Positions 1 through 64,000 of a DNA stretch of 64,000 nt are shown one piece after another. Location of the stretch: NCBI RefSeq assembly GCF_032362555.1, contig NC_083516.1, positions 7,899,001 through 7,963,000 of the forward strand, given 5' to 3'. The translations under genes and the position numbers were made by a program. The notes beneath the pieces are model-generated. The model was not told the DNA's origin, did no database searches, and was given only the letters and a program-made list of their open reading frames with translations. Position 1 is the first letter of the stretch, and the number at the start of each line of letters is the position of its first letter. This stretch comes from Amyelois transitella (taxonomy: Eukaryota; Arthropoda; Insecta; Lepidoptera; Pyralidae).

Positions 1-71
1 AAAGACTGATAGGCTAGAAGTGGAGTGGTGCTATTCATTCTTTTCTAATGGTGCCGGAAACCACACGGCAC
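1..71 (+). repeat. TATG-tailed ~270-bp repeat (family A), end of a copy
   Basis: This is the terminal part of the commonest repeat in the window. It ends in the imperfect hairpin gtgccggaaaccacacggcac. Confidence 0.75.
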
Positions 72-145
72 ATATTAAATTTTCGCGGGGATTTCGAAAA
101 AAATTCACCATATTTCACACCCAGCAGTTTGGGCTGTTGATGTGT

Positions 146-245
146 CAGTCAGTCAATATATATATTATATATATTTATCTATAGATAATCTATATATATA
201 TATATATAGATTATCTATAATATATATATATAGATTGATTGACAC
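146..245. repeat. AT-rich perfect palindrome (cruciform-capable)
   Basis: A perfect 40-bp palindrome lies at 180-219, built from TATAGATAATC, a (TA)n centre and GATTATCTATA. It sits inside a looser inverted repeat whose outer arms read gtcagtcaat on the left and attgattgac on the right. No gene overlaps it. It may be a decayed foldback element or expanded TA microsatellite. Confidence 0.8.
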
Positions 246-644
246 ATACACATCACATCTTTATCTCTTAAAAGTAGACAGAGCCAATGGTAACAATACT
301 CAAATGCCACGTTGTCATGACGAAAGTACAGTGATGTACACTAATTACCGCAAATAAATTGTATTCCCCGTTTATTATTTAGCAAGTATTTGTTTACTAC
401 ATACTTTATGCCTGCTTTTTGTACGCTTACATAACATAAATAATGTTATGTTATGTCTGATTGAGACATCACCGCATCGCATCTTATTGGCATTATGTTT
501 GTTATAATTGATGATTTTACTAGTATGATGTATCTTGAAGGCTTTACAAGTTTTACTGTCTTATTAAAAAATATATATTTATTTACCCTTTAATATTCTG
601 TAAGTAATAACACATTGGACATACCAATTATTAAAAACAAGTGA

Positions 645-982
645 CGGAAACATTACCCATCCATATTGGATCAAGATCACATTTCCAGTTGCCTGAATGT
701 GCAGGCTTCCTCCCAGACACAGTTAATACATACATTCCTATAGTCTCGCCAATATTCGTTTGCGGGGTAGACAGAGCCAATAGTCTTGCAAAGACTGAAA
801 GGCCACATTCAGCTGTATGGCTTAATAGTGGTATTGAGATCCAAATAGTGACAGGTGGCTAGCCTATCTACTATCGCCTTCAAACAGTATCCCAAAATTA
901 ACCTAGCCTTGAGTAGCCTTTTACGACATCCATGAGAAAGAGATGGAGTGGTCCTATTTCAAAGTGCCGGGAACCTCACGGC
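645..982 (+). repeat. SINE fragment followed by family A copy
   Basis: Bases 645-715 match the middle of the tRNA-derived SINE seen in fuller form at 10150-10525 (shared gttgcctgaatgtgcagg). Bases 731-982 are a near-complete plus-oriented family A copy: tgcggggtagacagagcc, then ccgggaacctcacggc at its end. Confidence 0.75.
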
Positions 983-1149
983 TAATAGTCTCAAAAGTAC
1001 TCAAAAACCACGTACTACTATATGGCTAAGTTAAGATCACTTAAAATTTATTATACCTAGTAATTTTACAGTTTGTCATAATTAATACACACTTATGTTA
1101 GTTGGATTTTTTCTTTATTTTTTTACTTTCAAATTTCGGTGGGATGTCT

Positions 1150-1250
1150 TACATAGATACGTACATAAAATCACGCCTCTTTCCCGGAGGGGTAGGCAGA
1201 GACTACCTCTTTCCACTTGCCACGATCTCTGCATACTTTCTTGTGGGATG
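1150..1250 (-). repeat. RTE-like LINE tail (family B), truncated
   Basis: Contains cctctttcccggaggggtag followed by ccacttgccacgatctctgc. This is the reverse complement of the coding LINE tail at 41000-41240, so the copy is antisense. Confidence 0.75.
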
Positions 1251-1443
1251 TCTTCTTCACAAGAATTACCAAGAATGAGAAGTAATCGTACCTACAACAG
1301 ACATACCATAATAATGACGATGCTGATGACTATAAATTCAACAGAAAAAAATCTTATAGGGTAATATATATAATAATATATACCTACTGATCTAGTAGCA
1401 AAAAAAACTTGTTTGTTTGTTTGTGAAAGTAAATTCATAAATA

Positions 1444-1515
1444 CAGTCCCGTCCATCCCTTGCGGGGTGGATAGAGCCAAGAGTCTCGAAAAGACTGAAA
1501 GGCTGTATGGCCTTA
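1444..1515 (+). repeat. Family A fragment
   Basis: A short internal piece with ccttgcggggtggatagagcc and the following aaaagactgaaaggc. Confidence 0.65.
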
Positions 1516-1574
1516 TGAACGTGAAAGTAAATAAATAAGTAAATATATTCGGGACAAATTACTCACATTGCATT

Positions 1575-1785
1575 AGCCTCGACGTAAGTTCGAAGCTTGT
1601 GTTACAAGATACTAACTCAACCATACTATATTTTATTATAAATACTTATATAGATAAACATCCAAGATCCAGGCCAATCAGAGATCAGCTCGTTTATCAT
1701 CATGCCCTGGGATCAGGGATTCGAACCCGGGACCTTCGGTTTCACAGACAAACGATTACAGCTTCGCCACAGAGGCCTTCATCAT
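1575..1785 (-). repeat. tRNA-derived SINE (family G)
   Basis: On the minus strand an RNA polymerase III B box, GGTTCGAATCC, lies at about 1718-1730. An A-box-like stretch, tgtggcgaagctgtaatcg, precedes it. The AT-rich remainder ends near gttagcctcgacgtaagttc. A second copy at 43757-43945 shares both head and body, which marks this as a mobile SINE and not a working tRNA. Confidence 0.7.
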
Positions 1786-1792
1786 ATATTGA

Positions 1793-2032
1793 ACCAGCTG
1801 TGCCCGCGACTTCGTCCGCGAATAGTTATTTTGGGCATCATTGAAACATTTTCCATTATTTCTTCGCTCCTAAAAGTTGCAGCGTGATGTTATAAAGCCT
1901 AAAGCCTTCCTCGATTAATGGTCTATTCAACACAAAAAGAATGTTTCAATTCGAATCAGTAGTTCCTGAGATTAGCGCGTTTAAACAAACAAACAAACAA
2001 ATTCTTCAGCTTTATAATATTAAGTATAGATG
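1793..2032 (+). repeat. Lepidopteran repeat with 'cccgcgacttcgtccgcg' core (family D)
   Basis: Starts ctgtgcccgcgacttcgtcc and ends in caaacaaacaaacaaattctt then tataatattaagtatagat. Four more copies occur at 17487, 31690, 40435 and 62395. I take it for the 3' end of a CR1/Jockey-type non-LTR element, by recollection of similar sequences only. Confidence 0.7.
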
Positions 2033-2256
2033 AATGGCCGTCGTCATAGAATGGCTTTTTTTTCTAAGCGATGATCAAGCAACCTGTCGCTATCTGAATC
2101 TGTGATCTGAATCTCAATTCCATCGCCATTTATAGCTTAAGTCAATGGTAGGCCCTCCAGCTGGACGTCGCTTGCTATTCTTCTCGAGACTATAAGATCT
2201 TTACACCCATAATACCTATAATGAAGATGTGATGTTTTCTTGGTAGAGTAGAAAAA

Positions 2257-2450
2257 TACATACATACATATAATCACGTCTATATCCCTTGCGGGGTAGG
2301 CAGAGCCAACAGTCTTGTATAGACTGATAGGCCGCGTTCAGCTATTTGGCTTTAAGATAGAATTGAGATTCAAATAGTGACAGGTTGCTAGCCCATCGCC
2401 TAAAAGAAGAATCCCAAGTTTATAAGCCTACCCCTTAGTCGCAAGAGTAG
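2257..2450 (+). repeat. Family A copy
   Basis: Begins in (ATAC)n, continues aatcacgtctatatcccttg and stops at ttagtcgc, lacking the terminal hairpin. From 2450 to 3220 I see no gene; 2985-3060 holds a short reverse copy of the 'gttcccagttgcaccctc' repeat also found near 16870 and 55550. Confidence 0.75.
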
Positions 2451-3217
2451 AAAAATACTTAATATTTTTATGAAGCAGGTTCCAGCCATAACCTCAGGAT
2501 GCGTTCATCACCAGAGTTATCAGACGAACGTCGACCTTCAAGAAATCTTTTCACACTCTCACAATGGGAGTGGCATTTGACCTATAGATTGACCCCGAAT
2601 ATAATGCACAGTCATTCAAAACTGATGCTCTATGCCTTTTGAATGGCCAATGTCAGACTCAACACCCAAAATGATAATGCGTTGATGTTTGCCATGACTT
2701 TAATCTTAGTGTTATCATTAATTTGTAATTCCTTTTTTATCTTGTATTAGATAATGCAAGTTTAGAATTAGTATTTTTTTTTTTCATTGATAGTAAAAAT
2801 TTTAGTGTGTTTTTATAATTCCTCTTTTCTTTCTTGTATTTAAAAAATAAAACATTCTTCAAATGTCACATGCGCATAGAATACGAAGTATATAGAGTAT
2901 CCAAGATAGTTTACTGTTTTTACTATAATTATGGAATTTTCATTGTACGGCTACTCTTTTTCCTTTTGGCGTCAGATTACATCCTCACGTAGCGGACCTA
3001 GCATTACGACGGAGGGTACAACTGGGAACACGCTTAAGATAAGAGAAAGACTGAGTGACGCAAACAGAAAAATCAGAAGAAAGAAAAACAAATAAATTTC
3101 TGATCAAAGGGTCAAATATTCATTTGTTTTTCTTTCTTTGGATAAATTTGTAATTAAAGTGATCAGAATAACAAAACGCCCATTTCATATGTAAGGACTT
3201 AATATTAACTTTAGTAT

Positions 3218-3358
3218 ATACATACATAAATTCACGCCTCTTTCCCGGAGGGGTAGGCAGAGACTACCTCTTTCCACTTGCCACGATCTCTGCATACTTC
3301 CTTCGCTTCATCCACATTCATAACTCTCTTCATGCAAGCTCGGCGGTTTCGGGTACAG
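3218..3358 (-). repeat. RTE-like LINE tail (family B)
   Basis: A well-preserved antisense copy from the (CATA)n end through caagctcggcggtttcgggt. It lies just beyond the 3' end of the cuticle gene. Confidence 0.8.
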
Positions 3359-3433
3359 CCTATATATATATTATTAATATAGCTAAATCATCAACCAAAA
3401 AACACAGAGTAAAAGTCATATCGTCTAAAACTT

Positions 3434-3439
3434 TTTATT
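3434..3439 (-). terminator. Poly(A) signal of the cuticle gene
   Basis: AATAAA on the minus strand, about 45 bases downstream of the cuticle gene stop codon. Confidence 0.7.
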
Positions 3440-3484
3440 GTATTTTCATTTGGCAGTGGTTTGTTCTAGGCTCTGGTCGTCAGT

Positions 3485-6400
3485 TTATCCGAGCACTTGA
3501 TGTGCCAGTCTTTTTGGCACGGATCGGACTCTTCTCTCTACCGGTGGGGGGTGATCTTCGATGTACTTTAGGCCACGAAGGATGGCTTCGGGAATCGGGG
3601 GAGCTACGGGAAGGAGGTTGCCCTGAAAGTAAAGAAAGTCAGTTAAATCAACTATCGATTTTAATTTATTTTTACAAAAAATCCTTATTTTCTTATTTTT
3701 CTAAAAGTATTCTTAATCAAATGACAGATGGAAATTGTAGCTAATTAATTTTAAAGAGTCGTAGGTAATATTGAGATCAGCACTCCAGTCTAGTAATAAT
3801 AACTTCAATCTAAAAAGTGTTAAAGCCAAATAGCTGAACGTGGCCTGTCAGTCTTGGCTCTGGCTACCGCGCAAGGGATATAGACGTGATTATATGTATG
3901 TATGTATGTAAAGTCAACCATACCACCATCGAAAAGGTTGATAAATACGTATATTTGGGGCAAGAGATAGTGACTGGGAAGAAAAACCAAGCGAACGAGA
4001 TCAACAGACGAGTGCGCCTGGCCTGGGCTGCCTATTCCAACCTCGAGTTTGCCTTTAAAATGAATCTCAAGGCCGAACAAAAGGGACGCATTTTCGACCA
4101 ATGTATCCTGCCAGTTCTCACCTATGGTGCTGAAACCTGGGTCTTCACCAAGGACATACTGCATAAATTAAGTGTGGCCCAGAGGGCACTGGAGAGAAAA
4201 CTGGTTGGGATCACGTTGCGGGACCGCAAAATAAACGAGTGGCTGAGGCACCAGAGCAAAGTCACTGACGTTATCAAACGCGTGGCTAGACTGAAGTGGG
4301 AATGGGCTGGTCATATGGCGCGCAAGACCGATACGTGGAGCAAACGGTTACTCGAGTCGAGTGGCGACCATGGGGTAAAAAACGTCCCCGAGGGAGACCC
4401 CAGATGCGCTGGGACGACGACATCAGACAGATAGCAGGGACAAGATGGATGCAAGTGGCACAGAGCCGCGATGAATGGCGTAGTTTGAAGGAGGCCTACA
4501 CCCAAGGGGTAAAGACGGGCTGAAGAGAGAGATGTATGTAAAAAGTGTTGGTGTAAAGTCTCACCTCTTGTTTATTTTTTTCTGAGCGAATGCGACAATA
4601 TAATTACAGTAGTAACTCCGCCCGCGTATAACTGAAAATCTAATTTCTTAATCGCTTCCGTGCAAATGCAGAGATATCAAATTTTAGCTGCCTATCCTTA
4701 GTAGAATCGGTCCTTCTTTTTCTGTCAGTTACTTAGATCATACAAGAGCTTGTTTATATTGATTGATTATACCTAAAAAGTGGTGGGAATATCCTTCTAA
4801 GGATAAATGTAGTGTAGATACATTCACAACTATACGATTCACTATTTTTGCCCCCTAGTAGAATATAATAGCAACAAAAAAGTTCACTTTTTCCTAAGAG
4901 TTGCAACATTCGATTCAAAAATTACTCAGGGGAAATCATTGTGCAGTTCCAACTGGCAAAAAATCTAGCTATCAATTGAAATAATGAAGTTTAGTAACAC
5001 GACACGTACTGGGATTTACTGAATTTTTGTAATTTTTGTTTTTAAAATTACAGAAAACATTGCTTCTATACTATAACTACATGGGTAAGACTGCAAAAAT
5101 ATATTTATATTCGTAAGACGGACTTTACCAAGACGTTGGTTTGATGACAAAGAAATAAAAATCCCTAAAAGAATGGAGACGTGACATTTATACCAGTATT
5201 GCAACTAACTGTCCTGGCTGTTTGCCATATAAACAATTTGTAAGTAATTTCTAGTTAAAAAAAATGTTAAGGGTGGACAACCCTTAACATTCAGACCTAC
5301 TCAATATGCTCACAAAATTTCATGAGAATCGGTCAAGCCGTTTCGGAGGAGTACCTACAAGAACGAACATTGCGACACGAGAATTTTATATAAATGTTGT
5401 ATCTATCTTACCGAAGGTTGGTATCCATCTTCGTTGGCGATGTAGGTCAGCTGAGCAGATGTACCATCAGGAGCCGTCCAGCTGGATTGACCCCTGACCT
5501 CTAAGGTCGGGTTTTCCTTGAAACATGAAAAAACCAATGAGTCATTGCCATTGCAAGTGATTATATTATTGAAGTGATATGTACTATTACTAGTAACAGT
5601 GTAAATTTCTGCGCAATAAAGATATTACAAACTAATAAACAAAACATTAAATTAGAAGTATTTTTATTGAAACAAAGGCTTCTTTTTGCTCTGTGGATGA
5701 ATCTCTTTTAAGCCTTACAGCAAATACAGATGAACTTAATGCTAAAATCAGTATTTATTGAATGGGAAACGGAAAATAATAAGGTGTCAAATAGAAATAG
5801 AGATTCAGGGCATTCACAATAACTGCAACCTGATGATCTGTCTCCCAGAGGTCTGGTTTTTAAACGCTAAGGAATGATTGAAATGCTGCAGTTGAGTTTG
5901 TTCTGCCATTTCTTCTAAACATGAGCTTTGGAAGCTATAGTTAGACTTAAGTTATATTGAAAAAAAAATAAGCGATACCCTGTATCCAATTATAATAATA
6001 AAGAAAGTAATGAATTTGTTTCTTTGACTTTGACTGGCTTTTACAAGATCTAAAACCAAGATCATACCAAGATCTTTTAGTTCTTGGTATGATCGCACAA
6101 AGAATCCAGTTTTTTTCATAACTCACTTTTTATCCAGCCTTCTAATGAGTTCCAATTTTAAAATTTCTTAAATTCTACTTACAGAGTTCGTGTTCTTCAA
6201 GACTCCCTCGGCTTGAGAAGAGATGCCGTTGGACGTCTCGTAAGAATACTGAAAGTTTCCTTCTGGGCTGATGTCGTATCCTGACCTGACCACTTCGGCA
6301 GCGGCCTCTGCCGTGCCCGTGACGTGGGACACGTCAGCGTGAGCAATGGCTAACGCCACTGCGAATATTATGAAAGATTTCTGGAAAAGAACTACATATT

Positions 6401-6753
6401 TAAACATACAAAAAAATCTAATTTAATTTTTTCAGAGACTTACAGATACCTACATTGTTATTCTTAGGGATAGGCTTATAAACTTGGGATTCTTCTATTA
6501 CGGGATAGGGTAGCAACCTGTCATTATTTGAATCTCAAATCCATCTTAAACCCATGCAGTTGAGCGTGACCTTTCAGTCTTTACGAACCTGTTGGCTCTG
6601 TCTTCTACGTAAGAGATAAAAACGTTATTATATTTATGTATATACACTTGTAAATTTTAAGACACTTTAAATATTACTTATCAAATAGGTACCTAAGTTA
6701 GATCCATAAATGCAAATGATTACTTAACTTAGTTAAAATAATATCCTTACCAT
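3485..6753 (-). CDS. RR-1 cuticular protein (larval cuticle protein type)
   Basis: Secreted chitin-binding structural protein of soft cuticle. Four exons read 6753-6751, 6380-6183, 5516-5412 and 3622-3485, all with GT/AG borders and phase 0, giving 147 residues. Exon 1 codes only the initiator Met; exon 2 begins KSFIIFAVALAIAHA, a signal peptide ending about residue 17. The Rebers-Riddiford R&R motif runs from GNFQYSYETSNGI through QSSWTAPDGTSAQLTYIANE to EDGYQPSGNLLP. The C-terminus is PIPEAILRGLKYIEDHPPP plus a basic tail. An upstream in-frame ATG at about 6407 lies inside intron 1 and would add MFKYVVLFQ, which spoils the signal peptide, so I reject it. The short first exon and length fit lepidopteran RR-1 genes. 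The family is normally hormone-timed at moults; nothing here shows the timing. Confidence 0.93.
3820..3912 (-). repeat. Family A fragment in cuticle intron
   Basis: Reads aagccaaatagctgaacgtg to atgtatgtatgtatgt in antisense direction and abuts the LINE relic that follows. Confidence 0.7.
3912..4523 (+). pseudogene. Non-LTR (RTE-type) reverse-transcriptase 3' relic
   Basis: The C-terminal part of an endonuclease/reverse-transcriptase polyprotein in an intron of the cuticle gene, opposite strand. Visible landmarks are VDKYVYLGQEI, EINRRVRLAWAAY, the thumb-like CILPVLTYGAETW, LKWEWAGHMAR, then RGRPQMRWDDDI and AGTRWMQVAQ. The frame changes once near 4365, so two overlapping frames (about 3912-4434 and 4296-4523) together cover one protein end. 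The palm with the catalytic YADD box is absent, so this is a 5'-truncated dead copy. The motifs resemble RTE-clade elements common in insects; the clade assignment is from memory of family motifs. Confidence 0.82.
5225..5398 (+). repeat. LINE 3'-end-like repeat (family E)
   Basis: Contains aatgttaagggtggacaacc and catgagaatcggtcaagccg. A second copy lies at 41455-41640. It ends immediately before exon 3 of the cuticle gene. Confidence 0.7.
6466..6648 (-). repeat. Family A copy in cuticle intron 1
   Basis: Antisense copy starting gggataggcttataaacttg, without the hairpin end. Confidence 0.75.
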
Positions 6754-6802
6754 TTTGACTCTGCGGCTAGTGACAATTTGTGCTCAGAATTTAATTGACC
6801 TT

Positions 6803-6811
6803 CCTTATATA
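6803..6811 (-). promoter_or_regulatory. TATA box of the cuticle gene
   Basis: TATATAAGG on the minus strand, about 50 bases upstream of the single-codon first exon at 6751-6753. This leaves room for a start about 30 bases downstream and a short 5' leader. A strong TATA box suits a highly expressed, tissue-specific cuticle gene. Confidence 0.75.
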
Positions 6812-9770
6812 CCACAGATTGAGAATTTAATGCAGGCTCCATTTTTTTCTGGACTCAACCGACCCGTCTTATAAACAACATAGAATGTGCAACATTTAGA
6901 TGTGCCAATGCATTGTTGTTACACGAGTTGTTTAAATAAATATATTTTTTAATTAATATTATAATTTGACAAATTTATTATTATAATTTGACATTAAAAT
7001 GACAAAATGATAATAATTAGACAGAGCCTATACCTATACGCTGCTTATTTAAAATACATGTACATAATTCCGACGCCTTCAAAGGTAGAATGAGTGTTAA
7101 CAGAAACTGTGCTTGAATACTTGAGACCTATGTATATTGTGAACATATTCAAGGAATAAATAAATGATTAAATGATATATGTACCTATTGGCCAGCGACT
7201 TTGAATGTATAAAATTTTTACCTGTCTCTTCGTATTCATATTTTGTTAATGATCCCCTTGTGTTCACCATTTTTTAATACCAGTGGTAAGTATAAGTACT
7301 CGCCTAAATTATTCAAGGCATCGTAATATAAAATTAAAGCTTTCCACAATATTATGAAATATGTTACTTCACCCACTTAAAATTAATGTCGGGTAATGCG
7401 TCCTTATAATAATTTATATTTTAACAAACATAAAGTACCTAATTTATAATTTTTAGCAATTGGTATGAACTTGCTGAATTACAAATATAATATAAAATAA
7501 CACCTAAATATTATAAACAGAGAATTTGATGACCTGCTATTTTTAAATAATTAAAACTTACAATTTACATAAATCATATCAATAATCATTCTACTATGCA
7601 AATTTCTTTACAATATTAAAAATACTTAACAAGATTGAGTAAAGTATTATGAAATCATGGCAGTGTTTATTTCAATATTAGCTTGAACGGTGTATGGCTA
7701 ATTATTTCTACATACATAAATAAATCATGCCTCTTTCCCGAAGAAGGTTTAGCAGAGACCAGCTAATCACATTTCCAATTCATCGACCCCTTTCAAATTT
7801 AAATTCAAGAATTTTTAAAATAAAATATTACATCTTTTTATTTTACAAAAAATATAGGCATCTCTTAAATGTTGTTCACTCTATATTCTTATTATTTATC
7901 AGCTCGCGATGTTATCTATCCTCTTAAATGTTTAGTGGCTTTTATTTTCTTTAAAATGTTACAATTGATTAATAAAAGAGCACTAGATTTCGGGTCAAAC
8001 TGGTTTTATTTACTTTTATATTTTATGTATGTGTGAAAAAGCTTAATATAAATTTATTTCCTTTCAAATCTTGATCTGAGTCGCAGAATAAAATAACAAA
8101 AATGTATAAATAAGTATCATAAATGTCTGTCTACAATTAAATGATATTCCATAATAGTGGCTCATCTAGTGAACTTTCCGGTCTTAATGCAAATTTTGTG
8201 GTTTACATATGAAAAAATTTAAACTATTGAAATGTAAGACAAAAGTAGTTAAAAGACTCTCCCTAAACATGCATCCTTCCTGTTATATTATTCATTAATA
8301 CGAAAGTTTGTAAGCATATTTGGATGTGTGTGTATGTATTTGTTTCTCTTTCACGCAAAAACAACTAAACGTTATTATGAAGTTTTATAAGAACTATACT
8401 ATTATGAAGTTTTATAAGAAAAACTGTATGACTAAAAAAATATTACCTACGGAAGTGAGTGCGCCATAACAGCGCCGCCGATTGCAAGAGAAATAAACTT
8501 ACATTTTATAATTAGATAGACAGGTGAGAATTAATATATTAACGCTAACATTACATCTTTACTACATACTTACTCCTTTTGCTTTATCCGCACACTAGCT
8601 AGAAATTTCAGGAAAAATGTATCCTATGTTTCTTTCCAATAAATATGCGAGATATCGGTCAGAAACCGGAACGGGCAGACAGGACTTGCGCATTTATAAA
8701 TATTTAAACAAGCTTTTCGTTAAGGTTTTGCCAGATCATTTCAATTCAATATGAAAGATGACCCGAAAATGACTATATTTTTCACCAATATGTTGATCTT
8801 AAAAAAATATAAAATTTGAGAAGTTTTATTTAATGTGCCATTATGTTTGTCTGATATGACATTTGTCTGAATTCAAACCTTGACCTATCAGATTAAATGC
8901 TGCATTTTAATAATCATTCAAATTGCCAAAGTAATTTTTTTAAGATTCAAAGAAGAATCTCTTTTATAATATTATGTCCAACACAGATAGTCTAATGCCT
9001 ATCACGGAATTCAGAACTTCAGCTAAGTGAACGATATTGGTGCAAAATTAATTGAGGTCTTTTTTCTAATTAAGATTTATTTACCAAAAAATATATGTCA
9101 CAAATTTAATTAATTCTAGTATTTGAAATTTGGTATAAGGAGATTACTCCTCCAAATCCAGAACGACTGGAAGGGGAAGGTTGCTACCCATGGTTTAAAA
9201 GAAAAATTCCAATTTTGGCAGCCGTTCCCTTGCCTTACTTTTAAAGTCGCTTTTTTATTAGCAACCAGACAAGCGTGGAAGCTTTAAACTAACTTATTCC
9301 AAAGCCAAAATGTGTCTTCGTGAAGTCAATGGATCACTCAAATCGGCAGTCTATATCGAGTGTCAACTAGTCTAACAGGTATGACGAGAATCGAGGAAAC
9401 TAACCAGACGGACATTAAAGAAATCAAAAGGATTCATTAAATTTTACGCTGATGAATATTATTGCTAACTGAATAATACGCCCATTTGAAAGCTTTATGC
9501 AAAAATAAACAATTTCATTCAAGTTATTAAATTTAGAGCCTCTAAATTTGTGCTTTGGCAGATATTAAATAAGACATTATACAGATAAAACGATGTGGTT
9601 AAGGTATTCGATTCCTGATCGCACTTTTTTCAAGTTACTTAGTTCGAATTCAACTGCGTCCATGATAGAATGGTTGGTGTAAGCCATTTATATATTTTTG
9701 TTACCTACAAAGATTTAAACTGAGAGAAATTTAAGTATTGAAACCATTCTAAAAGTAAGCTTAAGCCTCT
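6812..9770. other. Gene-free stretch upstream of the cuticle gene
   Basis: I see no coding exon here. A degraded antisense LINE tail lies at about 7710-7790. A fragment at 8290-8500 resembles lepidopteran LINE 3' ends (acgaaagtttgtaagcatat, ctctttcacgcaaaaacaac). The rest is unassigned AT-rich sequence. Confidence 0.55.
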
Positions 9771-9774
9771 CGTA

Positions 9775-9905
9775 GATACATACATATATATCGTCGCCTC
9801 TATATACCTTATGGGGTAAACAAAGCCGAGTTTTGAAAAGATTGAAAGTGTACGTTCAGCTGTATCGCTTAATAATAAGAAATAAAGATTTAACGACAAT
9901 GATCA
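9775..9905 (+). repeat. Family A copy, diverged
   Basis: Begins in (ACAT)n and carries ccttatggggtaaacaaagc, several changes from the usual form. Confidence 0.65.
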
Positions 9906-10149
9906 ATTATAATAAAGGATATATATTGAAAAATAATTTAAACAAATAATTTTATTGTTTGCTTTTGTATAATGCGGTCCAAATGAAAGTGATTCTTCTC
10001 AAGGTGACCTAGCGGCGTCTTCGTCATCTCCATAGTGGGTCGAACATTTATTGTTTCGAGATATTATTATATTCTAGCAAAACACATGTACCTAATATAG
10101 TTTCCGTTCACTATCTTGGTATTCGGAGATACATTAACATTATTACTTA

Positions 10150-10526
10150 TTTCATCTTCTTCCTCCTGGCTTTAGTCCCAGTTCCATCCTCATAATTCTG
10201 GAGAGGAGCCCGGGGCATGCTTTTGGCCATAGATCCTGAATTAGATGAGTCAGGTTTTAACACAAAGCGACCATCTGACTTCCGCAATCTTTTGTAGGTA
10301 AACCTAACGCGTACTGGATCGATCATAGTTACACATTCAGTTGCCTGAATGTGCAGGTTTCCTCACGATGTTTTCCCTCAACATAAGAGCATCGGTAAGT
10401 ATTCAAACTAATGTACATAATTTAAAAAAATTCGTAGTCGTATGTAACCGAGGATGGATTCGAACCTGTGCCTGCGTATCACGCATTTTAACCAGGCACC
10501 TTACCGATTCGACCAACGACGCTCTA
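10150..10526 (-). repeat. tRNA-derived SINE (family C), fullest copy
   Basis: Read on the minus strand, the head has an A box, tggtcgaatcggtaag, and a perfect B box, GGTTCGAATCC, about 35 bases later, as in tRNA genes. The body then runs to ggactaaagccaggaggaag. Shorter copies lie at 13838-14110, 17850-18020, 38150-38310, 59690-59890 and 63875-64000, and a fragment at 645-715. The tRNA-like head is absent from most of these, as expected of 5' truncation. Confidence 0.8.
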
Positions 10527-11779
10527 ATAATTACTTTTTTGATATCTCAGTAAAAATTCCATTGACACCCCAATTCCACAACTGACTAACTTGATTTTTA
10601 TAAGCGCTGAACACTTGGCAATCAAGTTAGTTGTCGTTTTGTTATAAAAATTCGCTGTAATAAAATCTCTCGCAAGACTGAATTCTAAACAATCACCTAA
10701 AGGAGAATCCCGATTTTTTATTCTCGTTAATACCTTATAATTTGCATGGTAAGAAAAAATATCTGGCATTCACTATGTTTCTTCTTCGCTACTAGACTTT
10801 CATAATAGAAAGCAAAGGATAATTTGTAACTAGCGAAAAGCCTGTTTTTAAAATTTCAAACAGAAACCAAAATCCGTCCACATCTTTTTGAGATAGGCGG
10901 ATATAGACAAAGAAAATAGGGGACTTTATATTTGTAATGATGACAATATATTATATTCAACGTTTCATTAAATTTTGTCTCGACCAAAATATTGGCCAGG
11001 ATTAAGGATACAACTTAGATTATTAACCGAATAATTCATAAAGTTATTAATACTATATATTATGGTCATATTTCACGCTGTCCGCCACTTGCACGGCTAA
11101 TATAAAATGTTGAGGTGCTTTATGTAGTTTCATAATATGATACTGAATTCAAGTCACTTATTTTTAGGTAACACAATGGTCGATTAAAATCTAAAAATAT
11201 ATATTGAAGTAGCACAGTATGAAAACTAGTTAATTATTAAGAAGCTGCTTTATAGATAGAAAATATATAAACGTCAAACGAGTACAGTTTTGGTCTAATT
11301 TCAGCAGTTTATTTTTGGTATAGTTATAAAACATAGTAATCTTAGAAAATTTGATTTAATGAAGGTTTTAAATAAACCTTCATTGCTTGTTTCACCATTT
11401 TACAGACTTAGGTAAAAAGTAAACTCTGCGAATATCCATCTTGAATGGTGATAATAAATTCATTGATATTACCAAACTGGCTTTTGAAAATAAATTCAAT
11501 AAGGCCGAGGTAACGAGACGGGTAGGCTGTATCATGCCCTTACTATAAAAATTTTACGATTTACGAACGCAGCTTCGTGGTACCAGTGAACTAGGTTGGT
11601 GTTTAGGGTAATACAGAACTAAAGGGAATCTATAGAGATTCTGTAAGAAGTTAAGAAAGGCCTATAAAGATATATAAGATGCTGATAAAGATCAAACATA
11701 CGAGCAGCGCATTTTTCCCATGATTCGGCGAGGATAATCTACCAACCTTCGGTAGAGCTATCTAAGGTGGTAGGAGGCC

Positions 11780-11895
11780 TCTTTCACTGAGAAGTGGCCA
11801 CTGGACAGACACCACTTACCACGATCCTTGCATACTTCTCTCCTTTCATCCACATTCATCAAGCTCGTCCGTTTGTCCTCTCGAACGGACCTTTC
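11780..11895 (-). repeat. RTE-like LINE tail, diverged
   Basis: cacttaccacgatccttgca and tttcatccacattcatcaag match the family B tail with many changes. From 10530 to 11780 I see only unassigned AT-rich sequence. Confidence 0.6.
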
Positions 11896-11961
11896 GCCCG
11901 CCGGACGTCACAGACATTATGGCAGGCTATGGAACTAATAATAATATTATTTATGATACCA

Positions 11962-12150
11962 TGGATAGGCTTATAAACTTGGGATTCTTCTTCAAGGCGA
12001 TGGGCTAGCAACCTGTCACTATTTGAATCTCAATTCTACGAGTATCATTAAGCCAAAAAGCTGAACGTGGCCATTTAGTCTTCAAGACTGTTGGCTCTGT
12101 CTACCCCGCATGGGATATAGACGTGACCATTTGTATGTATGTATATATGT
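11962..12150 (-). repeat. Family A copy
   Basis: Antisense copy from ggataggcttataaacttgg to a (GTAT)n end. Confidence 0.75.
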
Positions 12151-12774
12151 GTTTATGATAGCATTTTCCGTTTCCATCAAAACTTTTTGATTTGCTATGC
12201 CAAAACAAGATAAATATAGTATTAAAAATCAAATAGGAACCTCTTTTCGTAAGAAATTTCGGAGTAGGGCCCTTGAGATTATATCACAAGCAAATTCGCC
12301 TCATCAGGACTGTGTTCAAATTCAAATAGGGATTGAAAAACTCTGCCTCGGCGATTGCCCATTCAAAACAATTTTAGAGTAATCGAGTCGATCTGGTGGA
12401 CCGTGATAAGTATCGATTTCTCTATACATCAGAAATTCGCACGACGTATTTTCATTTTTAACTTCTGATTTTTTTTTTATTAAGTTACTTTCTGCAATAA
12501 GTAAAATAACATGACGAAACCTAGACTTTTTTAGTAATAAAATGTGTAACAAGATGTTGTATCCCAGATTCTCACAACTTCTAGCAAAAATACCAATATA
12601 ATGATGAAATCGACTATCGCTATACCGCAGCCTGTATAATATGTAGAAGCGACATTAGGCGTAGTTGCGACTCGTTGACTGGTCGTTGATTGGAGCTCTA
12701 TGGATCGGCTTACCCCTAGCTGGAGAACTACAAGATACGGATAACATACTTACATCTTTACCCTTATTGTGAGA

Positions 12775-13105
12775 CCCGGCACCAATATAAAAAAGAATAG
12801 GACTACTCCATCTCTTTCCCATTAATGTCGTAAAAGGCGACTATGGGATAGACTTATAAACTTGGGATTTTTCTTTTAGACGATGGGATACCTGTCATTA
12901 TTTGAATCTCAAGTTATTAGACCTTCAAGACTGCTGGCTCTGTCTACAAGGTAAGGGATATAGACGAGATATGAATAAATTTATGAATGACAAACAACAT
13001 CTGGATTACTCAACGATTGACTAAAATTCAGATAACGACATGTTGCTAGACCATCGCCTAAAAGAAGAATCTCACGTTTATTAGCCTTTCCCTCGATTCA
13101 CTATT
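12775..13105. repeat. Two family A copies, head to tail in opposite orientation
   Basis: 12775-12985 is antisense and nearly complete, from cccggcaccaatataaaaaa. 13022-13105 is a sense fragment from gataacgacatgttgctaga to attagcctttccctcg. Confidence 0.7.
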
Positions 13106-13555
13106 TATATCTGCATAAGAAGAGAAGCAGGTAACATTCTAAAATTTATGCAGTCTCTGTTCAGAAAGACATACATATAACGAGAGAATAATACGTAGGA
13201 AGAAGGACAATACAAACTTAAGGTTCACATTGCTTCCGAGAACTCTGTTCGCTAATAAGATCGTTAGTACAATTAGTTATTCCGTGATACTAACTGGTGT
13301 ACACTATAATTATATGAATTTCAAACATCCCGTTTCGGTACCGAATAATTTTGCATGATAATTAGTGGCAATACTCGTATACCGAAACCGAAGCTAAATA
13401 TTCTACCTCGGCATGTCAGTCACAGTCGATACATTTCAAATTCAATGAGCGATCGACTGCGGAATAACACAATATGTGCATTAGGAATGTCAATAATTTC
13501 AACGGGAATGTATTAACTGTTGGGTTTGTTTATAGATCTCTACAACATAGGTATG

Positions 13556-13745
13556 AAGATAGATAGATAGAGAGATATATACATAGATAGATAGATAGAT
13601 AAAACTCTTTATTGCACCATAAGCGTAAAACATACAAAACAGCACAAAACAGATAGAGACGGTACAAAAGCGGACTTATCACTAATGCAATCTCTTCCAG
13701 TCAACCTTTATATACTGGCAGAAACTGGAATTACATAGTCTTATA
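13556..13745. repeat. (GATA)n microsatellite joined to a dispersed repeat
   Basis: About 45 bases of imperfect GATA repeats are followed by aaactctttattgcaccata and gcggacttatcactaatgca. I recall this phrase from many lepidopteran sequences as a retroelement 3' end; here it is a single copy. Confidence 0.65.
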
Positions 13746-13837
13746 CTATTACGATTTCTATAATGGCACATTTGCCTATTTTCAGTTGCACTCCAAATAT
13801 AGCAATAAAGCTCTCTTCTCACTATGCATCTTAGTCT

Positions 13838-14115
13838 TCTTCCTCCTGGCTTTTTAGTCCGGGTTGCATCCTCACCACTCTGGAGAGTGCCTGGGGTATG
13901 CCTTTGACCATGGATCCTGGATTGGGTGAGTCAGGTTTTTACACGAAGCGAGTCCCGTCTGACCAGCGCAATCTTTGTAGGGTAACCTAACCCGTATTGG
14001 ATCGATCATGGTTACTTATCCAGTTGTCTCAATGTACAGGTTTCCTCATGATGTTTTCCTTCACCGTGTGTGCATCGGTTAGAATTCAAAATAATGTACA
14101 TAATTCGAAAATAGT
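13838..14115 (-). repeat. SINE family C, head missing
   Basis: cttcttcctcctggctt through the body to cggttagaattcaaaataatg. The tRNA-like head is absent. From 14115 to 15675 I see no gene or clear repeat. Confidence 0.75.
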
Positions 14116-15674
14116 CATTGAGACATGACAGTGATGAGAGTCTAGATAATAATTCTACACGGGCTCAGGAAAACCAAGACAAAACTTGTCCCTTTGACTC
14201 AAATTCTTCTTTAATAAATTGAATGCTTCCATAATTGTCCTTATTATTACGATTCCTATGAAAGCTACCTCTACTCTTCAATCCAAAATTGATTTCAAAT
14301 AAAAACCGACTAAGCAAATCACGTTGTTCTGTAGACAATTTTTATTGCCGACTATTTCCTTCGACGCAAGTCACGCCCTTATCCATCATACCGATTTAAA
14401 GTCAAATTGATATGGCTCGGGTATCACCACCCTTATTGTAAGGGACCAAGGTCTATGATCGCGCGAATAATGGAGATATCTCATCATAAAGCCATTCAGG
14501 TTCATTAAGCATGCTTTTGGAAATGCGTCGGAAAAACTCAGTTCGAACAGGGTTGTCAGTTGATTGGAAAATCGTATCTATATAAAATATCGTGACATGG
14601 TGTAAGACATTTCTTTTTTGTTTCTGAGATTTGTTTTAACATAAAAGATAGAATAGTTTACATCGTTTTTATAATTAGATATAGTAATGCGTAGCCGGAT
14701 CAGCTAGTACAATTTATAGATTTTAAGATATTTTTCTATAATATCTGGGAATAAGTTAGTATATCAAATATTTATCTCTGGCGAAGTGGAGAGTTATTAT
14801 ATATTCATGTATAGGTCAAAATTCAAAGGTACCATATACAAAATTAAATACCAAATTAAAATACATATTTGTAACATTTCAAAAGATTGGCTGAGGAGAT
14901 AAAAAAAATAACCTGCAATTTCAGACAGAAATAACCTCTTTGTTTTGACAACCCTGAAGCCCGGAGCGTCTTTATAACACAAATTGCCTATTCAGAACAA
15001 ATTTATTGATACAAACGTTGAAAGCCGGGGTATATATAGAAGCGATCGTGATTGGTTCAGACAATCATTGTAATTGGCATCGAAAAACGAACGCTTTTAT
15101 ACGCGATACGTGAACTGAAATAGATTAAAAGCCTTTCATGTTGTTTGTAATGGACGGAATGTGACAACCTCTTTTATTGTTGCGGTTCAATGTTGAATGT
15201 TAATGTATTCACTGAAAAATAATTAGATAGGTTTTGAGGCAGTAGGTCTTTTTGATTTTCTTACGCTCTTTCTAAGATAAGATATATTATTAATATTATA
15301 GAGTTCTGCAGGATAACTTGAAATGCGGACTGTACAGAACGTACGCAGACTTGCATATTACGATATCATAAATGCGATAGTCTGTTTTTCTATATCTAAA
15401 GATAACCTATATAAAGTGACCGTTTAATTAAAAATTCATGGCCTTTTTAAATTTATTTTCTGTCTGTCTATTTCTCCCTTAAATTTAATTAAATTATTTT
15501 AAAAATATTATTATTTAATTAAAAAGTGCCATAATATTTTAATTTTCAGTTTAGGCTCTCTCTCTCTAGAGTTTACCTAATATTTTATCAAAACCAATGA
15601 AAGAAATGAAGAAACAATCTATTGTCATGAAACCTTACAGCCAGAACTATAATCACTCATTCCATCTAAAAGTT

Positions 15675-15930
15675 ACACACAAACATATAATCACGTCTAT
15701 CCCTTGCGGGGCAGATAGAGCCAAAAATCTTAAAAAGACTGATAGGCCACTTTCAGCTGTTTGGGTTTGTGATAGATTTGAAATTCATATAGTGACAGCC
15801 TGCTAGCCCATCGCCTTAAATAAATCCCAAGTGTTTTTAACCTATCCTTTAGTCGCCTTAACGACTCCATGGTAAAGAGGTGGAGTGGTCCTATTCTTTT
15901 TTCTATTGGCGCCGGGAACCACACGGCACT
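15675..15930 (+). repeat. Family A, near full length
   Basis: Runs from acatataatcacgtctatcc to the complete terminal hairpin gccgggaaccacacggcac. Confidence 0.82.
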
Positions 15931-16354
15931 AACAAAAGTTAATATGGACTATCCGGACCTCTAAAATAATAAAAACTTAAAGAATTCCATCTTGCTATAA
16001 ACATTCTACGAAATCCATTAAAATATAATTAAAAGTGCTACCAGCACTTACACAAGTCTCTTAAACTCATTACTCCCAGTTAGCTCCTTCTTGCCAGGTT
16101 TGTGAGTTAGTTGCCTCGCTATTTGCACCCACACAATAAAACCGAGTTATGCAATTAAATCTCATGATATGCAAGTCTTGGTGCACTGGGAAATTCCAAG
16201 AATACCATCTCGAATGCATATTTTAATGCACCAATGCGACGAAGCGGGAAATAGACCTCCTTCTGGTAGCTGAAACCCTCAACTGGTCTGATATTTTCGC
16301 GCTACAGAATTGATGTTTTTGTGGCTCGTTTAAGTTTCAGTTCAGCTTGAATTT

Positions 16355-16623
16355 AAATTCATTCATTCATTCATATAATTACGTCTTTATCCTTGTGGGC
16401 TAGATAGAGCTAGCAGTCTTGAAGGACTGATAGGCCACGTTCAGCTGTTAGGCTCAATGATAGAATTGACATTCAAATAGTGACAGGTTGCTAGCTCATC
16501 GCCTAAAAGAAGAATCCTAAGTTTATAAGCCTATCTCGTAGTCGCATTTTTTAACATTTATAGGAAAGAGATGGAGTGGATTTATTCTTTTTTAAATTGG
16601 TGCCGGGAACCACACGACACTTA
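16355..16623 (+). repeat. Family A, near full length
   Basis: Its microsatellite end is (ATTC)n instead of (ACAT)n. The other end is tgccgggaaccacacgacac. About 220 bases later (16845-16866) is a pure CT run followed by the gttcccagttgcaccctctg repeat. Confidence 0.8.
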
Positions 16624-17042
16624 TGGTGAAGGGAAATAACGTAATAATTTCTTGTGCTTATGTATATCCAGCTCTCATAGTCGAATAGCTTCAAAGATAG
16701 AATGTAATATTTAACTAGGTATGTAAAATGGAGCGTCACATGCTCATGTCACATTATGGAAATGCTACCAGCCTTACAACCAACCCGTCTCGGCCGTTTT
16801 TACAATGATCGTGTTTCTTAATGAAGGTACAGTGTAGAGGTATCGCTTTCTCTCTCTCTCTCTCTCATTTTTGCAGGTTCCCAGTTGCACCCTCTGATAC
16901 TATGCTTCGGAGTCCGCTTTCCGACACATGTCCTGTCATGACCCTCTTGTCCTGTGCAGTTATTAACTACTAAAATTGCTAATGTTAAAAACATCTATTT
17001 TGTTATTACTTTGTGTTTTGTAATTATTAATATATTTACTTT

Positions 17043-17182
17043 TATACATACATACGAGTACATAAAATCACGCTTCTTTCCCGGAGGGGTAGGCAGAGAC
17101 TACCTCTTTCCACTTGCCACGATCTCTGCATACTTCCTTCGCTTCATCCACATTCATAACTCTCTTCATGCATTCTTCTTCA
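17043..17182 (-). repeat. RTE-like LINE tail (family B)
   Basis: Well-preserved antisense copy, acgcttctttcccggaggg to aactctcttcatgca. Confidence 0.78.
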
Positions 17183-17486
17183 TTTACTTTTATTTGTGTA
17201 TAAATTTAATTCGTAGTTTAATACTTACTTCAAATGTAGTATTAAAGAATAAACATATGACATAGTAGTGAAACTTTACAGCAATCTCCACATTTATTGG
17301 TTTACGTTACACTCTGAACAGTACCTATCTGCGACCATAAACAATTCAGCTAGTCACATTGGAAAGCAGCGCACGTCCAGCCATTACAGCAACAGCTGAA
17401 GATGCACAGATTCTCGGCTGCATAAATACGAAATGTAATTGGAAAACTTCACGGCAACATATTTGTAGAATGTTTAATATTGTACT

Positions 17487-17748
17487 AGCTGTGCCCGCGA
17501 CTTCGTCCGCGTGGGATAGTTATTTTGGACATCATTGAAGCACTCAAGGATGAATAATTTTCCCCTTTTTTTTACATTTTTCATTATTTCTTCGCTCCTT
17601 ATTGTTGCAGCGTGATGTTGTATAGCCTAAAGCTCGATAAATGGTCTATTCAACACAAAAAAAAACAATTCGAACCAGTAGTTTCTGAAATTAGCGCGTT
17701 CAAACAAACAAACAAACTCTTCAGCTTTATAATATAAGTATAGATTGT
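17487..17748 (+). repeat. Family D copy
   Basis: Runs from ctgtgcccgcgacttcgtcc to tataatataagtatagattg with the caaacaaacaaac block intact. Confidence 0.75.
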
Positions 17749-17849
17749 GACAGAATAAGAGTGCCAGAGTTCATGAAGTTTAAACGTCATAGCAAGAATA
17801 ATAAATACAGTAATTAATACTTTCCTGTAAAATATTTGTTCGATATTCT

Positions 17850-18095
17850 TTGTCCCGTCCTAACCTCTCTGAAAAGGAGCCCCGGGTGCTCTTTTGACAA
17901 CGATCCTGTATTTGGTGAGTAAGGCTTTTACACGAAGTAACTCCCGTCTGACCTCCATTACCATTGCAGTGAAACTTAACCCATATTGAGCAATGTTTAA
18001 AGCTGTGCTGGATGAATGTGCCTGTTCTCTTAGTCGCCTTTAACGATACCCATTGAAAAGAGTGTTCTTACTCTCAAGTATCGGGAAACACACGG
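17850..18095 (-). repeat. SINE family C fragment joined to a family A fragment
   Basis: tgaaaaggagccccgggtgc and ggtgagtaaggcttttacac mark the SINE. ttagtcgcctttaacgata to aacacacggcaa marks a family A end in sense direction. Confidence 0.65.
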
Positions 18096-19829
18096 CAAAA
18101 TATTTGTGCATTAAGATATTGCATTGATGTTGATTACATCCTAATAGTTGATATATGTGGATTAATATTTTGTATTGAAAGTTAATAATAATTACATATT
18201 AATAGTTGAAAATTACAGCACGCCTATAAATATTACTCGTATGAATACAAAATTAAGGGCCAATTTCAAAAAATCAAGTCAACTTTTTGCCTTTGACGAT
18301 GATATCAAAGACATATTACTAAGTAAGCAAAGAACTAACAATAAAAATATATTTTATAATAATATAAAGATAAGAGAATATTAAAAAGTGGTACATACAT
18401 AAGTGTGAAAGTGTAAACACGACAACATATCGGTCACCGTAAAAATAGACTAATTGTAAAAAGCATTTATCAAAGTGATACGAAAGCTCTCTTTGAAATT
18501 GCGCCTTTTATTACTCAAGGACAGAGGCAGTATTCTTTTTTTTTAAAGAGTGTGCACTCCTTGAAGTTAAGAAATACGTATTAACTCAATATTGAAACTA
18601 GTTGATAAGTACAAGATATTCTGTAATGTCACTTAAATTGTTGATAGTGTAAATCCGCAATAAAAAGAGGTAAAGACAATTTTTTTTATATTTTATAGTT
18701 TTTAAACAGACATTTATCACATCTCTATCTCTTACGGTGTAGACAGAGGCAACAGACTCGAAAAGACTCGTAGACCAAGGTCAGCTGCATGGATTTTATT
18801 GAATAAAGTTATTCAGTATCCTGAATTAATCAGACCTATTGCTGATGACAAAACTCCAGCTCACTTTGTTTACGAAGCTTCAATTCAATTGCACACTCTA
18901 TGTATGATAAGAACTCTGACCTTAAGTTTATTTCCGACGGCAGTAAGACGCATTAATTGTCCGTATTTCAATCAACATCTCATATTCGGGAGTGCCGCGG
19001 AGTGCTTCTAAAATTATACTGGCTATTTGGTAACGTCGTTCTATAGTTATGGACATAAGATTTGATCTTCCTTATTTTCTTTGGTCCTACTAGCACATGT
19101 AATAGGACTATAAGTACATAGTAATAATTCAATAATAAAATTTCCTTTTCGTAGGCGTAGCCAGAGACTATATGCAGCGACTATTACTTGTGATTTTTTT
19201 TGTGTAAATATATTAGAACCTACGAATATTTTATATTATTTTCAATCTTTTTCAAAGAGTATATAATCACAAGGTTACCCAAAATTCTTGATTGGCAGAA
19301 CAAAATTACTTGAACTCATCAAAGCAGATTCAAATTAAAAAGGATCGATATCAGATAAAACTTATTAATAAAAAAAGTTTATCTCGTGTCAATACATTGC
19401 ACTCCATTGCACTCAAATGAATTTGATAAAGCGCAATCGAGCGAACCGTCTGCTGATAAAATATATTAATTAACTCCTGGCCCGATTGGAACAGGAAAAA
19501 GAAATTACATTGTTATCCGATGACACTTCCAATATACGGATCATCGGTAGTGAGTGTGTAGCTACGGCAACCAACACTTCGACCCAGGCCATGCCTAACT
19601 CCGCACATGCGCACTCGACACCCAACCTCTCACAGACCTAGAAATGACGCAGCGAATCAGTCCAACACCACGTTTACAATCAAAAATAGCCTAAAACTGC
19701 CCACAAAAAAGAACATAAATCAATTTTAAATCCTTTAAACATTGTTAAACAATACAGATCAGTACGCGAATAGGAAACACGCACGCGCGGTCGACTGTCA
19801 AAACAAACCAGTGCTTTTGCGATGTAAAC
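18096..19829. other. Upstream region of the 19.8-kb gene
   Basis: A short family A piece lies at 18710-18795. I find no supported coding exon; an open stretch at 18175-18384 has AT-driven composition and no recognisable motif. The promoter and 5' leader of the gene at 19830 presumably lie in 19450-19829, which is less AT-rich, but I see no clear TATA box. Confidence 0.4.
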
Positions 19830-22625
19830 ATGAACGAACATAAGATCCTACTTTTAATCCTCGCTCTGACTATCTACTGTTTGTACAGTGTTCATATGTG
19901 GTTTATGAAAGAAAATGCAGAAGACACGGACACAAAAATACCAGATGTGATCCAGCCGGCCGCACGAGAAGTGATTCTTAAAAATAACACAGAAATAAAA
20001 GAAAAAAAAGTTAAGAAGAAAGCTATTCCGCTTTTTTTAAAAGATGCTTGTAGTGTATTGGAAATATTTACTGCAAAACCCGCAACAAAAAAACGCAAAC
20101 AGAAGAAATTCGAAAATATGGATAGCAGTAACAATACCATAACAGTGATAGGTATCACGGTTTTTCTAGTGATATTAGTGATCAATGCTGTACTGGACGT
20201 GCTGAAAGTTAAAGAGGAAGAAAGAGCTAGACTGAAATTAAACCCAGATGGTGAAAGAAGGCAATCCTTGGCGGAGTTTGCTAACAAGAAGTCATTGCGT
20301 CGGGAATCTAGCAAGTTTGGTCTCCAACTGTTTCAAATTGCTGAATCGTTTATGTCTGGTAATGAAGAAAATAAAAATCGTCGTGAAATTAGACCTTATA
20401 CCAGAGGAGAATCTACTACATCATATTTTAGTGAAAAGAAGACTTCCGAAGGATCTGCACCGGCGTCAATTGGAGAAACTTCATCGGAACCTAAGCTAGT
20501 GAAAAGGCAATCAGTTTCAAAACTTCTAGGTATGTTAACTTACCATAATTCTTATCTTCTCCTATTTTCATCTGAAGCTGAATCGAAATCTATATTTAAT
20601 ATTATATTTTGACAATGGTTGGATGTTATCTATTTCAATAATTTCTTCAATTGAATGTAAATGTGTTATAATTTTCTTAATTCTAACTATCTCTTCTATA
20701 ATTTAATCTGTTTCAAAACAAGGTCTGTCTGACGACTGAAAAAGTATTTCAGGTAATTTAATCACCCTTGTAGTCGAAACAATATCACAATTATTTAGTA
20801 CTCACTTGCATTGTGGTTGATTGGTTTTAATTAGAATCATACTCGTGAGCTTGCTCTTTCTTTCATTTCATTTAGACCCTCTTAGCTTTTATTGTTTTGG
20901 ATATAAAATGTCTCGCTAAAACAGTAATTCTAAGACGTAAACCTATGAAACTGTTTAGGTAATTATCAATTTTTCTTGCTTGATTCATTCCTTATTGAAG
21001 TAAACATTATCTATGAAAAAATATATTACAAAATAAAATAAAAACAAAAATATATAAATATTTCTTGTGCAATAGCATTATTGTTATAACTTGAATATTT
21101 TTTTTGCAGATTTTAGTGATTTCAAACATAATTTCCTATTCCAATATTGACTGCGACACGAAATATGAAAATATTATAAAGAAAGTCTATTATAATATAG
21201 CCCAATGTACACAATATACCTTCAACATTTTACGGCGCTTAGCTTTCAGCCACCTGCTTGAGTAGTTAGTAATTTCCCATTTTTCTCTTCACATTTTCAG
21301 TAGGTGGTACTTTTTTTCATTCGATTGAATGCTCATAATAATCAATTCAACGAAGCAAATCCACAATTTGAGATTTGCTTTACAGTTATTTGAACACGTA
21401 TCGTTGTTCCAAATGAGTTGTCAAAGCTAGTTAATAAATAACACCATCAATCTAATTCTGTTTGTTTGTTTGCGATGCGACACATTGTTGTTATAATTTC
21501 GTAAAAAAAAAAATTTGTGGACCTATAAAATACTCTTTTTAGACATGACTTCTTATTTGGCGCTCATTTTCACATTATTTCATACATAGATACATATGAT
21601 CACGTCTATATCCCTTGCGGGGTAGATAGGCGAGCTAAGTAGATAGACACTTTATTTCCCACCTTATTTTTTATTGTTTTGTTAGTAGATAGGTTTTCTT
21701 TGTGTAGATTTAAGTCAGTAAAAGTTAAGTAAGTATTTAAGATAAAAAAATGTTATAATATTCCAGTAATAAAACTTTTCTTTTTCGAACATAGTTCATA
21801 GAAATCGAACTATGTATATATGTATATGTACATGTTTTCTAAGAATAGGTGACGAAATACCAATTTGATAATGTTAATTTTAATATTTGCATGGAATTAT
21901 TCGGCAGGTAGTTATAGAATACTCAGTAACTAAAGAAGTATTTAGATTTCTGTGACCGTTCTTACTCAGTTTAGTTAGTTAGTAGAATTATACGAATTTC
22001 TAGTAAACCCCAAGTCTTGTGGGTAGCAAGGTAGTACTAATTGGCTTCTAGAGAGGATCGGTCTAACGAGGTATACTTTCATCCAATTTACCGAACTCCT
22101 CAAGTCGAGTACAAATCTTTGAAGGAAACCTATACAAATACTTGAAACCTTTGAAAAGTTATAGACCATTAGATCCTGTAACAGATTTTCACGAAGTCGT
22201 GTTTGTTGGAATTAAAAATACTGTTCTACGTTAGTTTCCGTATTTTCAGAGTATAAAAAATTGATTCTCCATAGGAAAATTTTAATGAACATTATCAACG
22301 CACGTCATCTTAATCAGTTAGGGTATAAATAAGTGATAGTATAGTTATAGTACCTAATATTAAAAAGGCACTGAAATAATTAAGTCGCAACGCATTAAGT
22401 ATTTCATTATTCCTTATCATATTTCATTTCAGTACTTACCAGTATTGTCCATTCTTTATCACACCAGGTGCCCGCCCAGTCCCTATGGTACGCCGGTCTT
22501 CATTCCCTGCGTTGCCCTTGAATCCCGAGGTCCAGGCTTTGATGCTGGGGCACCGACAGCCTTCTGTTGACAGTGACGACGAAGATGGAAAAGGACGTAG
22601 AGTCAGGATCATACGAAGATATTAG
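19830..22625 (+). CDS. Unrecognised two-helix membrane protein
   Basis: Two exons, 19830-20529 and 22468-22625, join with matching phase (CTA G|GT GCC) to give 285 residues. The N-terminus KILLLILALTIYCLYSVHMW is a hydrophobic helix, either a signal anchor or an uncleaved signal peptide. A second helix, ITVIGITVFLVILVINAVLD, lies at about residues 107-126. A lysine-rich stretch (KEKKVKKK, TKKRKQKK) lies between the helices. The tail is basic and Ser-rich, with RRQS, RRES and KRQS sites that resemble basophilic kinase targets, and the end is acidic then basic (DSDDEDGKGRRVRIIRRY). I do not recognise the family. Good splice borders and an uninterrupted frame support a real gene. It may be insect- or lineage-specific. 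Confidence 0.75.
21584..21640 (+). repeat. Family A fragment in intron
   Basis: acatatgatcacgtctatat then cccttgcggggtagatagg, only the microsatellite-side end. Confidence 0.65.
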
Positions 22626-23224
22626 TTTTTTTTTTCTTCGTTTTGCCAATCAAACTACTTCCTGAGTTTATTTTTGCCAGTGTCGAGTTAAGACAGTACT
22701 AGTCATAGAATTACGAGTGTACTTTGTATTGGTCGAGTATTAGCTATAAGTGATTTACTTACCCTTTCTCGGGACATTTTGGGACAACATCAAAAGTCAT
22801 TAAATTCGATATTGTAACACTGTCCAACACCATGCTTGTCCATGAACACTTAATAATCAATAATCCACACTTATATATAGACATATATTTTGGAAAAATA
22901 TCACAGCACAAACAATATGACGTCTGAGTTCCCGCCAAATATTCCAGTTATTAGTTCTTCAGCAATTATATTGTTGTGGGAACGTGTTGAGTGTGTGTAC
23001 ATATTTATGTTTTTAGATTCTTCAGGCAATTTGGTGTCAGGTTTCCTGGTGACCAAAAATAATTATATTCAAAGCTTTCTTTAGCTGACCTAAAGGCTAA
23101 GAAAACTATCTGTTAAACCTACACATCAACCTATGTAAGGGAAAAGAGAATCTATCAATTTGAAGAAAAGAAAGACATTTCGGAAAACAGGCGATTTTAT
23201 CTCCAAGTCGACAAATAAAAAATG

Positions 23225-23335
23225 GCTATTAAACGCGCACGTAACGTACCTTAATTTTATCTCGGACGTTTCGAAACATGTTACAATGATCGTTACGTGC
23301 GCGTTTCATACCTGTATTATTTATAAATAGTAAGT
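23225..23335. repeat. Foldback element (family F)
   Basis: Arms aaacgcgcacgtaacg (23231-23246) and cgttacgtgcgcgttt (23291-23306) are perfect inverted repeats around a ~44-base loop containing ggacgtttcgaaacatg. It lies in the presumed 3' untranslated region of the membrane-protein gene. Related pieces are at 24519-24560 and 31240-31345. Confidence 0.75.
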
Positions 23336-24051
23336 AATTCAACGCAAATTAATACACATTACGATTATGTTTAAATAATCAATTAGTTGAAAATAAACAT
23401 AAAACTATAGTGTATAGCTGTCAATAGAAATTAGTCATGTTTCGGTGGGTTGACTATTCAATTCTGCGTAATATAGCTTTCTAAGGGGGAAAAATATATA
23501 GAAATTAGATAATTAATAGTTTTTCAAGTTCAAATACTTAATTTCCTTATTAAGTTAGTAAAAAAGATTATTTATTGACGTAATGGGTAAGTAGGTATTC
23601 ATAAAATAAGGTACAGATATGTAAAGTACCTAGCACCTATTAATTTCTTTATATTATTTAATTGTAATTAAATGTAATTGCCTTCATTTTAAACTAGTGA
23701 ATTACCTGCAAATTGAGACTAGGAAAAAATTTAAATATGTTTATAACTTTTATTGATATTATGATAGATAAGAACTCTGCGATCTCTTAAAAAATTTAGT
23801 TTTTAATTATTTTTAATATTAATTTATTTATAGTCTTGCAAAACATTTTAAGGATGAAAAGTATACCTCTACAATGGTCTAGTAAATTGACATAAGTCTG
23901 ATCCTAATCTTTGTACTGACTTTGTGATATATATTTGTAAAGAAAAATCTTTTATCTTATACTCTTTGTAAAGCACCTGCCTTTGTAATTGATGTATCTT
24001 AATTATAAAAACGATTCTAAATGTTCCAAAATTAATAAATTATATGTATTA

Positions 24052-24057
24052 AATAAA
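24052..24057 (+). terminator. Candidate poly(A) signal
   Basis: AATAAA about 1.4 kb after the stop at 22625; another AATAAA is at 24034. Which is used cannot be told from sequence. Confidence 0.4.
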
Positions 24058-24104
24058 ACACAAACTGTATTTTCAGTGATATCATTTTATTTATTTTATT
24101 ACAT

Positions 24105-24200
24105 GCAATTATACTTAGATATAATCACGACTTGCGGGATAGACAAAATCGATAGTCTTGAATAGTCTGATGCTGAGGCTTAATTATAGAATTGAGATTA
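24105..24200 (+). repeat. Family A fragment
   Basis: ataatcacgacttgcgggat and agtcttgaatagtctgatgc, diverged and truncated. Confidence 0.5.
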
Positions 24201-24435
24201 TTTTATTCATTCAAACAAATAAATTTTATTGCATCTTTATTACCGACAGTTCAAAAGTACTAACAGCTAGAAAATGTGTAAAATGAGTTTATGCCAAGCA
24301 TATAAACAATTTTTTTTCAGATATTTTTACAGCATGTAAAGTTTAAATTGTGAAAGCTGTGAAAAAATCCAATCAATTATTAGCGGCCCGGTATTTTTTG
24401 AATTTTTTTACATTGTTAGAATTTTTAAATATTTC

Positions 24436-24752
24436 GCATCGTCAGTTGTAGGGAGCCTTAATTTTAGGGCCAACAATTGACGATGCACCGTTTAGTGGTC
24501 ACCTAGCGACGGTCAGTCAGGTACGTTACGTGCACGTTTAATACCTGTATTGTTTATAAATAAAAGGCGACTAAGGGATAGGCTTAAAAACTTGGGTTTC
24601 TTCTTTTTGGCGATGGGCTAGCAACCTGTCACTATTTGAATCTCAATTCTATCATTAAGCCAAATAGCTGAACGTGGCCATTCAGTCTTTTCAAGACTGT
24701 TGGCTCTGTATACCCCGCAAGGGATATAGACGTGACCATATGTATGTATGTT
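24436..24752. repeat. Hairpin, foldback fragment and family A copy
   Basis: 24436-24449 and 24473-24486 are inverted arms (gcatcgtcagttgt / acaattgacgatgc) with one mismatch. 24519-24560 repeats one arm of family F. 24563-24752 is an antisense family A copy without its hairpin end. From there to 25763 I see no gene; 24820-24900 is a GC-richer patch of unknown origin. Confidence 0.65.
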
Positions 24753-25763
24753 TATAAATAACTTAGTCTAACGCAAAATTTTGAAACCAGTCATATATTT
24801 ATTATTTATCATGAAAACATAGCACATCGTCCTCGACCTGACAGTGCCCGCTTCGGCTGGCACCTCGCCAAGTCGCCAAGCCAGTATCACACACGATAAT
24901 ATTGGTTTTTCGCCTTGAACGGCTTTTGCTTATATAAATATACCATCTGGATTTCACAATACGTTTGTTTACATTTAAAAGTAATATTCGTTTTGATCTA
25001 AATCACCTTTTGGTGAGCCTTAGTGATTGAAATAAAATTATTTTAATATATCAAGCGTAGAATATCTGGTTGTTACTAATGTTTTGGGTCAAAAAAAGAT
25101 ATTTATTTTATGTGTGATAATTTGCTCGTACCTATTAACAATTTAGTCTTAATAAAAATAACATTAGATGACTGAAAGCCCAATATAAAAAATATTATTT
25201 TGATTAAGAAGGAACCTACTTATGATAAGTTCCACTTCATGTCGTCAACAGACTTATAATAAACCTACAGTCACGTCCGTCCCTGAAAAACGGCCAGACA
25301 AACTACAATACGTATTTTTTAATACTCATAACGGAAACATTACGGATTAGGGATAGTAGGTAACTATATTGTTAAAACACAGACTTCATCAATATCTCAA
25401 TATAAAAATTGGGTCTAACAAATATTTATGAGCGAAATATGTGTTAATTTTACGCATTTTTATAGGCGAGACCTTGTTGTTAAAAATAATCCAGGTTTGT
25501 TGCTGAAGCGTTGCAGTATTCTCGGGACGCCTTTGGGGATAACTCGTTCCATTATACATACCGACACACACAACATTATTCATACCTATATATATGTGTG
25601 TGAAGTGTACAAAGTGGAAGTATTTATACTATATGTGTTATCAGTGAGAAAATGAGCGATCGTTGATGCGTCTCAGAAAACAGATTTAGGTGTTAAATAT
25701 TTAAATAGATTTTCTTTTTACTCTGTTATAAAAGTAAATAAATTCGAAGTTAAAGAACCAAAA

Positions 25764-28700
25764 ATGGACTATAATGACATGATAGCAGCTACTGTTCTCC
25801 ACTGGAATTACCGTGGATTCACTGAATTCCCCATTCATCAACTCGACGGAGAAGAAGCTGATGTCACTGATATTTATCTAAAAGACAACCTTATTACAAG
25901 AGTTCCAAAAGAAATTTACAAACTTGAACACTTAGAGAGTTTGTATTTAAGTGGAAACGATATAACTGATTTACCTCGAGAAATATCGATGCTGAAATGT
26001 TTGAAGTGTCTCGATTTGAGTGGAAATCGATTGAAAAGTGTTCCCGATGAGATTGGTGATGTGAGAAGTCTAAAATTTTTAATATTGGACGAGAATGAGC
26101 TTACAGAATTGCCACTTAGATTAGCAGAATTAAGGTGCCTGCAGTACCTTTCGGTTTGTGGTAATTATTTGTATGAGAATAATTGTGTTGATGTGACTGT
26201 TGTCGTTTTTCGTTTGATTTGTAGCTTTCGTTTCGTTTTTGTATGAAATTTCCTAAGCTTTTATTCACCCAATCCTCCTGGCGTGAGTTTTGATTCACTG
26301 ACAGAGATTATTTAAGATCATGTGTTTATTTGTAAGATACTTTATACATACACTAAAAATAAAGTAGTAAATATATTATACTAATACTTTAAATGACAGT
26401 ACGTATGTTTGTTTACACTACATTTAAGTACTTAACTAGTCTTCATGAGTATGCGATTTGTGATGGCAAAAGTTCTTTATTAATGTTTATTAATTTGATC
26501 TAAACATTAACCAGAAATATAGTCGTCGCCATATAGCGGCTTGACAGTAAAGCATAAATCGTTGACAAAAATTATTTGACGACAAATTGAAATGACAATT
26601 TTATGTTTATCCTGAAAGGGTATATCTAATTCAATGTACTTGATAAATTAACCAAACAAAGAACTGATTGCGGTAACCGGTACCGAACCGGGAACATTTT
26701 AGTGTCGCTCGTAAAGTCCGTGTTCCTGATAACAAACTATTGGGTAAATGTAGCTCTTCCCCATTGATTTGCCCTATTTACTTGAAGGAAGACTGGTTGC
26801 AGCACCAATGGCAGTAATAGATGCCAGAAATAGTTATATTGATGATCAGTACTTCCATAATTTATGAATGCTGTAATTCACTTTCTTCGGGTAATATAGG
26901 TTTAAAACCGAGGCGAAAAGGAGTGAGGGGAATATTGCTTAAGAATTCCATGTATGACAATTTACTTAATTGTAAATTGTCATATGGTTAAAAATGTCTT
27001 TTTTTTATTACTCCATTTATGTTGAATTATTTCAGCTGTCAAAAACCATCGGGATGATAAATTGAGAAAAAAAACTTTGAAAAATTTACTATCCTTATGG
27101 GATAATTCTAACTCATTACTAAATAATTGTCACGTCTTTTGGTTTCAACACATTGGTTGACTTCGAATATATACTGAAAGCTTAATTCAGTGCTGCCAAA
27201 GCATCATGCAACACTTTTCTCAACAACGTCAACTTCACAATAATGATAACTTAGAATTAAAAATATGGACAGGAGAATGCATTGTTTTAGTGAACTCAAA
27301 ACACTTAAAAGTCTACTTTATGCATTCGTATGAAATCACTAAGGTGCAGAAAATGTAACTGACCTGACCTTCTTATAGTTTTATTAAAAGCCTAGCGTTT
27401 TCAGTTCATTCCTTTTTATCTGAAGTCACTCAGCTCTTAAACAGTTGTTTATGTGATGCAATGGACTTGACGAGTCGACGGCTGCGCCAAATACTTGTAC
27501 AAACATGCTATCCCAGTTCCTGTTGAATTTGTGTCGGTCTATCTGTTTGTTTTCCATTCTTGAGTTATGTAAACGATCCAGTTATAATTTTATGGACTCG
27601 ATAATCTAATGCTCTTGCGATGTAAACCTACCGCATTAGTGTGGTATGGATTTTATTAATTTATTTAGGTATTTACTAATTTATTTACATAGAAAACATC
27701 GAAAATGATAAACACAATAATCAAAGTTACATAGGTTCTTCTTATTTCAAAAGAAACCTCTTCTAGCAGATATTGCATTAGGAAATTTGATTACGGTATA
27801 TTGATAAATACTTAATCAATATACAGTACTTAACACAAATGATGTTTTGTTTAGATCCTTCTTAGGGATATGCTTTTGTAATTTGAAAAAACATGTGTGA
27901 AACGTTTTTGAAGAAATATTTTTTATTGTGGTTTGACAATTATTTTATTAACCGATGATACGTAAATTTCGAAATGGTATGAATAGAAATTAACGACAGC
28001 AATAAAACATATATCTTCTGCCGTTTCATTAAATAAATATTGTTTTTTTTTTTACATTCAGATAATAAACTCCAATGGCTACCTCAAAGACCTGTCTACA
28101 ACTATCATCACTGTGAATTACGATTTTGGAGAAACATCGACTTGAAAGTCATACCATATTCGCTGTGGTATCACATGTTTCGTGATCAAATGACAAGAAG
28201 TCTTAATATTGGGTAAGTTTAAACCTGTCACTATTTGAATCTCAATTCTATAATTTAGCCCAACAGCTGAACGTAGCCTTTCAGTCTTTCAAGACTACTG
28301 GCTTATAGACATGATTATATATATGAATGAATGAAAAATGCCTAAGTTATACTCTTGTCTTGATAATTTTTACAAAATTTAAACAACTTAATACTTTCTA
28401 GCATGTGGAAAGACCGCGTAGTTACAGCGTAATTAAAAAATAATCTAATCTGTTCAATTTACATTCCAGGTGCCTGAAATTTCCTGTAAGCTTGAAAAGT
28501 ACACTAAACAATAATTGTTGTCGCTTAAAACTAAGCCAAGGATCACGAGAATGGGACTTAGATATTGACTGTCCAAATAAATACGAAAATATTCAAGGAA
28601 ACGTATTTCACTCACCTCCGAGCCTTTTCGAATTATGTAAAAGACAATTTTACAAAAGTATTAATGATGCTGCTGAAAAATTGACAAAATATAATAAAGA

Positions 28701-30049
28701 CAATATAGAAAGAAATCTATCGTATAGGATAAATTACTATAGTGATAATTTTGAGATTTTAGAGAGAAATTTTGAAGAATTCAATTTACTGAATGATGAT
28801 GCAAATGTCTACGATGAAAATGGAAATAATTGTGATTTGAAGCACACATTAAAAAGCGTAAACGACATCAGTAAGAGGATTAAAAGAGATAAAAGAGACT
28901 ATTATGTCCCAACAGATGTTGTTCAAAAGTATTTCAATTTTCTCCCTGTTTTCATAAAGTCAGATCTCTGTAATGGACCAATATCGAGATGCGAAAATGT
29001 TGTATGTAAAAGACCAATATTTGATTATGTGCATTACGAATTTTGTCTTGGGTAAGTGCTTCGTCATCTTCATAATCTAAATCAACAAAATACTGAACTA
29101 TATCCTACAATAGGTTTACCTTTTTTCTACATAAGCACATACCTACATACTCGTACATACCATAAAATTTCAATAACATAGGTACCTTCTAGAAACCTAC
29201 ATATCTACGTACAGTGATTTCTATCCAATTATGCTTTCTGCATGTTGTCATTGTGTACCTACACGCGTGATTCTGTTTAAGGTTCAACAATCACCTCTAT
29301 GTAATTATTAAAACAATATGGGTACTTAGAAACGCTTGGTGGAGAAACAATCTGTCCAAAGTGTCCTTTTTATACTTTAGACAATTGTTGATTCTTTGGT
29401 AAAATTGTAGTCTGTTGGAATTTTTAAAAATAAACTTTCTGTTTTAATTTAATTTATAAAATAAAAAATTCTGAACATAAGCAAATATTTCGCTGAATTC
29501 AAAGCTTTTCGAGATGTTTTCTTTAAATTCCTCCCTTGACTAACTATTAAAACAGGTTCTTTAAATAAAAAAATAACCGGGACAAAATTCCTCCAGGAAT
29601 AATCAACCCAGTTAACAAGACAGTGGTTATAATAATGCAAAAAAATACTATTTTATCAAATGCATAATTCCACAAAAACATACAAACGTATATATGTATA
29701 GTCACGACTACATCCCTCGAGGGATAGATATGTAGTGATTCTATTCTAAAATGCCGGAATCCACACGGCACCAAAGCACAAAAACATGCTTCGCCAAAAA
29801 GCAATAGGGTTCAATAACCCAGACCCAATGTCAGCGACTGAAACTAATTTTCCACTTCTTCTTCTGTGGTATCCTTTCTCGTCTTTTACTTGCATTGAAA
29901 GTTTAATGAATGAAATACTTTCCAGGAAAATAATTTTGATCGACAATTCAGAGGAAATACTGCTCAGTGCTGCGTTCTGCTCAAAGCAGTGCGCGATCAA
30001 GTGGAAAGCTGGTAAGACCGTTATAGCGTGGAATTTAATTGTTAAATGA
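25764..30049 (+). CDS. Leucine-rich repeat protein, LRRC58-like
   Basis: Exons 25764-26160, 28062-28212, 28470-29051 and 29926-30049 join in frame (phases 1, 2, 2) to give 417 residues. About five leucine-rich repeats fill residues 35-145 (IYLKDNLITRVPKEIYKL, LYLSGNDITDLPREI, LDLSGNRLKSVPDEI, LILDENELTELP). The C-terminal half carries SPPSLFELCKR, then YYVPTDVVQKYFNF, then CENVVCKRPIFDYVHYEFC and AAFCSKQCAIKW. These match, in order, the conserved tail of vertebrate LRRC58, including its Cys cluster. An Asn/Asp-rich insert of about 80 residues precedes the Cys cluster. The acceptor at 29925 was chosen because it alone restores phase after the donor at 29052. A possible further donor at about 30013 could change the last residues. 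Likely cytosolic; I claim no activity from sequence. Confidence 0.82.
28216..28335 (-). repeat. Family A fragment in LRRC58-like intron 2
   Basis: acctgtcactatttgaatct through gacatgattatatatatgaa, beginning only a few bases after the exon donor at 28213. Confidence 0.7.
29690..29772 (+). repeat. Family A deletion derivative in intron 3
   Basis: tatagtcacgactacatccc is joined directly to gtagtgattctattctaa and gccggaatccacacggcacc, so the middle of the repeat is missing. Confidence 0.65.
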
Positions 30050-30546
30050 AGCCGTTTTACTGCACTAGAAATGTAATTTTGTTTAAATATATTATTATGG
30101 GAAATATATTTGTTTATTTAAATACACGTTTTTAATTTCCCCGCACCCTAGTTTTCATACAAGAAATTTAAGAAGTATACCTACTTACATATACTGGATT
30201 TAGGTACTACATATGTATTTCAGCCATATTATAAAACCCTTAGATACATAGGGACTGATATAAAAATATTCCAAAAAAAAAACAGTTTTTAAAGTAAAAA
30301 GAAACAAAACAGAGGAAATGACACTAGAAAATGACATTATTTTAGGTACCTATCAGGATTTTCATCTCAGTTATGATTATTTCTGGTGAATTCGTAGATT
30401 TTACGTAATTCCATCAAAACGTTTGAATATTTTCTGATTTTTACTTGTAAGGTACTTATTAACTTCGTAGCTTAAAACTTAGCGTGAACCGTCTTTCACA
30501 TAAATAAGAAATAGATTAGAGAAAGCTTCCTAACAAGATTTTCAAG
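30050..30546. other. Spacer between the LRRC58-like and channel genes
   Basis: About 500 bases of AT-rich sequence with no repeat family I recognise. It must hold the end of one transcript and the promoter of the next; I see no clear AATAAA and no clear TATA box. Confidence 0.4.
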
Positions 30547-33500
30547 ATGGCGAAAAATGAGACCGAACCAGAAAGCATGATCTCCCACGGCTACTTCCAA
30601 GGACACCCGTGCCAGCTGCCTGCCAGCAAACTGTCAGTTTATACGATCAAGTGCTCCAAGCTTAGGCTACGCATTTTGGACCTCATCACTGTTAATATGG
30701 ATGATATAAGAGCTAGAAATTTATACAAGTAAGGCGACAGAGATTTTTATTTAATGAAGTTCTGTATCTATTTTTTTATTACATTTCATGGCGTATTGAT
30801 AGCGCGCAATTATAGATTTTTGGAGATCTTACGAAGAATAAACCTCTCCGAAAGTGGACGTCAATTATATGTTAGAAATTATCATCAGAAATATGTATAT
30901 CGTTCTAACATCTTACTGAATCTGTCTTTGCTTACGAGTTCCTCGCATGCATAGAAAATCCATATGCCGATTACGATCTCCTTTCGGAGAAGTTCAGGGA
31001 AAAATTTGGGTCACCAGCGTACTGAAAGATTATTATGAAACATCTGATAGTAATATATCGGTGAAAACATACGGGATTTGGTAAACATGCTCCTACCTAA
31101 GCTAATGGGTTATCTATTTTCGGCGGCACCCCTTGCTTAAGTTTCAGAACCCAAGATAACATTTTAGCATCTCTTCAAATTCATCATGACAGGACTACTG
31201 CGGTCTGCCCTTCTATTTGGATCCTTTCTCGTTGCTTTATACTATTTATAAATAATACAGGTATTACACGCGCAAGTAACGTACCTTTATTGTAACAAGA
31301 TTCGAAACGTCGGAGATAAAATAAAGGTACGTTACGTCCAACTAACCGTGCTGTTACAACTGTTATAATGTTTTAGATCCTACGCTGGTCTCAGTGCAGA
31401 GAGATACCGCCAGCACATGAACTACCCTTCCACCATACATCCTTACAGTAAACTCAGGCTGTGGATAGAGATCGTCTTCGTCATGTCTATGATACTCTCT
31501 CACACACTGTTAGCGTTGCATTTCAGCGAACAGAATCCTGTCAGCTCGGTATTTTTTTTTTACTATTTGTTACTTAATTTTTACTATAATAGTTTTTGTA
31601 CATGTTAAAAGTGTAGTAACCATGTCAGTGGTAGAAAAAGAGTTGGTAGTCGAGCGGTTAAGGTATACGATATAAAAATCCTACCTAGAGAAAATATTAA
31701 TCTATACTAATATTATAAAGCTAAAAAGTTTGTTTGTTTGAAGGCGCTAATCTTACTGGTTCTATTTGAAAAATTATTTTTGCGTTGAGTAGACTATTTA
31801 TCTAGGAAGCCTTAGGCTATATAACATCACGCTGCTACTATAAGGAGCAGAGAAATAATGGAAAATGTGAAAAAAAACGGGGAAAATTATTCATCCTTTG
31901 ATGCCCAAAATAACTATTCCACGCGAACGAAGTCGCGGGCACGGCTAGTTGTAATTATATGCAACGACAAAGAAACAATGGTCCACCATTCATATAAACC
32001 AAACAAAACATAGATGGATCAGGTTTCCCTACCTATGCCGGTATCATGTTTCTTTTTCTGAGCTCTATACAGCAGTTTTATTGCTAACCGATTCTTTTAC
32101 GAAGAGGAAAAATCGTCCCCTAGTATAGTAAAACATGACCTTCCTACTACTACTACAGAATTGTGGTCACAAGTGGAATTTGGGCTCTTCTCCAGAGGTG
32201 ACCAGTGACCTTTCTAAGAACTTGTTATCACTATGAACATGTTATCATGTCAAGGTGAAACGAACTCACTCACTGAACGATCTGAAGATTTAACACGTGC
32301 GATCCTTGAGAAGTAAAGCACTAAAAGAGGCTTCTAAGCGGTGTAAACGAGACAAAACATGTCTGCTTTGAGTACTTATTTAACCATCGCGTTCTAAATT
32401 TAATTGTATCCACAAAGAAAATAATTCTAATTTAACAAACAGTCAAGTGCGATCTCTTTTACAGTACAACCACGACCGTTTAATGTATTTAACGGATTTC
32501 GTGAACATCTTGAACATATTCGTCAACTTCTTCACGGGTTACATCGAAGGCTACACAAACCAAGTGGCCGTTTTGGACATATTCAAAATATTCTGCCACT
32601 ACGCCCGCAATTGGATGTGTTTTGATATGCTATCGGCTATAAGTTTTATACCGGCTTTGTTTGACATCAGAGACGTATCAATTGTATGTCCCCTTGTTGC
32701 GATGAAGATCTTCAGGGTGCCTATACTGATTATTTATCTCAAAAATATTATGACGGCTAAAAGATCCAGTGTAAGTTAACTACATTCTGTATGTTGCTAA
32801 TTAATTTAATTAATTTTGATATCAATTCTTATTGATTACTGCTTTTTCAAGCGATACTTACAATTTATTATTCATCTTGTTTCTCGCTATTTCATCATCA
32901 ACTTCTGAAAATTTATGTATATACTTTCATATTTCTTAGTTCCTTTACGACATCAATGAGAAAGAGTAGCCTTAAATGTGTAGGTACGGTAACCACGGAG
33001 GGTACTTAAAGTAGATGTTATGTGTTCCAGAGAAAATAAAAAAAGCTGCTGAACGTATACAAGCCCTCAACTAGATAATATCGATAATTTTACTTGAAAA
33101 ATATCACCTGTATAGTTCTAAAGTGATATGAATAGTAGGGTGGGTCAAAAAACTTTTTTTTGTTTTTTCGATTTTCTATAGCGATAATTTGATGTCAAAT
33201 AGAACTAATATTACGTGTATTAAATATTGTTGCGATCACAATAGTTTTTCTATCTCCGGATCAGGTTGAAAGTTTACAATAAAGTCAAAAATTTACACAT
33301 TTTCAAATAAATCCAAATAATAAATATACCTCTATTTATATAACAAACTGCTTATTTTTACATTGCTAACATATTGACTATAACATGAGATACCAAAAAC
33401 GTAAACAAAACTCTTGTGGGTAAGCGTAAATATTATTTTAAAAGTACGACCGCAACGCGATTTCGCCAGTAATTTAGTTGAACTGTATTTGACTAGAACA

Positions 33501-36500
33501 ACGAAGTTTTGTAGTGATATCCAATATGAATCGTATCCGTGAAGCTTGGAAATGTCCTTTATTTGGAAATACGAGTGATTTAAAAGAGAATGTGCTTCCA
33601 ACATACGAAGATGTGATAAAGTGCTACGAGTGGACGAGGTTTAATATGAAAGTGATGAACAATACGAAAAAAAATCCAAGTTTTCAAGAAGTTTCAGATA
33701 TTATTACCGTAAAAATAGAAAATATATGGAAGAAAGCATCACTTCCAATTGTATCTCACTTAAGAGTTAATCAAATGTTAAAAACTTATCATCTTAAATT
33801 TAAAAATATATTGAAATCACATCCTAAAATTCCTAAAAAACGTTTAGAAGACTTTCTAGCTTCAAGTCATGTTTAATTTGATATTTCTAGTTGCAAGTGC
33901 TTAGATTTTTCAGAATGTACTTGCCCAAGGGAAAAAAAAGTCCCATCAAGTGAGCAACGTTTTCTTATCGACCAAAGATTTGAAAGAAATATGATGATAG
34001 GAAACACAGATGTTACTGCAACGAGAAAAAATAAAATTCGTTTACAGAGGAAACTAAAAGACGATAAATCAAAAAGTTATCACTCGAAAATAATTCCCAT
34101 TGCTTCTACAAGCTCAGACCAGCCAGTAGTCCAAAGCTCCTCATCTTCTTCACCTGACACATCTGGTGACAGTGACGATTTCCAACCAGAAACAGTGAAA
34201 CGACGTAAGATGAAGAATTCTGACGGTATGAACTATTCTTTACTGTCTTAAACCTGCGATCGGTATAGTGTATCAGACAGAGCAGCTGCAGCTATAGCTT
34301 CCGTTGTTTTGCATGAGATTAAAAAGCCTATAATTGATAAAAGTAAATTGAGAAGAGAAAGGAAGAAAGCTCGAGAAAACATCATTGAGACACAAAAAGT
34401 GAGCGCAGTACCTGCTTTATTTTTTGACGGACGTAAAGATAAAACATTAGTGTCGACGAAAAAAGGTGGAAAATACTACAAAGAAATTATATTTGAAGAA
34501 CACATTTCGTTAATCAAAGAACCTGATAGCATTTACTTAGGTTATGTCACCCCAGCAGCTGGAACAGCTAAGCATATAGAAAGAGAAATTAATTTCTTTT
34601 CAACTGAAAATATATCTCTAAATAATCTAATGGCGATTGGATGCGATGGCACGAATGTCAATGTTGGAAAATTTGGTGGTGTAATTAGATTAATGGAAAA
34701 AACATTGAACAGACCTTTGCAATGGCTAATTTGCTTGCTGCATATGAATGAACTTCCATTTCGCCATTTATTTTCTTTTATTGATGGTTCGACTTCTGGT
34801 CCGCGAACATTTACAGGTGAAATAGGAAAAGATTTAGAAAAATGTGAAGAAAAAGCTGTCGTAAGATTTTGTATTATTCCTGGACTAATGCCATTAATTG
34901 ACACAAAAGATCTTAGTTCTGACCAACTGTATTTATATAGAATAGTTCTGGCTGTCACTTCTGGTGAATGTCCTGAAGACTTACCTGATAAGTCTCCAGG
35001 AAAAATGTCTCATGCCAGATGGCTAACGCGTGTCAATAGAATCCTTCGTCTTTATATTGCAACATTAAATCCATCTAATGAACTTATTACTTTAGCTACT
35101 TATATAATAAAAGTATATGCCCCAATATGGTTTAATATTAAAAGCCACCCAAGTTGCAAAGATGGTGCGAGACATTTATGGCAATTAATCTCAAAATCTC
35201 GCTACTTATCAGCAGAGCTAAAGGCTGTAGTCGATCCGGTAATAGAACGCAACAGTTATTTCGCCCATCCCGAAAATCTATTGCTTGCGATGTTGACAGA
35301 CTCTCAAAAACATATAAGACAATTGGCGTTGCGTCGTATATTAAAAGCGCGAGGCGAAGATTCACACAGGTTAAGATTATTTAAGGTTCCAGATGTTAAC
35401 ATGAATGCAAATGTGTATTATGATATGATTGACTGGAAGAATCGAATTACAGATCCTCCTATCTTAAAACACATTAAAAACGAAGAACTTGAACAAATTA
35501 TTGCCAGAGGAGAAGATAATAAAATAGATTTTCTTCGATTGCCTTGCCACACACAAGCTGTAGAGAGGTCTGTTAAGATGGTGACAGAGGCATCAGCTAG
35601 CTTGTGCACTAAATCTTCACGAGAAGGTTACATAAAGAGTAAGATTGAGTCGCGCAAGTTCATGCCAAAATTTGACAGTAAGAAAGATTTTTGTGTTCAA
35701 TCTACTACCTCATAATTGTAATTAAAACCTTGTTATAACTTAGTTTTATTTTTTATTAATAAATTTAGACTTTAAATACTTTGTTTTCTTATATTTAACC
35801 TGTCCTGTACATCATAATAAATAAATAGTTTTTTTATTTTTAAAAGAGTAAAAATTGTCAATTTTTTTTATTTCAAGGTCAATCCGGAGACAGTAGGTAT
35901 AATGCAATTTTCATGAAATTTATTCTGTAACTTCATATAGCCATATGACATAGTTTTTTTGCTATTTGAAGTTTAAATAATGAAAAAAATTTTTTTTCAT
36001 ACAAGAGTGACCCACCCTAATGAATAGGCAAAGCGAAAAAAACCTCTAACCTCACACTATGAGTTTTTCGTGCGTTCCAGACATTTCTAACCAGAAAATT
36101 TTATCCTCAGTTCGCAACCAAAACGGTAGCCGAAGTGCTCACTATGATATACTTGTACCTGATTTGGAACGTGTTCTTCCAATTTGCCGTGATCTACGTC
36201 AGCGAGGGTTCCTACACTCCTGAGAACCCTGCAAATTGCAGCTGGATTAGCAAAGCCCGACTCTGGAATGAGACTGCTAGCCTTAGGTTCATCTTCGCTT
36301 TTGATAGAGCTGGTAAGGCGTCTTCAGAGTAAGAGATAAATTCGTAATTCATAAACATTCGGTGATGGCATGACGCGAGGCTACGTGCTTTTCAATGCTG
36401 TTGGCTCTGTCTACCTCGCATGGGATATAGACGTGATTATATGTATGTATGTATAAAAGCAAATCTCTCAATCTGTTTCAGTGAGCATGTTCAGAAAGAA

Positions 36501-38790
36501 CCACATAGAAAGTCAGCAAATACACAGACCCACGGAATGTGTGGAAATTTTCTTTGTAATGTCTTGGTTTATTACGGAGGTAAATGTTTGCTTTTTATTT
36601 TTAGAATAACAACCCTCAAAAGGGAAAAAATATATTCTGTAGGCGATGTCTGTCTGTCTATTAAGATTTCCGTCTACTCTGTAATGTCGGTAATGCGTAG
36701 ATATTGGTAATTCGAATGCCTTCATTAAATTTTTTAGGGCTGAATGATAAATGAAAATATTACAGATAGAAAAAAAACTTTCAGACGATTTTATACACAA
36801 TGCATTTATTTAACAAATATTACAACAGAATTATTATTGTTACAAGCACTTTTATGTATTTAGGTTGTATGTTTATGTAGATATCTTAGTGTCATAGCAC
36901 TCAGGTAAGTACTTCATAATATTTCCTTATTTGTAAAAATATATTTCGAAAAGATAAGACTACAGAAGTGCTTTGATGAATTTGACGTCGCAACTGATTT
37001 GTGAGACCACAATTTTCATATTGCTGACTTGCCTCATCTAAGATTATGGTAAAAAGGCACACCTCTGGCCTCCAGTAAAGTTATGATGTAACCGGGACAC
37101 CAGGAAGAACTTTTCCATTATGCAAACTTGATTTACCTAGTGTATATAATATAAGTCATTAGCGCGACCCGGGCTCCTCTCCAGAGTGAGAGAGGTTGAA
37201 GTGAGGATCTAACTCTAGAACAACAAACGTTAATGTGACAGCTTTACAACTGAGCGGACGCAGACGTGCGAACGTAAGACAGACCATAAAAGATACATCA
37301 TTACTTGAACTATTATAGTAGTATCAGTTCAATATGGCAATTCTATTGTCTAATGTTATTTCGATATCTATATTTTTTTAGTTTTTACTGATACACTGCG
37401 CGTTAAAATACATAATGTCAATGCTGGGCACCGAGGCGGCTAAGGCTAAATACTTCACGATGATAAAGCAAGTAGAAATGTACATGAACCAGAGGAAATT
37501 TCCACCGAGGATCAAGAAGAAAATTCTCAAGTTCTACGCTTTGAGATTTCAGTCTAGTTTTTTTGAGGTACTTAACTCTCACATTTTACTGAATTGTTGG
37601 CTGTTCGAAAGGTTGACTAAAAGCAACGTTTATTAAATGAACCCATTCACCCACCCAAGTAATTACAATTTAAAACATGGGGAAATCTAGTTTCGATTAC
37701 TGTAAATCTGTGGAGTGTCAATCATTGAAGCCTGAACGTTCAAAGACGAAAAAATCCGTAGACCAGCGACTGTCGGAAGACAGCTCAATTTCAGTATAAT
37801 ACGAGTAGCTGTGTGCTTAGTAACTACACGGACTACCACAACTCCTTTCCCAACCCTACCTTCCTTCCTCCCGTTCCAACCCTTTATCCATGCCAAACCC
37901 TAAATACTCGTACCTATATCAATTTTCAAAGGAATACCGCATGTTGAGCTGCGTCTCCGGTCAACTCCGTGGTGACATCATCATGCACACTGGAGGCGAA
38001 CTGGTTAGAGAGATGGAGTTCCTAAAGCAGCTGCCGGGTTCGCTACACCTCCAGATCTGTATGAAACTGAAGCTGGTTATATTTATTGCTGGCGACATCA
38101 TTTTCAAGATCAACACTATCGGTGAGTTTCTTTTTTTCTTATTCTTCCTTCTAACGATAATCCCAGTTACTTCCTCACCTCTTTGGCGTGGATGCGGGGT
38201 GTGCCTTTTGACCATGATCATGGATTGGGTTAGTAGGGAATTTACACGAAGCGACTTCAGTCTGACCTCCGCAACGTTTGAAGTGACCCTCATAACGGAC
38301 ACGGTAAAAACTGTACTAGATTAATCAACCTAATTTTTTATTAACTTATTCCTTTACACATATTCAATGAACCTGCCGTAAAGCAACTCAGTCCTAAAGC
38401 TTTGAAACGTTCATATGAACTGTCCAAATTTTAATTCATTAATATAATTCAATAACAGGTGACTGCCTCTACTTTATCCACAAGGGAACTGTTGCCATTT
38501 ACTCGGAATCCGGTCGAGAAGTATGTCATTTGGAGGACGGAGATTTCTTCGGCGAAATAGCTTTAGTGAGAAAGCACAAGTTTCGAACGGCCTCCAGTAT
38601 TGCAGTCACAAATTGCGAGTTGTTTAGACTTGACAAACAAGATTTTGAAGGATCTGTGGCGTGTTACCCGACTGTTTATGAATATTTCAAGAACTTGGCC
38701 AATAAAAGGTATGAGAGAACTTGCGTGTTGAACGAACATCATAAGTCGGAGTTACGAGTCATTAGCAAAGCCGAGGAAAGTCACAAGTGA
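30547..38790 (+). CDS. CNG/HCN-type cyclic-nucleotide-binding channel-like protein
   Basis: Eight exons (30547-30728, 31377-31548, 32465-32770, 36111-36312, 36482-36579, 37382-37567, 37932-38121, 38459-38790) join in frame to give 555 residues. Six hydrophobic segments are visible: S1 LWIEIVFVMSMILSHTLLAL, S2 LTDFVNILNIFVNFFTG, S3 DMLSAISFIPALF, S4 VAMKIFRVPILIIYL (few basic residues), S5 TMIYLYLIWNVFFQFAVIYV, S6 VEIFFVMSWFITEFLLIHCA. A C-linker (QVEMYMNQRKFPPRIKKKIL) and a cyclic-nucleotide-binding domain follow; its phosphate-binding cassette FFGEIALVRKHKFRTAS keeps the FGE and RTA residues. The S5-S6 linker has no TxGYG or GET selectivity filter. Membrane protein, probably a ligand-gated channel or a regulatory subunit. 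I know such divergent CNG-like proteins only loosely from insects. Confidence 0.82.
31240..31345. repeat. Foldback element (family F) in channel intron 1
   Basis: acgcgcaagtaacgtacctt and aaggtacgttacgtcc face each other around tcgaaacgtcggagataaa, in reverse orientation to the copy at 23225. Confidence 0.7.
31690..31952 (-). repeat. Family D copy in channel intron 2
   Basis: Antisense, from atctatactaatattataaa to cgaagtcgcgggcacggcta. Confidence 0.78.
33136..36019 (+). mobile_element. hAT-like DNA transposon with 12-bp TIRs and 8-bp target duplication
   Basis: The element is 2,884 bp. Its ends are perfect inverted repeats: TAGGGTGGGTCA at 33136-33147 and TGACCCACCCTA at 36008-36019. The flanks are the perfect 8-bp duplication ATGAATAG (33128-33135 and 36020-36027). 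Eight-base duplications with TA/CA-starting ends fit the hAT superfamily, though P, Merlin and some others also make 8 bp. It sits in intron 3 of the channel gene, in the same orientation. Perfect duplications and nearly intact coding argue for a recent insertion. Confidence 0.88.
33526..35715 (+). pseudogene. Transposase of the hAT-like element, two nonsense codons
   Basis: A single reading frame of 730 codons runs from the ATG at 33526 to TAA at 35713-35715, broken by only two TAA codons at 33874-33876 and 34249-34251. Across both stops the frame continues with protein-like sequence (VCKC-type Cys pattern after the first, CDRYSVSDRAAAAIASVVL after the second), so these are point changes and not frame shifts. 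Landmarks are FFDGRKDKT, IGCDGTNVNVGKFGGVIRL, a following PLQWLICLLHMNELPFRHLF, and near the end FLRLPCHTQAVERSVKMV. The D-x-T..G..G pattern followed by His residues resembles the hAT RNase-H-fold region. I recall similar proteins as uncharacterised in many invertebrates. As read, the copy cannot make a full-length protein. Confidence 0.85.
36395..36455 (-). repeat. Family A fragment in channel intron 4
   Basis: gttggctctgtctacctcgc then gatatagacgtgattatatg and GTAT repeats, ending just before exon 5. Confidence 0.65.
38150..38312 (-). repeat. SINE family C fragment in channel intron 7
   Basis: taatcccagttacttcctca through gtgccttttgaccatgatca to cttcagtctgacctccgcaa, the body of the SINE without its tRNA head. 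It creates a spurious open frame running on from exon 7. Confidence 0.72.
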
Positions 38791-39073
38791 GACATTTATT
38801 GACATTTTTTTTTAATTTATTGGCAATTTTACTCTAATATTTTAAAGTTTTGATGTGAAGAACAATTGTGTTAATTTTTGTTTAGGTGAAAGTTTGATAA
38901 CCGTTATACTAAGTGGTAATAGTGTAAGGCATGGTGTTTTTTTTTTGTTATTGCGGATAAGAGAACGGTTTAAGTTTATTGTATTTTATTTATTTAAAAG
39001 TATGCAAGCCTTCGGTGCCTAAAAAATATTTTTGAAGCTTTAAGTATTAAAGGGTTGTTAAAATAAGACCTGA

Positions 39074-39079
39074 AATAAA
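39074..39079 (+). terminator. Poly(A) signal of the channel gene
   Basis: AATAAA 284 bases beyond the channel stop codon at 38790. Confidence 0.6.
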
Positions 39080-40770
39080 ACACTATAATTTTCAGCATCA
39101 TAATTTTATTTTTAACCTTCCACCAAAGTATACTCGTCGTTAATAAAATTTAGAAATGAGAATCAAATTAAAGTGATGACTACAGGAGCATGCATCACAA
39201 CCAAATTTAAATTTGTTTGGGAAACAAATTTACGAAAACGAAAGTAATATGTATAGTGTTTTGTGAAATTGACCAATCACAGCACGTCTAGTAAAAAAAA
39301 AACTTTTAAATATAGTTAATTTGGCTTGTATGTTCCTACGACAGTTGTTTAAAAAGTCACCGAACTTTCAAACAGTTCGGAAAATCCAGTTTTGCTTATT
39401 GATGATGCAAAGTTACCAAACATATTTAACATGCATTATCTGCGCTTATAAAACTGCAAAAATAATACGCATTTATTAAACCGACCGCTTCATTCTCATG
39501 GTCACTCTAATAACACTTATTATCCGTTTCACATGACATTTTCCAATTAAATTCTAATGGAAAGCTGCTTAGTAACCAAAGACATCACAACTTAACCTAA
39601 TCTAGCTTATCTATCACAATAAAATATGCATCTTTTGTTCAGTACATTTCCTCTACGCCGCTTTGTGCTAAGGTTTGTAACAAAGGACTTCTTTAACATC
39701 AGGACTTAGTTCAACCCTCTGGACATTATTAAAGAGGAATTTAAAAATATTTCGAATATTCGAGGGCTCTATAGAAAATTCTGGAATGTTCGGGAATAGT
39801 TTATCAACTCTTGTAATTAATAATCATATATATTGACATCATTAACAGGATAGCTTTTTCTGTATGTTGTATATAAACTCCGGTAGTATACAAAATATTT
39901 TAAAATCATTTCGCCATTAAAAATCTAGGAACAGCATTTAATTAGTAAAACCTTATTGTATATAATTATAATGTTCTTCCCTCGTTTGGGGGTAGTACAT
40001 TCCGTTCATCTCGTATGGGACCATAGTTCTGAAACAAGATACAATAGTTATATCATAACAACAAAACAGATTTTAAAAATATCTGATGGGAAAATAATCT
40101 TACTGACCGGAGATAGAACCCGGAAAATTCAGATTCAGAAGAAAGTATGTTACCACTGCGCAATGAGAGCGTCGCATTCACAGAAGGTCTGTCCCAACTT
40201 TCCAAATATTCTATTAAATGAAAAAATGAGTCATCAGACAATAAATACCAAGTTTTTAAGCTATCCTTGTAGGCGATGGGCTAGCAACCTGTCACTATTT
40301 GAATCTCAATTCCATCATCTATCATTAAGCCATACACAGCTGAACTCGGCCTTTCAGTATTTACAAGAATGTTGGCTCTATCTACTGCGCAAGGGATATA
40401 AACGTAATTATATGTGTGTATGTATGTTGACTTTATCTATACTAATATTATAAAGCTTGAAAGCACTTATCTCTGGAACTACTGTTTCGAATTGAAAAAT
40501 TCTTTTTGTGTTAAGTAGACCATTTTTCGAGGTAGGCTTTAGGCTATATAACATCACGCTGCAACTATTAGGAAATAATGGAAAATGTGTAATTATGGGT
40601 AAATCCTTGAGGATTTCAATGATGCCCAAAATAACTATTCCACGCAGACGAAGTCGCGGGCACAGCTAGTAATTTATATAATTTTAATTTTCGGTATAAT
40701 ATTTCGGAAAAATATCCTAGACCTTTTGTCCAAATTTTAGTATAACAAAACTATAAAAAAAAAAAACTCA
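39080..40770. other. Gene-free stretch between channel and PAN2
   Basis: No coding exon is visible on either strand, which matters because PAN2 nuclease exons would be expected here. An open frame at 39956-40453 reads through a SINE-like piece (ggagatagaacccgg, about 40110-40220), a family A copy (40258-40432, antisense) and a family D copy (40435-40672, antisense), so it is not a gene. Confidence 0.6.
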
Positions 40771-40771
40771 C

Positions 40772-40800
40772 CCGTCACTATAGGGCCCATACAACATCGG
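40772..40800 (-). other. Post-stop remainder of the last PAN2 exon with donor-like site
   Basis: After the TAG at 40803-40801 the sequence continues 29 bases to CGG|GTGAGT, a strong donor starting at 40771. This suggests that the exon is, or was, spliced to further exons; none is recognisable downstream. Confidence 0.5.
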
Positions 40801-43800
40801 CTATGACGTGTCGTGGAACTGCACGCTCGGCGTCGAGTAGAACAGGACGCAGGGCGACTTCCACCAAGCGCTGTACTGCGTCACCTCGTCCGGACTAACT
40901 GGCACTATGCTGTGGAAAAAAAGCTACTACACTAGCTGTCCCGGCAAACGTTGTTTTGCAATAATAAAAAATATAAATAATTTTACGGTTGACTAAGCAG
41001 ATATACATGGAGAGTGTGGAGGGAAAGGTCGGGGTGGGAAGATCTAGACGAACATATCTTGATCAAATTAAGGACGTCCTGGTAAAGGGTCAGGTCAAAA
41101 GTACCCGAAACCGCCGAGCTTGCATGAAGAGAGTTATGAATGTGGATGAAGCAAAGGAAGTATGCAGGGATCGTGGCAAGTGGAAAGAGGTAGTATCTGC
41201 CCCTCCGGGAAAGAGGCGTGATTTTATGTATGTATGTATAAATAATTTTTCATTAAGGGATAAGGGATAGGCTTACAAACTTAGAATTCTTTTTTAGGCG
41301 ATGGGCTAGCAACCTGTCACTATTTGAATCTCAATTCTATCATTAAGCCAAATAGCTGAACTTGGCCATTCAGTCTTTTCAAAGCCGTTGGCTCTTTCTA
41401 CCCCGTAAGGGATAAAAGACGTGACCATATGTATGTATGATAAATAACTTTTAAGTAATTTTCTAGTTAAAAAATGTTAAGGGTGGACAACCCTTATCAC
41501 AAAGGGTTATGAAAAGTAGATGTTGGCCGATTCTCAGACCTACTCCATATGCTCAAAAAAATTCATAAGAATCGGTCAAGCCTTTTCGTAGGAGTACGGG
41601 AATCAACATTGTGATACGAGAATTTTATATATAAAATTAAGACGTAAAGAAGGAAGGAGTAGGACATAGGGTACCTTTCATCCCGGTAAAACTAAAGTAC
41701 CGTGGCCGTTTGTTTCCGTGCCGTGTGGTTCCCGGTACCAATCCAAAAAAGAATAGGACCACTCCATCTCTTTCCCATGGATGTCGTAAAAGGCGACTAA
41801 GGTATAGGCTTGTAAACTTGGGATTCTTTTTAGGCGATGGGCTAGCAACCTGTCACTATTAGAATCTCAATTCTATCATTAAGCCAAATAGCTGATCGTG
41901 GCCATTCAGTCTATTCGAGACTGTTGGTTCTGTCTACCCTGCAAGGGATATAGACGTGACCATATGTATGTATGTAAAACTAAAGTTGAGATTTGCACAA
42001 AAACAGTATTCTTTTGTAGGTGGCGCTAAATTCGCGCGTGTAGGTGGTGCTAGTTCGGCGCGGGCGCAGGAAACACAAGTATATTCACCACAGATCGTTG
42101 AACATGTGCCAGTGCTGCCCCCCGCGGCCGGTCTGGATGTAGGCCACCAGGTTCTTAGGGTTGTCCTCTACCGCCGCCACGGCCGCGAACAACGTGTACT
42201 GCTCCTCCGATTGTGTCGTCACTTTCCTCTTATGTTTCTCTAAACGGGAATTGGGAGTGACAGGTTCCGTTGGTGATTGTTCAGCCTGGAAAATATAATA
42301 AAGATTTAGTCCAGACAAAGAGTTACGAATTACCTTTTCCCACTTTCTAAATACATACATACAGGTCAAACTGAGAACCACCTTATTAAGGCGGTTAATA
42401 AAAAAAAAAATTTCCTTTCTCTCAATAGCTTTGGGGTAACAAATATTCTCATAGGACTTTATATTGACAGCTTTATTTGGTTAAAAGGCGACTAAGGGAT
42501 ACCCTTCAAAACTTGGAATTCTTCTTTTAGGCGATAGACTAGCAACTTATAACTATTTATTAAGCCAAACAGTTCAACATGTCCTTTCAGTCTTTTCAAG
42601 TCTGTTGACTCTGTGTACGTGATATGGACGTGATTATATGTATGTACGTTGTTTGGTCAAATTTAATAACCTTATCATTGATTATTACGTCGCCATCAGA
42701 CTGCAATCTTATCAGCAACTGATGCGGCAGCACGGAGTCTTGATTTTGTTTTGATGCACTCTGGTTCGGCCTGTTGATCGAAAATCATTTAATCATACGC
42801 CTATTTTAAAGACATGATTGTTTTATTGTAATTCCTTGTTATTGAGAAAGTGTGTATGGGGATCGTGGCAAATGGAAAGATGTGGTCTCTGCCTACCCCT
42901 CCGGGAAAGCGGCGTGATTTATGTATGTGTGTATTGAGAAATTATATATTATTTCTTGTTGTCATCTTAAGTTCTGACGAACGTCGTATACTACTTACAA
43001 ATTTATTGAATATTAATTGACTTTAAACCATTGTCATTGATATATAGTAAAAAAGTATATTTACCTGTCAGGATGTTTGAACCTGCAACCGAGTCGGGCA
43101 CAGTGCAATCCGTAACGACACGGCTTACCACTACCCCCCCTTTTCACTTCTGGCTGGAAAATTAATTGGTAATTTTATAATGCAATATTTGACAGCGCAG
43201 AATCAAACCGAATAAAAACCTCAATAAAATAACGGCCTTATTACAAGTACATTAAACCTCAATATCCAAAAACAAAATGCTATCTCTCAAAATAGCAGGC
43301 AGATCGCGATTAAAAGTTGCCAACTCTGATAAGAGTAAGCTGATAGGCTGAAATATTTCGCGCCATACAAAAATTTTACTTTTTAGCATGTATGCAACAC
43401 ATGGTTGGTTGGTACAAATACCCAAGTCTCAAATATCGTAACAATGTTTTACAGTCACACAACAATGTATTATATTGTATCGTGTACAATAACATTTGCA
43501 GACCTTAGAAAATTATAATCAAGACAGTAAACAATCTGAAAGTGTGTGTTATTATTTACCACATCCTTTTGCGCCCCTTTAGCCCAGAATGCCTTCTCGT
43601 GCGCCGTCACACCACCACAGTTTATAGCTAAAATCGGGGGTAATCTGAAACAAATTAAATTATTAATTTTTTAATTATTGCCATTGCGAACATTACCTTC
43701 AAGTAAAGATATTTTTTTAATAAATAAATAAAGATATATGGTACAAATTACACAGATTGAGTTAGCCTCGAAGTAAGTTCGTTAGACTTGTGTTACGAGA

Positions 43801-46800
43801 TACTAACTCAACGATACTATATTTTATAATAAATAATACTTAGATAGATAAACATCTAAGACCCAGGCTAATCAGAAAAAGTTCTTTCCTCAACATGCCC
43901 CGGCCGAGATTCGAACCCGGGACCTCCGGTGTCACAGACAAGCGTACGAACATACTTAATAAATAGTAAACGAGGAAATAGTGTCAATTAGTTATATCAA
44001 TAAACCAGTTTAGGTATACAAAAAAAAAGGTGAAACAGACAGAAAGTATTGCAAAAAGGTATATTTTACGACATTTAAGACAGAGTCAACAATCTTGAAA
44101 GTACATAAGGGCCACGTTCTGCTGAATGGTTAATGACGGAATTGAGATTAAGATAGTGATAAATTACTATTGCTAGCCCATCGCTTATAATGTAATTAAT
44201 AATGTTATTGAATTGTGCTGTGTGGTTCCCGGCACCAATACAAAAAAGAATAGGACCGCTCCATCTCTTTCCCATGGATGTCGTAAAAGGCGACTAAGGG
44301 GTAGGCTTATAAACTTGGGATTCTTCTTCTAGGCGATGGGCTAGCAGCCTGTCACTATTTCAATCACAATCCTATCTTAAAGCCAAATAGCTGAACGTGG
44401 CCTATCAGTCTTTACAAAACTGTAGGCTCTGTCTACCCCGCAAGGGATATAGACGTGATTATATGCACTATGTAATGTTATTGAAAATGTCTTACCTAAC
44501 AATCCTCCCCCGTTGCGTGGTGGGCGTGAACCTGCCGCATTGCTCGCACCAGGCCGGGGTGCTCCGCCGCGCCGCCAGCGAAGCCCGAACCAGCTCCACG
44601 AAGCCCCCGCGAGGCTCGTTCTCTCGCGGAGCCCCGCTGGGATATTGTAGAGCGCAGGCGAGCACTACCGATTCTCTTTCTTCCTACAAATGAGATTTAT
44701 ATTTGAAAAAAAAATCATACAGATTTGTTCAAGCTCACCTTTAAAAAATTGCAAGGCCTTTTCAAACTGTGTAAACACTTTAACGGTCGAGCTTTAAATC
44801 AAAAACTGAGAATGAAAAAGTGAATATAAACAGTGTAATTGAGAGAGAGTTGAGAAAAGCTAAGGCTATTATAGCCATTAAAAGGAGAGAAAAAACTTAC
44901 ATATCTATAACCTCTCAACAATAACGGTTTAATATTTACCTCCTTGTTACATTTGAGGCACCTATTCAGTTGGTGTCGACCAATAGCGAACAGTTGCGAG
45001 ATTTCCGTTTCCTCTCGTTCTGATTGTTTCTCATTGGTCAGCTCGAGGTTCTCGTTGTTTGTCTCGTTCTCTCCTACCACTGATAAATGAAAGGGTGTAT
45101 ATGAAAAACTGAAATAGACTTATTTTAAGACTAATGGTGTTCCAATGTACCAAAGGTAAAATACTGATGGTAAGCCTGAACTATACCTTGTCCATTTGTT
45201 TATTTTGTTTTTGACAGCTCATATTTTAGTGTTGACTTATTTATTTGTTGACAACCGATTTGACAGCATAAATAGTTACAGATTATATCATAAGCAAAGT
45301 GCTTTAATATATTTCGAGAAATATGAATAAGAAATTCACCTACCTATATACTCAGCAGGTCCAAACAAGACTGCATGTCAAAACAAAATAACGTAAGTTT
45401 TATTCGACTTTCAATTAAAATAAACTATATTTCCGCGTTAATTCCGTTTTGCATACATTAATAAATCAAACAGACACATACCTTCCGCTTCTCTGTTTGC
45501 AGTCCAACCATCTTCTCTCTCCTCTTGATCAAACTCCGTTGTAGGCCCCAAAAACTCCAATTCCGTATATTGATACTCGTCGTACTGACCGTTGGTACAC
45601 ACGCCTCTAAGTTTAGGCACGATACGGGTTTTCGGCGGGCTGTTAGCATTCTGAGCCAATAATACCTTCTCTTTCTTTCTCGTTTCAAGTATTTCGTAGT
45701 GGATTTGGTGTAGGATGAAGCGGTTCCAACTCTGTGTAGCCGAAAAATTCGATTAAATAAATCGTACGTTCAAAGTAATTTATACGGTCGCAATAAATAA
45801 AATGTCTGCCATGCATTAAGTCCTATTTTCTAAATATTGATTTAGATTTTTTGTATGTGTCTCAGAAAACAATATTTGGTGGCTTGGAAATTCATATGAT
45901 GTTAATTAATAGGATGAGTCCTAACGCTGCCGCTTCGGATACAGTGCGGAATGTTGCTTTGCTTGTGCTTTTGAAATGCTTTTCGAAAATTACTTTATGT
46001 ACCAAGGCATTGGATAGTTATAATTCCCAAGGGACGACCTAGAGAAATAGGTACCTACCTAAATTGACAGAGAAAAAGCGTAATTACCTGAACTAGCGCC
46101 ACTAAGTCGACTCTGGTATCAGCGCCTCTGTCCGGCAGTATGAGTCCTAACGCTGCCGCTTCGGATACAGTGCGGAATGCTTTTTGAAAATTACTTTATG
46201 TACCAAGGCATTGAATAGTTATTATACCCAAGGGGCGACCTAGAGAAATAGGTACCTACCCAAATTTACAGGGATTAAAAATTATTAAATTGACAGGGAA
46301 TTAAAATTACAGAGAAAAAGCGTAACTACCTGAACTAGCGCCACTAAGTCGACTCTGGTATCAGCGCCTCTGTCCGGCAGTATGAGTCCCAGCGCGGCGG
46401 CTTCGGGTATAGTGCGGAACGCTCGTAGAAAATTGCTCGCTTGACAAGGAGTGCCACCAGATGTGTCGAGCATTCTGAACAGGTAACCTGCGATAAAAAC
46501 AAATTATCATTTTGCATTCACAGCTGTTGATTTCAAAGATGGAAATTACGATCTTTTACTTTTTCGTCAATAAATACATACATAAAATCACGCCTCTTTC
46601 CCGGAGGGGTAGGCAGAGACTACCTCTTTCCACTTGCCACGATCTCTGCATACTTCCTTCGCTTCATTCACATTCATAACTCTCTTCATGCAAGCTTGGC
46701 GATTTCGGGTACTTACTCAATACATACATACATACATACATATAATCACGGGTATACAATGTGTAACGGAAAGGGGGTTATCATATTGAGTACACCAAAC

Positions 46801-49800
46801 GAGTTACCGGTAACAAACAGCCTGGTGCCACGCAAAACCCTAAAAGTAAATTTTTTATTTTGAAATTTTTATTTTTTACAGCCGATTTTATTTTATTTTA
46901 TGTTATTTTATTAAAACTTGCACAACACTACAGCAGTAAACAGCTGTGAGGTCAATAGCATCTTAACGATCACACCCATTGGCCCACTGGCCTAATGTCG
47001 ACGCCACCCGTCTGTACTCCTGGTACTTTAAAATAGTATTTTAGAGCCAGGGTTCCGGATATCTTTTTTTTTTGTTTTTCTTAACTAAGTGTTCCTGCTT
47101 TTTTCTTTACTTTTTACTATTTAGCTGACGAGTCCCACCTGCGAAACTTGATTTTTTACTTTATCTCATTAAAATTACAACTTTACACTGAAGGCTGTTT
47201 GAATATCAGTGTTTCATATGACTCTTCAATCTCATGGCAAAAAAGAAAACTGACTAACAGTTTCTCATCAATTATTTTAGCAGATTAATTGTAGCAACTA
47301 AAATACCGGACTAGCGTTTTTACAGTAATAAAGTAAAAGTAAAACAACGAACTAAGCGTACTGAATAATATCAATGTAGTAGTTACCAGAGAACGTGTTT
47401 GTAACATTATGAAAAACTTAAATATGAAAGAAATATTTTTTAAAGAAATAATAATTAAAAAGAGAAATAATCAAACTATTATTGAATCACAAAATCCGAG
47501 CAAACTATTGTTGTTGGTTTTAACTAAAATTTTCCAAATGAACCCTGAAATAGGCGTGACTTTTCTTTGCAAGGAGCAAAGAGCAAGGTCGATTAATAAT
47601 GTATTAAAATGGTTCCGGATATTTTAAGAAATTTTCTATTACGATCGAAATTCTTTTTCATATTTTAAGAAGCCGATTAACGAATATCGTCATAAATTAA
47701 TAAAGCTATTACTAATGATCTAGTACTTAAATGACGTTTACATAGGTTGTTAAAAGTCCGGGAAGAAAGAAATGTTCGTGAAGGGAAACATGTTTTCTTT
47801 TAAGTCTCTGATCCTTGCGGACGTCAGACGGCAGTCTCTCTGCGTCATCTGCATCAACAACACTGCTCTTTTTTGCATCATGGGTAAAAACATCTCCGAA
47901 TAAAATAAAGGAATTAATCATTTAGCTACCAGGATTTCATGGATACGCAAGAGGTTTAATTTATCTACTTAAAAATAAATGAAAACGGGCCCCTATACTA
48001 CCAAAACGAGAAGGCAAGACTAGATAGAGTACTTGTCTCTCGTTCTTAAATTCGACTAATTCAAGGTCAATATTCAAATTTGAGAGTGTGTGTGTGCGCA
48101 GTCAATGGGTTCACTGTCTAGTACACTAAGCGCCGACCAATGGCGCTACGCCGCGAGACAGGTGATGTACACGTATCCTTTCTTCCGCTTTAGGGTAAGT
48201 GAGGGTAAAATGATGATCCCACCTGATTATTTACGTTTGTGATTAGTAAACTTTTACTTTGTTTAATTTTATCGCCACATTCATAAAAAAGTTGTCAACA
48301 TTTAGTCAACCTAGGAAACACGTTTTGTACATGCCACTTTTTCCTATTGGTAAGAGTGGTAGTAAGTATGGTAAAATTTTGAAATCAAATAATACTGTTT
48401 TTAACCCGTTTATTATGGTAAAATTAATAAGATATTGAATCAAAGGGACAAAACATATTTGTACTAAAATAATTTTATTTCACCTTTGTTTACAAAAATA
48501 GCCGGTTAACGTGACCGTGGTCGACTTTGCCCGTGTCTCCCCTGTACTAGGATGCCAGAATCGGGAAGCGGAAATGTACAATTATTTGAGAAGTCAATCA
48601 GTCGTTCGCTATCCATTTGCGTGACAACCAGTGCTGCCATTTTAACGCTTTGGGCGCTAGATCTAGCGCTTTTTTATGTGTTTGGTGCGCTTTACAGAAT
48701 TATGGCACCTAGCGGATAATCTGGTGTTTTTTTTAATTTACATCATGACATATTAAAAAACTCTATGGCTCTATCAGCATCAGTTATTTTAAAGCCTAAT
48801 AGAGTGTTTTTTTGTTTGTTTGCTTTATTTCATTCAAGAAAAATTGTTCTTTTAGCGCGATATCTAGCGCTTTTTTAAAGCACAATTTCCAAGAAATCGA
48901 GCGCTTTTTTACATCTTACAGCGCTCAATCGGATTTTTGGTCTGGCAGCACTGATGACAATATTGTTTGTGTTTGTGTTTTGACTTTTTCGTACACGTGT
49001 TCTCTTTCGTGATTTCTTTGAGTAATTCAGAATATTATTACGACTACAATGAACATTATTGGTCGCATACCTAGCTACCAATCCACATGTTTTTACGGAG
49101 TCATCTTTCCAGTACCAGTGGCGGATAAATGTGTTGGCTGGATGCTGGAATAGTCGGAGATGTTGTCGTTGAACCATATTTTTTGCCTAACAGCCTAAAT
49201 TTCCTAGAAAATTACTTAAATGAGGAACAGTAATGCCAGTGAGAAGTTACGTGGATATCGTGATGGAAAACAACCTAATATTCCAACATGGTGGCGCTCC
49301 AGCTCACTTCGCTCGTGATGAGCGCAGCCACCTCAATGCCCGGTTCCCGGAATGGATTGGACGAGGAGGACGTATCGCATTGCCTCCGCGGTCTCCAGAA
49401 CTCACACCACTTGACTTTTTTTCTGGGGATACATTAAAAATAAAGTGTATGCGTCGGATTCCCCTTCGAGCGAAGAAATGGTTGCCCGCATCAAACCGCA
49501 TGCGATACTGTAACGCCAGGAATGCTTCGCAATGTCTGGGTTTCCATTTACCGGAGAGCTGACTTGTGCATCCAAGGAGGTCGACGTTTTGAACCCTTTC
49601 TTTGAAAGGTATGTAGGTTTTCAATCTTTCTTTGACTTAGTTACCAATTTATTTTGTAATGTAGGTAATTATTTATTAGCTTGCATGAAGAGTTATGAAT
49701 GTGGATGAAGCGAAGGAAGTATGCAGAGATCGTGGAAAGATGTAGTCTCTGTCTATCCCTCCGGGAAAAAGTCGTGGTTTTATGTATGTAGGTAATTATT

Positions 49801-52800
49801 ATTTCTTTTGCATTTCATGCGAATATTTTCAAATCGATTGAATGTCTTAAACGACGTACCTCTGTCAAAGCAAAATGATTCTTATTGATTAAGTAAACGA
49901 GTCTTATTTGTTTGTTTTAGAATCTTCGTCAAACGTTCGCCGCCTTGCCGCGATCTCTTTGACGGCGCCGACAAAGCGGCTACCTACGACTTAGGTCGCC
50001 GACGGTACCAGGAGAAAATGACGAGTGAGGAGTTAGTGTTTTAGTGTACATCGATAGTGTCTTAGTGTGTGTGTTGTTTTGAATTGGGGATGTTGACCCG
50101 ATAGTGATTTGCCACGTTTGTTTACATTTAAATAAATACATTTTATTGCGAAATTTTATTGACATGCATTTATGAACATGGTGATAAGGACCAGCAGTAG
50201 CAGTAGGAAGAATCTATTTAAGGTATAGTATCCACCCACTTTTTATGATAACCCCCTTTCCGTTACACCTTGTATATCCCTTGCAGGTTAGACAGAGCCG
50301 ACGGTCTTGAAAAGACTAATAGGCCATATGAGCTGTTTGGCTTATTGATGGGAGTTGAGATTCAAATAGTGACAGGTCGCTAGCCCGTCGCCTAAAATAA
50401 TTCCAAGTTTATAAGCCTTTCGTTTTAATCGCCTCTTACGACATCTATGGGAAAGAGATGGAGTGGTCCTATACTTTTACATAGTGTACATTTTCACAAT
50501 AAAATGTCAACCTGTGATAACCTATGTTCACAAAATAAACGATTTGATTTGATTTATCTATTGGTGCCGGTAACCACACGACACCCTTTTGTCAATGAAT
50601 GCAAAAACTTAGCAGAGGTCGACTCTCTCGTTATCATATGGTTCTTAAGATGCATGTTAGAATACACTTGGTGTGAGATTGTGCTAAGGCCTGTGTATAA
50701 TTGTTTTTTATTTTTTATTTTTGATTGTATCTATCGGGCATAAAACATAAGTTTACAAAACATATGTGCGATTAGTTGAGTTAAATGTTGTGTATACTGT
50801 TCCAGTTTTACCTTTTAATCTTTCTAAATAATAATAAAATTATTAAGAGTTATAAAGCTTACTACATACAAGAAAATATGTACGAATTAAATTAAAATAA
50901 ATTTAAAATAACTTACCTAATTGGCAACTGAGACAAAACTCTTTGGCACACGAATGTGCTAATAACGTCACTTTAACTGGAGTGGTGTAATACAATACCT
51001 ACAATAAAATAAATTATTTGTATCGTAATATAAAAAAATAGTTAACAATTTTTTATCCAAATATACATACATACATAACATATAATTTTATTTATCCCTT
51101 ACGTGTTAGACAGAGCAGACAGTCTTCAAAAAAACTGTATAAATGTGGGCTACAGTCAAGATTCAAATTGTAATTTAAAAAAATATATATCTAAACTAAC
51201 TTTAAAATTCAAATATAGTTCACAAATAAGTTTTTAATAATATTTCAGTGTAAAAAAAAATTTTTTTTTAATTACCTGAAGCATTGCATTGCAGTACGAA
51301 TTAGGGAGCGTGGATTCGATACCCGGAAGGCCAGTCTTGTTGTACAGTTCTAGATCATCGTTTGTTCCGTGTTTGTTATAGCGTAGGTCCAACTGTATCA
51401 TCAAATACAGGTTAGAAAGAGACAGATTAAATATTATTACGTCTATATCCCTTACGTGGTAGATAAAGCCAACAGTCTTTAAGCCCATGTTTAGCTGTAG
51501 TAATTAGCTTTATAATGAAATTGAGATTCAAATAGGTTATATTAATTCAGACAGGTTGCTAGCCCATCACCTACAAGAATCCCAAGTTTATTAGCCTATT
51601 CCTTAGTCACCTTTTACGACATGGGATTGGAATTGAGTGGTCGTAGTGGTGGACCAATACCACGGCACAATATATTAGTTTTATTAAAATTGTTGTTACT
51701 TATCATGTTTGAGCTAGTTTTAATTTTCATCCTATATTACGCCAAAAACATAACCAAATCCAATATTACATCAATTTCCAAATTATAATTCTTAAAATCA
51801 AATAACTAAAAAAAAAATTCACCTTCTGATAATGCTTCGGCACAGGCTGCGTCAAAAACTTATTCTCATTCTGCCTAGCGGCCGCCAAATCTTCTAGATT
51901 GTCCTCTATATACGGCACCTACAAACATGTCATCCGTCAAAGAAGTATTATCACTCCGACAACTCCGCCGCCATATTTAAAATCTCCTTAATACCTGATT
52001 GCGTTTGGACGTTCTCGGGTTAGGGGCGTATCCTATTGGACCTTGCATTTTCATAGACTTGAGGACTTCGGCGTCTATCGGTTTTGGTTTCCTGCAAGGA
52101 TGATACACGAAATGTTATATCGTTGTTAAATCTATCACAGTGTGTCAGTACAGGGTTATTCCGGTTAGCCGTGTGGTTTCGACCACTTTAATATATAACC
52201 AGCACATATCTTTGAAATACATACATACATACCATCACGCCTGTTTCCCATTGGGGTAGGCAGAGACTACGGAATTCCACTTGTTACGATCCTTACAGAC
52301 CTCTCCCGCTTCCTCTACGCTCATTACTCTTTTTATGCATATTCGACGATTACGGGTACTCCTAATATCTCCCCTTTTCAAGATATTCGAAATTTGGTCC
52401 TTGAACCTGTCCCAATTTTACATAATCTTTAAAATAATATTAGAATAATTTGTTGGTATTCACTAAAACGAACGTACCTTGATCAAATAAAAGACGACCG
52501 CAGAGCTTGAGTGAAGAGAGTTATGAATGTGGATGAAGCGTAAGAAGTATACAGAGATCGTGGCAAGTGGAAAGCTGTAGTCTCTGAAAAAGGCGTGATT
52601 TTATGTAACTATGTATGTAGGTATGTATGTATGTAACATACCTGAATACTTTCTTGAAGAACTCTTCAGGCAAGGCATTGAACCATTTATTACCAGACGC
52701 CAATGGCGGCAATGGAACAGAAGAGTACTGGAATGTCGTTTCGTTGAAACTAACGTACGGCAAACCCACCACTTGATCGGCGAACTCTGTTGCTCTGAAA

Positions 52801-55800
52801 AAAAAAATACTGTCCATAAAGTAAATCTATCTATATGTTTTCTGTTTTTTTATTTTTCTTATGGTGCAATTAAAAGTTTATCTGTCTATTTATAGAGTTC
52901 GGAGCTTCGTAAAAACGTTCGTAATCTAAGTTTTTATGTTTAGGACACACAGGTGCATATAAATGCATTCCGAAGTAAGGCTCTTTATTTTCAGATTGTT
53001 ATTTAAAAAATTAATACTAAATACAATTTTCAGTGGATTTAAAACAAAAACTTCTTACCAACCTTTGATCGATCAAAAAGCTCGAAAAAGCCGTTCAAGA
53101 ACAAAATTATTAAAAATAAAATAAAATCCCGTGACTGTTCTAAAGTGCCGTGTGGTTCCCAACACTTAAGAACAGAACCACTTCCTGTCTTACCCATGAA
53201 TATCGTAAATTGCAACAAGGGATGGGCAAATAAACTTGGGACTCTTCATTTAGGCGATGGGCTAGGAAACTTTCACTATTTATCAGTCAGTTTTTCACAC
53301 TATAAATTAATTAATAACTACCTGGAAAAATTATTAAACACCGGTTCATGGTTATGCTGCGGGGAGAACAAATGTAGATGCCCGGCCTGGTCTCCGAAAA
53401 CCAGGGCTTGACTCGTTGATGACACGTCCATCACGCTGCAGAGAGAACTGTGGGTTTCCACCTTCAAAAATAAAAATAATATATACATACATACATACAT
53501 ACATAAAATAGGTAGGTAGGCAGAGACTACCTCTTTCCACTTGCCACGATCTCTGCATATTTCCTTTGCTTCATCCACATTCATAAATTTTTTTTTTGGA
53601 CTAACTATATATGTATAATATTATAGATAGGTACTATTATTATAAGTGCCGTGTGGTTCAGGCGCCAATAGAAAAAAGGATAGGACAACTCCATCTGTTT
53701 TACAATAATGTCGCAAAAGGCGACTGAGGGTGAGGCTTAAAAAATTGGAATTATTTATTTAGGCGATGGGCTAGCAAACTGTCATTATTTGGATCTCAAT
53801 TCTTTCATTGAGCCAAATAACTGAACGTGGCCTATCAGTCAGTTTCAAGACTGTTGGGTCTGTCTACCCCGCAAAGATCTCACTTAAATCACATACTGTT
53901 CCTCATTCAAAGCATTAACCTGTAATAAAGCGACATGACCGTCCCCACACAAGGCCACAGCGCGGCCACAACACACCCATTACTTCTTATTTATCACCCT
54001 AGGTCATCTATATATGTAGAATATAGATAATTCTCACTGCTGACAAAAAAAAATGATTGGCAATGCAACTTTTATAGACCACGCTCTATCTACAGTCCTA
54101 AAATACTAGGTCATCTACATGTGGAGTATAGAAAATTCTCACTGCTGACAAATAAAACTGATTGGCAGTGTAACTATTATAGACCTTAATTAGATTTATC
54201 TTACTTAGATTAATCAATAAGAGTTTAACACAAAAATACTCACTTGAAACACCGACTGGTCCTCATTAGGCGCATTAACATGTAACAAAGCCACATGCCC
54301 GTCCCCAGACAAGGCCACGGCTCGCCCAGAGAACGCAGGCAAGAAATGTAACAGAAGTGGCGGCGATGCGGTTTGTATGGACCACGCCCCTTCTACGTTT
54401 TTGTTACTCCCGCGTAGACAACGAACGTCCCATACTACAACGTATGGTTCTGCTACTGCTACGCCGTTCACACTGCAAAATTACAGAATTAAATCTCACA
54501 TTCCATTGAATGCCTTTATTGATTGACTCTCAGACTAATTTTTTTTGTACAACGGGTTACAACATGACATATTCTCGGCAGGAGCAGAAATTTTAGATTT
54601 TCTGTAGGTATTAACTGATTTTAAATTTTCACGTTACATACATACAGTCACGTCTTTATTTGCCGCCTTGCGGGGTAGACAGAGCCAACAGTCTTGAATA
54701 GACTGAAATGCAACATTCAGTTGTACGGCTTTATGAAGGAATTGAGATTCAAATAGTGTCAGGTTGCTAAACCCATTGCTTATAAGAGGAATCTCAAGTT
54801 TATAAGACTGTACCTTAATCGCCTTTTACGATATCATGCGATAGCTAAAGCCGCATCAAACAGCAGAATAGGTAAATTACCAAATAAATATTGTAAATTT
54901 ATGGCAAAACAAGATTTACTATGGTCAATTTTAATCATTCATTTATAATGCTTTCTATTTTAGAAACACTTACGACTGAGTGAATCCACATGTAATAAGC
55001 AAGTCTCCCTGCATATCGAGGTCCGATAAGCAAGCGGTGTGAGCCCTGAACACTTGTTCTGATGCCTGCGGAGTCCTGAGATCCCGTAGGGCTACCATAC
55101 CGCTTGCGCTCCCACAAGCGACCAGAGAACCACCCCCACTTCTTAAGACAGCACAGCCTTCTGCCTGTATCGGCTGGTGAAATAAAAAATCAATCATTAC
55201 TTTATATTAAAAACTGTTTTAGTATTCATATATATTGCTTCCTATAAGTAAATGAAAGGTTGCTATTACTTTTGTAAAAAGAGAACCGCCTCCAATCGAT
55301 ATCCTCCTTTTTTGAAGTAGATTTTAAATTCCTAATATCCCTTACTACATGTAACAAACACTTTCCTGAAAACCGCATCAAAATCGGTTCAGCGAAACGC
55401 TAGATAATCGCGGACAAACATCCCTACAGGTCTAACTGAGCGGAGAAGTAGGCTACTGTAGCAATGGGAGGATGACATAAGACAGGTTGCATACTGATAA
55501 TTTGAATAAAGGCTTATTTATTTTTATCTCTCTCTCATCTTGGCGCGTTCCCAGTTGCACCCTCTGCCGTTAAGCTTTAGGGTTTTTATCATTTACAAGT
55601 GTAGGAATAACTAACTTTGCAACTATACTTCCTACAACTAGTATGATATGATACCCTGCAAGTCTATGTTTTCACATGACAAAAATATGTTGGTTCCTTT
55701 TTCTAATTCACCCTAAAAACATAATTTTTGGTTCACTAGAAGAAATTGCAAATGGGATAAGTCTGTAATTGTACATAGTGACTGTTTTGTAATTTCTTAT

Positions 55801-58446
55801 ATTTTGTTTTATTTGCAACTAGCGGACCCGACAGACTTCGTTCTGTCAAAAAGATTTGTAATATGACAATTGTAATATGTCAAAAAGATTTGTAATATGT
55901 ACGTATTAGTTAGAAAACGTTTGTATGGGATAAAGAAAAGGACTGTTTTTAAGGTTTTTCAGGCAATTATTTGGTATTTTTAAAAACCATCCCTGAGCTT
56001 CGACAAATATTTAAAAAAAAGAATTGGCCAAATTGGTCCAGCCGTTCTTGAGTTATGCGCTTACCAACACATTTAGCGATTCATTTTTATATTATATATG
56101 GATATGGATAAAGAGTTTACAAACAAACTAACAAGCATATGGACGAAGCTCTAATAAATTATATTCAATCTTAGAATAATGAACTTACAAGAACTGTTTC
56201 CATCATCTTAGTGAGATCCAAATCAATCAGCTTCTCTTGATGGCCACCCATCATCAGCTTCGTAGGACTAGCTTGGTATAAACATTGCATATCAGTCATG
56301 TTTTGTGACCTGAAAAAAAAATGGGCTGTTTTAAAAATATATTAAAATATTAATTATTTATAATATTACATTGTTGTCTCTGGTCTAAATTTTGGTTTTC
56401 AAACAATGATTACATTTTCAAAAATTTAATCATTGTTTGAAAAATTTATTTTAATTGATTTATTTTAATCTCTCTGAAGGAACCAAGTGAATACTGTAAT
56501 ACAATATCTAAGAATAATGGCAAAATAAAATAGAATAGGTTTATTTTCAAAATTGGATACATACAAAGTATCACTTATTGAAGTCGCTTCACTTAAATCT
56601 AATTATAACTACTACGGCTTCCAAAGTGCATGTGTAGAAGGAGCGGCGGAACAAACTACACTGCAGCATTTTCACCAGACATCAATTTACAAATATAGAT
56701 CTCTTAAATCTAAATCGTGGATGAATGCACATTGTCTACATTAAAAAACATGAATGACAGATTGGATTGCTCTTATATTGGCCACATTCCTCTGCATGTA
56801 TCTAACCTGTATTTTTAAGTAATTAATTATCTAACCCTCCTGACATGTAAAATGAATAATTAAGTTAATCAGGTGAAAGGTATCCTGAACCATAGTTTGG
56901 ATGAAGAGAACAATAAGTAAAGATCAAGTTAAAGACGTAGTAGACATAAATCACATCAAATGGAAAGGTATAGTCTCTGCCTACCTTTTCCAACAGTTAC
57001 CTGAATGTATGCTTTGGAATGCCTCTTCTTATTTGATGGCGAAGTGTTGTCTTAGTTAAAGCATAGATTCCTTGTTCAACTGTTAGTATGTCCCTCACTT
57101 CCTCAGATTCATGAACTTGGAATGAAGTATATTTCTGCATATTCGGACCATAGTATGATGTTACATGACCCTGAGAAAAATGATAAATTAGAACATTTTT
57201 ATTGTTATTCATAAGCTTGTAAATTTCTTGTATAATGTAGAACAATTGAAGCTCTTTGTCAAATCAGATAACTTGTCTTTATATGTATAAGGTTATATGT
57301 CTCTGTTTCTGAGAAACATAAAGCTACAATAACCAAAACTGTGATACAAATTTAATTTTAGTACTTTGGAACTTGTTTTGAACTGTTAGTGACAAAACCA
57401 ATCACAGCATGCCTACTTGTTTATAAAGATATGATTGATACATACATGAAAAAACTGTACATTTCATATAACACAACCCAGCATTAAAAACTGGTACTAA
57501 ATAATAAGAAACCCAAGTGGGACATAGCAAGGAGGATAAAGATTAGTAAAAAAAACATTCTAGTAACCTTAGCCTAATCCATTTAAAAATTATATGTGAT
57601 AGGACTTTTTAGCACTTACACCTTGATTTCCCATCCAAGTCAGCTCTTCATATTTATCAAACACCACTGCAGAGACACCAAATCTATCCCCTCCGTCCAC
57701 CAGCACACTACTACGGACCCCATATTCAGCCTCCTGTGTTGGTAGAAGGTATTGTGGAGTATACTCTGCGGCATAAGGATCTGGAAAATTGTGTTTTTGT
57801 TCTTATATTTAGGAAGTTTGGGCAATTGGTATATGTTAAAGTTGTTTGCAGGAAGAAAACCCATTTATGAATACAGGCCTTTTGTGTTATTCTTTTTTAT
57901 TATTTTTTGAGTACTTTAATATTTTTGCTATCACTGTCAACCCTAGTTACCAAGATCCTGTTGACCACTAAAATTAGAAATTATGTACCTACTTTCCTTC
58001 AAATGATAAGCAACTCTTTATATACTTTTAAAAAAATATATTTTTCACTGAATCTTACTCAACACTAACAAGTTTTTAATTAAAACCTTATATGTTTTAA
58101 TATGGCTTATGTAATCAAATAAAAATAATTTCAAGTTTACATACAAATAAAATAGGTCATGAAAATATTTCTCAAGAGGTCAATGTGAAGACGTGGTTAA
58201 AATCGTATGTGTTTTTGTCTTTTTGCCAATTCGGCCGCGGGTACCCTCTACACCGGCATTCGGACATAAAATCCGAATAATTCGTAGAAAACATGCATTT
58301 GAATTGAGGATGTGAAAGAAAATGCTAGTTAATAATTTAATAACATCGCAAAATAGGGGAAAATAATCGATAATAGTAGAAATTGTATACGTACCAGTCA
58401 GAAGGTGATCTGTGGGCATACAAAGATCTGGATAGTGATACTCCAT
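40801..58446 (-). CDS. PAN2: PAN2, poly(A) deadenylation complex subunit, nuclease domain not present
   Basis: Twenty-one exons in frame code 971 residues: 58446-58395, 57780-57620, 57170-57001, 56309-56189, 55173-54974, 54472-54244, 53461-53322, 52794-52642, 52091-51995, 51918-51823, 51392-51276, 50998-50917, 46487-46330, 45731-45482, 45079-44940, 44683-44496, 43644-43560, 43153-43065, 42770-42689, 42285-42089, 40909-40801. WD40 part: [34 protein letters not shown]. Linker: [15 protein letters not shown]. Pseudo-UCH part: [14 protein letters not shown] (catalytic Cys replaced), [56 protein letters not shown]2 with PAN3 shortens mRNA poly(A) tails; its UCH domain is inactive. A CCCH finger is embedded near residues 825-840. 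An in-frame TAG ends the last exon where the DEDD nuclease should follow. The 42770-42689 exon has a weak donor (GTAATA) and is least certain. Confidence 0.88.
41000..41240 (+). pseudogene. RTE-like LINE 3' end (family B), coding sense copy
   Basis: An open frame at 40989-41270 reads [20 protein letters not shown], then [20 protein letters not shown] and [17 protein letters not shown]. This is the very C-terminus of a reverse-transcriptase polyprotein, followed by (TATG)n. It explains the many antisense 'ccggaggggtaggcagag' fragments in the window. The tandem-repeat tail is typical of RTE-clade elements. Confidence 0.72.
41253..41440 (-). repeat. Family A copy in PAN2 intron
   Basis: Antisense, from aagggataggcttacaaact to accatatgtatgtatg, hairpin end absent. 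Confidence 0.75.
41455..41642 (+). repeat. Family E copy
   Basis: aatgttaagggtggacaacc, then agaatcggtcaagccttttc and gagaattttatatataaaat, as at 5225. Confidence 0.7.
41715..41978 (-). repeat. Family A, full length
   Basis: Complete antisense copy from the hairpin gtgccgtgtggttcccggta to (GTAT)n, inserted close to the donor side of the PAN2 exon at 42089. Confidence 0.85.
42482..42655 (-). repeat. Family A copy beside a PAN2 exon
   Basis: aaggcgactaagggatacc to gtgattatatgtatgtacgt. Its edge is 33 bases from the end of the exon at 42689, and the open frame of that exon would run into it if the weak donor were skipped. Confidence 0.75.
42855..42935 (+). repeat. RTE-like LINE tail fragment
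   Basis: tatggggatcgtggcaaatg through cctacccctccgggaaagcg and a TATG end. Confidence 0.7.
43757..43948 (-). repeat. SINE family G copy
   Basis: The minus strand shows the B box GGTTCGAATC next to ccggaggtcccg. The AT-rich body matches the copy at 1575-1785. Confidence 0.72.
44060..44470. repeat. Two family A copies, facing each other
   Basis: 44060-44190 is a diverged sense copy. 44216-44468 is a full antisense copy from tgctgtgtggttcccggcac to acgtgattatatgc. Together they fill most of one PAN2 intron. Confidence 0.75.
45905..46310 (-). repeat. Tandem partial copies of a PAN2 exon
   Basis: The 3' half of the exon at 46330-46487 with its donor and ~100 bases of intron is repeated twice. 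The nearer copy (about 46085-46190) keeps the frame ([20 protein letters not shown]) and an intact donor, but lacks the exon's 5' half and acceptor. The farther copy (about 45913-46070) keeps only 40 exon bases. Both share agtcctaacgctgccgcttc and gaaataggtacctacc. Confidence 0.85.
46570..46726 (-). repeat. RTE-like LINE tail (family B)
   Basis: Well-preserved antisense copy ending ggcgatttcgggtacttact, directly before a (CATA)n tract that begins a family A copy. Confidence 0.78.
48629..48953. mobile_element. hAT-type MITE
   Basis: A 325-bp element with perfect 11-bp inverted ends, CAGTGCTGCCA (48629-48639) and TGGCAGCACTG (48943-48953). The flanking 8 bases, gtgacaac and atgacaat, agree at six positions, as a decayed target duplication. 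No coding capacity. The inside repeats agcgctttttt three times. It is nested in the larger composite element. Confidence 0.8.
49070..49625 (+). pseudogene. Mariner-like transposase relic
   Basis: The clearest frame, 49233-49562, reads [40 protein letters not shown] and [14 protein letters not shown], matching the C-terminal catalytic region of Tc1/mariner transposases (typical QQDGAPAH...PPRSPDLTPLDFF). The family Asp in 'DGAPAH' is Gly here (GGAPAH), so a catalytic residue is lost. Upstream, 49100-49220 gives broken fragments in other frames, and the frame is lost again after 'DFF'. The N-terminal DNA-binding part is not visible. Confidence 0.83.
49680..49798 (+). repeat. RTE-like LINE tail (family B), sense
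   Basis: gcttgcatgaagagttatga, aggaagtatgcagagatcgt and the TATG end, inserted in the composite element just after the transposase relic. Confidence 0.75.
50275..50586 (+). repeat. Family A, right-hand part split by the composite element
   Basis: tatatcccttgcaggttaga to the hairpin gccggtaaccacacgacacc. The missing left end is at 46727-46754. A foreign ~60-base piece (acattttcacaataaaatg) interrupts it near 50490. Confidence 0.8.
51063..51668 (+). repeat. Two family A copies flanking a PAN2 exon
   Basis: 51063-51150 is a short degraded copy. 51430-51668 is longer and starts 38 bases outside the exon at 51276-51392. Confidence 0.65.
52215..52635. repeat. Two LINE tails (family B), opposite orientations
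   Basis: 52215-52370 is a diverged antisense tail with an older look (tgttacgatccttacagacc). 52460-52635 is a younger sense tail, cgaacgtaccttgatcaaat through tatgtatgtatgtatg, ending at the donor edge of the PAN2 exon 52642-52794. Confidence 0.7.
53142..53290 (-). repeat. Family A copy in PAN2 intron
   Basis: gtgccgtgtggttcccaaca to gggctaggaaactttcacta, its microsatellite side replaced by the PAN2 exon edge. Confidence 0.7.
53480..53590 (-). repeat. RTE-like LINE tail (family B)
   Basis: (ACAT)n, a shortened taggtaggtaggcagagact, then cacttgccacgatctctgca, starting about 20 bases outside the PAN2 exon ending at 53461. Confidence 0.7.
53646..53880 (-). repeat. Family A, nearly full length
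   Basis: gtgccgtgtggttcaggcgc to ctgtctaccccgcaaag; the (GTAT)n side is missing and the exon-duplicate block begins there. Confidence 0.75.
53881..54200 (-). repeat. Degenerate partial copy of a PAN2 exon with tandem intron blocks
   Basis: 53881-53975 resembles the donor-side 90 bases of the exon at 54244-54472 (gaccgtccccacacaaggcc against gcccgtccccagacaaggcc). It has many changes and no complete frame. Two ~75-base blocks (54005-54080, 54112-54186) sharing attctcactgctgacaaa and gattggca follow in tandem. Confidence 0.75.
54637..54840 (+). repeat. Family A copy in PAN2 intron
   Basis: acatacatacagtcacgtct, cttgcggggtagacagagcc to aatcgccttttacgatatca; hairpin end missing. Confidence 0.75.
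55290..56105. repeat. Diverged LINE 3'-end fragments in PAN2 intron
   Basis: 55375-55400 has ccgcatcaaaatcggttcag and 56025-56050 has ggccaaattggtccagccgt, both phrases typical of insect LINE 3' regions. 55820-55850 carries actagcggacccgacagact. 55535-55570 is the gttcccagttgcaccctctg repeat. Confidence 0.5.
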
Positions 58447-59260
58447 TGTACATGAAATAATACATTTAATATTCCATTTATAGCAAGGGTTTTGTCCTGG
58501 AAATCGGCGAACCACTACGGGTTGATATCAATTAAAAGATAATTTCAAATAAACAAAAACTAGTTTGTGCTTTACGTGTGTACGATATGTATCTTACGAT
58601 GTTGTTGATGTGACATGGCAATTGTTGTTTGATAAGTTGTTGACATTGACAAACCACAGTGATTGAGTCTGAGGAGTGACAAGCATTGTTGCGAGTTGCC
58701 AACTGTCTTCGATCAGAAGACGCTATCGTCCAATAAAAGCGCCAAATATTCCTTGGTTAGCCAGGCCAAAAAGTGCTCAACCGTTTAATTATTTATTATA
58801 TCCTATGATATATAATTATCAAATTTTATAGCAAGGTTGCTTAGCATATTACTGTATAATAATAACACACCAGCTATTTTGTGACGTCAATGCTATACAG
58901 TAATTATTTATAATGCGTATCGTTACTGCTGAGTACCGACTTCTGCCTTCCCCGCAAGGGATATTAACGTGATTATATGTCTTGAATTTCTGTGATTTTT
59001 GGGTGCGTCTACCCTGCAAGGAAAAAATCCGGGATATTGTAAGCCTATACAGATTGGATTATCTATTGAATAACGCAAAGATAGAGTGAGGTAATAAATT
59101 CTTTAGACATTAATAATATCTGTGGAAGAAATTAGCTTCGTCAACTTTCGTGAATAAAGGAATATATGGAATGGATGGATGGATGTTGATATGAAAAGAT
59201 CAAGGCTTTAAAAGGAAGTATAAGTTGGAGCAGCAAACAGTAAATAAAGTAATAAATTAG
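58447..59260. other. Spacer between PAN2 start and DCTN5 end
   Basis: Holds the PAN2 promoter and leader (about 58447-58760) and a short family A fragment (58940-59010, cgcaagggatattaacgtga). No coding exon is seen. I find no TATA box in a sensible place for PAN2, as is common for housekeeping genes. Confidence 0.45.
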
Positions 59261-59266
59261 TTTATT
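59261..59266 (-). terminator. Poly(A) signal of DCTN5
   Basis: AATAAA on the minus strand, 167 bases beyond the DCTN5 stop codon. Confidence 0.55.
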
Positions 59267-59432
59267 ATATACAATAGTGAGTGACATACATTTTTAATTA
59301 AAGATACCTACTTACATTGTGTAAATATCCAAAATCTTACAATAGGTCTAAGACTTAAAAGTAAAACATAATAATGCTGTTAAAAAAAATTAGTCTTGCT
59401 AGAAATACATAATGGAAATGACAGAGTATTCT

Positions 59433-61185
59433 TCAATTTACTGTAGTTGGTAAGAAATGTTGATAATAGCTTTTTGTAAATTCTGTCATGAGATCAGGCA
59501 TTGCTTCTGGTAATGTTGTGATTAGCCGTGCGGGACTGCCGGAGTATCGAGCAAATGATGGAACAACAGTCTCGGCAGGCAAGACGGAGTTGTCCTCAAT
59601 CATACAGCAGTCTTTTAAGACGCATCTCCTGCCCTGAAATATGAGAACATAATTGAGATTTTTAAAGATTTATGTCTGTAAAATCTGCTGCAGTAAAGCC
59701 CAGGGTATGCCATTGACCATGGATTCTGGATGGGGTAAGTCAGGTTTTAATTCAAAGTGACTCCCGTCTAACCTCTGCAATCTTTGCAGGTAAACCTTAC
59801 CCATATTGGATTGATCATGGTTACACATCCTGTTGCTTGAATGTGTGGGTTTCCTCACAATATTTTCCCTTACCATAAGAGCATTGGTTAGTATTTATAT
59901 AAAATATAGTTTACATAGGTAGAATGTATATAAAAATCTCAGAAAACCCCCTTTCCAACATTTTAAACAGGAACAAAATCCATTCACAACTTTTCAGAAT
60001 TAGCACATACATACAGACTATAGATAAATAAAGAAAATAAGGGGACTTTATACTATATAGTGATTGTTCACTATACTTACAATTACTACATTCTTTCCAA
60101 TATATACATAGGATCCCACAACGGCCGCATTCACCACTGTGTTTTCTCCAACAAACACATGGTCACCCATTTGAAGAGGGAAGAAAGCAACACTAGAATA
60201 AATAAAAGTATTTTATACATTGGCAATCCATGGCATATTTTGCAACGTTAATAGTAAGGAAAATGCTAATTAAGTAGCGAACATGTTAATACCTACCTCA
60301 ATTCCTTGTATAGTGCAAACAATCAGTTAGAAAATGATACTAGAGGATTTAAAATCCCATTACAATTTGGTCATTCATATTTATTTGAATGAAATGTCTT
60401 ACCCCTTACTGAACTTCTTGAAAGGTGGCCTGATAACTGATCCTTTGCTAATGATACAAAATCTGCCAGTCTTTACATTTGCTAAATCACCTCTTATTAT
60501 TGCATCGCTTTGAACAATTACTTTTCCATGTAATATTATGTTTTGTGACCCACATAACACTGTTTGTCTGCTTACTTTGTTTCCGGAAGCCTACAAAATA
60601 ATAAAAAGAATGGTGTTACAATAACAAAGTGATTAGGATGAGCTAGCTAGGTAACTACAAAGAAAGAAGGAAAGAAAGAAAAATCTTTATTTGGCGCAAG
60701 ATGTAACATTACATTTTCATCCATAAACATAGAAATAAAAAATAAAAAATACATGATGCGACCAAAAGGGTTTCCACTCAGCATTATGCATGTGTATGAT
60801 GGATGAGGTTACACAATGTGCTGATTTTCAGTGGAACCTAGTACGGAGGCTTTGCCATTCAATATGAAGGATACATAATATTAAAAATATCAACACAAAA
60901 TAACAAGTAGATAGCAGTGCTAGGGAGTTTATGTATGTTGAGTATGAGCGTGAGTGTAACTATGTTCTTATTGTTACAGCAAAGTAGACAATAGGTAGGC
61001 AGAAGAAAACTACTGAAGAATGAGAAGGGATAAGCATGTAAAGGTTTGCTGTTATGTATTGGATTGAGATTGTAGTAAGTGACTTTTCAGTTTATCTTTG
61101 AAGTGTGATACCGTAGTGTAACTTTGTAAGTACATACTGTTTCTACGTATTCTGATTTATTATAGTAGGTATCTTGAAGTTCCAT
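59433..61185 (-). CDS. DCTN5: Dynactin subunit 5 (p25)
   Basis: Four exons, 61185-61138, 60590-60403, 60192-60081 and 59633-59433, join in frame to give 182 residues, the same length as human DCTN5. p25 is a left-handed beta-helix protein in the pointed-end complex of dynactin and helps link dynein to cargo in the cytoplasm. Landmarks are [114 protein letters not shown] and SYYQHFLP, all in the order and spacing of the family, including the hexapeptide repeats. No key residue looks lost. The introns hold a SINE (59690-59890) and a GAAA-rich repeat (about 60655-60720). Confidence 0.97.
59690..59895 (-). repeat. SINE family C fragment in DCTN5 intron 3
   Basis: gcccagggtatgccattgac to cataagagcattggttagta, body only, no tRNA head. 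Confidence 0.75.
60655..60900. repeat. (GAAA)n-tailed dispersed repeat in DCTN5 intron 1
   Basis: agaaagaaggaaagaaagaa is followed by atctttatttggcgcaagat, the same arrangement of microsatellite plus 'tttatt-gc' as at 13556. I take it for a retroelement 3' end. Confidence 0.55.
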
Positions 61186-62025
61186 TGTGTTAATATTTAG
61201 TTAGGTTTTTATTTTATATCAAAATAATTGGTAATTACTTATTAAAGAAAAATACAGGACTTAGAACACAAACTATCAATGACGTTATCAAATCAGCAGT
61301 AGGTAAGGTACCTATCATTGTCTGGTTGTTCTGTCACTGTCAACAGTTAATAGTGTCAGTATGTATTGCCAGTTTTATCAATCGAAAAATTGCACAATTT
61401 AACACAAAATAAATACAATTTCCTGAATTGGAAATATAATAGTCCGCATTAGGAATAGAATTTTCAAAAATCCTTTATATATTAGTGATCGTAAATACCT
61501 AATCTAAAAACTAAACACTTTTTACATTACACATCGCTACTGCTGCTACTTGTAAATAAACAAAGTCGTATATTTGAGAATATTGTGAACTTTATTGTAA
61601 TACTGTATCTGTCGGACAAATTTGATTTATTCGAATACTCTTTGAGTGGTATTTTTTTTCGCTACGTTGCCGTACTCGTATCATATTATTGTCTGTTTAA
61701 TTAATAAAAATGAAACATTTCTGTTACACTGACAATAAACAAATTCCTAGTGTTGACATTTGATTGACAATTCGCGTTTATTTTGATTTTGGCAATCGTG
61801 TTTCATGTATATCTAGCAAAGGCAATTTAATGAGTAATTCTAATTTTAAAAATAGCGCATTGTGTTTTGTAGCTACATCTTATAAAAGGAAATAATTTTA
61901 CATTCCCGCCATCGCTAACTACGCTTTTCTTATAAGATTTTTTCTTTAACCTAACTGCTAAAGTATATAAAAAATAGATACTATTTAGTTATTTGCATAG
62001 ATATTGAAATTATTTTTGAATTGAA
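61186..62025. promoter_or_regulatory. Divergent promoter region of DCTN5 and the 62-kb gene
   Basis: The two start codons, 61185 (minus) and 62026 (plus), are 840 bases apart and point away from each other, so both promoters must lie here. I see no TATA box that clearly serves either and no repeat family member. Confidence 0.5.
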
Positions 62026-63447
62026 ATGGAAAGATATATTATTAGAGAGCCCAGAGGTAGGTAAAATACATCAATATTTTCAGAATTCTAAAAATAGGAT
62101 AACTTATTTCAAATATTATTCAACTCTATAGATTTTTCAGATTTTCCGCAAAATATTAAAAGTGGAAACCAGACTGCTACTTTCACAAGAGGAAATAATG
62201 AAAGGTAAATCTCGGCTAAAATCTACGAAATACAAAAATGCCAAGAGTCTACCACTACACCGTAGGCCTAGTTGAACCATTCACTCTTACTACTTAGGGA
62301 AAGTCGGATACAGATAAAGCTGATATGTGGACAAAGAGGGTTTTCTTCCCCTAACTGTACTTTTGTTTTGATTAAGATTTATTTTCTTCTTTTGTTTATC
62401 TATTCTAATATTATAAGCTCAAAAGTTTGTTTGTTTTTTAGTTTAAACGCGTTAGTCTCACGAACTATTCACGGTTCAAATTGAAATTTTTTTTTGTGTT
62501 AAATAGACCACTTATCGTGGAAGGCTTTAGGCTAGATATATAACATCACGCTGCAACTTTTATAAGCGAAGAATAATGGAAAATGTTAAAAAAAACGGGG
62601 TAAATTTATCTTTGAGGGCTTCAATGATGCCCAAAATAACTATTCCACGTGGACGAAGTCGCGGGCACAGCTAGTTTCTTTAATATATGACATGTGTGTA
62701 CTTATTAATTTTTCATGTATTTTTTAGTCCTGATGAAAGTATATTTTTGGAGAGACCACTCCCCCGAGCACAAAATTTTTCACATACCGTGCCTGTTTAT
62801 ATGCCCTACGCACCATCTCCTACGGGAAAAAATGATTTTGGAAACGTTCAAATGAATTCTCCAAGTTTTATCTGTGTAAGTACTGCACACGGCATATAAG
62901 TTGACCCTAGAATTGACACTTCCGGGATGCGCGGTGGCTTTTTTTGATATACCTAATAAAAAGTCCATACTTACGTGTCGGACACTATAGGTACTTTATT
63001 TCATGCTGCGATGGTCAAATATTACATGAGCTTAAGATGACTTAGTGTGACTGATGATTTCACATGATATTAGATAACCATATAGCTGAACCTACCTACT
63101 TAATTCAATTAAGTAAAATGTATACTTAATCTGTTTTTGTTTATAACCAATAAACTCAAAAACACCTAGACCGATTTTGAACTATTTTGGTATCTCGTAA
63201 GTATACCGGCAAAACCTTTAGGACTAACAAACAGGGCTTATTTCTAAAATCCGCGGCAGTTAACTTTATATATACAAAACTCCAATGGGAGAAACACTGA
63301 AGTTTTTCCTAAAGCATTCTGTTATATAAGTTATGATATATTTTTAATATACCTAGCTTCCTTCGGGCCAAGGACCAATGATGTCTGGAATAGATCCGCG
63401 GTACTTGGCCGCATACGCGGACCCTAACGCCAATTTCATAGCTACTG
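62026..63447 (+). CDS. Unrecognised protein, N-terminal 111 residues (runs off the window)
   Basis: Exons 62026-62056, 62141-62204, 62728-62875 and 63357-63447 join in frame (phases 1, 2, 0), and the last ends in a donor (ACT G|GTAAAG) with no stop, so the gene continues beyond 64000. The start MERYIIREPRDFPQNIKSGN is followed by FLERPLPRAQNFSHTVPVYM, PYAPSPTGKND and GIDPRYLAAYADPNANFIAT. There is no signal peptide or membrane helix. The sequence is rich in Pro, Asn and Ser and looks disordered. I do not recognise the family. The acceptor at 63356 was chosen because the later AG at 63376 would give an immediate stop. Confidence 0.62.
62395..62678 (-). repeat. Family D copy in intron 2
   Basis: Antisense, from tctattctaatattataagc to acgaagtcgcgggcacagct, nearly complete. 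Confidence 0.78.
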
Positions 63448-63469
63448 GTAAAGTATTCAATATTATCCA

Positions 63470-63728
63470 CATACATACATATGGTCACGTCTATATCCCT
63501 CTTGGGGTAGACAGAGCCAACAGTCTTGAAAAGACTGATAGGCCACGCTCAGCTATATGGCTTAATGAAAGAATTGAGATTCAAATAGTGACAGGTCGCT
63601 AGCCCATCGCCTAAAAAAGAATCTCTAGTTTGTAAGCCTATCCCTTAGTCGCCTTTTACGACATCCATGGGAAAGAGATGGAGTGGTCCTATTCTTTTTT
63701 GTACTGATGCCGGGAACCACACGGCACC
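63470..63728 (+). repeat. Family A, full length
   Basis: Probably the best copy in the window: acatacatacatatggtcac, tggggtagacagagccaaca, and the terminal hairpin gccgggaaccacacggcacc. Confidence 0.88.
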
Positions 63729-63874
63729 AATATTATCCAACTACCCACTTTCACTTGTAAAAAGGTTAAATTTGAAATTATACGAACACTTCTTTATGCC
63801 AGTGTCTAGTCTATTTCATAAGGCTTTCTGAAGTGATTTGAAAATAGTCTTGTATAATAAGAGTAGTTAAGTTA

Positions 63875-64000
63875 TATCCTTATCTCTGGAAAGAAGCCCG
63901 GGGTACGCTATTTGACCATAACCCTGGGATGAGTAAGTCAAGTTTTTAAACGAAGAGACTGCTTGCGTTCGTTTCATAGTAAAAGTAGCACTAGATGAAT
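63875..64000 (-). repeat. SINE family C, cut by the window end
   Basis: aagcccggggtacgctattt and tgggatgagtaagtcaagtt match the SINE body at 10200-10260. Confidence 0.65.

Follow-up and report, generated by a model that had tools for sequence, protein, structure and literature searches.

Of the two conserved deadenylases of the cytoplasm, one has PAN2 as its catalytic half, the subunit that normally shortens the poly(A) tails of mRNAs. Why two such enzymes exist is called an unanswered question in an excerpt of one study (PMC4033318). The connecting segment of known PAN2 proteins binds PAN3, as stated in part of PMC4158885, and passages of PMC6547884 describe, for the yeast protein, a contact between the UCH-like domain and the knob of Pan3 as well as a deadenylase cavity shaped by residues of both the RNase and the UCH-like domain. 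After the UCH domain, human and Neurospora PAN2 carry a recognisable linker (NSRYNLNIKNPIEASVLL and NHRFNMDWKTRLDTSVLF, respectively).

We analysed a window of 64,000 nucleotides, which is the whole stretch of DNA under study (C12:7899001-7963000 of the assembly). The repeat families and the chromosome-like contigs of this assembly look lepidopteran. The window carries an orthologue of PAN2, by its sequence and by the order of its domains, which on the evidence given below is not a PAN2 nuclease.

Structure and conservation of the PAN2 gene

The gene spans positions 58446-40772 on the minus strand and has 22 exons, which were placed by splice sites and reading frame:

58446-58395 and 57780-57620, minus strand: E1 and E2, start and N-terminus (in-frame joins, GT/AG sites)
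57170-57001, 56309-56189, 55173-54974, 54472-54244 and 53461-53322, minus strand: E3 to E7, WD40 domain (Pfam PAN2_N)
52794-52642, 52091-51995 and 51918-51823, minus strand: E8 to E10, region of the connecting segment
51392-51276, 50998-50917 and 46487-46330, minus strand: E11 to E13, N-terminal half of the pseudo-UCH domain
45731-45482, 45370-45344, 45079-44940, 44683-44496 and 43644-43560, minus strand: E14 to E18, middle of the pseudo-UCH domain
43153-43065, minus strand: E19, predicted CCCH zinc finger inside the UCH domain (phmmer against PDB, Pfam)
42770-42671 and 42285-42089, minus strand: E20 and E21, C-terminal part of the UCH domain, to HMFNDL
40909-40772, minus strand: E22, end of the UCH domain, in-frame TAG, open frame PMLYGPYSD, then donor GTGAGT at 40771

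Exons E1 to E21, together with E22 up to the TAG, encode 986 amino acids with every join in frame. The original prediction had counted 20 upstream exons joined in frame; rebuilding the gene by hand preserved the frame and raised the number to 21. The likeness to PAN2 as far as the end of the pseudo-UCH domain was also borne out, since the 986-residue product matched human PAN2 (PDB 9qtu chain C; phmmer, E = 6.7e-140), the PAN2_N/WD40 profile (Pfam PF20770; E = 3.7e-51, 174.5 bits for a cut-off of 26.6), and the UCH_1 profile (E = 1.4e-77). In the Cys-box region of the UCH domain the USP cysteine is replaced, and we take this domain to be catalytically inactive.

Identity to human PAN2 varied along the protein. 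It amounted to 108 of 312 aligned residues in the WD40 domain (part of E2 included), 15 of 45 in E8, 23 of 36 in the core of the connecting segment (E9 and the start of E10), which makes this segment recognisable by sequence, and 6 of 29 for the remainder of E10. In the UCH domain, 66 of 119 residues were identical in the N-terminal half (E11 to E13), 9 of 16 at the start of E14, 36 of 107 aligned residues in the middle (residues 711-818), and 15 of 39 at the end. The best-conserved large parts are the core by which known PAN2 proteins bind PAN3 and the N-terminal half of the UCH domain. The lower identity at the UCH end, over just 39 residues, would fit a relaxed contact with a lost nuclease.

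Just downstream of exon 13 and outside the gene model, this exon and the beginning of its intron recur in two incomplete copies on the minus strand, at 46192-46061 (about 131 bases, 91% identity) and 45951-45911 (41 bases, 83% identity). The 4.4-kb intron 12 holds a transposase-like open reading frame (49233-49562, plus strand; read by eye). Upstream of PAN2, a gene at about 61.2-59.4 kb on the minus strand is, by our reading by eye, presumably dynactin subunit 5. The channel gene that had been placed beside PAN2 is present downstream of it; it lies on the opposite (plus) strand and ends near 38790 by eye, so that the two genes stand tail to tail. Read by eye, its end resembles a cyclic-nucleotide-binding domain up to 38790. 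A 468-residue open reading frame upstream of this end (34309-35715, plus strand) looks by eye as if borne by a repeat.

Search for the nuclease

No nuclease exon had been visible when the window was first read, and none was found on either strand by tblastn with the human PAN2 nuclease (best E = 1.1). When the human, Neurospora and yeast nucleases were all compared with the window, a single match fell below E = 1 (0.91), and an HMM built from the three sequences gave a best E of 0.71 among 3,517 six-frame segments of the window (at least 12 amino acids each). As a positive control, the human WD40 and UCH sequences were compared in the same way; nine matches reached E ≤ 3e-4, and every one lay within the PAN2 gene, the second copy of exon 13 accounting for one, while matches outside the gene started at E = 0.039; the diverged exon 22 itself was missed by this control.

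A genome-wide search had been proposed along with the original prediction. The search made here covered 327,366,114 bases in 33 contigs and, with the human PAN2 nuclease as a query, yielded 22 candidates at 31-39% identity (best E = 1.6e-6), among which no PAN2-type nuclease was found. The human PAN2 nuclease is 51% identical to that of Neurospora and 48% to that of yeast, and an insect PAN2 nuclease would thus be expected to stand out. Ten of the 22 candidates, judged from their alignments (and one also from its DNA), resemble REXO1, REXO4 and ISG20-like proteins. The other 12, judged by place and identity alone, lie in one array with locus L010 (C12:5.50-5.62 Mb), which is among the ten and, as the single copy of the array inspected, looks REXO1-like. 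This region (C12:5503412-5619546) holds at least 13 DEDDh copies, nine of which score equally and are spaced by about 10.24 kb, and four related copies lie at C12:4.92-4.96 Mb.

The PF00929 profile matched the genome eight times, and the nuclease queries matched five of these eight loci, at 28-43% identity (all except L001, L002 and L005). A match on contig C27 (position 1153942, query residues 172-234, E = 0.069) was rejected as a C-terminal exon of PAN2, because in locus L019 it looks like part of an ISG20-like gene, namely the final exon, and has a stop of its own. The PAN2_N profile identified a single locus in the genome, through two exons of the present gene; since only these two were detected, weaker exons evidently escape such a search. 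The C-terminal DEDD nuclease of an active deadenylase was not found by these searches.

The end of the coding sequence

The last recognisable exon had been predicted to run into a stop, and the gene rebuilt by hand indeed has an in-frame TAG in E22 after the end of the UCH domain (FYSTP). This exon shares its first codon with E21 and encodes the UCH end, where residues 938-976 align to residues 884-922 of human PAN2. The TAG stands about 30 bases upstream of the donor at 40771 (GGGTGAGT). The donor had been described as strong, and this holds: with a scoring matrix built from the 21 upstream donors of the gene, it was equalled by 37 of the 6,985 GT sites on both strands of the window. No GT upstream of the TAG in E22 scored more than 3.1, and the lowest leave-one-out score among the 21 PAN2 donors was 3.3. 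An earlier donor in E22 (40807), whose use would skip the TAG, was rejected as weak (score, 0.4).

The alignment of yeast PAN2 ends before the linker, and the linker comparison was made with human and Neurospora PAN2. Downstream of FYSTP, none of the three frames of E22 resembles the linker, and it was not recognised elsewhere in the gene either. In the window, the human linker found its best match at 61.6 kb (E = 0.045), beyond the 5' end of the PAN2 gene and so outside it, the Neurospora linker reached just E = 0.79, and a linker motif of our own making had zero matches. These results point to a replaced C-terminus rather than one interrupted by a single base, an argument of middling weight given that yeast PAN2 is unaligned there. 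A simple base error in the stop as the sole cause is disfavoured, since the linker is not recognisable either.

The frame stays open from the TAG to the donor at 40771, and one further exon can be proposed:

40028-39953, minus strand: X23, candidate terminal exon in frame with E22, GTMVPYEMNGMYYPQTREEHYNYIQ and then a stop; AATAAA at 39477

The acceptor at 40028 opens this exon of 76 bases in the right phase, the exon ends in TAA, and the AATAAA lies 476 bases downstream of it. The 34 residues past the TAG had no Pfam match. The codon score of X23 was 3.5, compared with a mean of -6.5 for open intronic stretches, and lies within the range of the PAN2 exons (mean 8.0, SD 5.2, in a model trained on these same exons); 184 of 2,585 open intronic stretches of 25 codons reached the same score. 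Among the other acceptor-like sites of the window, 9 of 635 passed the same test as X23 (minus strand, 2 of 314; plus strand, 7 of 321, where passes may include real exons), and for the 13 acceptors scanned between 40771 and 38500 about 0.18 such exons would be expected by chance. An acceptor at 40558 (score, 7.9) has the same phase and opens a longer frame of about 49 codons. The evidence for X23 as a last exon, without a nuclease, is suggestive only. Neither X23 nor the finger of E19 formed part of the original prediction.

A CCCH finger within the UCH domain

Fingers of the Nab2 type follow the general spacing C-x5-C-x4-6-C-x3-H. The peptide encoded by E19 has the spacing C-x5-C-x4-C-x3-H, which fits this rule, and by its pattern E19 is a predicted CCCH finger, Nab2-like in spacing. 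In a phmmer search of PDB, the finger peptide (34 amino acids) matched Nab2 at E = 1.4e-8 (2lhn_A) and 1.5e-8 (5l2l), values that are summed over three fingers, while the best single Nab2 finger reached E = 0.078-0.082. The top single-finger match was to ZC3H12A (2n5k_A, E = 0.0028; 5h9v, 0.052). The Pfam zf-CCCH_2 profile (Nab2 type) gave 18.6 bits on a piece of 73 amino acids (E = 0.0027) and 14.8 bits on the whole PAN2 product (E = 0.044), both below its cut-off of 25.8 bits, and the peptide had no NCBIfam match. Composition adds to these scores, since an unrelated cysteine-rich peptide also gave two weak matches (E = 0.029 in Pfam and 0.042 in PDB). The motif is absent from residues 752-965 of human PAN2, the stretch compared.

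Probable loss of the nuclease and alternative explanations

We consider it likely that the sole PAN2 gene found in this genome has lost its DEDD nuclease and encodes a nuclease-free scaffold, which would end at the TAG or in a short tail. Three options had been put forward for the early stop, and they do not fare equally. A truncated PAN2 is best supported, because the search of the whole assembly yielded no PAN2-type nuclease, PAN2_N found one locus, and the window contains no N. A base error in the stop combined with lost nuclease exons fits less well, given that a linker of the human and Neurospora type is not recognisable either. A local rearrangement or an assembly deletion is possible but less well supported than a truncated PAN2. 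Nor does the gene look decayed, since the 21 upstream exons keep their frame and splice sites.

The tail itself is less settled. In a possible, though not favoured, variant the TAG is read through or is a sequencing error, and the product continues via the donor at 40771 into X23, gaining a tyrosine-rich tail and no nuclease. This variant overlaps with the preferred explanation, since it changes the tail alone. The open frame after the TAG, the matching phase of X23, its codon score (3.5 against -6.5) and the AATAAA 476 bases downstream speak for it, but the same score is found in 184 of the 2,585 intronic stretches, about 0.18 exons of this kind are expected by chance, and the in-phase acceptor at 40558 gives an even longer frame. 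Read by eye, both introns that flank E22 contain repeats; together with the strong donor after the stop and the partial copies of exon 13, which represent local duplications or assembly trouble, they would fit an assembly or local structural error in which the true nuclease exons belong between E22 and the channel gene, with a misassembly at the TAG or in the 3' part of E22. This is improbable, since the window contains no N and is inside a contig of 11.36 Mb, a PAN2-type nuclease was not found anywhere in the assembly, and the missing linker and the TAG would require several independent errors; moreover, every GT before the TAG scores at most 3.1, against 3.3 for the lowest donor in use.

The many DEDDh nucleases of the genome raise the question of a gene fission, after which the PAN2 nuclease would be a separate gene acting in trans. 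We regard this as very unlikely, as the nuclease matches are 31-39% identical and none comes near the 48-51% identity between the human and fungal PAN2 nucleases, 10 of the 22 candidates are REXO/ISG20-like on inspection, and the other 12, judged by place and identity, lie in one array. The least probable reading is that the locus is a pseudogene and that PAN2 function is wholly gone. A stop ahead of the catalytic domain and the weak conservation of the UCH end (15 of 39) could be taken as decay, but 21 exons with splice sites and an open frame, and conserved connecting and N-terminal UCH segments, argue against it.

Possible role of a nuclease-free PAN2

The truncated PAN2 would retain three parts, the WD40 domain, the PAN3-dimer clamp of the connecting segment and an inactive UCH domain, and its product would end at the TAG of E22 or, with read-through, in the short tyrosine-rich tail. 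Such a protein may act as a scaffold without catalysis, keeping PAN3 and the partners of PAN3 bound to poly(A) RNPs; this is the simplest role, because the PAN3-binding sequence is kept but the cutting domain is gone. The CCCH finger could provide a direct contact with RNA, perhaps with poly(A). For yeast, part of PMC4158885 reports that the finger of PAN3 binds poly(A) and that Pan3 binds RNA, while isolated Pan2 cannot, and a finger within PAN2 could thus add an RNA contact. A finger-bearing PAN2 might tether PAN3 to the tails, help to recruit other deadenylases like CCR4-NOT, or shield the tails; poly(A) trimming would then be left to other enzymes. An excerpt of PMC4033318 describes CCR4-NOT as the main deadenylase in Drosophila cells, where the knock-down of Pan2/Pan3 was milder than that of CCR4-NOT. 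Loss of PAN2 activity may therefore be tolerable.

A broader and rather doubtful proposal is that in an entire lineage of insects PAN2 has lost its nuclease and linker and become a poly(A)-binding scaffold with a Nab2-like finger in the pseudo-UCH domain, so that PAN2-PAN3 would anchor or guard the tails and CCR4-NOT would trim them; the finding that ZC3H12A is the best single-finger match weighs against it. If the nuclease was indeed lost, a lineage that keeps a PAN3-binding PAN2 would be a natural separation-of-function experiment, and the constraint on its PAN2 gene could not come from a tail-trimming activity of its own.

Comparison with known systems

None of the pattern matches, 9 in viral contigs and 15 in genome contigs, was confirmed as a relative, and among the matches listed from the open-licence literature no paper described an insect PAN2 that lacks its nuclease. 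The finger resembles those of Nab2 (2lhn, 5l2l and 4lj0) in spacing and local sequence, but Nab2 has seven fingers, according to part of PMC4158885, and E19 encodes a single one within another domain. In ZC3H12A (2n5k and 5h9v), the spacing between the second and third cysteines is one residue longer in the alignment, and this protein, unlike the present PAN2, has a ribonuclease of its own (titles of the PDB entries). The N-terminal CCCH finger of PAN3 is related to poly(A) and belongs to the same complex, but it is carried by PAN3 and not by PAN2, and in yeast Pan3 its spacing (Cys14, Cys23, Cys30 and His34) differs from that of E19 (both in excerpts of PMC4158885). The order of WD40 domain, connecting segment and UCH domain is the same as in known PAN2/USP52 proteins (human 9qtu chain C, Neurospora 4czw, and yeast 4q8h, 4xr7 and 6r5k). 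Unlike in these proteins, the linker and the DEDD nuclease were not found here, and the UCH domain contains a CCCH finger (compared with the human stretch). Judged from its predicted product, the gene encodes a variant of a known protein, a PAN2 without a recognisable linker or nuclease and with an unusual CCCH finger, and it is the sole PAN2 found in this assembly.
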